Below, in pieces: positions 1 to 29,512 of a DNA stretch of 29,512 bases. A model generated the notes under the pieces. It did no database searches. It saw nothing but the letters and a program-made list of their open reading frames with translations, and was not told the origin of the DNA. Positions within the stretch are counted from its first letter, which is position 1, and every line of letters begins with the position of its first letter. Source of the DNA: a virus; the IMG/VR virus record IMGVR_UViG_3300028800_002381, positions 1 through 29,512 of that record. One strand, written 5' to 3'. Both the position numbers and the translations under genes were made by a program.

Positions 1-8
1 GAGAATAT

Positions 9-206
9 ATGAAAAAGAGAATGCCGCATCTAGCTGAAGGGGAAATAGATGCCATTGGAAAAGTTTTGGCCTTGAAGAAAAATATACAGGCCGAAAAAAA
101 TCTTTCTAAAATGTATGCCAGTCATTTTATCAAAAGCTCTAGCATGAAAAAACAAGCTAGCGGCACAGATATTATGATGGCTTCAGAAAAGAAAAATAAG
201 GAGTAA
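9..206 (+). CDS. Small basic hypothetical protein
   Basis: This encodes 65 residues, lysine-rich (about one residue in five), with no cysteine, membrane segment or recognisable motif. The ATG lies 9 bases into the window, so upstream signals cannot be judged and the true gene could begin earlier. It ends 3 bases before the next small gene, which fits a shared transcript. I do not recognise a family. The charged, probably helical composition is typical of small phage accessory proteins, but no function can be given. Confidence 0.5.
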   Translation: MKKRMPHLAEGEIDAIGKVLALKKNIQAEKNLSKMYASHFIKSSSMKKQASGTDIMMASEKKNKE

Positions 207-209
207 ACT

Positions 210-341
210 ATGTTAAGTTTAATTGGTGCTCTTGTAAGTGCGTTGGCGCATCCTGTTGCTTTAGCCGCAGGACTCGCTGCTGGCTATTTGGCTCCTGGAT
301 CGGTCGGCCAAGCGATCGCTTGGGTTAAGTCTAAACTGTAA
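210..341 (+). CDS. Very short hydrophobic Ala/Gly-rich peptide
   Basis: A 43-residue reading frame starts at an ATG preceded by AAGGAG (198-203), a good ribosome-binding site 6 nt from the start. The product is almost entirely Ala, Gly, Leu and Val, with one long hydrophobic stretch (about residues 2-30) and a short basic tail (WVKSKL). A membrane-inserted or virion-associated peptide is plausible. The gene follows the first one with a 3-nt gap and is the last coding unit before a structured RNA and a terminator. I do not recognise a family; a holin or toxin-like peptide cannot be told from composition alone. Confidence 0.55.
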   Translation: MLSLIGALVSALAHPVALAAGLAAGYLAPGSVGQAIAWVKSKL

Positions 342-346
342 AATTT

Positions 347-482
347 AATACTGATGGCGCTGAGTTTAGCTCAGGGTTGGCGTAGAAATACGGACGATCT
401 CATTCCGCAGGTAACTGGGACGGCAGCGCAAATCTATGGGAAGTCGTACGAATGAGGAATTCCTATAGGGCCCATCGGTATT
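347..482 (+). ncRNA. Structured RNA closed by an 11-bp helix, class unknown
   Basis: No reading frame covers this stretch, but complementary segments are clear. Bases 347-357 pair with 472-482 over 11 bp (one G-U), closing the element. Inside are a hairpin 360-364/370-374 and a GAAA tetraloop hairpin (381-384/389-392). A 7-bp helix pairs CTCATTC (399-405) with GAATGAG (450-456), and a possible 4-bp pairing 358-361/425-428 would cross it as a pseudoknot. A strong terminator follows at 492-530, setting the strand as +. It could be an independent small RNA or the structured 3' end of the upstream transcript. It matches no RNA family I know. Confidence 0.55.
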
Positions 483-491
483 TCGCGCGAG

Positions 492-530
492 ACGGCTCGT
501 CAATCGAAAGGTTGACGGGCCGTTTTATTT
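492..530 (+). terminator. Rho-independent terminator
   Basis: A 12-bp stem (492-503 with 512-523, one G-U pair) has an 8-base loop and is followed by TTTTATTT. It ends the transcript carrying the two small genes and the RNA at 347-482. Its 3' arm contains the TTGACG that serves as the -35 element for the next gene. Confidence 0.85.
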
Positions 531-541
531 TGTGATATAAT
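512..541 (+). promoter_or_regulatory. Promoter of the tRNA-like gene, overlapping a terminator
   Basis: TTGACG (512-517), an 18-nt spacer and TATAAT (536-541) preceded by TGA (extended -10). The -10 box ends 7 nt before the first base of the tRNA-like gene (548). The -35 element is the 3' arm of the upstream terminator stem, so one sequence both ends one transcript and starts the next. Confidence 0.7.
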
Positions 542-547
542 TATAGT

Positions 548-617
548 GGGCCGTGATCCCTGGATGGGTGTACGTACTAAAATATAAATTGGGGTTCGAC
601 TCCCCCACGGTCCACCA
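548..617 (+). tRNA. Degenerate tRNA or tRNA-like RNA without an anticodon stem
   Basis: These 70 bases begin GGGCCGT and end ACGGTCC-A-CCA, giving a 7-bp acceptor stem with one G-U pair and an encoded CCA. A T arm follows the tRNA pattern (4 G-C pairs, loop TTCGACT), and a short D-like hairpin (CCC, loop TGGAT, GGG) contains the GG dinucleotide. The 21 bases between the D-like and T arms (569-589) cannot form a normal five-pair anticodon stem, so no anticodon can be read. It has its own promoter, and the CCA is followed by TTTT. It is either a decayed tRNA or an RNA that mimics the top half of tRNA. Confidence 0.55.
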
Positions 618-622
618 TTTTC

Positions 623-650
623 TTGACTTCGTTTGAATCAGTGATATAGT
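623..650 (+). promoter_or_regulatory. Promoter of the tmRNA gene
   Basis: TTGACT (623-628), 16-nt spacer, TATAGT (645-650) preceded by TGA. The -10 box ends 7 nt before base 1 of the tmRNA (657). A near copy of this segment recurs at 1026-1053, and about 40 bases (from GGTCCACCATTTT through GTGATAT) are shared between the two sites with few differences. Confidence 0.75.
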
Positions 651-656
651 ATTTAT

Positions 657-1019
657 GGGCCTGACCAGGTTTCGACTGGGCTCAGACGTAATGTGATGCA
701 AGCCGAGTATGTCAATTGACCTCGTTAAACCTATTGGCAAAACACAAACGACGAAGGTAACTTCGAAGAGCGTATGGCAGCCTAAGTCCCCTCGGGGATT
801 GTTAGGTTGTCGGGGTGCTGAGAACCTGGCAACAGAATCCGACAAAGGGACAACCCTGCGTCCTTTAATTAAAGGGCCGTCGCGTTGAACGGATCAAATC
901 AACGATGGTGGAGGATGCTAGGCATCCCTAGTCGCTCCGACTTTAACAGAGAGAAGCTTGTGGTGCCATGTTATTGATGTCTTCAGGACGCGGGGGGCAG
1001 CACCCCGCCAGGTCCACCA
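657..1019 (+). ncRNA. ssrA: Phage-encoded tmRNA
   Basis: This 363-nt RNA rescues stalled ribosomes by acting first as tRNA-Ala and then as a short mRNA. The 5' end GGGCCTG pairs with CAGGTCC before the terminal ACCA. The D-loop region TTTCGACTGGG and the GCAAGCCGAG block match the bacterial tmRNA pattern. Pseudoknot 1 is visible (CGAG with CTCG; GTCAAT with ATTGGC). The tag frame runs from ACA at 744 to TAA at 783-785 and encodes TNDEGNFEERMAA, with the usual small hydrophobic C-terminus. The T-arm stem is intact, but its loop reads GGCAGCA instead of a TTCAA-type loop, which is unusual. A tmRNA is also known from cluster C mycobacteriophages. No smpB gene is visible here, so host SmpB would be needed. 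Confidence 0.93.
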
Positions 1020-1025
1020 TTTTTC

Positions 1026-1053
1026 TTGACTTTGTTTGAAACAGTGATATGAT
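1026..1053 (+). promoter_or_regulatory. Promoter duplicated from the tmRNA promoter, driving a possible leaderless gene
   Basis: TTGACT (1026-1031), 16-nt spacer, TATGAT (1048-1053) preceded by TGA. With the 7-nt spacing seen at the RNA genes, transcription would start at about 1060, only 2 nt before the ATG at 1062. Confidence 0.65.
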
Positions 1054-1061
1054 ATCGCTGT

Positions 1062-1268
1062 ATGTACCAAGAAGTAAAAGATATCTTTTGTAAATACCAG
1101 ATCGATGAATGGGAAATCGTCGAACCTACCGACTTTCTTGGAGAAACAATAGTCAAAACTAAAGTCAGAAACGAAGCATTCTTGCAAGAACTTCATAATT
1201 TCGTTAATCGGAGAGCAATAGCCTTTGGAATGGAAGGGCCTTACCGGATTATTTGGGAACCTTTATAA
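1062..1268 (+). CDS. Hypothetical 68-residue protein, probably from a leaderless mRNA
   Basis: The product (MYQEVKDIF... to RIIWEPL) is acidic in its first half, with an alternating charged and hydrophobic pattern suggesting a small alpha/beta fold. No motif is recognised. No Shine-Dalgarno sequence precedes the ATG. The promoter box at 1048-1053 places the predicted 5' end at about 1060, so the message would begin almost at the start codon. It ends 4 nt before the next gene and is probably the first gene of a three-gene unit (1062-2063). Confidence 0.6.
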   Translation: MYQEVKDIFCKYQIDEWEIVEPTDFLGETIVKTKVRNEAFLQELHNFVNRRAIAFGMEGPYRIIWEPL

Positions 1269-1272
1269 ACTT

Positions 1273-1848
1273 ATGAGCGATGAATTTTACGTTAGCTATA
1301 CCAAAAACACTAAAGAGGGTGAACAATTTACCGGTTACCATTATAGAACTGGTTTTACCTCTAGAGAAGAAGCGGAACAGTGGGCCGCTATCAATAAAGA
1401 CACCATTTATTGGTATCAAATTAGCGAAACAAATCCTCGCAGTAAAAAGTCTAAAATTATGTTTGAGGGATCGTTAGAAGAAGGCTGGACAAAATATGAG
1501 GGCACTCTTCGAACACACTATGAAACTGGAATGGAGTGCCTTGGATTAACCCTACAGACGGACGAGCCCCATGGCGGTCCCAATCCTAATTTTGACTCTG
1601 AACAGCCAGAAAGTGCATCTAATTTTAAATTCTATGCATCGTACGATGCCCTTCATTTTCTTGAATATGGCAATGTTCTAGAGATTGATGGTACCAAATA
1701 TGTAATGATCAAAGATAGGGAATTTGCAAAGGCTGACGCTTATAAGTTAAGTTTCTATCCTCAAGGTTTTTCTAGAGAAGAGTTAATTTCTATTTTTATG
1801 CCAGAGAATAAGAGGGCTACTTTATATGTTAAAAAGGAAGAAAAATGA
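1273..1848 (+). CDS. Hypothetical 191-residue protein
   Basis: I place the start at the ATG at 1273, just after the preceding stop; an in-frame upstream extension would overlap the previous gene without support. The protein is rich in Tyr, Glu and Lys with no cysteine cluster or membrane segment. Residues 1-50 (MSDEFYVSYTKN..., then TSREEAEQWAA) look like a small beta-alpha unit in which an aromatic strand is followed by a helix. No family is recognised. Its stop overlaps the next start as ATGA, so translation of the two is probably coupled. Confidence 0.7.
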   Translation: MSDEFYVSYTKNTKEGEQFTGYHYRTGFTSREEAEQWAAINKDTIYWYQISETNPRSKKSKIMFEGSLEEGWTKYEGTLRTHYETGMECLGLTLQTDEPHGGPNPNFDSEQPESASNFKFYASYDALHFLEYGNVLEIDGTKYVMIKDREFAKADAYKLSFYPQGFSREELISIFMPENKRATLYVKKEEK

Positions 1849-2063
1849 TTTACGAAGTAGCCAGTGTGGCTATCGATGCGGATGGTAAATGGATCGTTAC
1901 TTATTTTGGAGATGTACCAGAACAGGGTGGTATAGAGCTAAAACGAGGCCAGCTAACATTTTTTAATGTAGAAGATGCCTGTACTTTTTTGGGACGCGAA
2001 TTAAAATCTCAAACAGGCGTATATTTAGATTTGATTAAAAAGAATAACAATGATATAAAGTAG
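1845..2063 (+). CDS. Hypothetical 72-residue protein
   Basis: The ATG overlaps the previous stop (ATGA) and is preceded by AAGGAAG. The sequence suggests a beta strand pair (YEVASVAIDADGKWIVTYFG) followed by a short helix, a small domain of unknown family. The end of the gene contains the promoter of the downstream tRNA-Ala: the -35 lies inside the coding sequence and the -10 covers its last codons. Confidence 0.65.
   Translation: MIYEVASVAIDADGKWIVTYFGDVPEQGGIELKRGQLTFFNVEDACTFLGRELKSQTGVYLDLIKKNNNDIK
2031..2059 (+). promoter_or_regulatory. Promoter of tRNA-Ala inside the end of a gene
   Basis: TTGATT (2031-2036), 17-nt spacer, TATAAA (2054-2059) preceded by TGA. The box ends 7 nt before the first base of the tRNA (2066), the same spacing as at the tRNA-like and tmRNA genes. 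Confidence 0.65.
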
Positions 2064-2065
2064 GT

Positions 2066-2141
2066 GGGCCGGTAGCTCAGTTGGGAGAGCGCTAGCTTTG
2101 CAAGCTAGAGGTCGTGGGTTCGATCCCCATCCGGTCCACCA
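2066..2141 (+). tRNA. tRNA-Ala (anticodon TGC)
   Basis: A 76-base cloverleaf with encoded CCA: acceptor GGGCCGG/CCGGTCC, D arm GCTC/GAGC, anticodon stem CTAGC/GCTAG with loop TTTGCAA (anticodon TGC), and T arm GTGGG/CCCAT (one G-U) with loop TTCGATC. The CCA is followed by TTTT. Like the tmRNA, it is charged with alanine and shares the GGGCC start and GGTCCACCA end. Confidence 0.96.
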
Positions 2142-2172
2142 TTTTGACTTAAGCGGAGGCGCGGAATGAGAA

Positions 2173-2421
2173 ACCCGTGTAAAGGCAGCCCGAAAGTCCG
2201 GTGAACCGAGACACTGTCTATAATTTTATAAGAGCTAGCCATGGCCGAACGTAGGGAAATACGTGACAAGCCGGGAGAGACCGGCATATTTTAAAGAGCT
2301 ATCCTACGTGACCCAGGTAGGAGTCCGAAATATTCGAGGTCGGTTCTTTACGAACCGCATTAGCGATGTGGAGTACGGTCTTCGGACGAGACCGCCATAG
2401 AGCACTCGACATGGGTCCACA
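2173..2421 (+). ncRNA. Structured RNA downstream of tRNA-Ala, class unknown
   Basis: No gene covers this stretch. ACCCGTGT (2173-2180) pairs with ACATGGGT (2409-2416) over 8 bp (one G-U) and closes the element. Inside are hairpins ACGTA/TACGT (2249-2264), GCCGG/CCGGC with a GAGAGA loop, TCCTAC/GTAGGA, CGGTTC/GAACCG and CGGTCT/AGACCG. After the closing helix comes CCACA then TTTTT, close to the CCACCATTTT that ends the tRNA and tmRNA genes. A TTGACT follows the tRNA, but no -10 stands at the right distance, so it may be co-transcribed with tRNA-Ala. The stem set fits none of RNase P, group I intron or tmRNA. Confidence 0.5.
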
Positions 2422-2426
2422 TTTTT

Positions 2427-2585
2427 ATGAAAAAAGTAAAGCTCGCACTTCTACATTTGGGCCCTCGTAAATGCCTCCATAAGAAGTGCAAAGCTCCTTT
2501 ATTTGTTTCTAGAATAAATAGATTCGGTTTCCGAGTTTCTATGTGCCAAGAACACTGGGAATTTATAGAAATGGTATTAGATTAA
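2427..2585 (+). CDS. Small zinc-finger-like protein
   Basis: This encodes 52 residues, strongly basic at the N-terminus. Two cysteine pairs are possible: C16-x4-C21 and C40-x2-H43 (KCLHKKCK and MCQEHW), spaced like a treble-clef or ribbon zinc site. There is no clear ribosome-binding site; the ATG comes directly after the T-run that ends the preceding RNA. It ends 2 nt before the next gene. It is a probable small metal-binding protein of unknown role. Confidence 0.5.
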   Translation: MKKVKLALLHLGPRKCLHKKCKAPLFVSRINRFGFRVSMCQEHWEFIEMVLD

Positions 2586-2587
2586 TA

Positions 2588-2815
2588 ATGAGTTACTATT
2601 CTATTTTCATGTTATGTTATTGGTTCGTTGCTCTTTATCAATTGATAGACTGTTTCATGGAATTTACTTATAATAGAGAGAGATACGATTCAGAATTAGA
2701 TAAGCTCCCAACTGAACTAATTCCCGGAGTAATATTATTTGTTTCACTTTTAAGCAGCATATTTTGGTTGCCAGTATGGATCTGGTGGCTCATTTGGGGT
2801 CGAAAAGGAGAATAA
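2588..2815 (+). CDS. Two-helix inner membrane protein
   Basis: The chosen ATG (2588) gives 75 residues; an upstream in-frame start would overlap the preceding gene for 40 nt. Two hydrophobic helices are clear, about residues 4-23 and 38-68, joined by an acidic loop and ending in a short basic tail (WGRKGE). The size and topology resemble a two-helix holin, but the lysis gene (4136-4591) is on the other strand and not adjacent, so a holin role is only a possibility. The next gene starts immediately after its stop. Confidence 0.6.
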   Translation: MSYYSIFMLCYWFVALYQLIDCFMEFTYNRERYDSELDKLPTELIPGVILFVSLLSSIFWLPVWIWWLIWGRKGE

Positions 2816-3100
2816 ATGAAAGCTACGGAACAAGAAATCGAAGACAATTGGAAAAAGTTTTGGGCACCCATTCTTACTAAGGAAGATGGCTCCATTGATA
2901 TTGAGCAATTGAAGAAAGAATTGTTTGATTTTAGCACCGTAATTAATGAGGTTCCTAAGGTTTATTCGCATATTACTAACAATATGCTCTCATACCCAAC
3001 CTATGCTGCAGAAACAGTAATTTCTGTATATGAAGAATGCCTAGAAGATTTGATTAAAGAACGCCTTAAAGAAGAATTGAATGGAGAACAAAATGATTGA
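2816..3100 (+). CDS. Conserved-type phage hypothetical protein
   Basis: This encodes 94 residues with a strong ribosome-binding site (AAGGAGA) ahead of the ATG. It is acidic and mostly helical, with a central block (INEVPKVYSHITNNMLSYPT followed by YAAETVISVYEE) that I associate with small uncharacterised proteins found in many phages. No catalytic motif is visible. The last 8 nt overlap the KTSC gene, indicating translational coupling. Confidence 0.75.
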   Translation: MKATEQEIEDNWKKFWAPILTKEDGSIDIEQLKKELFDFSTVINEVPKVYSHITNNMLSYPTYAAETVISVYEECLEDLIKERLKEELNGEQND

Positions 3101-3320
3101 AGTAAAAAGTTCAAATTTAGCCAAGGTTGGATACGATTCCGCTACAAATACTCTTAAGGTCCTTTTCAAGGATGGACAAGAATATTGGTATAGCAATGTG
3201 CCCTCTGAACTTCATGAAAACATGATGAAAGCCGAAAGTATTGGAAAATTCTTTGTGTCTCAAGTCAAGGCGGCAAAGTTTCCATATAAGAAAATTGAGC
3301 AAGATACTGTCAAAAAGTGA
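3093..3320 (+). CDS. KTSC-domain protein
   Basis: The 75-residue product matches the KTSC domain (named for its occurrence at the C-terminus of some lysyl-tRNA synthetases) over nearly its full length: MIEVKSSNLAKVGYD, then LKVLFKDGQEYWYSNVP, then MKAESIGKFF. Stand-alone KTSC proteins are common in phages and plasmids and their function is unknown. The start at 3093 is preferred over an in-frame ATG 12 nt upstream because GGAG lies 7 nt before it and the domain begins there. Confidence 0.85.
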   Translation: MIEVKSSNLAKVGYDSATNTLKVLFKDGQEYWYSNVPSELHENMMKAESIGKFFVSQVKAAKFPYKKIEQDTVKK

Positions 3321-3335
3321 CAGTATGGTGCAAAT

Positions 3336-3584
3336 ATGAAATATCTTATAATCATTGCGTTGCTACTTTTATCTGGATGTAAAAAACATCGCTTCGAATA
3401 TAGCGATGGATATTACGAAGATACCTTCCTTTGTGCCCTATACCCTACTCCATTTTACACCATAGTTACTGCCCACGATAGCGATGATGCTAAGAGAGCC
3501 TTTGCGGAATGGCAAGTGCGCCAATATAAACTGCCAGTTGATAATATCGATTGTGTACTTCAAAACCCTAATAATTTTAAATAG
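3336..3584 (+). CDS. Small phage lipoprotein
   Basis: The 82-residue precursor has a short signal peptide (MKYLIIIALLLLSGC) with a lipobox LLSGC; Cys15 would be lipidated after cleavage by signal peptidase II. The mature part is about 68 residues, begins KKHRFEY and contains two more cysteines (32 and 75). Such a protein would sit in the inner or outer membrane of a Gram-negative cell. An Rz1-like spanin or a superinfection-exclusion lipoprotein are possible roles, but no embedded partner gene is seen. It is the last + strand gene before a bidirectional terminator. Confidence 0.75.
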   Translation: MKYLIIIALLLLSGCKKHRFEYSDGYYEDTFLCALYPTPFYTIVTAHDSDDAKRAFAEWQVRQYKLPVDNIDCVLQNPNNFK

Positions 3585-3589
3585 ATAAA

Positions 3590-3634
3590 TAAAAACGGCC
3601 TACGTAACTTTTTATGTTTACATAGGCCGTTTCA
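3590..3634. terminator. Bidirectional terminator
   Basis: A 15-base stem (3593-3607 with 3618-3632) has a 10-base AT-rich loop. On the minus strand every position pairs (one G-U) and a T-rich tail TTTTTATTTAT follows, a strong terminator for the minus transcript. On the + strand one C-A mismatch remains and the tail is weaker (TTTCAGTTT). It separates the converging + gene block and the minus-strand endolysin/RNA transcript. Confidence 0.8.
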
Positions 3635-3639
3635 GTTTC

Positions 3640-4085
3640 CGGTGAGCTTTCGCAGCCCGGAGATTCAAGATGAATAGGTTGGCTATGATACCAACAGGAC
3701 TTTCTAGCTCCGCATCATCGTTGGGAGGCCGAAACCTTTGTCCCATCCCTGACACCTCATCGCCTTGACCACCTGAACGCCACCTGTATCCTGAGCGGGT
3801 CTGAGCTTCTCACGCACTCTGGCGTTTACTATTCATAACAGAATATACTGTCGTATTCGGATTTTTCTCATCCGTGTCCCGACTAACACGGCGCATGGCT
3901 AGTCCATGCACTAGATCGTTTGGAGAGCGACCCTATACTCTTGCCCTGTGAGTTCCAACTGGGCGACTTATCACCACTTTACCTTCCAGAGGGCAGGTGA
4001 CGCCCAAGATACGCTCTATCTCAGTCCACACCACCCCCAACCTATGGTCTTTCGACGGGTTGGGGGTGGTGTACGCTTATAGATA
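3640..4085 (-). ncRNA. Structured RNA on the minus strand between endolysin and terminator
   Basis: About 450 bases without a credible gene lie between the endolysin stop (4136) and the terminator. Near the 5' end is a 15-bp stem (4028-4042/4058-4072) whose inner part is GTC-GAAA-GAC on the minus strand. Other pairings are GCATGG/CCATGC (3893-3909), AACGCCA/TGGCGTT (3776-3782 with 3820-3826), CGTGT/ACACG and CGGAT/ATCCG. GAAA tetraloops appear only when read on the minus strand, and the terminator is stronger in that direction. It may be a large phage non-coding RNA or a long structured 3' UTR. I cannot assign a family. Confidence 0.45.
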
Positions 4086-4135
4086 CCCAGAGCCTCACTA
4101 TTTAGACTTTTCGCTGAGGTCGTTTCCAGGTATTG

Positions 4136-4591
4136 TTAAACTGTCTCGTCGTATTTACTGTCATACTGTCCATCCCAAGCATCTGGAGCACTAGCTGGAG
4201 CAGAACTTGGGACAAAAATTCTCTTACCTGAACCAGGCGCCCCCAATTGGAAATGAACCCAATCGGGTGTCCATCGTTTATCTTCAAAATATATACCCAA
4301 TTGTTGCATTAAATCTAAATTCTGCAATACCCAAGACCAAAGAGAGCCGTCTGTATCTGAGATATCTACCGCTAATCCAATCATATGCTTGGATGCCTTG
4401 GCGGCCCCCGGAGTCTCCGCATTAATCGAAGGCGGACGCCAACCGGAGTTTACTATCATAGGCTTAGCCCAGATGGTTCTGATTTGATTCATAGGAATCA
4501 ATAACTTATCTAAATTATCTGAGATTTCTTGAGTATAATCGGTAGGATATTGTGTATCTCTTCCCATCAAAAGTTCAGATTTGGCTAACAT
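4136..4591 (-). CDS. M15-family peptidase, endolysin
   Basis: This 151-residue protein has the zinc-peptidase signature of the M15 (D-Ala-D-Ala carboxypeptidase / L-Ala-D-Glu peptidase) group: SGWRPPSIN at about residues 49-57, SKHMIGLAVDI with His69 and Asp76, and WVHFQ with His113 completing the three zinc ligands. It would cut peptidoglycan stem peptides at lysis. There is no signal peptide, so export would need a holin. The C-terminus is a Ser/Ala/Pro-rich tail. AAAGGACA precedes the ATG. It is the only gene of its transcript, followed by the minus-strand structured RNA, and is divergent from the oxygenase gene. Confidence 0.85.
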   Translation of the reverse strand: MLAKSELLMGRDTQYPTDYTQEISDNLDKLLIPMNQIRTIWAKPMIVNSGWRPPSINAETPGAAKASKHMIGLAVDISDTDGSLWSWVLQNLDLMQQLGIYFEDKRWTPDWVHFQLGAPGSGKRIFVPSSAPASAPDAWDGQYDSKYDETV

Positions 4592-4596
4592 ATTTG

Positions 4597-4625
4597 TTGT
4601 CCTTTTTAGCGATATATTCTATACT
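4597..4625 (+). promoter_or_regulatory. Candidate promoter of the oxygenase transcript
   Basis: TTGTCC (4597-4602), 17-nt spacer, TATACT (4620-4625). Transcription would start near G4632, leaving a leader of about 117 nt. It lacks the TGA extension seen at the RNA genes. The AT-rich stretch may also serve the divergent endolysin gene, but no good minus-strand -35 was found. Confidence 0.45.
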
Positions 4626-4631
4626 AAGATT

Positions 4632-4748
4632 GGCTGGGGATTGGCGTAAGCCAACAATGTGACCTGGAAAATGCCGTTCCTTTTGAGGGCCTAATTTGCT
4701 GTAGGTCGAGGTGAGGTCAGGGACAGTAGGGAATCGCGGGTAAATACT
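4632..4748 (+). promoter_or_regulatory. Structured 5' leader of the oxygenase gene
   Basis: The leader contains a hairpin TTGGC-GTAA-GCCAA (4641-4654) with a GNRA loop. Its 3' arm (AGCCAA, 4649-4654) could instead pair with the upstream TTGGCT at 4630-4635, so two exclusive helices are possible. TGACCT (4660-4665) also pairs with AGGTCA (4714-4719). This could be a regulatory element or merely a structured leader; no known riboswitch core is recognised. Confidence 0.35.
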
Positions 4749-5603
4749 ATGCCCCAGTTAACTTTTGGAGGATGCGTGTTAGTAAAAGTCTGTAATATTC
4801 GAGATAATGACTTCAACGAGAAATTCCTAGATTCCGTCATGAACACCGGTTTTGCGGTTATAACGCATCATGGCATTGATTTTGGTCTAATCAAGGAAAC
4901 CCAGGCTGCCTGGAAAGAATTCTTTAACCAAAAGAGCATGTATAAGGCAGAATTCGTCAATCTCACAGACCCTAACATGGGGTTCAAAGGATTTGGTAGC
5001 GAAAGAGCCGTAGGGGCCAATATTGCAGATCTAAAAGAATTTTACCATTATAAGCCTGGGCAAAAGCTTCCCAACGAAGCGGCGGCGGTAACCGAAAAGC
5101 TTTTCCATCTTCTCAACGGCCATCTTTCTGGACAAATCTTGCAAGTTTTGGATAGCGTCACTCCTGGCACTCAATATAAGAAGGCGTGTGAAGAGAGCGA
5201 TAATACTATTCTACGTACTTTGTATTATCCAGCTCTTAAAGATATCAAAGTAGAACCTGGCGCGGTGCGTGGTTCTGCCCATGAAGATATTAATTTCATC
5301 ACTCTTTTGGTGGCGGCTAGTTCTAGTGGTTTACAGGTACGCGATAACGAAGGTGCTTGGCATGATGTCCCTTTTGAAGAGAATTCTGTAGTCTGCAACA
5401 TAGGCGATATGTTGCAATTGGCCAGCAATCGTTTATTTAAATCAACGACCCATCGCGTTGTGAATCCAGATGATAGTTCTGTAGATAGGATCTCTATGCC
5501 GCTCTTTGTACACCCCCATGGAAGTACGCTATTATCTCCTGGATTCACCGCTAAGCAATATCTTGATGAACGCATTGCCCAAATTTATCAAAAGGTAAAA
5601 TAA
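4749..5603 (+). CDS. 2-oxoglutarate/Fe(II)-dependent oxygenase, isopenicillin N synthase-like
   Basis: The 284-residue protein has the two-part layout of the isopenicillin N synthase / plant-type dioxygenase family. The N-terminal part contains GFAVITHHGI (34-43). The C-terminal double-stranded beta-helix carries the iron ligands His178 and Asp180 (AHEDIN) and His235 (TTHRVVNP), plus Arg247-x-Ser249 for 2-oxoglutarate. It should hydroxylate or oxidise a small molecule, nucleotide or protein; the substrate is unknown. The start is uncertain: GGAGG at 4767-4771 lies 4 nt before an in-frame GTG at 4776, which would give 275 residues and keep the whole domain, whereas the ATG at 4749 has no good ribosome-binding site. 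Its stop overlaps the next start. Confidence 0.88.
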   Translation: MPQLTFGGCVLVKVCNIRDNDFNEKFLDSVMNTGFAVITHHGIDFGLIKETQAAWKEFFNQKSMYKAEFVNLTDPNMGFKGFGSERAVGANIADLKEFYHYKPGQKLPNEAAAVTEKLFHLLNGHLSGQILQVLDSVTPGTQYKKACEESDNTILRTLYYPALKDIKVEPGAVRGSAHEDINFITLLVAASSSGLQVRDNEGAWHDVPFEENSVVCNIGDMLQLASNRLFKSTTHRVVNPDDSSVDRISMPLFVHPHGSTLLSPGFTAKQYLDERIAQIYQKVK

Positions 5604-5821
5604 TGAGAGGACTCACCGCAAGTCAACTTATCGCATTGCTCATAGAAAATGCTAAGCCTGACGCTTCGATTATTCTCGAGGGGTGTGATTGTGCAGAAAA
5701 ATGTGTCGGAATAAGTATTGGCCATGAAGTTTATAAAAATTGTATAATCTTAAGGCGTGATGGTGGAGGCGTTTTTGATACGGACGATTTAGAAATTGTC
5801 CTTGACAATACGAAGGGATAA
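5603..5821 (+). CDS. Small phage hypothetical protein with a GCDC motif
   Basis: This encodes 72 residues with an N-terminal helix (LTASQLIALLIENA), then DASIILEGCDCAEKC and a short beta sheet ending in IILRRDGGGVF. Phages often carry short proteins of this layout, in which a glycine and cysteine pair follow a strand; their function is unknown. The ATG overlaps the oxygenase stop by one base (TAATG) and AAAGG precedes it. The ligase gene follows after 2 nt. Confidence 0.65.
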   Translation: MRGLTASQLIALLIENAKPDASIILEGCDCAEKCVGISIGHEVYKNCIILRRDGGGVFDTDDLEIVLDNTKG

Positions 5822-5823
5822 CG

Positions 5824-6954
5824 ATGAATTTTCCCACGTTATACAAAAAGACCTCAACCGGAGCAATTCAATTCTGGGAGATTTTTACCAATCTGGCTCC
5901 CAATGGCGCTGAAATCCGCACAAAGTACGGACAATACGGCACCGATTCTCCGCAATATACCGTAGATTTGATTGCCAAGGGCAAGAATGTTGGAAAGAAA
6001 AATGAGACTACCGCCGAACAGCAAGCCGATGCAGAAGCTCAAGCTAAGCATGAAAAACAATTAAAGAAGGGATACGTTACTACTATTGAAGCTGCGCAGT
6101 CCGGTGAATTGGACGCGTTGATTGAGGGCGGCATTGAACCTATGTTAGCCTTTACCTTTGAAAAACAAGGTAAAAAGATCAAATATCCTTGTTACGTACA
6201 GGGCAAACTTGATGGCATCAGATTACTAGCCATTGTTAAAAATGGCAAATGTACCTTGTGGTCCCGCACCAGAAAGCCTGTCTATTCCCTACCCCATATA
6301 GTAGCCGAAATTGAAAAGCACTTTAAGGCCGATATCGTTTTGGACGGGGAAGCTTACAATCATCAATTTAAGAATAATTTTGAACACATAGTGCATTTAG
6401 TAAGACAAGAAGAGCCAGATGATGAGCACACGGATGTCGAATACCATATTTACGATATGGTTAGCGATGAAACTTTTAAAGAACGATTCGCACATCTTAA
6501 GAAATGCTTTACCGTAGGCAATCCTAAATTTCAATATTTGAAATTGGTTGATACCCATATTGTAGAAGAGGAAGATCGGGTCGCAGATTGGTTTTCTGAA
6601 TTTACAAAACAGGGATATGAAGGTGCGATGCTTCGTAATGCCGAAGGACTTTATGTTAATAAACGTTCTGCCGATTTAATTAAAGTAAAAGAAATGAAAG
6701 ATGAGGAATTCGAAATACTTGGAGTAGAAGAGGGCCGTGGTAAACTCGCTGGGCATGTAGGTGCCTTTAGATGCAAGACCAAAGATGGGCTAGAGTTTTT
6801 GGCAAAAATGTCTGGAGATACAGAAAAACTCAGAGATTACCTTAAAAATCCCAGCCTGTGGGAAGGGAAATTGTTGACCGTCAAATTTCAAGATTATACC
6901 TCTTATGGGGTACCTCGATTTCCCGTGGGCGTCGCTATCAGGGATTACGAATGA
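5824..6954 (+). CDS. ATP-dependent DNA ligase with N-terminal WGR-like domain
   Basis: This 376-residue enzyme seals nicks in DNA using ATP. Residues 1-85 form a WGR-like domain (FWEIFTN, then IRTKYGQYGT, KGKNVGKKN and KQLKKGY), thought to bind nucleic acid. The nucleotidyltransferase core follows: motif I KLDGIR with the adenylated Lys128, motif III LDGE (173-176), YHIYDMV (207-213), motif IV YEGAMLRN (265-272) and motif V LIKVKEM with Lys287 and Lys289. A C-terminal OB-fold ends in PVGVAIRDYE. It is compact, like other phage ligases. It lies in a cluster of short overlapping genes and its stop overlaps the next start (ATGA). Confidence 0.93.
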   Translation: MNFPTLYKKTSTGAIQFWEIFTNLAPNGAEIRTKYGQYGTDSPQYTVDLIAKGKNVGKKNETTAEQQADAEAQAKHEKQLKKGYVTTIEAAQSGELDALIEGGIEPMLAFTFEKQGKKIKYPCYVQGKLDGIRLLAIVKNGKCTLWSRTRKPVYSLPHIVAEIEKHFKADIVLDGEAYNHQFKNNFEHIVHLVRQEEPDDEHTDVEYHIYDMVSDETFKERFAHLKKCFTVGNPKFQYLKLVDTHIVEEEDRVADWFSEFTKQGYEGAMLRNAEGLYVNKRSADLIKVKEMKDEEFEILGVEEGRGKLAGHVGAFRCKTKDGLEFLAKMSGDTEKLRDYLKNPSLWEGKLLTVKFQDYTSYGVPRFPVGVAIRDYE

Positions 6955-7265
6955 TTTTCAATTTAAGCGGATTACAACAATTTCTAGCCGATAATGGCAT
7001 TTTTGCCACTGTTTATGATAGTTATATGGACCATTCCATTCCTCACGGTACTATTGTAATTGAGACTGTGGTAGACGAAAATACAGTAATGTCTGTAATA
7101 GGTAACTGTATTCCGATGGGAGTAGATATAATTGTTCGCAACCCTGACCCACATCCCGACAGCTATCGTTACATGATAAATTATGATTGGATTGAGCCTA
7201 AATCTTGCATTTGCTTTGGTCCGCCGGCTAAGGATTGCCCAGTTCACGGGAGTAATCATGGCTAA
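6951..7265 (+). CDS. Hypothetical protein with a C-terminal Cys/His cluster
   Basis: I take the ATG at 6951, which overlaps the ligase stop; a longer in-frame start would lie deep in the ligase. The 104 residues begin with a beta-rich part (TIVIETVVDENTVMSVIG) and end with CICFGPPAKDCPVHG, three cysteines and a histidine arranged like a small zinc knuckle. No family is recognised. The last 8 nt overlap the next gene. Confidence 0.65.
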   Translation: MIFNLSGLQQFLADNGIFATVYDSYMDHSIPHGTIVIETVVDENTVMSVIGNCIPMGVDIIVRNPDPHPDSYRYMINYDWIEPKSCICFGPPAKDCPVHGSNHG

Positions 7266-7494
7266 GATAATTGGAAGTGTAAATGGACAAATGGATATTA
7301 AACGCTTCCACCTCCCTGGTGTAAAAATTGAGGATAATTGTCCTGACTGTCTAAAACCTATACATTGGAATGGCGATTCTGACTATCTAGGCTATCCTAA
7401 ACTCAATTCGCCTGTAGATTTTTATTTTAATTGCACGGATTGTGGTAAAAGCTGGACAGTTCAAGGAAGTCTTGCCATCTCTATAAACCTATGA
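7258..7494 (+). CDS. Zinc-ribbon protein
   Basis: The 78-residue protein has two CxxC pairs, CPDC (about residues 28-31) and CTDC (about 59-62), separated by about 30 residues. This is the layout of a zinc ribbon, as in many small phage proteins that touch nucleic acid or RNA polymerase. GGGAG precedes the ATG and the start overlaps the previous stop by 8 nt. It is the last gene before the 1.2-kb RNA region. Confidence 0.7.
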   Translation: MAKIIGSVNGQMDIKRFHLPGVKIEDNCPDCLKPIHWNGDSDYLGYPKLNSPVDFYFNCTDCGKSWTVQGSLAISINL

Positions 7495-7506
7495 TAAGTT
7501 AAAGTT

Positions 7507-7585
7507 TGGGGCGTATCCCCTCACTCTTATAAGGTGTAGAAAGGGTAATTAGTACACGTAGGTGCAATTCCTACCGCCCCAACCA
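7507..7585 (+). tRNA. Unusual tRNA-like RNA, perhaps tRNA-Ile(TAT)-derived
   Basis: These 79 bases have a perfect 7-bp acceptor stem (TGGGGCG/CGCCCCA), T8-A9, discriminator A and encoded CCA. The T stem is perfect (GTAGG/CCTAC), but its loop is TGCAATT, not TTCAATT. A hairpin CACT-CTTATAA-GGTG could serve as an anticodon arm with anticodon TAT, but the D arm is missing and a longer insert lies after it. Alternative pairings CCCT/AGGG and GTGTA/TACAC compete with this arm. A TGA-TAAGTT box at 7492-7500 ends 7 nt before base 1, with TTGCCA 17 nt further up, and the CCA is followed by TTTT. It is a decayed tRNA or tRNA mimic. Confidence 0.45.
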
Positions 7586-7596
7586 TTTTAAAGCTA

Positions 7597-7605
7597 TGAT
7601 ATACT
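7597..7605 (+). promoter_or_regulatory. Extended -10 box ahead of a structured RNA
   Basis: TGATATACT (7597-7605), inside CTATGATATACTATAG, which closely resembles CTATGATATACATAG at the sigma-factor promoter (19348-19362). No -35 is recognisable. Transcription would start near 7612. Confidence 0.5.
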
Positions 7606-7611
7606 ATAGTT

Positions 7612-7866
7612 AAGACTTTGATTTTGGGTCGGTATTCCTAATTCGTGCCTAGAGCCGTAGAGGTAACTCCTTCCCGAAAACCTGGTGTCGGCGCGATAGA
7701 TGTAGGCCGCTTATGTGGCCACTGACCCAACAGCAAGAAAATGACTCTTAAGCAATGGGCTCTCACCCGAATGTTGATTTAGCCTAGGGGCACCAGGAAC
7801 TTTTTATTTGGGCTTCATGTGGGCAACCGCATGCGGTGGGCCTTTCATCTCACTCGACCAAAATAT
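7612..7866 (+). ncRNA. Structured RNA with a probable pseudoknot, class unknown
   Basis: About 255 bases hold no gene but several perfect helices: TTGGGTC (7624-7630) with GACCCAA (7724-7730), and CCTGGTG (7681-7687) with CACCAGG (7791-7797). These cross each other, forming a pseudoknot. Local hairpins include GAG-GTAA-CTC (7660-7669), GGCCGC-TTAT-GTGGCC (7705-7720) and CATGTGG-GCAA-CCGCATG (7816-7833), two of them capped by GNRA loops. ATTTTGG (7621-7627) can also pair with CCAAAAT (7858-7864), marking possible ends. An extended -10 box precedes it. It may be independent or the 5' part of one giant RNA reaching 8680. Confidence 0.5.
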
Positions 7867-7914
7867 TACCTCCTTGGGTAGCCCATTAGTTTTATGGAAT
7901 ATTGGAAAGAAAAA

Positions 7915-8028
7915 ATGACTTGTTTCTTTGTTGGACACTGGATTGGTAAGGTAGGACTCTTCATTCAAAATGAAGATGGCAGTACCACTGAAAAACCAGG
8001 ATGTCTTAGATGTAGAAAAGTTTTTTGA
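7915..8028 (+). CDS. Tiny Cys/His protein between two structured RNAs
   Basis: This encodes 37 residues (MTCFFVGHWIGKV... GCLRCRKVF). The layout of an N-terminal Cys and Gly-His, a short beta segment and a C-terminal CxxC is that of a minimal zinc-binding phage protein, reminiscent of DUF1660-type small proteins. The start at 7915 is preferred to an in-frame ATG 21 nt upstream because GGAAAG lies before it. The reading frame sits between two structured RNA segments. Confidence 0.5.
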   Translation: MTCFFVGHWIGKVGLFIQNEDGSTTEKPGCLRCRKVF

Positions 8029-8039
8029 ATCAGATATGA

Positions 8040-8680
8040 AAGGGTTCCACGGCGGATTAATCTAGGCGATGTCTAGACCCTCTTTCAGACCTGCACGGTG
8101 ATGCCACGTGGCGATGTGGCTAAGGACGTGCCTGAAACGGGCCTGAAATCGGTAACGCGCCGAAGGATGGTCCGTGTAGGTTTAAAGTTAGCAGGGGAGT
8201 GATTCTTACCAGCCCGTTTGATTCGGATGCCGGGTGAGATGCCGGGCTGCTAATTCGTTTTGGTAGGGGCGTCGAACTCACAATGCGGTGAGGGAAAGCA
8301 CGGGTCACTCGTGGCCTGCGGGAATATGCTAACGAGGTCTGGCTGGGAACTTTGATTGCAATCATCGTAACCCGAGATACGCAGTGCCCCGCGTCGGAAT
8401 TAAGCAGCCGATCTACCAATTAATTTCAGTCACGTAATTGAACGCCACTGTTCTGTGGCGCAGATGAAAAGATCGGGTAGAGCACGTGACGATAACCCGA
8501 TCACTCTTACCTGTGTATGTTGACAGGTTTGGCGGCGGCGCGGGAAGCTGTATACGGGGCCATTAGCTATTAAGGCTATCCGTCTAGAGACGCGCAAGAG
8601 AGAAAACTCTGCTCACACCAACTCTAACGTGGAGAAGGGTCAGACAAGTGAGATGGCCGGATTCGCGCCCGGCCCGCCAT
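8040..8680 (+). ncRNA. Large structured non-coding RNA of about 640 nt
   Basis: This stretch has no gene, is GC-rich and is full of long-range complementarity. A three-part stem joins TTTCAG/CTGAAA, GCACG/CGTGC and GCCAC/GTGGC (8083-8137). TTAGCAG pairs with CTGCTAA (8188-8194/8247-8253), CTCAC with GTGAG, CGCCAC with GTGGCG, ACCTGT with ACAGGT (8509-8528) and GGCCGG with CCGGCC (8655-8674). GATCGGGT/ACCCGATC (8471-8502) carries in its loop ACGTGAC, which matches GTCACGT at 8429-8435 and forms a 7-bp pseudoknot. The 3' end GCCA is followed by TTTTATT. Size, tRNA-rich phage context and fold density recall the GOLLD and ROOL classes, but I cannot confirm either. Confidence 0.55.
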
Positions 8681-8704
8681 TTTATTATTTAAAATAAGGA
8701 ATAT

Positions 8705-8866
8705 ATGCTATCTAAAATATGGATTGCTATTAAGATGTTGGGAGTATTTTTAGTACTTTTCTTAGTGCTTGGTCTATTGTTTCAAGGCATGTTAACACTT
8801 AAATGCTTAAGTGAGCAACCTGGTACACAAGTAGTTATCGGTGGCAATTCTGTTAGATGCCCCTAA
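8705..8866 (+). CDS. Single-pass small membrane protein
   Basis: This encodes 53 residues. AAGGAAT lies 5 nt before the ATG. One hydrophobic helix (about residues 9-32, rich in Leu, Val and Phe) is followed by a short exposed tail with two cysteines (C34 and C52) that could form a disulfide outside the cytoplasm. No lipobox. It stands alone downstream of the large RNA. Function unknown. Confidence 0.6.
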   Translation: MLSKIWIAIKMLGVFLVLFLVLGLLFQGMLTLKCLSEQPGTQVVIGGNSVRCP

Positions 8867-9028
8867 TCAAATTATTTATTGTACCACTTAACAAAGATGG
8901 GAATCGAAAAACCTTGAAATATTATCAAACCCACCATTAAAAATGGCGAATGGTATCTGGTCGCTATAGAAAAATCTGCTAGCATTAATGCAGCCCACGT
9001 CAACATAACCGTATTTTTAGATATATAA
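8857..9028 (+). pseudogene. Possible frameshifted small gene
   Basis: A frame from the ATG at 8857 (overlapping the previous stop) encodes 24 residues (MPLIKLFIVPLNKDG...) and stops at about 8930. In the next frame (+1), protein-like coding runs from about 8917 to the TAA at 9026-9028 (IIKPTIKNGEWYLVAIEKSA... VFLDI). The two halves together would make a plausible 55-60-residue beta-rich protein. A one-base deletion, sequencing error or recoding event near 8915 would explain it. No classic slippery heptamer is seen. Confidence 0.35.
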
Positions 9029-9048
9029 CGAGCAGAATTGGGCATAAT

Positions 9049-9816
9049 TTATGCCGCCCTTTGAGCTAAATAGGCGTCAAAGCCTTCTTCTTTATATTTA
9101 ATATTTCCAGCTTTATCGAAACCGAATCCACGGGACAAATAAACCAAAGTGCAGCGACAATGAGGGTGTAATCCAAATGCGGAGGGAGCGTCTTCGCCGC
9201 GTTTATGGTACGACTGCTTCAGCTCTGATAGTTTCCAAATGCGCGGGGTAACCTGGTCTGGCATTAGATGCAAACGAATGCATTCCTTGCATGTTACGTT
9301 GTCTTTAATTACTACAAAAAATACAGACGGATCTTCATCACCTATGGATGCGGATACTGCAGTAATGTCCATCATTGTGCCCAAATTGCGTAATTTGGTA
9401 CTTTCATATTCAGCAATGGCTTCTAAATTGCTTTTAGCCTTTTTAAATTCTTCATTTACAATAGCGTCTATTTCTTCTTTTTCTATTTTACGCTTTTGAA
9501 GTTTTGATTCCCTAGCCAATCCATCTAATCTCTCTGTGATGTTGGACATAGTTTTATGTTTTAAAGATTCAATATGCCCATGGGAAGTAGTGAGCAAACT
9601 CTTTAGGACACCCCTTTCAATGGAATTAGGGGTTTTATTTTTCATTGCCTGGACAAATAAATTGGCCAGGCCGAGATTAGGAGAGGCAGAAATAACAAGT
9701 CTTTTCTTGTCTTGAAGTTTAGGAATATCGCCTATAAGCTGTAAGGCGATATTATCAAAGATATCCTCTACAATCTTATTGAGAGATTCTTTTCCTATAG
9801 AGGAGATCCCGTACAT
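9049..9816 (-). CDS. Head morphogenesis protein, Mu gpF-like
   Basis: The 255-residue protein ends in the signature of phage Mu gpF / SPP1 gp7-type minor head proteins: C176-x2-C179 followed by RLHLMPD, then GLHPHCRCTLVY with His219, Cys220 and Cys222. The first 140 residues are charged and helical. Proteins of this family bind the portal and help head assembly, and some are carried into the virion. It is the last gene of the minus-strand head module, directly downstream of the low-complexity protein and the portal, the usual order. Confidence 0.85.
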   Translation of the reverse strand: MYGISSIGKESLNKIVEDIFDNIALQLIGDIPKLQDKKRLVISASPNLGLANLFVQAMKNKTPNSIERGVLKSLLTTSHGHIESLKHKTMSNITERLDGLARESKLQKRKIEKEEIDAIVNEEFKKAKSNLEAIAEYESTKLRNLGTMMDITAVSASIGDEDPSVFFVVIKDNVTCKECIRLHLMPDQVTPRIWKLSELKQSYHKRGEDAPSAFGLHPHCRCTLVYLSRGFGFDKAGNIKYKEEGFDAYLAQRAA

Positions 9817-9819
9817 TGA

Positions 9820-10455
9820 TTACTCCTTGTTTAAGAGTCCTTCAATGTTTAATAGATTTTCTATACTATTTTTAGCTTTATTCTCTTCATCATTCCAAGC
9901 TTTCATGATGTCAGTAACTATTTTATGTTGCATGGAGACCGATTTTTTAGCATTGTCATTCAAATTATGAGATGCCTGAACTCCAATCTTGAAAGCGGGT
10001 TTATGAAGTGATTTTACAATTCCATCAATGGCAGCTTGTGATTTTTTCATTTCTATAGCTTGCTTTTCTGCTTTACGAAGAGAAAGAATGGCATTTAAAC
10101 TCTTCTGAACTTCTGGGTCTTTGTCGGCCCCCAACATACTTTCTAGTTTACCAATATGTTGGTCTAGTTCAGAACCATTTTGCTCTGAATGAATGTCCCC
10201 TGGTTCACCAGAATTCTCTTGGGCTTTAGTCTCGGAAGCAGCCTGTGAAGGATCGGTTGGATTACTTCCAGGAACAGAATTGGCATGTGTCATTTGAGCC
10301 TTTTCTTCATTCATTTGAGCTTCTCTATCTAGGGATTGTTGTTGCTGTGCTTGTTGTCCGCCAGCTTCAAAACCCAAACGAAAAGAGGCATCAAGATCAC
10401 TAATGTATTTGGATCGTAATTCTAGGTATTTCTTTTTGTAATCTGGACCTTGCAT
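9820..10455 (-). CDS. Low-complexity coiled-coil structural protein, possible scaffold
   Basis: This 211-residue protein sits between portal and gpF-like genes. Residues 1-30 are helical and charged, 33-40 are a glutamine tract, 45-100 are disordered (Ser, Gly, Glu, Pro), and 100-211 predict long helices with many Lys, Asn and Ala. There are no cysteines or enzyme motifs. Position and composition suggest a scaffolding or portal-associated assembly protein, but nothing in the sequence proves it. Three bases separate it from the gpF-like gene. Confidence 0.6.
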   Translation of the reverse strand: MQGPDYKKKYLELRSKYISDLDASFRLGFEAGGQQAQQQQSLDREAQMNEEKAQMTHANSVPGSNPTDPSQAASETKAQENSGEPGDIHSEQNGSELDQHIGKLESMLGADKDPEVQKSLNAILSLRKAEKQAIEMKKSQAAIDGIVKSLHKPAFKIGVQASHNLNDNAKKSVSMQHKIVTDIMKAWNDEENKAKNSIENLLNIEGLLNKE

Positions 10456-10471
10456 ATGTCACCTTATTAAA

Positions 10472-12289
10472 TTATTCTTTCTCTTCATCTAGAGAATCTT
10501 GTACTAACATCTTTAGGATGTCCATTGAGTATGGCCTAGGCGCAAAAAAAGCTTGAGCAGCTAAAGGATTAGTTTGAGTTAACAATTGAAAGTTCTGGAG
10601 CCAGAACGGATCGCGTTTATATCTAAGAAGCGGATCTACTGCAGCGCCACAGTCTCCAAAGAATGTTCCTATTACTTCCCCTACATTTTTATACTTATCC
10701 AAAATCAATTGGTATCGTTCATTAAAAGGAACGGCGCCTCCCATGATTTTGCCAACTTGTTCTTTATCTACCTGATGCAATACTTCATCATAACTCATGA
10801 AGGTAGACATGTCTTGTTGAAGCCTGGTAGATTCTTGTTCCTTAGACTGAGCATCTAGGCCACAGAACTTAATTTCACAAATTTTAGACAGTAAAGGATC
10901 TATTAATGGAAATAAAAACTGATTAAAGAAAGTCTGAAGTTTTAAAAGAAGCGGACGAAGACCTGTATCGCGTGCTGCAGTAAGCTTGAACTCATTATTA
11001 CTTTCTGAAAGAGTTTGACTGTTTGTGCCACGGGATAAATGACTATACCCAGGAAGTTCGTCTGGAGAAATACTGAAAGCTGACATAATATTTCTCGCAA
11101 TTTGATCATACATGAATTGAAACGCATCGTCGTGTAGTCCTTCCCCGCTGAATGGTAGCCAGTCAACACTATCATCTTTACCCATACCGAAGATAGGGGT
11201 TCTGAAGCTATTTGCTACGTTATTGACAGAAGCATTGAACTGTAGTTTAATACCGTTAAGAACTGCTTCGTCAACTTCATCAGATTTAATAACTAACATG
11301 CCGCGAGTGGCACGGCCGTTCTGGAAATAAAGTTTTTTGTATGCATCTATGGAAATGTGGGTGGTTACAGAACTAATAACAGTATCTAGGGGTGATACTG
11401 GATATCCGTTCATTTCTATATCAGTGCAAGGGAACATATTGTAAACTATCATTTCCCTATGCGTGAACGCCTGTCTAGGTGTGCCATCAATAACTTGGAG
11501 CCAAGCATACTGATCTTCTTTCAGCTTCTGCATGTCGATCTTTGGCTTTTCCCCAGTAATACTTTCTAGCATGCGCATAGCAGTTTCACGCAGGTTATTG
11601 CCTACATACTCGCCCTTACGGACGCAACGATACATGGTAGCGACATCGATTGGACGAAAACGATGGAACGGGAAATTACCATCTTCATCTGGTTCAGTAT
11701 CTCTTTCGTAAACTATTTCAGTTCCAAATCGACCGAAATTCATCCCGTTTTGCATTTGGACGTCAAGATATTGAGAAAGAGTGAGCTGATCTTGGGACTC
11801 AAGCCCTGCAGTGTGTCCACAATTCAAAAATAATTGTTCGGTTTTTTTAACACGTTCCATTACTTTTTGATATTGTTCAGGGGTAAGAATTTCATAAAAT
11901 TCTTTTTTAATTGCTACTTCAAATCCAGTATCAAATCTGTCTTTTCTTTGATGTCCAAACAGACTGAACATACTGCCGCGAGCACGCAAAATGGCGGCGA
12001 CCAAATGATCTTGCAATCGAATTTGCTTAAGAACTTCGTCTGGCAACAGTCTTCGTTTAGATTTATATAGGCCAAGATAATTATCTGTAGGTGCAGGATT
12101 TTCTGTGAATGCTAAACGAGGAGCCTTCTTGTTTGCGCTTCCAGTAGCTTGTTGTAATGCGTACATCAGTGGAGATTGTACGTTCACACTAGCACCATAT
12201 GGAATGGGCGCGGATTTCTCCAAATCTTCTCCTGGAGCTGCGCCCATGGTGAATATAGGAGACTGGGGTGGTTTAGGAGTATCGTTCAT
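10472..12289 (-). CDS. Portal protein
   Basis: The 605-residue protein has the length and layout of tailed-phage portals that form the dodecameric DNA channel at one head vertex. It shows the early substrate-like segment LLPDEVLKQIRLQDHLVAAI, a central beta region (GRFGTEIVYERD..., then FHRFRPIDVATMYR), and the characteristic helix block AFQFMYDQIARNIMSAFSIS followed by PDELPGYSHLSRGT. It lies downstream of TerL and a structural gene and upstream of the gpF-like protein, as expected. AAGGAT lies close to the ATG. An extended -10 box directly upstream places a transcription start about 3 nt before it. Confidence 0.85.
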   Translation of the reverse strand: MNDTPKPPQSPIFTMGAAPGEDLEKSAPIPYGASVNVQSPLMYALQQATGSANKKAPRLAFTENPAPTDNYLGLYKSKRRLLPDEVLKQIRLQDHLVAAILRARGSMFSLFGHQRKDRFDTGFEVAIKKEFYEILTPEQYQKVMERVKKTEQLFLNCGHTAGLESQDQLTLSQYLDVQMQNGMNFGRFGTEIVYERDTEPDEDGNFPFHRFRPIDVATMYRCVRKGEYVGNNLRETAMRMLESITGEKPKIDMQKLKEDQYAWLQVIDGTPRQAFTHREMIVYNMFPCTDIEMNGYPVSPLDTVISSVTTHISIDAYKKLYFQNGRATRGMLVIKSDEVDEAVLNGIKLQFNASVNNVANSFRTPIFGMGKDDSVDWLPFSGEGLHDDAFQFMYDQIARNIMSAFSISPDELPGYSHLSRGTNSQTLSESNNEFKLTAARDTGLRPLLLKLQTFFNQFLFPLIDPLLSKICEIKFCGLDAQSKEQESTRLQQDMSTFMSYDEVLHQVDKEQVGKIMGGAVPFNERYQLILDKYKNVGEVIGTFFGDCGAAVDPLLRYKRDPFWLQNFQLLTQTNPLAAQAFFAPRPYSMDILKMLVQDSLDEEKE

Positions 12290-12298
12290 ATATCCTTA

Positions 12299-12307
12299 GT
12301 TATATCA
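12299..12307 (-). promoter_or_regulatory. Extended -10 box ahead of the portal gene
   Basis: On the minus strand TGATATAAC lies right behind the stop of the upstream gene. With the 7-nt spacing used at the RNA genes, transcription would start near 12292, 3 nt before the portal ATG (12289). TTTGGC, 16 nt upstream, is a weak -35. An SD-like AAGGAT also precedes the ATG, so promoter use is unproven. Confidence 0.4.
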
Positions 12308-13270
12308 CTATTCCACTGACGCCAAATACAATTGCGCTGTATCTTGGCTAACATTGGTTACCGTCATAGAATAAATAGTGGACATTCGAAGAAAGATACC
12401 TGGTTGTCGTACACATTGACAATTAGCTAAAGGATCGATTTCATTGCCACCCTGACCATTGATAACCATGGTAACTTTTTGATTTGATTCAAGATATACT
12501 AAAGATTGTGCGTCATAATAAAATGCAATTGCTTCTGTTAAAATAGGCCCTTCAACTGGCAAGACAGCGGTAGAAGAAAATTGTACCCACATATCGGTAA
12601 CCGCAGTAACAGTATAGGCGCCACGCGTTACGGGAGAGAAACCGCCAGTAATTAAAAGAGTATCGCCGGCCTGTACCCCTAGAGCACTAAAAATGTCTAT
12701 TTGTGAAGCAAATCCAGCACCTAGCGTATATGGACCTTCCGCAACCCCAAACGCATTTACAACACTAAAGCTGGTAGCTGTAAATGAGATAATTTGAAAT
12801 TGTCCCTGATTGGCGAGATTGAAAAGATTGCCTATTTGTACAAAATCCCCAACTTGAACGCCACCGCCCGTTAAATTGAACGGGGTACCACCGGTAGAGG
12901 TAAATGTGAGAACAGTACCGTTTAGGGTAGCTGTGACCTGCGTAGTGGCATCTGCACCGCTAGCCCGACTGGTTCTAAAGCCAGGGTTAGTTCCGCCGCT
13001 CCAGGTGAGCTGATAAGTCGTATTTTGGCCTGCAATAGGAGCCAAGGCAATCGAATATTCCGTGGTACCATCTTGTGTTAGCACTCTTGTGCCGTTGAAG
13101 AGAGTTCTAGTTTCTCCAGGGGCCAAAGAGAACTGAATGCTAGTTGGATTAGATATTGCTAAACTATTGGTTTCTCGAGTCCACCTAAAAGCAGATCTGG
13201 AAGGAGCATTGGAGGGATTTTGATCAGCATATGCGTTCAAATATATTAAGAAATTTAGTCGATCTGACAT
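12308..13270 (-). CDS. Beta-rich, glycine/threonine-rich structural protein
   Basis: The 320-residue protein is dominated by alternating Thr, Ser, Gly, Asn and hydrophobic residues, typical of beta-sandwich virion proteins such as head decoration, fibre or tail components. Two internal stretches have a similar pattern (VQVGDFVQIGNLFNLANQGQ, then VQAGDTLLITGGF), suggesting a repeated beta domain. Its N-terminus is helical (LNFLIYLNAYADQ). No enzyme motif. It is preceded by an 83-nt AT-rich gap without a clear promoter and AAGAGG before the ATG, and followed immediately by the portal gene. Confidence 0.65.
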   Translation of the reverse strand: MSDRLNFLIYLNAYADQNPSNAPSRSAFRWTRETNSLAISNPTSIQFSLAPGETRTLFNGTRVLTQDGTTEYSIALAPIAGQNTTYQLTWSGGTNPGFRTSRASGADATTQVTATLNGTVLTFTSTGGTPFNLTGGGVQVGDFVQIGNLFNLANQGQFQIISFTATSFSVVNAFGVAEGPYTLGAGFASQIDIFSALGVQAGDTLLITGGFSPVTRGAYTVTAVTDMWVQFSSTAVLPVEGPILTEAIAFYYDAQSLVYLESNQKVTMVINGQGGNEIDPLANCQCVRQPGIFLRMSTIYSMTVTNVSQDTAQLYLASVE

Positions 13271-13353
13271 CTTTGGCCTCTTTGAGATATAACTTAGTAT
13301 TAAGATTGCTTTAAAGACATATTTTTACATAAATTAATAATAAAATTAATAAG

Positions 13354-15231
13354 TTAGCTCGTGAAAAAAAATCCACCCTTCTTGTTAGTCGATATAGTAA
13401 TAGGTCCAGACCCTACCAGTTCTGCTATTTTTGCTTTCATCTGAGATTCATGTTGCGAGGCTACTGCTGCCTTAGCACGTGCCTCCGGGTCGTTGTGATC
13501 TATCTTTTGGCCGTTAATATCGATCCACGTATGCTCTGGCTTCTGAGGGCCTTTCACAGGGAAAACATTCTGTCCTATATAACGCAAGGAGTCACAAATA
13601 TCTGCTATACCACGGGCATCGTCGGGAGTTAAAGTTACATTACCTTGGCCATCCAATACGAATCTGTGTCTGGTTATCGCAGAAATTGCCTTTTTATTGC
13701 TTTCATTGGCGATTACTTTAAATTTTCTTATGCCATTGCCAGAAACTATCTTAGAACGTAATGCTTCGATGCCACCCAGAACATCTTTTGTAAATTTAGG
13801 ACATACCATTCCATTTTTTCTAAAAGATTTAATATGCGAGGGCATGGCTTGATCCGCATACCATTTATGGATTCTATACTTATCTCGAAAAGATTTAGCA
13901 ACTTCTAGTTGATCTGCGAATTCCATACCAGGAGCAGCGTAAGTCTCCATCAACCAGATCTCTCCATTTGGCAATAAAGCGGCTATACATATAACGAAAT
14001 CATGTGTATAACCAAAATCTACACCAGCATAAAATAAAACTCCTGCTTTTTTCATTTCATTAAGCAATGTAAGTTCTGTTACCGCCTGATTAGTAGGCCC
14101 CATAAAACTTTCAAATGCTTCTTTTAATGTAATTACGTTACCTTTTGTAGGACTAAATCTTGGATATACCAATCCAGTAGATCCTGGTTTCCAGCACATA
14201 AGTTGTGCTTCCGCCGAATCTGGATCGTTTTCTAGAAATGATTGAATGACAGTGGTAATTGGTTTATAAAACCCACCGGTTGCCTCTGGCGGCTTACTGG
14301 CCAATCTCATTTTGCATACCGGGAGAATGGGACATTTAATGCATCCTTCGTGTGCGTCTTTTACTAAATCCCATTTGAGCTTTTCTATTTCCGGCAGCAT
14401 AACGTGTTCTTCGGGAGACATTCTAAGAAGAGGTAAATTTTTACCGACGTAAATATCCTGTTTCGGACCGTTCGGTAAATGCCTAGTTTCTGGACATCGC
14501 TCAGTGACGTCAATAATATTCCAGTTCAAAATCTTGTAATTCATGGAGGGGGCTTGTTCAATAGCCTGTGCCATATTACCGAATGCATATTTACGAGTCG
14601 ACAGGTAAACCTTTACTCCATAAATACCTTTACTATAACTGACGATGTATTTACCTTCTTTCAGAGCAGCACCGTCAGCCAAATCCAATTCATCAAGGAA
14701 TAAAGCGTTAGCGTGCAAACTATTCATACCTTTTGGGGTACAAATGACAATTTTTATGAAAGGTCTCTTCTTTTGTGGGGTTTTGAATTTAAACAGGCGT
14801 TTATTTTGTGTGATGTTTTCCCAGCCAGCTTCTAACATAAGCGGTTCTACTGCATTTAGGAAACTATCAATGTAACCTAAGCCAACGGCAGCCTGATCTT
14901 CTGTGGCCGCAGCGTGACCAATGTCCAATTGAAAATGAAGCAATAAGAGAGTCTCTAAAATAGCAGTAGAGACAGTTTTCATGCCTTCACGGCAACTCAT
15001 CATCACATATCCGGGATTTTTATCTCCAGAATTGTCTCTGAAAGTTTTATACACTTGCCATATGGCGTCTAGGGGACTAGAGGTGCTGTCTGGATCTATT
15101 ACTTCGAGAGGAAGCTTAAGGTCGAGGAAAACAAACGCCCAATTTTTGACATCTTCGGCCGAATTTAATGGTCTAAATAGTTCTTTAGCGTATTCTATTT
15201 TTTCCGATTCGTTTAACTCGCTGAAATTCAT
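13354..15231 (-). CDS. Terminase large subunit (ATPase-nuclease packaging motor)
   Basis: The 625-residue TerL drives DNA into the head and cuts it. The ATPase domain shows a variant Walker A, SCREGMKT (79-86), Walker B LFLDELD with Asp180 and Glu181, and a coupling motif LSTRK (210-214). The nuclease domain (RNase H fold) shows AGVDFGYTHD with Asp405, WYADQ with Asp460, and ICDSLRYIG with Asp547. Between them a cysteine group (C297, C300, C306, perhaps with C246) could bind zinc or an iron-sulfur cluster, which is unusual for TerL. It overlaps the upstream small gene by 47 nt. No clear terminase small subunit is adjacent; the HTH protein at 22750-23436 is a candidate. Confidence 0.92.
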   Translation of the reverse strand: MNFSELNESEKIEYAKELFRPLNSAEDVKNWAFVFLDLKLPLEVIDPDSTSSPLDAIWQVYKTFRDNSGDKNPGYVMMSCREGMKTVSTAILETLLLLHFQLDIGHAAATEDQAAVGLGYIDSFLNAVEPLMLEAGWENITQNKRLFKFKTPQKKRPFIKIVICTPKGMNSLHANALFLDELDLADGAALKEGKYIVSYSKGIYGVKVYLSTRKYAFGNMAQAIEQAPSMNYKILNWNIIDVTERCPETRHLPNGPKQDIYVGKNLPLLRMSPEEHVMLPEIEKLKWDLVKDAHEGCIKCPILPVCKMRLASKPPEATGGFYKPITTVIQSFLENDPDSAEAQLMCWKPGSTGLVYPRFSPTKGNVITLKEAFESFMGPTNQAVTELTLLNEMKKAGVLFYAGVDFGYTHDFVICIAALLPNGEIWLMETYAAPGMEFADQLEVAKSFRDKYRIHKWYADQAMPSHIKSFRKNGMVCPKFTKDVLGGIEALRSKIVSGNGIRKFKVIANESNKKAISAITRHRFVLDGQGNVTLTPDDARGIADICDSLRYIGQNVFPVKGPQKPEHTWIDINGQKIDHNDPEARAKAAVASQHESQMKAKIAELVGSGPITISTNKKGGFFFTS

Positions 15232-15391
15232 CTAAGGTTATCCCAAAACTACACCGTTTACACTTTTTATGCGTATAACGAGTAGGTGTAAAACTAGCCC
15301 ATCTATCTTTTGCCACAAAAATATAAATTTTATATTTATGAAAACCTAAATGACAGGCAAAAAATCCAATAAACCATCTTAATAATTGCAT
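15185..15391 (-). CDS. Small Cys/His protein overlapping the TerL start
   Basis: This encodes 68 residues, very basic at the C-terminus. FFACHLGFHKYK near residues 10-21 and KKCKRCS near residues 42-48 give a possible Cys/His-CxxC metal site, similar in layout to the tiny protein at 7915-8028. Its last 47 nt overlap the TerL gene in another frame. It starts 14 nt after the chaperonin stop. No family is confirmed. Confidence 0.55.
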   Translation of the reverse strand: MQLLRWFIGFFACHLGFHKYKIYIFVAKDRWASFTPTRYTHKKCKRCSFGITLDEFQRVKRIGKNRIR

Positions 15392-15405
15392 TAATTAAGA
15401 TTGGC

Positions 15406-17178
15406 TCAGGCGCGATTGTTGGCCTCGTTAACAAACTGATTTGGATCTTCCGTAGCTCGCATGTATTCTGAATCTGCACGTGCTTCGGAGCGCTCAAAAA
15501 CATCATCTCTGGGATAACAAACGAGTCCTCCGCATGTTCCTAGAACAGAAGCAATGCTTACCGCATTACTAAGCGATTCTGCCACCGCCTTAGTGGCATC
15601 AAAAACACCAACCTCTTCTGCTTTGCCATATTTTTGATTTTCTACATCATAAACTACATCGGGAGACTCTATAAGTCTACTAATTACATTTTCAATTTCA
15701 TCGGAATTGTAACCCGCATTATCTAGTAATTTTTCAGGAAGAGCTAGTAGTGAAGGCGCCAATACATCCCTGATAGGATTTCCTTCCGAATATTCTTGCA
15801 GCAGCTTAACGGCCAAGTCAATAGCTAGCCTACATCCGCCCGGAACCGCCCCGTGAGCAATGGCCGATCTAACTGCACACACGGCGTCTTCGCATCGATC
15901 GTGAGCTTCCTTGAGTTCACCATTGGAACCACCGTATATGGTGAGCTTTGCAATGCCATTGGTAATTTTGCCCAGACGTTCATCGAGAAGAATTTTTTCT
16001 GCCTGACTTTCTGCATTCAATTTCATAGTTTTTAATTCTTCTGCTCTCACCTCAACATTCACTGGTTCTGGGTTTCCAATAACCGTAGAACGAAATCGAT
16101 ATGCTTCGAAGCTATCCATTCCACGACCCAAATCGTCTAGGGTTGCAGTATTTATCTGGTCTTTTAGGCCAAAAACTTTAGCTCCAGTAAATGCACCAAG
16201 ATCGTATAAAAAATGGGTTTCACTATTTAGAAATTGTGCCCTAAAAGTAATCATCGGAAGCACATTCATTGTATTTGGATTAGAAAAATTAAATGCTAAT
16301 TGCGTGAGAACATTTTCACTAAATCCATGGGCTACAATAACAAGATTTTTGTAATCACTGTTCCCTTCTTCAATATATTTCTTGCCCAATGCCTCCATAA
16401 GTGGCATAAATGCAATTAAGTCGTTTACATTGCCATCATAGAGGAGAAATAGCGGCTTTTCTAGATAACATCTTTGATTAGCCTGATCATTAATAAATGC
16501 AGTATGTAATTTGCCAATCGATTCCTCAAATCCAACTGGAATTGGGAAACCATCAATTCTTTCTACTTCGTAATGTTTTTTTCCACTTAGTTCACGAATA
16601 GTTACATGTGACGCGTCTCCGTACCCTATCTCTTCGAATGCCTTTATAACCGCATCCGCCATGTCAGAATCGCCGTTGGCGCTGATCTGTGCCACCATCT
16701 TCAGAATGTCTTTGTTGTCCTCATCTACCGGAATGCTTCTAGAATGGATATAGGGAAGTAATATTTGCTCAGTTACTTTAGTAATTTCTCGTGCAGCTTT
16801 TTGAGGACTATATTTTGGATTTTTTTCACAAAATTCAAATAGATTCTTTATAATATTATACGCTAGAAGTGTAGCGGTAGTAGTTCCATCACCGGCTTCG
16901 GTTGCCGTACGCTGTGCGGTATCACGTGCCGATTCGATAATGAGATGTTCATAGGGATCTCGTGCGCCTAAAGATTTGAAAATGGTCACTCCGTCTTTAG
17001 TAAGTTTGTTTGGAAGACCTGGGTAGTCAGATTCGATCAATGTCACCTTACCTCCGGGGCCAAGGGACGATCCCACAATGTCAGATACTCTTTGCATAGT
17101 GCTAAGTACCTTATTTTTAAGAAATTCTTTGTTGCATTCAAACATTTTGGATGAATCTTTAGCTTTTCGATGGGCCAC
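15406..17178 (-). CDS. GroEL-like chaperonin, divergent phage type
   Basis: The 590-residue protein (GroEL is 548) keeps the equatorial ATPase signatures: SLGPGGKVTLIE (38-49), TKDGVTI with Asp62, AGDGTTTATLL with Asp97, CEDAVCAVRSAIAHGAVPGG (matching the GroEL block with the hydrolysis Asp398), and VFDATKAVAESLSNAVSIAS near the end. The apical region is highly divergent, and the C-terminus lacks the GGM repeats. It should form a ring that folds phage proteins, perhaps capsid subunits, given its place at the head of the structural module. The start codon is GTG with AGGAG 6 nt upstream. No GroES-like gene lies in the window. Phage GroEL homologues are known from Pseudomonas phage EL. Confidence 0.93.
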   Translation of the reverse strand: MAHRKAKDSSKMFECNKEFLKNKVLSTMQRVSDIVGSSLGPGGKVTLIESDYPGLPNKLTKDGVTIFKSLGARDPYEHLIIESARDTAQRTATEAGDGTTTATLLAYNIIKNLFEFCEKNPKYSPQKAAREITKVTEQILLPYIHSRSIPVDEDNKDILKMVAQISANGDSDMADAVIKAFEEIGYGDASHVTIRELSGKKHYEVERIDGFPIPVGFEESIGKLHTAFINDQANQRCYLEKPLFLLYDGNVNDLIAFMPLMEALGKKYIEEGNSDYKNLVIVAHGFSENVLTQLAFNFSNPNTMNVLPMITFRAQFLNSETHFLYDLGAFTGAKVFGLKDQINTATLDDLGRGMDSFEAYRFRSTVIGNPEPVNVEVRAEELKTMKLNAESQAEKILLDERLGKITNGIAKLTIYGGSNGELKEAHDRCEDAVCAVRSAIAHGAVPGGCRLAIDLAVKLLQEYSEGNPIRDVLAPSLLALPEKLLDNAGYNSDEIENVISRLIESPDVVYDVENQKYGKAEEVGVFDATKAVAESLSNAVSIASVLGTCGGLVCYPRDDVFERSEARADSEYMRATEDPNQFVNEANNRA

Positions 17179-17210
17179 AATTATCTCCTAGATTGCATTT
17201 ATCTTTCCCT

Positions 17211-17220
17211 TGATATATCA
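17211..17220. promoter_or_regulatory. Palindromic extended -10 box between divergent modules
   Basis: TGATATATCA is a perfect palindrome, so both strands read TGA-TATATC. Rightward, the start would fall near 17226, overlapping the first codons of the next gene; leftward near 17205, giving a 27-nt leader with AGGAG for the chaperonin. Rightward, TTGCAT at 17193-17198 is a possible -35, 15 nt from the box. Confidence 0.5.
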
Positions 17221-17221
17221 T

Positions 17222-17497
17222 ATGTTAGTGGACTATAGTATATTCAAAGTTGGAGATAAAGTGATATGTACCCGTGTACACGATTTCATCGGTAGCGGTT
17301 GTCCGTCTGAAGAATCAATTCCGGGATGTGAGAATTTAATACCCATAATAGGTAAAATTTATACGGTATCACAAATCCACATATGTTTTATAGCGTTAGA
17401 GGAAATTCCAGGTTGGACCTGGTGTAATGTGGAATTTCAGCATATATTAGAAGAAATGCCAGAGTATACAAACTTTTGGGACAGCGTGGCAGAATGA
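17222..17497 (+). CDS. Phage hypothetical protein, SH3-like barrel pattern
   Basis: This encodes 91 residues from the ATG at 17222; a GTG at 17228 is equally possible and would lie 2 nt after the predicted transcription start, giving a leaderless message. FKVGDKVICTR, then a Gly/Pro-rich loop, IIGKIYTVSQI and IPGWTWCNVEFQHI follow the pattern of short phage proteins thought to adopt an SH3-like barrel. Function unknown. Its stop overlaps the next start (ATGA). Confidence 0.65.
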   Translation: MLVDYSIFKVGDKVICTRVHDFIGSGCPSEESIPGCENLIPIIGKIYTVSQIHICFIALEEIPGWTWCNVEFQHILEEMPEYTNFWDSVAE

Positions 17498-17844
17498 AAA
17501 ATTCAATATATGATGACATCAGAGACGGCCTTAATTCAAATTTTCCTCTATGTTGTATTGTCTATTTTTTAGTCAGATGTAAAATATCTAGTCGTACCGG
17601 TTATTTTCTGCGTGGTTTTCACGAGAGTGGTAAGGGACGACACATATTTTGCCCATTTCATATGTTTAGAAAGATAAAACCTTATTATAATTGTCCAAAT
17701 AATGCTTGCAATTTATATGATCCAAATTATCACGGTATTGCTGTAAATTTGAAACATTTTCAATGGATGCAGTATGGAAAGAAACTTTGCAACAAATGTG
17801 GTGGCAAAATGAAAAAACGCATTTACGCAAAGTTAACGAAATGA
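17494..17844 (+). CDS. Cysteine-rich hypothetical protein
   Basis: I use the ATG at 17494, giving 116 basic residues. The C-terminal half has C-x4-C (CPNNAC, about residues 69-74) and CNKCGGK (about 101-107), and earlier cysteines occur in pairs (LCCIV), suggesting a zinc-binding fold. No ribosome-binding site is seen, so it probably depends on coupling to the preceding gene. Its stop overlaps the helicase start. Confidence 0.55.
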   Translation: MKNSIYDDIRDGLNSNFPLCCIVYFLVRCKISSRTGYFLRGFHESGKGRHIFCPFHMFRKIKPYYNCPNNACNLYDPNYHGIAVNLKHFQWMQYGKKLCNKCGGKMKKRIYAKLTK

Positions 17845-19343
17845 AAATTACCACTATACATCCTTCCAAAGCTATAGTCGAAGCTAACTATGAAGAGTTG
17901 GCAATTCTGAAACAGAAATTAACCTATACTAATACTGCCGTTGTCCATGATACAAAGCGTCACTATAACAATTTCTGGATGCGCAGCAAAAATCCAGAGA
18001 AATGGCAAACAACCCTAGATGAACTTAAAAAACGTGCCAAGCGGACATTGGTATTCGAGGATAATGGTCAGGTTTGGATTAGGCCAGGAAACATTCCCTA
18101 TTTATCGTCACTAAATCCAATTAGTGACAATAATTTGACATATCCAGTCCCGAAAAAGGTGGCGTGGAAGAAGATGCTACCGTTCAAGCTTCATCCATAT
18201 CAGGAAGAAAGCTGGAAGCGCTTGTTAGAAATAAAACATGGAAATGTTGAACTCTGCACGGGCGCTGGTAAATCGGCGATTATATTACAGATTTGTAGAG
18301 AAACTGGATTTAGATCGGCAATTATAGCTCCCTCAAAAAGTATCTTCAATGAACTACTGGAAAAATTCGAACATCATTTTGGTAAAAACATGGTTGGTAG
18401 ATTTGGGGATGGGAAGAAAGTGCTCGGAAAGCGCTTCACCATTTGTATTAGCGATTCCATAACCAATATTAAGCCTGACACCGAAGAATGGGACTTCTTT
18501 TCTTCATTAGAATGTATGTTAGTAGATGAGTCCCACACCTTTGGAGCAGAGACCTTGGAGGACATATGCTACGGCGTTTTATCTGACATCCCCTATCGTT
18601 TCTTCTTCTCGGGCACCCAGACACGTGGAGATGGTGGAGTAACGCTGTTACAATCGATTATTGGCCAAACCGTACATACTTTAACAACGAAACAGGCCGT
18701 GGAGGGTGGCTATATCTGTCCACACGAATATCGCATCGTGTCAATTGAATCTTCCAATCCTAATTTCAATGATTCTGATGCCCTGGCTATGAAAAGGGCG
18801 CACTTTTTGAAAAATCGCAATATATGCGCTTTTGTAGCTAAATTGGCTAATGCAGAAGCGACGACCAGGCGACGACAAACTCTTGTTTTAGTTGAAGAAT
18901 TAGAACAAATTGCTATGCTTCTCCCCCTATTGAAAGTGCCGACCGCTATTGCCCACAGCGAGAAGAAACCGCAAAGGCTATTGGAGCTTGGTATACCTAA
19001 AGTGGATACTACAGAAAGCGTTGATCTGTTTAATCAAAGCAAGGCGATGATACTTATCGGTACTAGTTGTATTGCAACCGGTACCAACATATATCCCGTC
19101 CATAACTGCATTAACTGGGCCGGAGGAGCCTCAATTATCAAAACAAAACAGGGGGCCGTAGGACGCTCTGTACGTCTAGATACTCAAAATCCTTACCATA
19201 ACCTGTGCGAGCCAAAGCCCAAAGCCATTATCTGGGACTTTAATGTATTCGATATTCCGATCATGGTTCGTCACCTAGAAGAACGCTTATTGTGTTACGC
19301 TGATTCTGGTTCTGAAATTAGACAGATTAAATTGCCCAAATAA
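17841..19343 (+). CDS. SF2 helicase, UvsW-like
   Basis: The 500-residue protein (ATG at 17841, overlapping the previous stop) is a superfamily 2 helicase or translocase. LHPYQEE (117-123) resembles motif Ia/Q, Walker A is CTGAGKSA (139-146), motif II is VDESH (DESH at 229-232), motif III is FFSGT (255-259), and the second RecA domain has SCIATGTNIYPV and QGAVGRSVR with the arginine finger. The order matches T4 UvsW, which unwinds branched DNA during recombination-dependent replication. About 110 N-terminal residues form an extra domain. It heads the replication and recombination block that contains SbcCD-like and RuvC-like genes. Confidence 0.9.
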   Translation: MKITTIHPSKAIVEANYEELAILKQKLTYTNTAVVHDTKRHYNNFWMRSKNPEKWQTTLDELKKRAKRTLVFEDNGQVWIRPGNIPYLSSLNPISDNNLTYPVPKKVAWKKMLPFKLHPYQEESWKRLLEIKHGNVELCTGAGKSAIILQICRETGFRSAIIAPSKSIFNELLEKFEHHFGKNMVGRFGDGKKVLGKRFTICISDSITNIKPDTEEWDFFSSLECMLVDESHTFGAETLEDICYGVLSDIPYRFFFSGTQTRGDGGVTLLQSIIGQTVHTLTTKQAVEGGYICPHEYRIVSIESSNPNFNDSDALAMKRAHFLKNRNICAFVAKLANAEATTRRRQTLVLVEELEQIAMLLPLLKVPTAIAHSEKKPQRLLELGIPKVDTTESVDLFNQSKAMILIGTSCIATGTNIYPVHNCINWAGGASIIKTKQGAVGRSVRLDTQNPYHNLCEPKPKAIIWDFNVFDIPIMVRHLEERLLCYADSGSEIRQIKLPK

Positions 19344-19363
19344 ATCCCTATGATATACATAGG
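19332..19363 (+). promoter_or_regulatory. Promoter and palindrome ahead of the sigma-like gene
   Basis: TTGCCC (19332-19337), 16-nt spacer, TATACA (19354-19359) preceded by TGA. The predicted start (about 19366) is one base before the ATG at 19367. A perfect inverted repeat, CCTATG-ATATA-CATAGG (19347-19363), spans the -10 box and could be an operator. Confidence 0.6.
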
Positions 19364-19366
19364 AAT

Positions 19367-20401
19367 ATGGGAAAGTCCAACAAACGTTTTGAATTTGATA
19401 GTAGTTTTTATGTCCTGGCTGGCGAAATTACTAGGGCCCTAGAAGAAAATAAAAAAGACGGTACTACTCAACAAGAACAAGTTGAAGAGTTGCTGGATGC
19501 TGAGAACAAATTCAAATTACACATAATGAAATACAAAGCTTCTACTTGGGTTTACGAGGCTTTTTGGCAGAAAGTGTGTATTGAAAATAAAAATATTTTA
19601 AGTGCGCGTCCATATTTTCGTGAATCGGCCATCACATTTAGTAAAAAAATTACCCCCGCCATTAAAGCTACAGATATTGAGACGTTAAAAACATTTAATG
19701 TTAATTATCAACTTATTAAATTTATAAAAGATAACTGGAAAGGTAAATGGGATGATAAAATGGAAAAACTTTTCCAGCGCGTATTTGTAGCGCGTACAAA
19801 ACTTATTCAGAATAACATGCCCTTAGCTGTTAATCGTGCAAAACTTTTTTATAGAAAAACTCCAAAAAGTCATTTAACTCTTATAGACATGATTGGCATT
19901 TGCGCCATGGGGTTGGCTGCGGGTGTTGACAAATGGAATGGTCCCTATTCTCCTGTATTTCGCTCAGTTTGCATCGGCCGTATGGTTGGAAACCTCATAG
20001 ACTCATATTCAGAAACGATGCTTCATTTTTACCCCAGTGACAAAAGGATATTGTATAAAGCACATACTTTACGTAGTCGTAAAAGTATTGATGATGTAAA
20101 AGAGCTTACTGAAGCCGTAAAAGATGCCTTTAAAGAAGATGCTAAAGAAGGCAAGAGCATTCCTAAAAATAAGATCGACGTGGGCGAACTTAGTTCATTA
20201 ATGCAAGCAGCCAGCATTGTTAGTGCGGATGCCACAGTAAATGACGAAGGTTTTGGTGTTTATAGCTTCACAGTAGATGAGAAACAAGATATTGAACAGG
20301 AATATGTAGACAAAGAAGCTACCGACAAAATGTTGGAATTAGCAAAAAAGCTTCCCGTGTTATATAGAAAAGTATTGCGTTTAAAAGGCGTCAAGATATA
20401 A
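19367..20401 (+). CDS. Sigma-70-like factor lacking the region 4.2 helix-turn-helix
   Basis: The 344-residue protein resembles a sigma factor. Residues 149-215 fit region 2, which binds core RNA polymerase and the -10 element: NNMPLAVNRAKLFYRK, then LTLIDMIGICAMGLAAGVDKW, then FRSVCIGRMVGNLID. Region 3 probably spans about 220-300. At the C-terminus AKKLPVLYRKVLRLKG (326-341) looks like region 4.1, but the protein stops at 344, before the helix-turn-helix that reads the -35. About 110 N-terminal residues are of unknown fold. It should redirect host polymerase to phage promoters with extended -10 boxes. The predicted message is leaderless; an AGGA lies only 3 nt from the ATG, too close for a normal ribosome-binding site. 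Confidence 0.75.
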   Translation: MGKSNKRFEFDSSFYVLAGEITRALEENKKDGTTQQEQVEELLDAENKFKLHIMKYKASTWVYEAFWQKVCIENKNILSARPYFRESAITFSKKITPAIKATDIETLKTFNVNYQLIKFIKDNWKGKWDDKMEKLFQRVFVARTKLIQNNMPLAVNRAKLFYRKTPKSHLTLIDMIGICAMGLAAGVDKWNGPYSPVFRSVCIGRMVGNLIDSYSETMLHFYPSDKRILYKAHTLRSRKSIDDVKELTEAVKDAFKEDAKEGKSIPKNKIDVGELSSLMQAASIVSADATVNDEGFGVYSFTVDEKQDIEQEYVDKEATDKMLELAKKLPVLYRKVLRLKGVKI

Positions 20402-20411
20402 TGGAGATACT

Positions 20412-20774
20412 ATGAAACTTGGTGAAATTGACGACTGTTTAATCTACCTTAACGCCACTTCTTCTCTTAACAATCGATTGATTGTTGAGAAGTATGTAAA
20501 GGGCGAAATTCGTGCTAAAGAACGAAATGGTTTTGCCTTAATTGATCAGAAAACCCAAGTTAAAGGGCTAAAAATTCTAGCAGACGCTATTTTGAATAAC
20601 AATGTTTTGATTCGTAAGGGTTCCACTGCCTATATTAAGGAAGAGGCGCTTCACACTGCTGCTTGGGCACAAAAAGCCCTAGAATCTGATGCTATTTCTG
20701 TTCCTTTCCTAATTGTTGATTTGTCCCAAGTAGAGTTCATTAAACCCCATAAAGTTGGGTCGGAGAATGACTAA
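20412..20774 (+). CDS. Hypothetical 120-residue protein
   Basis: A good ribosome-binding site (GGAGAT) stands before the ATG, 10 nt after the sigma-like gene, so the two are probably co-transcribed. The sequence alternates helices and strands (LGEIDDCLIYLNATSSLNNR, later LKILADAILNNNVLIRKG) and ends in a beta segment (FLIVDLSQVEFIKP). No motif is recognised. A role beside the sigma factor (co-activator or anti-sigma) is possible from position alone. Confidence 0.65.
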   Translation: MKLGEIDDCLIYLNATSSLNNRLIVEKYVKGEIRAKERNGFALIDQKTQVKGLKILADAILNNNVLIRKGSTAYIKEEALHTAAWAQKALESDAISVPFLIVDLSQVEFIKPHKVGSEND

Positions 20775-21375
20775 AGTTTGTACCAAATGTAGTAAAGCTA
20801 AATTGTTGAATGAATTTAATAAAGATAGAACTAAATCTGATGGATTTTATTCTAGTTGCAGGCTGTGTAACTCTAATAGAAAATCATATTTTGATAATCG
20901 AAAAAAGCTTAAAGCAGAATATGATAGTAATATTTATGAAATTCAAAAGGATGAAAAGAAAATCTACTCTAAGGCCTATTATCAAAATAACAAGAAACGT
21001 GTAAATGCTTATTATGTAGAAAAAGGAAAGACTGATATCAATTTCAAGCTAAAAAGTATTCTTAGAAAAAGAATAGCAAAGTTGGTATCCGGTCATACCA
21101 AGGCTGGTTCTGCAGTATCCGATCTAGGTTGTACTGTCAGTGAATTCAAATCATATTTAGAGTCCTTATTTAAATCTGGCATGAGCTGGAGCAATTATGG
21201 GTTTGGCTCAGGCAAATGGCAGATTGATCACATAGAAGCGCTAATGTTTTTCAATTTACAAAACCGAAAAGAGTTTTTGAAGGCTGCTAATTATAAAAAT
21301 TTGCAACCCATTTGGCACGAAGAACATTTGACTAAAACCAAAAAGGATTTAAAAAAATACCATGCTAATCCTTAG
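20767..21375 (+). CDS. HNH endonuclease with N-terminal zinc ribbon
   Basis: The 202-residue protein (ATG at 20767) begins with two CxxC pairs (Cys5/Cys8 and Cys31/Cys34), a zinc-ribbon DNA-binding part, followed by a long basic helical region. The HNH nuclease motif is WQIDHIEAL (Asp154-His155), NYKNLQPIW (Asn178) and HEEH (184-187). This is the form of free-standing phage homing endonucleases. It overlaps both neighbours (8 and 14 nt), as though inserted into a compact operon between the hypothetical gene and the SbcD-like gene. Confidence 0.88.
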   Translation: MTKVCTKCSKAKLLNEFNKDRTKSDGFYSSCRLCNSNRKSYFDNRKKLKAEYDSNIYEIQKDEKKIYSKAYYQNNKKRVNAYYVEKGKTDINFKLKSILRKRIAKLVSGHTKAGSAVSDLGCTVSEFKSYLESLFKSGMSWSNYGFGSGKWQIDHIEALMFFNLQNRKEFLKAANYKNLQPIWHEEHLTKTKKDLKKYHANP

Positions 21376-22345
21376 GTTGGGCGATCCACATGTTAAGGTA
21401 TTCAACATTGAAGAGTCAGAAAAACTTTTATCTTTTGTGTTAGAAAAAGCACTTGAATACAAAGTAGACTGTATAGAAATCCTTGGAGATTTGACACATA
21501 CACATGCGATTGTTAGATTAGAAGTGCAAGAATTTTGGACTAAGTGGCTTAAAACTTTAGGTAATTCTTTTCATACTCGTGTATTGGTTGGAAACCATGA
21601 TTTAAGTGGCAATTATAGTTCTAAATTCTCTTCTCTTAGCACCTTTGCGTTCTTAGAACGTACAATGCTAAACATTATAGAAAAGCCTACGCAGGCAGGA
21701 ATTTTTGGCTATTTACCATACATTCACGACCACAAAACTTTTATTGATTCAGCAATAGCTTTGGCCGACAAGGGCGCCAAAGTTTTAGTCTGCCATCAGA
21801 CATTACAGGGCTCCAGATACGAGAGCGGTTTCTATGCTGCGGACGGAGTCCCTACCGGCGACTGGGCTGCCAGATTTACCCACATTATCTCTGGACATAT
21901 CCATTCAGAACAGACCTTCGAAAATGTCATTTATCCTGGCACCGCAAGATGGGATAGCGTGGTGGACGCAAATATGCGGAAGGGTATATGGATTTATGAA
22001 CACGACGATGCCAGCGGGCAAATTTTAAATTCAGAGTTCATCTCTACTGAGAATGTATGTAGCCCCCTGCGCTCCATTACTTGGCGTGAAGGCGAAGAAG
22101 GCCCCAAACCATGGGGAGATAATGATAGAGTTACGCTAGAACTCATTGGCTCTTCTGAATGGATTAATAAGCAAAAACAATCATTTAAAGGAAAAGCAAG
22201 CTTTAAGACTAAAATAACGGACTCTGCCAAACTAACCAATAGAAAGCCTGGAAAAAATTTCATGGATTTTCTAAACGGCGTATTCTCCACTACCATGGAT
22301 AGGCATGAATTAGAGAAAAAGGCTAAGGAGTTAGGTCTTGTCTAA
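21362..22345 (+). CDS. SbcD/Mre11-like nuclease subunit (T4 gp47 type)
   Basis: The 327-residue metallophosphoesterase carries the full Mre11 motif set: GDPHV with Asp8 and His10, LGDLTHTH with Asp43, VGNHD with Asn78 and His79, CHQTL with His145, and SGHIH with His179 and His181. These bind two Mn ions. With the SbcC-like protein at 24726-26783 it would resect DNA ends for recombination and replication. The partner lies about 2.4 kb away, separated by five genes; in many phages the two are closer. It starts inside the HNH gene, with no strong ribosome-binding site. Confidence 0.92.
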   Translation: MLILRLGDPHVKVFNIEESEKLLSFVLEKALEYKVDCIEILGDLTHTHAIVRLEVQEFWTKWLKTLGNSFHTRVLVGNHDLSGNYSSKFSSLSTFAFLERTMLNIIEKPTQAGIFGYLPYIHDHKTFIDSAIALADKGAKVLVCHQTLQGSRYESGFYAADGVPTGDWAARFTHIISGHIHSEQTFENVIYPGTARWDSVVDANMRKGIWIYEHDDASGQILNSEFISTENVCSPLRSITWREGEEGPKPWGDNDRVTLELIGSSEWINKQKQSFKGKASFKTKITDSAKLTNRKPGKNFMDFLNGVFSTTMDRHELEKKAKELGLV

Positions 22346-22757
22346 AGAGCACGAAATTCGAGATATGGCTAAACTCTCTATTTTAGAGAATAAGCTCAAT
22401 GACATACAGCTTAAGAATCTCAAAATGTTCCCATTGGTGTTCTTTAATGGCGTTTCTAAAGCAGAAATCGATTATGACTTTTCAATCAGCCAGCCCAGTG
22501 TGGACTTTGAAATTGAACATGAAAAGGTCCTAGATGACAAGAAGCCAAATAAACTTAATGCGAAGTATAGTTTTGATAGACCAACCCATCAAAGCATGGT
22601 AGAATACAGATTGGTTATCGATGAAACGCAAGACAATGATTATCTTGAAAATCGTTTTTTAGCGTTAGAAACCGCAGTGCACAACTTATTTTGGAAAGAA
22701 GTACGAATAGTCGTTTTGTTTAATGGCAAAAAGGTTTACGAAACTAAAAATGGATAA
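22338..22757 (+). CDS. Hypothetical 139-residue protein with TTG start
   Basis: The frame starts at TTG (22338) with a strong AAGGAG 7 nt upstream and overlaps the SbcD-like stop by 8 nt. The product is acidic, with an N-terminal helix and a beta-rich middle (FPLVFFNGVSKAEIDYDFSI) and end (RIVVLFNGKKVYETKNG). It has no cysteines. No family is recognised. Its position in the nuclease gene cluster suggests a link to recombination or replication, but nothing in the sequence shows this. Confidence 0.65.
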   Translation: MSKEHEIRDMAKLSILENKLNDIQLKNLKMFPLVFFNGVSKAEIDYDFSISQPSVDFEIEHEKVLDDKKPNKLNAKYSFDRPTHQSMVEYRLVIDETQDNDYLENRFLALETAVHNLFWKEVRIVVLFNGKKVYETKNG

Positions 22758-23436
22758 TCTTCCAGTAGTTAAAATAAGTACTGATATGACTGCATCAGAA
22801 GTCAAGAAAGTACAGAAGTTTATAGAGGACGGATTGCCTGGTATTGCAGAAGTAACGGTAAACGATATTAATAAAATGCTCGATATGTATTTAACCGGTA
22901 GTAGTTATTCTCAAATATCAGATGCCATGCGTATCCGTAAGGTTTTCGTTCTCTATTTAGCATATAAGGCTAATTGGGAGACCATTAGAGAAGAATATAT
23001 CAATGAAATACAAGAAGGGATCAAAAATAGATTGGTTAATGTCAAATTAAGAGCACAAGAGTTTATGATTTTGGCAGGCCAGGCTTATCAGCAAAAACTT
23101 AGTGCTCATTTTTTGAAATATCTTTCTACCGGCAACATAGAAGAAATTAATACGGTAAGTGCAAAAGAAATGCTTTTAGTCATGAAAATTATTGAAATGA
23201 ATAATCATTTAGATAGCGAAGGAAAAGATAGAAATGGTAAGGTACCCCCTATAGGATTGCACCCCGGTAATACTGGTATTTTAGTTGAACGTACTGGAGA
23301 AAACTCTTTTTCTGTCACCCCCAAGGATGGCAGTGAAAATGTAGGCAGTCTTCTAAAACGTTTAGCAGATGAAAAACGTGCTAAAGAAAAAAACATACAA
23401 GAAATTAAAAAGGAGTCCCCTAATGAAGGTGAATAA
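22750..23436 (+). CDS. Helix-turn-helix protein, candidate terminase small subunit
   Basis: I choose the ATG at 22750 (228 residues); another ATG 27 nt upstream has no ribosome-binding site. Residues 38-80 hold a helix-turn-helix pattern (MLDMYLTGSSYSQISDAMRI, then KVFVLYLAYKANWE) like those in small terminase subunits and other phage DNA-binding proteins. A long helical middle and a charged tail (LLKRLADEKRAKEKN) would allow oligomerisation. No TerS candidate lies by TerL, so this is the best one in the window, but a regulator is just as possible. Confidence 0.55.
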   Translation: MDNLPVVKISTDMTASEVKKVQKFIEDGLPGIAEVTVNDINKMLDMYLTGSSYSQISDAMRIRKVFVLYLAYKANWETIREEYINEIQEGIKNRLVNVKLRAQEFMILAGQAYQQKLSAHFLKYLSTGNIEEINTVSAKEMLLVMKIIEMNNHLDSEGKDRNGKVPPIGLHPGNTGILVERTGENSFSVTPKDGSENVGSLLKRLADEKRAKEKNIQEIKKESPNEGE

Positions 23437-24280
23437 AAAGATCGCAACATTTGTAGCATTTGCATTGTCGCTTTTGCTATTTCCACTTAGCAGCCTGATT
23501 AAGCCGGTCAACAATGATCAGGTTGTACTTACCAAAGACAATCTCGTTGTACTTTCTGGAGAAATTAATGGCGATATTTCTGGAGAAATAATCTCCAAAG
23601 CTAAGGATTTGGGGAACAGACGATTATCGGCCGGGAAGCCAGTTTACCTATTTCTCAACACTCCTGGCGGTAGCATTCAGACTGGTCTAGAAATGATTGA
23701 GGCCTTAAAGGGCCTAGATCGACCGGTTAGCACTGTATCTCTATTCGCCGCAAGTATGGGTTTCCAGGTGGTTCAGGCTCTGGGAGAACGTTTAGTACTT
23801 AAAAACGGTGTACTTATGAGCCACAGGGCCGCTGGGCAATTCGAAGGATATTTTGGTGGTCAACGCCCAAGTCAGCTAGACAATCGATATAATCTATGGC
23901 TTTCACGATTAACGGAATTGGATGAGCAAACTGTTAATCGTTCAAATGGAAAGCAGACGCTTCAGAGCTATCAAAAGGCCTATGCCGATGAATTGTGGCT
24001 CACTGGAGCACAGGCTGTCGAAAACGGATATGCCGATCGTGTAGTTACTGTTAAGTGTGATTCATCTTTAGACGGAGTTACTTCTCATAGCACAGATTTC
24101 TTGGGATTAAAAATCGTATATGATTTAGATAATTGCCCAATTAATACTAGCCCAATGAATGTGAGGATTTCCTCGCCTACCGAAAAAGAACTTTCTCGTG
24201 AAAGCATTGTTGAGACGCGAATTCGCTTCATGGAACAGTATGTGAACAAGCATCGTTCTGTGGTCCCAATGTATTGGTAA
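23423..24280 (+). CDS. ClpP-like serine protease with N-terminal membrane or signal segment
   Basis: The 285-residue protein starts at the ATG at 23423 (AAAGGAG upstream, overlapping the previous gene). Residues 5-25 form a hydrophobic segment after two lysines, a signal peptide or anchor. The rest has the ClpP/crotonase fold: FLNTPGGSIQTGLEM (78-91), the nucleophile region SLFAASMGF with Ser111, MSHRAAG with His134, and LWLTGAQAVENGYADRVV (191-208), which matches the ClpP block behind the catalytic Asp. Canonical ClpP is cytosolic and about 200 residues. The leader and 75 extra C-terminal residues point to an exported or membrane-bound protease, perhaps for prohead or envelope proteins. Confidence 0.85.
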   Translation: MKVNKKIATFVAFALSLLLFPLSSLIKPVNNDQVVLTKDNLVVLSGEINGDISGEIISKAKDLGNRRLSAGKPVYLFLNTPGGSIQTGLEMIEALKGLDRPVSTVSLFAASMGFQVVQALGERLVLKNGVLMSHRAAGQFEGYFGGQRPSQLDNRYNLWLSRLTELDEQTVNRSNGKQTLQSYQKAYADELWLTGAQAVENGYADRVVTVKCDSSLDGVTSHSTDFLGLKIVYDLDNCPINTSPMNVRISSPTEKELSRESIVETRIRFMEQYVNKHRSVVPMYW

Positions 24281-24282
24281 AT

Positions 24283-24531
24283 ATGCCTCTGATTAGCTAC
24301 ATTTGCGAAGATCAACATTCTTCTGGCTCGTTTTTTAGGCATCGTAAAGACATAACTCCCGAGACGACGTGCAAGAAATGTGGTAAAATTGCAAAAAGGC
24401 AACTAAAGGGACCCGCTAGCAGATCCATATTGGTAGTGGATAATGGAATCCAGGGAAGAGCAACAGAAGTAGATATGGAAATGGTAGAAGACATAGAAAC
24501 TCGTTCTATTAAAGATTTTAAGGAGAAATAA
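24283..24531 (+). CDS. FmdB-type zinc-ribbon protein
   Basis: This encodes 82 residues beginning MPLISYICED, the start typical of FmdB-family zinc ribbons, followed by TCKKCGKIAKRQLKGPASRS. In the usual family the first pair is CxxC; here it is CEDQH, so the zinc site is partly altered (Cys8/His12 with Cys30/Cys33). FmdB-like proteins are short putative regulators with no defined role. It starts 2 nt after the protease stop and ends directly before the next gene. Confidence 0.75.
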   Translation: MPLISYICEDQHSSGSFFRHRKDITPETTCKKCGKIAKRQLKGPASRSILVVDNGIQGRATEVDMEMVEDIETRSIKDFKEK

Positions 24532-24747
24532 ATGTATCAGTGCACCGCATCTGGTTGTAAAAATGTAGCTATTTTTGATATGAATATTTGTGAAGATTGT
24601 TTTGTCAGCGCTTCACAGAAAAGTCTAGATAATATGGGCACTCCAGAATATTTTATATGTGGCCATTGTGGAGAAAGGGTAAATAATGACAATGACGGCG
24701 CATATATGAAGCACGTAAGTGAGTCATGCTTACCCTCAAAGAGTTAA
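24532..24747 (+). CDS. Double zinc-finger small protein
   Basis: This encodes 71 residues with several metal-binding pairs: Cys4/Cys9, Cys20/Cys23 (ICEDCF), Cys43/Cys46 (ICGHCG) and a final His/Cys (KHVSESC). Two small zinc sites are likely. AAGGAG lies upstream of the ATG. Its last 22 nt overlap the SbcC-like gene. Function unknown. Confidence 0.7.
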   Translation: MYQCTASGCKNVAIFDMNICEDCFVSASQKSLDNMGTPEYFICGHCGERVNNDNDGAYMKHVSESCLPSKS

Positions 24748-26783
24748 AATTCCGTGCCATAGGTCGCTTTGTTGAAGAGCAACATATTATTCTTGACAAT
24801 CTCGGCAGTCTCATCCAAGTAGATGCTATAAATCAAAACACGGGTGGTTCAAGCGGTGCGGGCAAATCTACTATTTTTAATGCTCTAGATTTTCTTTTCG
24901 GTCTCAATTCTATACCCAATTCTGTCTTACAGTCACGCCTTACCGAAGATCCTATATGGGTAGAAGGCATTTTTGATTACGACGGCCTTCCTCTCACGAT
25001 TACTCGTTCTAAAAAGCTCAAGATAGAACTGAATGGCGACGTTACCACTGGAAGTGCAAAAATTTCAGAAGAGAAACTTGATCAGATTCTCTCTATCCCT
25101 AGGCCTTTATTTAAATCGCTTCTTCATAAAGAACAAGGTGAACGTGGGTTTTTTCTAAACTTTACTCCCAAAGAGACTAATGATTTTCTAATCGATTGCC
25201 TTGGTCTTGGAAATTTCAAAAAACCACTGCTTGAGATTGATACCAAGATAAGGGAGCTTACCGAGCTTAAGACTCAGTGGGTTCACAATAAAGAAGTTAG
25301 CCAAACAGGATTGGAAGCCTCCAAAAATGCTATAGTCTCTCTTGGTGTTGTACCGGTACCTGAAGTGGACCGTGACACAATACTAGCATTAAAAAATAAA
25401 GCAGACACATCGAATGAACTTTACAAAAAATTAGTAGAGGCTCAGAAACTAGAGCTTTTGGCTTTAGAAACACAGAGGCCAGTTTCTATTGTAAATGCGT
25501 TCGATACTTCTAAAAAAATAGAATATGAACAAAAACTTGGTGATATTAAGACTCAAGCGAATCAACTACTTATAGCTAACAAAGATAAAGAAAGTAAGAT
25601 ACAAGCTCAGATTTATGAGTGGCAACGTAAACAGTCAGAATTAATGGATAATATAGAACGAGGTAAAGTGGCTAAGGAACAGGCTACCTTACATGCCGCT
25701 AAAATTCTCAAAATTAGAAGCAGCATGTGCCCAACCTGCGAGCAGAACTGGGCCAACGATGCTTCCAAAAAGGAAGAGACACAACTATTAGAAACTATTA
25801 CTAAATTGGGTAAAGTTGTTTCAGAAGGTGTTAATTCGGAAATAGAATTAGAAAATGTAGTGAAATTACAGATTCAAAACCTACGAAACTCCATACCCTC
25901 GGCAACCCCAGAAGGCTATTCAGAATTATTAGATCGGGAACATTCTATCAAAGCTGCTATAAATGAACAAAACGGTCTAGAAAGTGCGCACAATTCGGCC
26001 CAGAATGCGCAGAATAAGGCTATACAGGATAACTTCGCCCTTAGCCATAGGATGATGAGGGATAGACACCTAGCGGACGCCGAACAGCTTCGTGGACAGG
26101 CTAGCTTAGACCAAAAGGTTCTTGAGGGAGCTGTGTCTAAGCTAAAATCTTTTGATGAAGCCAGAAAGCGATACGATCAATCTTTTAGTTCTCTCGTAGA
26201 TCAAGAACGACAATACCAAATACAAATTGACGCCCTTTCTCAAGAAATTGAGAAGCTTAGTCATGATATAGAATCTTATGAGGAACTCAAAAGGGCTGTA
26301 AAAAGTTATCTTTCCTGTTCTTTTGACGAAGCATTGGATACCATTAGTGAAAATGCAACTAGGTTAATCGGACACATTCCAAATATGGCCAATGCGGTAA
26401 TTCGTCTTATTGGAATTAGAGAAACCAAAGAAGGCAAGGTGAAAGAGGAAGTGACGGCTACTATTGGTGTAGATGGAGAAGAAAATGTTGACATTAGAAG
26501 TCTTTCTGGTGGCGAACGTGCTGCCGCCGATTTAGCCATTGATTTGAGTGTATTAGATTTAATAGAAAGCAAAACAAATACCGGCATTAATGTTTTTATT
26601 CTGGACGAACCATTTGTTTCGATGGATTCTGTGAATTCAGAGCAAGTTCTAGAAATGCTAAAAAATGCACAAATTGGTAAAAAAGTGGTTATAGTCGATC
26701 ACAATCCTATTGTAAAAGAATTTGTAAGTGATAGAATTATTGTAGATAGAACTGGTCAAACCAGCAAAGTAACTCAGAATTAG
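24726..26783 (+). CDS. SbcC/Rad50-like ATPase subunit (T4 gp46 type)
   Basis: The 685-residue SMC-family ATPase has Walker A GGSSGAGKST (40-49), long coiled-coil arms, a zinc-hook CPTC with Cys335 and Cys338 at the middle, the ABC signature SLSGGERAAADLAID and Walker B VFILDEPFVSMD near the C-terminus. It pairs with the Mre11-like protein at 21362-22345 to process DNA ends. It is shorter than E. coli SbcC (1048 residues) but close to phage gp46 proteins. It starts inside the preceding zinc-finger gene with a poor ribosome-binding site, suggesting coupled translation. Confidence 0.94.
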   Translation: MLTLKELKFRAIGRFVEEQHIILDNLGSLIQVDAINQNTGGSSGAGKSTIFNALDFLFGLNSIPNSVLQSRLTEDPIWVEGIFDYDGLPLTITRSKKLKIELNGDVTTGSAKISEEKLDQILSIPRPLFKSLLHKEQGERGFFLNFTPKETNDFLIDCLGLGNFKKPLLEIDTKIRELTELKTQWVHNKEVSQTGLEASKNAIVSLGVVPVPEVDRDTILALKNKADTSNELYKKLVEAQKLELLALETQRPVSIVNAFDTSKKIEYEQKLGDIKTQANQLLIANKDKESKIQAQIYEWQRKQSELMDNIERGKVAKEQATLHAAKILKIRSSMCPTCEQNWANDASKKEETQLLETITKLGKVVSEGVNSEIELENVVKLQIQNLRNSIPSATPEGYSELLDREHSIKAAINEQNGLESAHNSAQNAQNKAIQDNFALSHRMMRDRHLADAEQLRGQASLDQKVLEGAVSKLKSFDEARKRYDQSFSSLVDQERQYQIQIDALSQEIEKLSHDIESYEELKRAVKSYLSCSFDEALDTISENATRLIGHIPNMANAVIRLIGIRETKEGKVKEEVTATIGVDGEENVDIRSLSGGERAAADLAIDLSVLDLIESKTNTGINVFILDEPFVSMDSVNSEQVLEMLKNAQIGKKVVIVDHNPIVKEFVSDRIIVDRTGQTSKVTQN

Positions 26784-26791
26784 GAGATTAG

Positions 26792-27127
26792 ATGTCAGAT
26801 CCACAACAAATTGAGAAAGACATTAGGGAATATCTGGAAAAAGAGCCCAATCTGAGCCGAGCGGATCGTTTTTCTTATCTCCAAACTATTTTTCACAAGC
26901 ACTTAGAAATAAATAAATTAGATCATGTAATTACTCAGGGAGACGTATTCTTGATTTTAGCTGACGCCAGGCAACAATATATTAAGCTCAAAACTCCTGT
27001 TAAAATCGGTAGAAAAGTTTTAGATTCCGATCAGGCTATTCACATAGCGGTGATCGAAGCGTTTCTCTTGTATCTTGGTCGTACAAAATTGCTAAGAAAG
27101 CTTGTTAAATTCGATTATAGGGACTAA
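26792..27127 (+). CDS. Hypothetical 111-residue protein
   Basis: The ATG has GGAG 7 nt upstream and lies 8 nt after the SbcC-like stop. The protein is charged and helical (PQQIEKDIREYLEKEPNLSR, then DRFSYLQTIFHKHLE), with a second helical half (SDQAIHIAVIEAFLLYLGRT) that is leucine-rich. No motif is recognised. Co-transcription with the nuclease genes is likely. Confidence 0.65.
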   Translation: MSDPQQIEKDIREYLEKEPNLSRADRFSYLQTIFHKHLEINKLDHVITQGDVFLILADARQQYIKLKTPVKIGRKVLDSDQAIHIAVIEAFLLYLGRTKLLRKLVKFDYRD

Positions 27128-27128
27128 A

Positions 27129-27452
27129 ATGAGATTCATCACCAAGAAAGAATTTGAACAAGCCATTGAGGTTTTGGAATTGAGCATCAAGAATAAGCAA
27201 ATTCATTATGGCCATCACGATAGTAGTGTGGCGATCGATGAGATCGCATTCATAGTTAATGGTGGCGAAAGCGTAGAATCAAATAGATTAAGTTTTATTA
27301 GCCCCTTCGTATCGGCCCAACAACAATTGATTGGTATAAGAAATATGCTTAAAAATGCCAAAACACAATCAGAGTTGACTCAAAAAGCGGTACAGGAGTT
27401 AGAAAAATTAGAAAAGCAATTGGTGCAGTTAGTACCAACTTTAAAGGAGTAA
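27129..27452 (+). CDS. Hypothetical coiled-coil protein
   Basis: The ATG at 27129 (AGGGA 6 nt upstream) gives 107 residues; in-frame sequence further upstream overlaps the previous gene. The first half is of mixed structure (TKKEFEQAIEVLELSIKNKQ), and residues 70-107 form a coiled coil rich in Gln, Glu, Leu and Lys. No family is recognised. Confidence 0.6.
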   Translation: MRFITKKEFEQAIEVLELSIKNKQIHYGHHDSSVAIDEIAFIVNGGESVESNRLSFISPFVSAQQQLIGIRNMLKNAKTQSELTQKAVQELEKLEKQLVQLVPTLKE

Positions 27453-27454
27453 TT

Positions 27455-27631
27455 ATGCACGATAATTTTGACGAAGAACTTACAAAAAATCGTATTTTGT
27501 CTGAGAATAAAACTTTCAAGGCTGCATTCACCGCTACCCTCGGTTATTATGCGGCCCGAATGTTAGTAACTTTTTTAGGTATCACCTTGTTCTGTGGTAC
27601 TATCTTTCTGATCTATAAACTTTTAAAATAG
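27455..27631 (+). CDS. Small single-pass membrane protein
   Basis: This encodes 58 residues with AAGGAG 6 nt before the ATG. A charged N-terminal part (MHDNFDEELTKNR) is followed by one hydrophobic helix (about residues 36-54, LVTFLGITLFCGTIFLIYK) and a Lys-Leu-Leu-Lys tail. Inner membrane location is likely. It lies 2 nt after the preceding gene and 9 nt before the next, in the same run. Function unknown. Confidence 0.65.
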   Translation: MHDNFDEELTKNRILSENKTFKAAFTATLGYYAARMLVTFLGITLFCGTIFLIYKLLK

Positions 27632-27640
27632 GAGAATAAA

Positions 27641-27922
27641 ATGGCACGATCTAAGAAAACTATCACAACGCAGGTTCAAGAGAACTATCCCGAGTTTGAG
27701 ACTGAAGTCTCTGGGCTAACTATCGATCAACTTAACAACAAGTTAGCTTCTTTAGCCAAAGGACTGGAAGAGTCTGAGGCAGCTAAGGAAGACGATGAAG
27801 ATCTGAACAAGGCACATGCTTTGGCCTCCGAACTTGGTGCTCCATATAAAGATGTCAAGAAGGCCGTTCGATTGAAGACCAAATATGTTATTAGTCTTTT
27901 ACGAGATAAGGGCGCTGCGTAA
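27641..27922 (+). CDS. Acidic helical phage protein
   Basis: This encodes 93 residues with AGGAG 7 nt upstream. It opens with basic residues (MARSKKT), followed by repeated helical blocks (LTIDQLNNKLASLAKGLEES, then AHALASELGAPYKDVKKAVR). I associate this pattern with a conserved but uncharacterised phage protein, without certainty. The stop overlaps the next ATG by one base (TAATG). Confidence 0.65.
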   Translation: MARSKKTITTQVQENYPEFETEVSGLTIDQLNNKLASLAKGLEESEAAKEDDEDLNKAHALASELGAPYKDVKKAVRLKTKYVISLLRDKGAA

Positions 27923-28155
27923 TGTATTGTTCTAATTGTGGATGTTCATCTGCTAAGGAAGTGGTTCTCTTTTCCTCTGTGGCAATAGATTGTTGGGCGT
28001 GTAATCTAAATGACGAAATTAGAAAGCGTCTCCTGGACGCGTCTGAAAGTTTTACAATTACATTGCCAACTGCTATTCATTCGGTTCCCGTTATAATCAA
28101 AGTCCCTGACCATTCAGGAGATATTAGATTCACAGTTTACGGACATAATGATTAA
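27922..28155 (+). CDS. Zinc-ribbon hypothetical protein
   Basis: This encodes 77 residues with CSNCGC at residues 3-8 and CWAC at 24-27, two pairs forming a small zinc ribbon, followed by a helix (EIRKRLLDASESF) and a beta-rich tail. It overlaps both neighbours (1 nt and 8 nt). Function unknown. Confidence 0.65.
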   Translation: MYCSNCGCSSAKEVVLFSSVAIDCWACNLNDEIRKRLLDASESFTITLPTAIHSVPVIIKVPDHSGDIRFTVYGHND

Positions 28156-28765
28156 TGAAAGAGTTCTCAGTCTTGATATTTCGACCAAAACAGGTTGGTC
28201 ATTGTTGATTAGTGGAGATAGGCTTGTCCTAGAGTCTTATGGGCAAATCCCTGCCATTATTGAGCCGGAGGGAATGTATCCGGGTAATTATGTGGATTGG
28301 GCCTATCTTTGTTACGGTAAGATAGTGGAATTAATAGATAGTTTAACTCCCGATGTTCTCGTGATAGAAGAGACATGTGCAGGCAGTAAAAATGTCTATT
28401 CTCAGAAAATTTTGGAATTCATTCATTTTCTTGTTGCTAAATTAATAAAAGAGACTAAAATAAAAGTTGTATACCTATTAACTGGCGCTTGGCGTTCTGA
28501 AGTGGGTGCCAAAATGACTAAAGAAGAGTCTAAGCACAACAAGTACGTTAGAGAATATAAAAAACTACACGACACCACGGTTGCCAAGGGGCCAGACGGT
28601 AAAAGAATCGGCATTAAGACAAAGAAGCACGTTAATATTCGCAGGGCCAATGAAGTTTTCGGTAAGTTTTTTAAAGAGCCGCTTAGAAAGAAAGACGAGG
28701 ATTTGTGCGACGCCCTTCTTTTGGGGCTCACTTACCATTTAAGGAGATTGAAAAATGAGCAATGA
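28148..28765 (+). CDS. RuvC-like Holliday junction resolvase
   Basis: The 205-residue protein has the RNase H fold signature of RuvC-type resolvases: LSLDISTKTGW with Asp10 on strand 1, DVLVIEET with Glu74/Glu75, and KKDEDLCDALLLG with Asp185 and Asp188 as the C-terminal acidic pair. It would cut branched DNA before packaging or during recombination. It has a basic insertion at about 121-165 (KMTKEESKHNKYVREYKK), typical of the phage variants. It fits with the helicase and SbcCD-like proteins upstream, and its stop overlaps the next gene by 11 nt. Confidence 0.85.
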   Translation: MINERVLSLDISTKTGWSLLISGDRLVLESYGQIPAIIEPEGMYPGNYVDWAYLCYGKIVELIDSLTPDVLVIEETCAGSKNVYSQKILEFIHFLVAKLIKETKIKVVYLLTGAWRSEVGAKMTKEESKHNKYVREYKKLHDTTVAKGPDGKRIGIKTKKHVNIRRANEVFGKFFKEPLRKKDEDLCDALLLGLTYHLRRLKNEQ

Positions 28766-29512
28766 TAATCAATGGGAAGATGACGAAGTATTTGACGATA
28801 AGCCAGAGGCAGCTCAAACCAGCAAGAATGGCCTACCCGTATCGCCATCTGTTTCACACGAGTATGCTCCCCCCGCACAGTTTGCTAAGCCAGACCCACG
28901 CCAGCCTCACATGATTGCCCAGGAAGATACGTACGACATGACAGATGGACCACAGGAAGAGTTTGAAGAGGAAGATGATTCTGAAGATTACGCCAACACA
29001 TTGTCTGATGCAAACTTACGTCTTGAACAAGGCAGCCTTTATAAGATGATTTTAAAGCACAATCTTTTTGAAGGCATTGAGGCAGATCCGAAGGCTATTC
29101 AAAATGTTCAAAAATCTATTCGTAAGTTCGCTAAAGAACAAATGGAGATTATGCTTGGTATGCGTCAAGATCCTCAGACTGTTACCGTAGAGAACTTTGA
29201 AATTGATTTTCCGTTTAATTATAAAGAAGTTGAAGTCCTTAAAATGTTGGCGCGCACCGCTTCTAAAGGAGCCACCGAAGAATCTGACAAATATGTACCG
29301 AATGTAATTCGCACTACGGAAGAAGTCCCTACGGTAGGATATAGTAAACGCACAACTTTAAATCCTATTGGTAAAACGTCGCATAAAACAACGCCGGTAT
29401 CCAAAAAGAAATTGCCAAGTAGACCTGCGGAACCCCTTAAGCGCTCTAAAATGGAAAGTACCATTGACGAAATCGCTGAACGTTTAGCGGATCAAACGGT
29501 TTCCAAAGAAAC
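28755..29512 (+). CDS. Acidic protein, partial at the window end
   Basis: An ATG with AGGAGAT 7 nt upstream opens a frame of 252 complete codons that runs off the window without a stop. The first 90 residues are acidic and disordered (DDEVFDDKPEAAQ..., EEFEEEDDSEDYAN), followed by a helical part (LRLEQGSLYKMILKHNLFEG) and a basic, proline-rich tail. There is no recognisable enzyme motif. It overlaps the RuvC-like gene and could be a replication accessory or scaffold-like protein; the missing C-terminus may hold the diagnostic domain. Confidence 0.75.
   Translation, partial: MSNDNQWEDDEVFDDKPEAAQTSKNGLPVSPSVSHEYAPPAQFAKPDPRQPHMIAQEDTYDMTDGPQEEFEEEDDSEDYANTLSDANLRLEQGSLYKMILKHNLFEGIEADPKAIQNVQKSIRKFAKEQMEIMLGMRQDPQTVTVENFEIDFPFNYKEVEVLKMLARTASKGATEESDKYVPNVIRTTEEVPTVGYSKRTTLNPIGKTSHKTTPVSKKKLPSRPAEPLKRSKMESTIDEIAERLADQTVSKE

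Follow-up and report, generated by a model that had tools for sequence, protein, structure and literature searches.

The window, by which we mean the whole stretch of DNA analysed (IMGVR_UViG_3300028800_002381, 29,512 nucleotides), represents 29.5 kb of a tailed phage from soil or water and encodes portal, terminase, GroEL and SbcCD-like proteins. It also carries four RNA genes, starting at 548, 657, 2066 and 7507, which are listed below with their predicted promoters and the features around them. Promoters were scanned for on both strands (58,944 positions) with unfitted E. coli sigma70 weights, on which the ranks given here depend.

340..531, + strand: structured noncoding RNA; strong intrinsic terminator made up of 489-526 and a T-run; from folding and a terminator scan
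512..541, + strand: predicted promoter of RNA548; TTGACG (512-517), 18-nt spacer, extended -10 TGATATAAT; rank 1 of 58,944
548..617, + strand: RNA548, a tRNA-like RNA, from its fold and a weak Rfam tRNA-Sec match
599..652, + strand: direct repeat of 54 nt, left copy, spanning an RNA 3' end, a T-run and a promoter; 76% identical to 1002-1055, spacing 403
623..650, + strand: predicted promoter of the tmRNA; TTGACT (623-628), 16-nt spacer, extended -10 TGATATAGT; rank 3 of 58,944
657..1019, + strand: tmRNA; Rfam RF00023, 83.6 bits against a gathering score of 47, full model
1002..1055, + strand: right copy of the 54-nt direct repeat
1026..1053, + strand: predicted promoter of the same type 3' of the tmRNA; TTGACT, 16-nt spacer, TGATATGAT; rank 4 of 58,944
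1062..1268, + strand: 68-aa ORF, predicted to have a nearly leaderless mRNA
2031..2059, + strand: predicted promoter of tRNA-Ala; TTGATT (2031-2036), 17-nt spacer, TGATATAAA; rank 114 of 58,944
2066..2141, + strand: tRNA-Ala(UGC) with encoded CCA; ARAGORN, Rfam 70.5 bits
2142..2425, + strand: structured noncoding RNA directly 3' of tRNA-Ala, without a promoter of its own; fold z -2.15, alignment
7472..7500, + strand: predicted promoter of RNA7507; TTGCCA, 17-nt spacer, TGATAAGTT; rank 33 of 58,944
7507..7585, + strand: RNA7507, tRNA-like, with CCA; Rfam tRNA 28.1 bits, under the cut-off of 29; fold z -2.37
7597..7605, + strand: TGATATACT box, preceding a further noncoding block (about 7612-7900) that has a relative in G001

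The noncoding RNA at 340..531 folds at -76.9 kcal/mol (z -5.78), a value equalled by none of 200 shuffles, and the 3' arm of its terminator contains the -35 element of RNA548. RNA548 itself folds with an 8-bp acceptor containing G3:U70, with D-like and T hairpins and with a CCA end. The fold has no anticodon arm and RNA548 lacks the cloverleaf of a normal tRNA; ARAGORN made no call and the Rfam tRNA-Sec match reached only 22.8 bits. The RNA at 657..1019 was accepted as a tmRNA, with an in-frame tag ending in ...NTNDEGNFEERMAA-stop and an alanine-type acceptor with G3:U70. A permuted tmRNA across 562-785 (36.1 bits, gathering score 47) was dropped, the tmRNA at 657-1019 being complete. An odd 9-nt T-loop is found both in this tmRNA and in that of a relative, G034. 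The core of the noncoding RNA behind tRNA-Ala is conserved, by alignment, in the relatives G031 and G001. G3:U70 and A73 are alanine identity marks, and both are common to RNA548, the tmRNA and tRNA-Ala, which makes three alanine-type RNAs in a space of 1.6 kb.

At RNA548 the -10 is TG-A-TATAAT (533-541), followed by TATAGT and then G548; at the tmRNA it is TG-A-TATAGT (642-650), followed by ATTTAT and then G657; and at tRNA-Ala, where the promoter overlaps the 3' end of ORF 1845-2063, it is TG-A-TATAAA (2051-2059), followed by GTAGGT and then G2066. Direct reading thus bore out the claim of an earlier, sequence-only reading that at these three genes an extended -10 box ends 7 nt before the first mature base, with a TTG-type -35 lying 16-18 nt further upstream (the spacers are 18, 16 and 17 nt, respectively). 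The -10 of RNA7507, TG-A-TAAGTT, ends at 7500, and the distance is therefore exactly 7 nt in 4/4 RNA genes of the window. When the four upstream regions were shuffled, four boxes never fell at 6-8 nt (200 rounds; mean 0.135, most 2). That reading had also put the chance expectation of TGATAT in the window at about 14 copies, a figure that needed correction: 25 are found against 24.0 expected. With TGATAT at chance level, we agree with it that the spacing, and not the hexamer itself, carries the argument. Downstream of the tmRNA, the promoter at 1026..1053 is predicted to start transcription at 1060, just 2 nt ahead of an ATG (1062).

Relatives were collected by their terminase, which gave 35 loci on contigs of up to 177 kb. 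The best named phage match is Myxococcus phage Mx1, with a terminase 32.9% identical over 89%. No match was found to the exact tRNA-Ala core of the window in genome contigs, to an exact 25-nt promoter pattern in viral contigs or to the window tmRNA among phages. Among genome contigs, the sole terminase relative lies on a contig of 129 kb that had been placed in the bin of a Saprospiraceae MAG. Bacteroidota use another -10, and because of this difference we took the placement of the contig to be a binning error.

For the spacing, we took every tRNA match and the two tmRNA matches above the cut-off in 37 relatives, and measured the position of the best sigma70-like -10 within 100 nt upstream, weak boxes included; the shuffle test counts exact best positions. 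The tests count 58 genes of relatives (56 Rfam tRNAs and 2 tmRNAs), 29 of Mx1 and 4 of the window. Seven sub-threshold tmRNA rows were excluded, five of which overlap tRNA genes already counted as tRNAs. Among isolated or first RNA genes the best -10 lay at 6-8 nt in 12 of 35, against a shuffle mean of 0.97, and none of 200 rounds reached as high. The peak is sharp, distances 9 to 14 being empty for isolated genes. Of 23 array-internal genes, 1 fell in the 6-8 nt range (matched by shuffles in 89 of 200 rounds), and of the 29 tRNA genes of Mx1, none.

Outside the 12/35 count, a distance of 7 nt was also seen at the tRNA-Ala at 9629 of G031 and the tRNA-Met at 107282 of G011, both called by ARAGORN, and at an Ala-type gene at 118575 of G011, which was found by the motif and missed by Rfam and ARAGORN. 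All three tmRNAs above the Rfam cut-off in the phages searched (window, G034 and G035) have the -10 at 7 or 8 nt. Seven tRNA genes of further relatives, added later, were divided, three having the box at 6-8 nt and four elsewhere; one of the three scored well (G039, 9.6), the other two 2.9 and 4.1. The tRNA-Ala genes are the most consistent: in the eight Ala-type genes seen (window, G001, G010, G011, G012, G017, G031 and the phage contig in G038), TGATATA starts 14, 15 or, in G010, 18 nt upstream without exception. The tRNA-Ala promoters of G012, G017 and G031 have upstream sequence in common, so that these cases are not independent.

RNA genes of relatives lacking the box at this distance had been named in advance as evidence against the idea, and such genes were found: 22 of the 23 array-internal genes, 23 of the 35 isolated or first genes and 29/29 in Mx1. 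The 12 remaining isolated or first genes go with the window. The absence of the box from so many genes indicates that the design belongs to particular genes and not to the whole genome, and a claim for the whole family is ruled out by Mx1, with its 29 tRNAs and no such spacing, together with the box-less isolated tRNAs of the relatives.

The box as a whole is enriched between genes. Eight phages with the arrangement have 16 intergenic copies of TGATATAnT where 1.4 would be expected, whereas the other three TGnTATAnT variants add up to 4 copies for an expected 9.2; the remaining clade members show a weaker bias (15 against 5.6). Many sites lie upstream of tRNAs, tRNA-like RNAs or other noncoding blocks and some at the starts of long ORFs. 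Some of the sites in coding DNA look like chance, and several that were scored as coding (for example those at 533 and 642 of the window) sit under spurious ORFs over RNA genes. Of the 29 box-ATG pairs within 60 nt at long ORFs, 7 have the box 5-9 nt ahead of the ATG, the position expected for leaderless mRNAs, and since it stands there too, starting the transcript at the first useful base seems to be a general habit in these phages.

We favour, with a probability of about 0.6, the reading that these are single RNA genes with strong extended -10 promoters of their own (TGATATAnT), at which RNA polymerase would start at base 1 or within one base, giving leaderless RNAs whose 3' ends would not be made by termination in the T-run. 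The -35 is of TTGA type in the window. The spacing would position polymerase at mature base 1, and transcription is likely to begin there, to within about 1 nt. The tRNA-Ala, the tmRNA, RNA548 and probably RNA7507 would then be leaderless, carry a 5'-triphosphate and obtain their 5' end without RNase P. To this extent the proposal of the sequence-only reading that transcription starts at the mature 5' end stands as a prediction, on the strength of the 12 of 35 genes against 0.97 in shuffled sequence. The sequences themselves show the box, its spacing, its return in relatives, the enrichment of the motif and the clash of the T-run with the structure of arrays, whereas the exact start site, the triphosphate, the polymerase used and any benefit to the phage are all things that we infer from this arrangement; the benefit may be that a few RNAs used in translation are supplied rapidly and with little processing.

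The bases at the predicted start fit this reading in part. A T at -1 before a purine is a preferred start, and T-1/R+1 with a 6-nt gap is usual. Base -1 is T in 16/16 genes, a figure that is descriptive only, the set having been picked for carrying or fitting the box. RNase P, however, favours U at -1, so that T-1 does not discriminate between a start and a processing site. Because the distance ranges between 6 and 8 nt, some transcripts might begin at -1 or at base 2. In Streptomyces lividans, the measured mean gap between -10 and start is 6.3 nt according to an excerpt of the report (PMC8079986), and by this measure the starts in the window would fall at base 1.

The chief competitor of the leaderless reading holds that these are ordinary short-leader genes, whose transcripts begin 1-5 nt ahead of the mature end and are trimmed by host RNase P, the close promoter being a matter of compact packing. 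Leaders measured elsewhere exceed the one predicted here: excerpts of published work give 2-52 nt for E. coli tRNAs (PMC10731613) and, in B. cenocepacia, 11 nt for the tmRNA and 5-127 nt for tRNAs (PMC4603805). The lower E. coli limit would accommodate such starts. Several window genes have purines at -2 or -3, and at tRNA-Met of G031 and G015 the TGA of the box also serves as stop codon for the ORF upstream, as compact packing would have it. The sharpness of the 6-8 nt peak and the empty distances beyond it argue the other way, as do the usual T-1/R+1 start at a 6-nt gap and the S. lividans mean, and we consider a short leader rather unlikely.

Copying could also place promoters at one distance, if a single promoter-RNA cassette had been duplicated and the spacing had no functional meaning. 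The 54-nt imperfect repeats flank the tmRNA on both sides, which suggests cassette duplication as their origin, and RNA548, the tmRNA and tRNA-Ala have like acceptor sequences (GGGCC / GGUCCACCA). The promoters at 2066 and 7507, however, have only the box in common. In the relatives, the -35 and the discriminator differ while box and spacing persist, and tRNA-Met and tmRNA genes of other phages also show the spacing. As an account of the spacing, copying is thus very improbable.

At the 3' end, CCA is followed directly by TTTT or TTTTT in 4/4 window genes (TTTT, TTTTT and TTTT at 548, 657 and 2066, as the sequence-only reading had noticed), and CCATTTT occurs 17 times in the window against 9.7 expected (3 of 100 shuffles as high). 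Its further claim, that transcription stops in this T-run, is opposed by three results. Of 16 pairs of neighbouring tRNAs in the relatives, 5 have TTTT separating the CCA of the first from a second tRNA that lacks a promoter; the linkers in these pairs are 5-9 nt, too short for a promoter, and polymerase must therefore pass the T-run to reach the next tRNA. Behind tRNA-Ala lies the conserved noncoding RNA, and the scan found no promoter-like site on the + strand from 2060 to 2262. The terminator scan that found 489-526 found no intrinsic terminator hairpin at the CCA T-runs at 617, 1019, 2141 and 7585. The run is also inconstant at the box-bearing genes of relatives, where CCA is often followed by AGTTT, AATTT or CTTATTT. 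The full model, in which the RNA starts at base 1, stops in the T-run and is mature as transcribed, is accordingly the least probable of the explanations weighed here.

Since T-runs are passed in arrays, the tRNA-Ala is followed by a noncoding RNA and hairpins were absent at the sites scanned, 3' trimming is probably still needed. Under the leaderless reading, transcripts probably run past the T-run, that of tRNA-Ala into the conserved noncoding RNA, and host 3' nucleases acting at the AU-rich linkers would expose the encoded CCA end; the T-rich linkers may thus be 3' processing sites. Readthrough from RNA548, across a 39-nt gap with no terminator, would give some tmRNA that needs RNase P. The arrayed tRNAs of the same phages would still have to be cut apart, so that the arrangement would not be an escape from RNase P as such. 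Neither a phage-encoded RNase P RNA (class A) nor a phage-encoded SmpB was found, in 21 phage records each. As the arrays have yet to be cut and these records gave no such RNA, host RNase P is presumably present.

Among known systems, the closest likeness is to Nanoarchaeum equitans, in which, according to excerpts of two reports (PMC10100707, PMC10941002), every tRNA is transcribed without a leader from a promoter 26-27 nt upstream and the cell lacks RNase P. In both cases a promoter at a fixed distance (7 nt in the four window genes) sets, or is predicted to set, the start at tRNA base 1. The promoter of N. equitans is archaeal, whereas that of the phages is a bacterial-type -10; its 5'-triphosphate tRNAs have been shown, whereas those of the phages are predicted only; and all of its tRNAs are leaderless, whereas in the phages certain genes only would be, alongside promoterless arrays in G010, G011, G012 and G015. 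The phage case is therefore akin to N. equitans at the 5' end and is not a full member of that class.

Single tRNA genes of bacteria likewise have their own sigma70-type promoter near the gene, as excerpts describe (PMC10731613, PMC4603805), but their leader is removed by RNase P, whereas the predicted leader of the phage genes is 0, to within about 1 nt. Phage tRNA arrays such as those of G010, G011, G012 and G015 are also found in large phages, and their members lack the box and would be cut from a common transcript. The tRNAs of Mx1 have neither encoded CCA nor box, and their spacing is mixed. Leaderless bacterial mRNAs, which make up 17% of primary starts in S. lividans, resemble the phage genes in the distance of about 7 nt that separates the -10 from the gene's first base, as excerpted from PMC8079986; they are protein-coding, whereas the phage transcripts would be stable RNAs and some mRNAs.

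No example of a leaderless tRNA in bacteria or phages was found in the open-licence literature, and within the literature searched leaderless tRNA-type genes appear to be undescribed in bacteria. To our knowledge, RNase P is taken to be required for making the 5' ends of all bacterial tRNAs. If the leaderless reading is true, these phages offer a natural system in which to ask whether tRNA and tmRNA that keep a 5'-triphosphate are functional in bacteria, and raise the question of why a phage would bypass a host processing step.

A bolder and more tentative proposal, to which we give well under even odds, is that TGATATAnT marks a dedicated promoter class of the clade, perhaps with a phage sigma factor, driving leaderless triphosphate RNAs (tRNA-Ala, tRNA-Met, tmRNA, the anticodon-less alanine-type RNA and several noncoding RNAs) whose supply would continue if host RNase P became limiting or was shut off during infection. 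It would amount to a branch of RNase P-independent tRNA supply within bacteria. The candidate for the sigma factor is the product of ORF 19367-20398, which is 33% identical to an Mx1 protein that its record names a putative sigma factor. Against Sigma70_r2, the Mx1 protein gives a match that stays under the cut-off (E 9e-4), and the window protein gives none.

In these phages, TGATATAnT followed by 6 nt makes a simple rule for finding hidden RNA genes, and it was this rule that gave the Ala-type gene of G011.

The window carries the following noncoding features besides its tmRNA (657-1019) and tRNA-Ala(UGC) (2066-2141) genes:

340-531: ncRNA, very stable (folding-stability z score against shuffled sequence, -5.78), with a strong terminator
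548-617: RNA548, an alanine-type tRNA-like RNA with G3:U70, a canonical T loop and CCA, without an anticodon arm
599-652 and 1002-1055: direct repeats of 54 nt, on both sides of the tmRNA gene
2142-2425: structured ncRNA, directly 3' of tRNA-Ala
3590-4130, 7612-7900, 8030-8685: additional G+C-rich noncoding blocks

Comparison with Rfam gave no match for the ncRNA at 340-531 and no family up to an E value of 5 for that at 2142-2425, the core of which is kept in two related phage contigs, G031 and G001. A structure scan of the window and its relatives (1.45 Mb) revealed no RNA548-like elements. When regions 3585-4135, 7495-7910 and 7990-8700 were compared, parts of them were found again in G001 or in another relative, G019, and the 3' end of the block at 8030-8685 reads ...CGCCA-TTTT, as in tRNA-type genes.

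The tmRNAs of the window phage and of G034 (20576-20973), two distant phages, have in common an unusual 9-nt T-loop (GGGCAGCAC and GGGCGGTAC, respectively) that replaces UUCGAUU; the T-loop of the G035 tmRNA is canonical.

In four relatives, the TGA of the extended -10 promoter box appears, as read from the nucleotide sequence, to be the stop codon of an upstream DNA ligase-like ORF:

G031, 6371, minus strand: box TGA apparently the ORF stop
G015, 34840, plus strand: likewise apparent
G036, 16731, minus strand: likewise apparent
G037, 19776, plus strand: likewise apparent

The window phage also encodes a GroEL chaperonin (15406-17178). In the distant Myxococcus phage Mx1 (42500-65000), a TROVE-domain protein, a peptidyl-tRNA hydrolase and an RNA ligase are annotated amid 29 tRNAs, a hint that this phage group handles RNA more broadly.

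Follow-up and report, generated by a model that had tools for sequence, protein, structure and literature searches.

Three phage contigs share a structured RNA that defines a new and narrow family, whose carriers so far are distant relatives of Myxococcus phage Mx1. In one of them the RNA consists of a conserved core, a 343-nt extension confined to this contig, and a 3′ domain (Table 1). This contig is the 29.5-kb virus record IMGVR_UViG_3300028800_002381 of IMG/VR, positions 1-29,512, and the whole of this stretch is called the window here. The family is real, new and small, it includes a lineage-specific expansion, and it is ordinary in kind. Phage genes of the window encode a portal protein, a large terminase, GroEL, a DNA ligase, a helicase and SbcC/SbcD-like proteins, and by portal protein Mx1 is the closest annotated phage (47.6% identity). 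A sequence-only reading had pointed to positions 8040-8680 as a possible giant RNA of about 640 nt in a phage region with several RNA genes. The RNA genes are indeed there: a tmRNA, a tRNA-Ala and a weak tRNA-like stretch. The tmRNA scores 83.6 bits with Rfam, and ARAGORN makes no call for it.

Table 1. Features of the window that surround or make up the structured RNA
Feature	Position	Strand	Details
tmRNA	657-1019	same as 8040-8680	Rfam
tRNA-Ala	2066-2141	same as 8040-8680	2066-2138 by Rfam
Weak tRNA-like stretch	7507-7582		just under Rfam cut-off
Extended -10-like box	7597-7605	+	TGATATACT; before element A; likeness in sequence only
Element A, second conserved structured stretch	7615-7812	+	nhmmer E ~1e-23 to 1e-24 to L002:6690-6872(-)
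37-codon ORF	7915-8028	+	MTCFFVGHWIGKVGLFIQNEDGSTTEKPGCLRCRKVF; between element A and core
Conserved core, two stem arms and short crossing helix	8085-8181	+	homologues L002:6588-6684(-), L020:19672-19769(-)
First arm	8085-8135	+	8085-8088/8132-8135, 8093-8097/8127-8131, 8103-8107/8116-8120; 7 pairs changed on both sides
Crossing helix	8089-8092/8178-8181	+	ACCT/AGGT; pseudoknot with first arm
Second arm	8137-8175	+	8137-8141/8171-8175, 8149-8152/8160-8163; 4 pairs changed on both sides
Extension, only in this contig	8185-8527	+	hairpin 8471-8478/8495-8502; pseudoknot 8429-8435/8484-8490
3′ domain	8528-8681	+	closed by 8530-8535/8674-8679; interior varies among the three phages

The conserved core

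Relatives of the phage were gathered by their terminase and ligase, and their DNA was then compared with the window by nhmmer and blastn. Two contigs, both from uncultured phages, match the core: L002, whose terminase is 81% identical, and L020 (79%). The core alignment therefore holds three contigs (the window, L002 and L020), all of one phage group. Across six short helices, 11 of the 27 core pairs have changed on both sides and still pair, against 3.9 in shuffled alignments and 0 when the partners are slid; no shuffle attains 11. A plain three-way reading of the core gives 10 of 25 pairs. Paired cells amount to 98.8% in the three-sequence alignment versus 23.5-39.5% with slid partners, a figure that is partly circular since the structure was read from the same sequences; the independent part of the evidence is the both-sided changes. 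While the stems vary in their letters, the loops stay fixed: TGGCGAT in the first arm (8109-8115) is invariant in the three phages, as is the ACGCG part of TAACGCG in the second (8153-8159). The folding energy of 8086-8185 lies well below that of shuffles on the plus strand (z -3.2) and less so on the minus strand (-1.8). G-U pairs fit the plus strand only, so that the RNA is read from this strand, and no open, conserved reading frame runs through the core of the three sequences. With covarying stems common to different phages, here three contigs, as the mark of a new family, a conserved structured RNA on the plus strand is nearly certain.

Three of the four pairs of the crossing helix never vary, and the fourth is an A-A mismatch in L020. 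The helix is thus conserved but unproven by covariation, because its pairs hardly vary. It probably locks the two arms of the core. Alternatively, the four pairs may be the inward end of an ordinary closing helix, 8087-8092/8178-8183.

The 640-nt stretch, its extension and its 3′ domain

As a unit of 640 nt, the stretch 8040-8680 folds only slightly better than shuffled sequence. Its z value is -1.4, with 5 of 60 shuffles equally good, and was -2.1 in an earlier run of 20 shuffles on 8030-8690; coding controls lie between +1.3 and -1.9, and the tmRNA reaches -3.0. Perfect helices of at least 7 bp number 5 against 1.7 in shuffles (p 0.025). The description of the stretch as GC-rich and gene-free holds: its GC fraction is 0.54 versus 0.35-0.44 in twelve coding stretches, and it contains only two minus-strand ORFs with TTG starts (99 and 55 aa), neither of which has a Pfam match. 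The helices reported for it are also present. The pseudoknot GTCACGT/ACGTGAC is a perfect complement at its coordinates, and the hairpin GATCGGGT/ACCCGATC pairs perfectly, with letters and coordinates right. A further hairpin at the 5′ end, 8038-8045/8077-8086, occurs in the window only and was left out of the structure count. Neither end of the 640 nt shows a clear promoter or terminator, and the best promoter-like likeness at about 8021-8040, upstream of the core, ranks fifth in the window, not above chance.

The extension makes up over half of the 640-nt stretch. The linker at its site is 5 nt long in L002, 2 nt in L020 and 343 nt in the window, and no homologue of it was found by blastn against annotated phages or by DNA comparison with the relatives. 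Its folding energy (8186-8528, z -1.0) falls inside the range of the coding controls. It has 5 perfect helices of at least 7 bp where shuffles have 0.8 (p 0.005), but among the five are two couples that share bases and so exclude each other: 8188-8194/8247-8253 with 8210-8216/8243-8249, and 8408-8414/8470-8476 with 8471-8478/8495-8502. Because it has no homologue, the fold of the extension is a single-sequence hypothesis. The extension may be an elaboration of one linker in the compact RNA, which measures about 200-250 nt in L002 and L020.

The helix that closes the 3′ domain covaries weakly. It is paired in 95% of cells and 2 of its 7 pairs have changed on both sides, a count reached by 58 of 500 shuffles; these statistics are weak because the helix is short. 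The z value of the 3′ part is -1.0.

These results divide the earlier claims. A new structured phage RNA stands, with a core that covaries in three phages and has no Rfam match, and its extent of 640 nt is only partly borne out. A giant RNA would apply at most to this contig, since the homologous RNA of the relatives is compact, and the pseudoknot on which that reading leaned lies in the insert that has no homologue. The comparison of related phages that had been proposed as a check gives clear covariation in the core and a weak signal in the closing helix, and the 343-nt insert is absent from the relatives. The strong evidence comes from the core, by its folding energy and covariation, a region that the sequence-only reading had not singled out.

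Search for further members

Rfam includes models of ROOL and GOLLD. When 7450-8760 was searched by cmscan with all Rfam 15 families, none reached its cut-off over 8040-8680, and none was plausible up to E 10. The proposed kinship with GOLLD or ROOL thus finds no support in the Rfam models. At gathering and permissive thresholds, Rfam likewise gave nothing over 8040-8680 or its counterparts in L002 and L020. Two core patterns scanned over viral contigs returned L002 and L020 only. A looser pattern gave 80 matches there, which outside these two contigs scored at most 14.8 bits, the chance level. Among genome contigs there were 26 matches, the best at 18.3 bits (E 0.08) in DNA of 72% GC, and these were taken as chance. 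The core model was run on 40 records of relatives, on 9 further records, Mx1 among them, and on 189 genomes from a single bacterial phylum, and it found the known members only; a 16-bit match in record L028 was also taken as chance. Blastn against annotated phages yielded a single match of 27 bases, again chance.

Upstream sequences and other structured stretches

Element A, upstream of the core, is conserved in L002. Its fold from two sequences has 6 pairs changed on both sides, weak evidence at this number of sequences. In L002, element A directly precedes the core; the sequence between them is free of ORFs, and one promoter-like box stands before A. In L020, the core has no adjacent A, and a short piece of the A hairpin lies about 12 kb away. 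Element A is related context of the core, and one shared RNA is not proven. A reading of element A as RNase P, based on GAGGTAACTCC and ACAGCAA, was rejected, since Rfam gave no match for it.

The 37-codon ORF between A and the core also stands directly before the core in L020, where it has its own box, and is absent from this place in L002. It behaves like a coding gene: tblastn gives 68% identity (4e-14), and the mismatches by codon position (9, 7 and 16) show the third-position bias.

In this phage group, an extended -10-like box with TGATATA stands ahead of almost all genes for tRNAs, tmRNA or other RNAs. In the window such boxes occur at 533, 642, 2051 and 7597, a few bases upstream of RNA genes. 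Immediately before the core there is no clear one, and the box at 7597 is the only clear one upstream.

Other parts of these genomes also contain gene-free stretches. Behind tRNA-Ala, 2142-2424 of the window is a second structured one (z -2.2). It includes a motif at 2296-2394, TCCTACG...GGTAGGAGT, after which comes a stem with changes on both sides (GTCCGAA/TTCGGAC, GTTCGAA/TTCGAAC, GTCTGA/TCAGAC). This motif recurs in L014, L016, L019, L032 and L177, and a scan of viral contigs found it only in this phage group and L177. The gene-free stretch 340-540 ends in a hairpin and a run of T, and it is followed by a tRNA-like sequence at 545-618 that neither ARAGORN nor Rfam calls. GC-rich gene-free stretches (L019:16360-16998(-), L014:11450-11745(-) and L012:17320-17745(-)) occupy the slot between the counterpart of the window gene 9049-9816 and the ligase. 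Those of L014 and L019 adjoin tRNA-Met-like sequences; they are related to each other (E ~1e-11) and unrelated to the window core, and that of L019 is about 340 nt longer than that of L014. In L005, L020, L024 and L033, the counterpart of gene 9049-9816 is divided or repeated in part, its pieces lying about 1.1 kb apart, for which an intron, an intein or a duplication are candidates. Given these other gene-free structured stretches and the shared TGATATA box, the RNA described here seems to be one among several in this group that are still unexplored.

Comparison with known phage RNAs

In way of life the RNA comes closest to GOLLD and ROOL, and by the Rfam models it belongs to neither. ROOL is an RNA of phages and prophages, 659 nt in one example, that lies near tRNA islands, has a variable linker and no known function; it has a P1-P19 architecture and forms a homo-octameric RNA cage (PMC12286853). 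GOLLD, also a phage RNA near tRNA islands with a variable linker and no known function, is often longer than 800 nt, has a universally conserved 3′ region and a less conserved 5′ region, and forms a homo-14-mer cage (PMC12286853). The present RNA resembles ROOL in its location, on the contig of a phage that also carries a tmRNA, a tRNA-Ala and a tRNA-like stretch, a kind of setting shared by many unrelated RNAs. However, the ROOL covariance model is unmatched up to E 10, the P1-P19 architecture is absent here, and the unit conserved in the relatives is only about 200-250 nt. With GOLLD it has in common the combination of conserved and variable regions in a phage setting near tRNA genes. Here, in contrast, the conserved part is small and lies 5′ while the 3′ domain varies, and the GOLLD model is unmatched in the window, L002 and L020. 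The phage's own genes for tmRNA and tRNA lie on the same strand and have the same promoter-like box as element A, but their models give no match over 8040-8680, and the tmRNA of the phage is a separate gene.

Possible roles

As a whole, the observations are best explained by a plus-strand structured RNA of core and 3′ domain that acts as a stand-alone RNA. We give this reading slightly better than an even chance, and put the production of such an RNA during infection at much the same level. Transcription would start either at the TGATATA box ahead of element A or at a weaker site ahead of the 37-codon ORF, and processing would follow. Tentatively, the folded RNA may then act in trans, through a bound protein or through contacts made by the invariant loops TGGCGAT and TAACGCG, in the manner supposed for accessory phage RNAs beside tRNA genes. 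Pairing between the loops would involve three letters (GCG/CGC) or the palindrome CGCG only, and it is a lead only, since chance often gives such pairing. The RNA might even represent a new class of phage RNAs that form RNA-only or RNA-protein assemblies via the two invariant loops; it would then have taken up a large lineage-specific domain, and its phage group would have several unrelated large RNAs beside tRNA genes, but this is a long shot.

Other explanations differ in where the transcript begins and in what it serves. The core could be the 3′ part of a longer transcript (about 7611-8680) with element A, the 37-codon ORF, the core and the 3′ domain, in which A and core are domains of a single RNA. 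The arrangement of A and core in L002 and the position of the only clear upstream box in the window suit such a transcript, whereas in L020 the missing neighbour, the box before the ORF and the distant hairpin piece indicate that A and core are separable; we consider it rather improbable. A cis-acting leader that controls the small membrane-protein gene at 8705-8866 is doubtful to a greater degree. An ORF with a hydrophobic stretch does follow closely in the window and L020, but the small proteins of the two show no evident likeness, and no Rfam riboswitch or leader family matches. Moreover, the RNA of L002 ends against a convergent gene, at that gene's 3′ end, and no gene follows in the direction of the RNA, which argues against a simple leader.

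That the extension is an intron or another mobile ribozyme landed in the compact RNA is very unlikely. It does occupy a linker of 2-5 nt and is missing in both relatives, but it has no ORF of known domain, and up to E 10 it matches none of the ribozyme families of Rfam, group I and group II introns included. The packaging RNA of phi29 is small, has several arms, and pairs from copy to copy through its loops. An RNA ring of this kind at the portal, held by loop-loop contacts, would fit the compact two-arm core, its invariant loops and the location of the portal gene about 2 kb away, with terminase also near. However, the pRNA model of Rfam 15 is unmatched up to E 10, neighbourhood alone is weak, and, as far as their records extend over the region, the majority of relatives that share the terminase and portal lack the RNA, so that this role is scarcely credible. 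Just as improbable is that there is no functional RNA and that GC-rich sequence folds by chance. The energy of the whole stretch, barely beyond shuffles, would agree with it, but the pairs kept through changes on both sides already refute it for the core, though not for the extension.

Phages have yielded few large structured RNAs to date, and GOLLD and ROOL among them have no known function. This phage group appears to hold several such RNAs, of which the present one has so far a narrow range of three contigs. A covarying core of about 100 nt, together with a natural version that carries 343 nt extra, would make a small and tractable system for questions on the roles of these RNAs.

Follow-up and report, generated by a model that had tools for sequence, protein, structure and literature searches.

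A sigma-70-family protein that ends before region 4.2 and a probable CAATCTT late promoter signal in phages related to Myxococcus phage Mx1

The heptamer CAATCTT is described here as a probable late promoter signal in a family of phages encoding a sigma-70-family protein that stops before region 4.2, where late refers to gene function and position and not to timing. The analysis started from a 29.5-kb phage fragment of the IMG/VR collection (IMGVR_UViG_3300028800_002381, 29,512 nucleotides, the whole of which is called the window), and it is probably its shortened late sigma that reads the AATCTT promoters, with the early and middle genes using the host sigma-70. A previous sequence-only reading of the window had proposed a phage sigma without the 4.2 helix-turn-helix (HTH) and promoters without a -35, a proposal which seems supported in its general terms, with CAATCTT as the putative box instead of the one then advanced.

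The minus strand of the window holds a structural block with the genes for the portal (10472-12289), a head protein (12308-13270), the terminase (13354-15231) and a GroEL-like protein (15406-17178), and among the genes of the plus strand we find those for a UvsW-like helicase, the sigma-like protein, homologues of SbcD and SbcC and a RuvC-like nuclease. The features relevant to the argument are collected in Table 1.

Table 1. Coordinates in the window of the sigma gene, its protein regions and the promoter boxes.
Feature	Position	Strand	Evidence
Sigma-70-family coding sequence, 344 aa, ending before region 4.2	19367..20401	+	ORF list, profile, ends of relatives, AlphaFold, structure matches, MAFFT
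Region 1.2-like segment, aa 78-86, LSARPYFRE (RpoD VRMYMRE)	19598..19624	+	MAFFT with E. coli RpoD
Sigma region 2, aa 131-215	19757..20011	+	HMMER and hhalign matches to RpoD/SigA; AlphaFold helices
Regions 3.0, 3.1 and 3.2 (finger)-like, aa 219-305	20021..20281	+	VIA alignments over model residues 9-288; MAFFT with RpoD
Region 4.1-like end, aa 309-344, without 4.2	20291..20398	+	MAFFT with RpoD; PF08281 match of relative L028
CAATCTT, 31 nt before ATG of head gene 12308-13270, ahead of portal	13302..13308	-	same place in G002, G005, G006, G007
CAATCTT, 5 nt before ATG of ORF 15185-15391, just upstream of TerL gene	15397..15403	-	also before small ORF and TerL in G001
CAATCTT, 34 nt before M15 peptidase gene 4136-4591	4626..4632	-	
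Three sigma-70-type promoters, TTGAC -35 and TGn -10	512-541, 623-650, 1026-1053 (512..1053)	+	
TGATATACA, host-type extended -10 upstream of sigma gene	19351..19359	+	conserved upstream of sigma gene in most relatives
TGATATA upstream of GroEL-like gene, host-type (class A)	17214..17220	-	conserved
TGATATA, class A, 11 nt before portal ATG	12301..12307	-	conserved before portal in G006, G007

As a single sequence, the 344-aa product gave no match in Pfam, PHROGs or the PDB. Homologues were found in viral contigs (3 loci, then 26), in one bacterial MAG contig and, within the phage collection, in Myxococcus phage Mx1, where the protein is deposited as a 'putative RNA polymerase sigma factor' (WNM70309.1, OR576727); a tblastn match, ORF210 of Perkons, did not look sigma-like on inspection and was rejected as a relative. 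In the PDB, profiles of 4 and then 19 sequences gave sigma factors as first matches, at E 2e-4 and 2e-3 respectively, and nothing else down to E about 0.1. These alignments mainly cover region 2 (RpoD versus window LIQNNMPLAVNRAKLFYRKTPKSHLTLIDMIGICAMGLAAGVDKW), and one with SigA spans region 2 through 4.1 (positions 139-338). Moreover, relatives matched PHROG 351, 'RNA polymerase sigma factor', with a best value of 1.9e-9. The AlphaFold model of the window protein (pLDDT 77, pTM 0.58, with 3.2 and the C-terminal parts less certain) places the region 2 helices at residues 130-149, 151-164, 172-189 and 197-215, and its best matches in both Foldseek and VIA were sigma chains, which made up nearly all the Foldseek matches listed (best E 4.5e-4). 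The VIA alignments, over residues about 9 to 288 and thus regions 1.2, 2 and 3, reached Z 11-13, a range attainable by chance for helical models, so that their agreement with the sequence evidence matters. The best viral structural match, A0A6J5L5T1 of an uncultured Caudovirales phage (32% identity, full length), is probably a member of the same family, its name 'SigBFG' being an automatic annotation only.

By its region 2 fold and its sequence, the window protein is confirmed as a member of the sigma-70 family. The sequence-only reading had listed region 2 and part of 4.1, of which region 2 stands and 4.1 seems to be kept; as a complete list it falls short, since the family also seems to possess regions 1.2 and 3 and the 3.2 finger, with the region 1.2-like LSARPYFRE segment nearly invariant among 19 relatives. 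The check then suggested, a structure prediction compared with the sigma-70 family, returned sigma chains as best matches, with the helices of region 2 in place. Binding of the phage sigma to the core polymerase is presumably intact.

The stop before region 4.2 is conserved and not an accident of the window sequence. As had been claimed for the window protein, the 27 complete relatives, several of them nearly identical and one of them the isolate Mx1, all stop before the HTH of 4.2, most with an end of the type K-[VIL]-[LI]-x-[LM]-[KR]-G-[VIL] followed by another two or three residues, and one with an 8-residue tail. Aligned with E. coli RpoD by MAFFT, this end coincides with the finish of region 4.1 (about G560-I561), and relative L028 matches positions 2-22 of the 54 in Sigma70_r4_2 (PF08281) and no further, the sequence scores behind the 4.1 assignment at the C-terminus being weak. 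The following gene often overlaps the sigma stop codon, and therefore 4.2 is not encoded downstream; a screening of 11 records with PF04545 and PF08281 gave no other region-4 protein over the cut-off. Without 4.2, the phage sigma should consequently be unable to read a -35 element.

The CAATCTT box came from a de novo count, in six whole relatives, of the 7- and 8-mers lying upstream of genes that had been called with a simple ORF script. Besides TTGACTT and TGATATA, this count gave AATCTTTA, present in 20 of 90 regions of G006 and 19 of 92 of G005 with about 0.5 expected, considering that sites of related genomes are not independent. Expectation maximisation over 676 upstream regions yielded 126 sites and the model A-x-R-x-A-g-C-AATCTT-W-A. 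Each genome had 16-24 PWM matches upstream of genes, versus 0.4-1.6 in order-3 Markov sequences that kept the arrangement of the genes, the PWM being trained on these same genomes and the independent tests being Mx1 and the window. In six genomes the box precedes, at corresponding positions, the genes for portal, sheath and baseplate and further operons of the head and tail. Seven of the seven genomes examined with this sigma carry CAATCTT, and the two controls (T4 and Mx8) do not. No description of such a box was found in the open-access literature.

A close view of the sites shows that the stretch between -45 and -7 with respect to CAATCTT carries hardly any information, with no -35 or activator-like motif, and no conserved sequence upstream to -45 in either the relatives or Mx1; TTGAC occurs at 15-18 bp in 2 of 89 sites. 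On the downstream side, a purine, almost never C, is found 6 nt after the AATCTT hexamer (A12 G5 C2 of 19 in Mx1), and an ATG falls exactly at this distance in 14 cases versus about 4 per offset (5 versus under 1 in Mx1). The ATG peak of the TGATATNNN class also lies 6 nt after its hexamer, and a peak at 6 nt after the -10 hexamer was observed for both promoter classes in the six relatives and Mx1 (L085-L088). Such a spacing of 6 nt to the ATG is that of a -10 hexamer followed by leaderless starts.

In Mx1, a phage of 55% GC whose homologue shows 33-34% identity over 90% together with the same shortened end and the same late box, CAATCTT is the top 7-mer in the 70-nt stretches before 29 late-region starts, chosen as late by the author from annotation and position. 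It occurs at 11 of these 29 starts versus 0.18 expected, and 2000 random draws gave at most 3. Moreover, an annotated start follows 12 of its 32 copies at a distance of 6-36 nt; these 12 all belong to the late region of the plus strand, and none lies on the coding strand of a 39.7-kb block of small ORFs in the same genome. The late starts of T4, taken as a control, gave CAATCTT in 0 of 15 and TATAAATA in 7 of 15, which indicates that the method finds the known T4 motif, and another Myxococcus phage, Mx8, gave CAATCTT in 0 of 27. In the window, CAATCTT is found upstream of genes 3 times versus 0.2 expected (Table 1). A CAATCTA with one mismatch (17189-17195, minus strand) lies directly before the Shine-Dalgarno of the GroEL gene and downstream of its TGATATA box, and a dual control of this gene by TGATATA and CAATCTA is possible.

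Sigma-70 flips out two bases of the TATAAT hexamer, -11A and -7T, with W433, W434, Q437 and T440 acting at -12 and a region 1.2 motif adjoining the -7T pocket. If the conserved purine is +1, AATCTT occupies -12 to -7, with -11A and -7T as in TATAAT and a different base at -12. In the MAFFT alignment with RpoD, W433, W434, Q437 and T440 are replaced in the phage family in either of two registers, those from 2.3 to 3.0 being uncertain, whereas RPYFRE, the region 1.2 motif beside the -7T pocket, is conserved. Such a combination of a kept motif and changed -12 residues agrees with a phage sigma that would read AATCTT, but is no proof of it.

We infer that the phage sigma reads CAATCTT, and the mechanism proposed is as follows. 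The protein would bind the host RNA polymerase core through region 2 and, keeping 1.2, 3, the 3.2 finger and 4.1 but lacking the 4.2 that makes a -35 readable, would send the polymerase to late promoters composed of one -10-type box, AATCTT, usually with C before and W-A after, transcription starting 6 nt downstream of the hexamer. Transcription of the early and middle genes, that of the sigma included, would start from host sigma-70 promoters (TTGACt / TGATATAAT), and the phage sigma, once made, would switch on the head, tail, packaging and lysis genes.

The target boxes advanced by the sequence-only reading were extended -10 boxes of the TGnTATAAT class, including that of the sigma gene itself, which would imply autoactivation. 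In this line, most relatives share a TGATATA upstream of the sigma gene, the box is also conserved ahead of TerL, portal and GroEL, and such class A sites often lack a -35. However, the boxes named, although present, are not a set beyond chance: the window has one exact TGnTATAAT (at 536) versus 1.84 expected and 48 with one mismatch versus 47.9 expected, all the positions given fit TGn-TATNNN and 536 alone is exact, and the box at 2054 consists of codons of gene 1845-2063. Those at 12304 (minus), 17214 (minus) and 19354 are conserved upstream of the orthologous portal, GroEL and sigma genes, and those at 536, 645 and 1048 have TTGAC -35 hexamers at 16-18 bp, in keeping with the earlier remark that host sigma could use some of the boxes through a fair -35. 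Across the six genomes and the window, TTGAC appears at 15-18 bp in 11 of 136 upstream TGATAT sites, with about 0.6 expected, which is the mark of host sigma-70 promoters, and the TGATATA class behaves accordingly. The box upstream of the sigma gene must then be active at a time when there is no phage sigma yet, unless this is provided by read-through or autoactivation. Furthermore, the residues with which sigma-70 reads -12T and TG are not kept, if the alignment is trusted, and CAATCTT would be left unexplained. A phage factor for the extended -10 boxes is thus very improbable. Class A TGATATA also precedes some late genes (TerL, portal, baseplate J), so the box classes give no clean early/late split.

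The late box might otherwise be read by a host alternative sigma, or by sigma-70 helped by an activator of the phage, in which case the sigma-like protein would have another role, given that protein and box are linked by their co-occurrence in one phage family and by weak residue arguments. This we consider unlikely: AT-rich phages and the 55% GC Mx1, which have the sigma in common, both retain the box and Mx8 lacks it, the box occupies the place of a -10 hexamer with no activator-like motif upstream, and the 11 records contain no other sigma region 4 protein at the cut-off. As a tentative addition to the preferred reading, in which the phage sigma itself reads AATCTT, a second phage protein could supply region 4 or an equivalent, the late holoenzyme holding upstream DNA in the manner of a split sigma, and the beta flap may be taken up by such a partner, be it a gp33-like coactivator, a clamp or a split region 4. 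A sigma that finishes with region 4.1 is unusual, there are precedents in gp33 of T4 and SigO-RsoA of Bacillus (PMC2988020, PMC8103513), and a conserved HTH protein is encoded a few genes away (22723-23436). On the other hand, the lack of any conserved stretch between -45 and the box and of any region-4 match over the PF04545/PF08281 cut-off in 11 records speaks against it, although a diverged partner is possible, and the HTH protein is perhaps the small terminase subunit, because its probable Mx1 counterpart directly precedes TerL. The gene for this HTH protein lies between the SbcD and ClpP-like genes, and the product, tried as a sigma partner, gave no informative family or PDB match.

Late transcription of T4 depends on gp55 and a single -10-like box without -35 (PMC2988020, PMC7892883). 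Like the protein described here, gp55 (with gp33 and gp45) is a phage sigma-70 relative without region 4. In both systems the late genes are preceded by one -10-type box with no -35 element, and the T4 order of genes 55, 47 and 46 resembles that of sigma, SbcD and SbcC in the window. Unlike gp55, with 185 aa comprising a region 2 homologue, a helix-loop-helix and a C-terminal clamp-binding motif (PMC7892883), the members of the window family have about 345 aa, appear to keep 1.2, 3, 3.2 and 4.1, and end in LKG[IV]K[IL] or similar, one member excepted, with no clamp-binding-like tail by eye; the late box is also different, TATAAATA there and CAATCTT here. Comparison of the sigma family with gp55 by hhalign gave no usable match, gp55 being very diverged (Sigma70_r2 E 0.086). 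In the SigO-RsoA system of Bacillus subtilis, the sigma regions are split and one subunit is without region 4 (PMC8103513), which is similar, but it is a bacterial pair and no region-4 partner was detected in the phage records. The announcement of Mx1 (PMC10720576) does not contain the words 'promoter' or 'transcription', and neither the promoter nor the missing 4.2 is described there.

It seems reasonably probable that we are dealing with a late switch unlike that of T4 gp55, in phages of about 150-177 kb including Mx1, with a sigma that lost 4.2 only, its own CAATCTT box and possibly leaderless late mRNAs. The textbook example of a sigma that does without region 4 and without a -35 is that of late transcription in T4, and CAATCTT with a 4.2-less sigma looks like a second solution to the same kind of late switch. 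A second and separately built case in the culturable Mx1, on Myxococcus xanthus, makes the requirement for region 4 directly testable, and CAATCTT provides promoter predictions for many uncultured phages. The same data also set right an earlier view that was plausible but wrong, namely that the phage factor serves the extended -10 boxes.

Other observations concern the surroundings of these genes. The TGATATACA box sits within a short inverted repeat, CCTATG-ATATA-CATAGG, and an inverted repeat with changing arms around TGATATA is located directly before the sigma ATG in the window (19344-19366) and at the same place in 13 relatives. Its arms pair with a score of 172, and exchanging them at random between relatives gives 125 +/- 10.7 (p 0.0002, with no control for relatedness). 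The Shine-Dalgarno of the sigma gene falls in the 3' arm, and the repeat may hide the ribosome site in read-through mRNA. The stretch 489-1053, with few genes, combines a strong terminator-like stem (489-526) and three sigma-70-type promoters. The TerL of relative L001 (2774-5776, minus strand) has an intein-like insert (CFSEKTQILMSDGT...HNC) that is missing from the window terminase. Directly 3' of the sigma gene there is a conserved small gene (20412-20774), GroES/gp31-like by eye, a likeness for which the profile search of the PDB gave no support; if real, its product would pair with the phage GroEL. Between this GroES-like gene and that of SbcD, the window (20755-21375) and L001 (11394-11825) carry HNH-like ORFs, absent in L002, which are likely homing endonucleases at the same spot.
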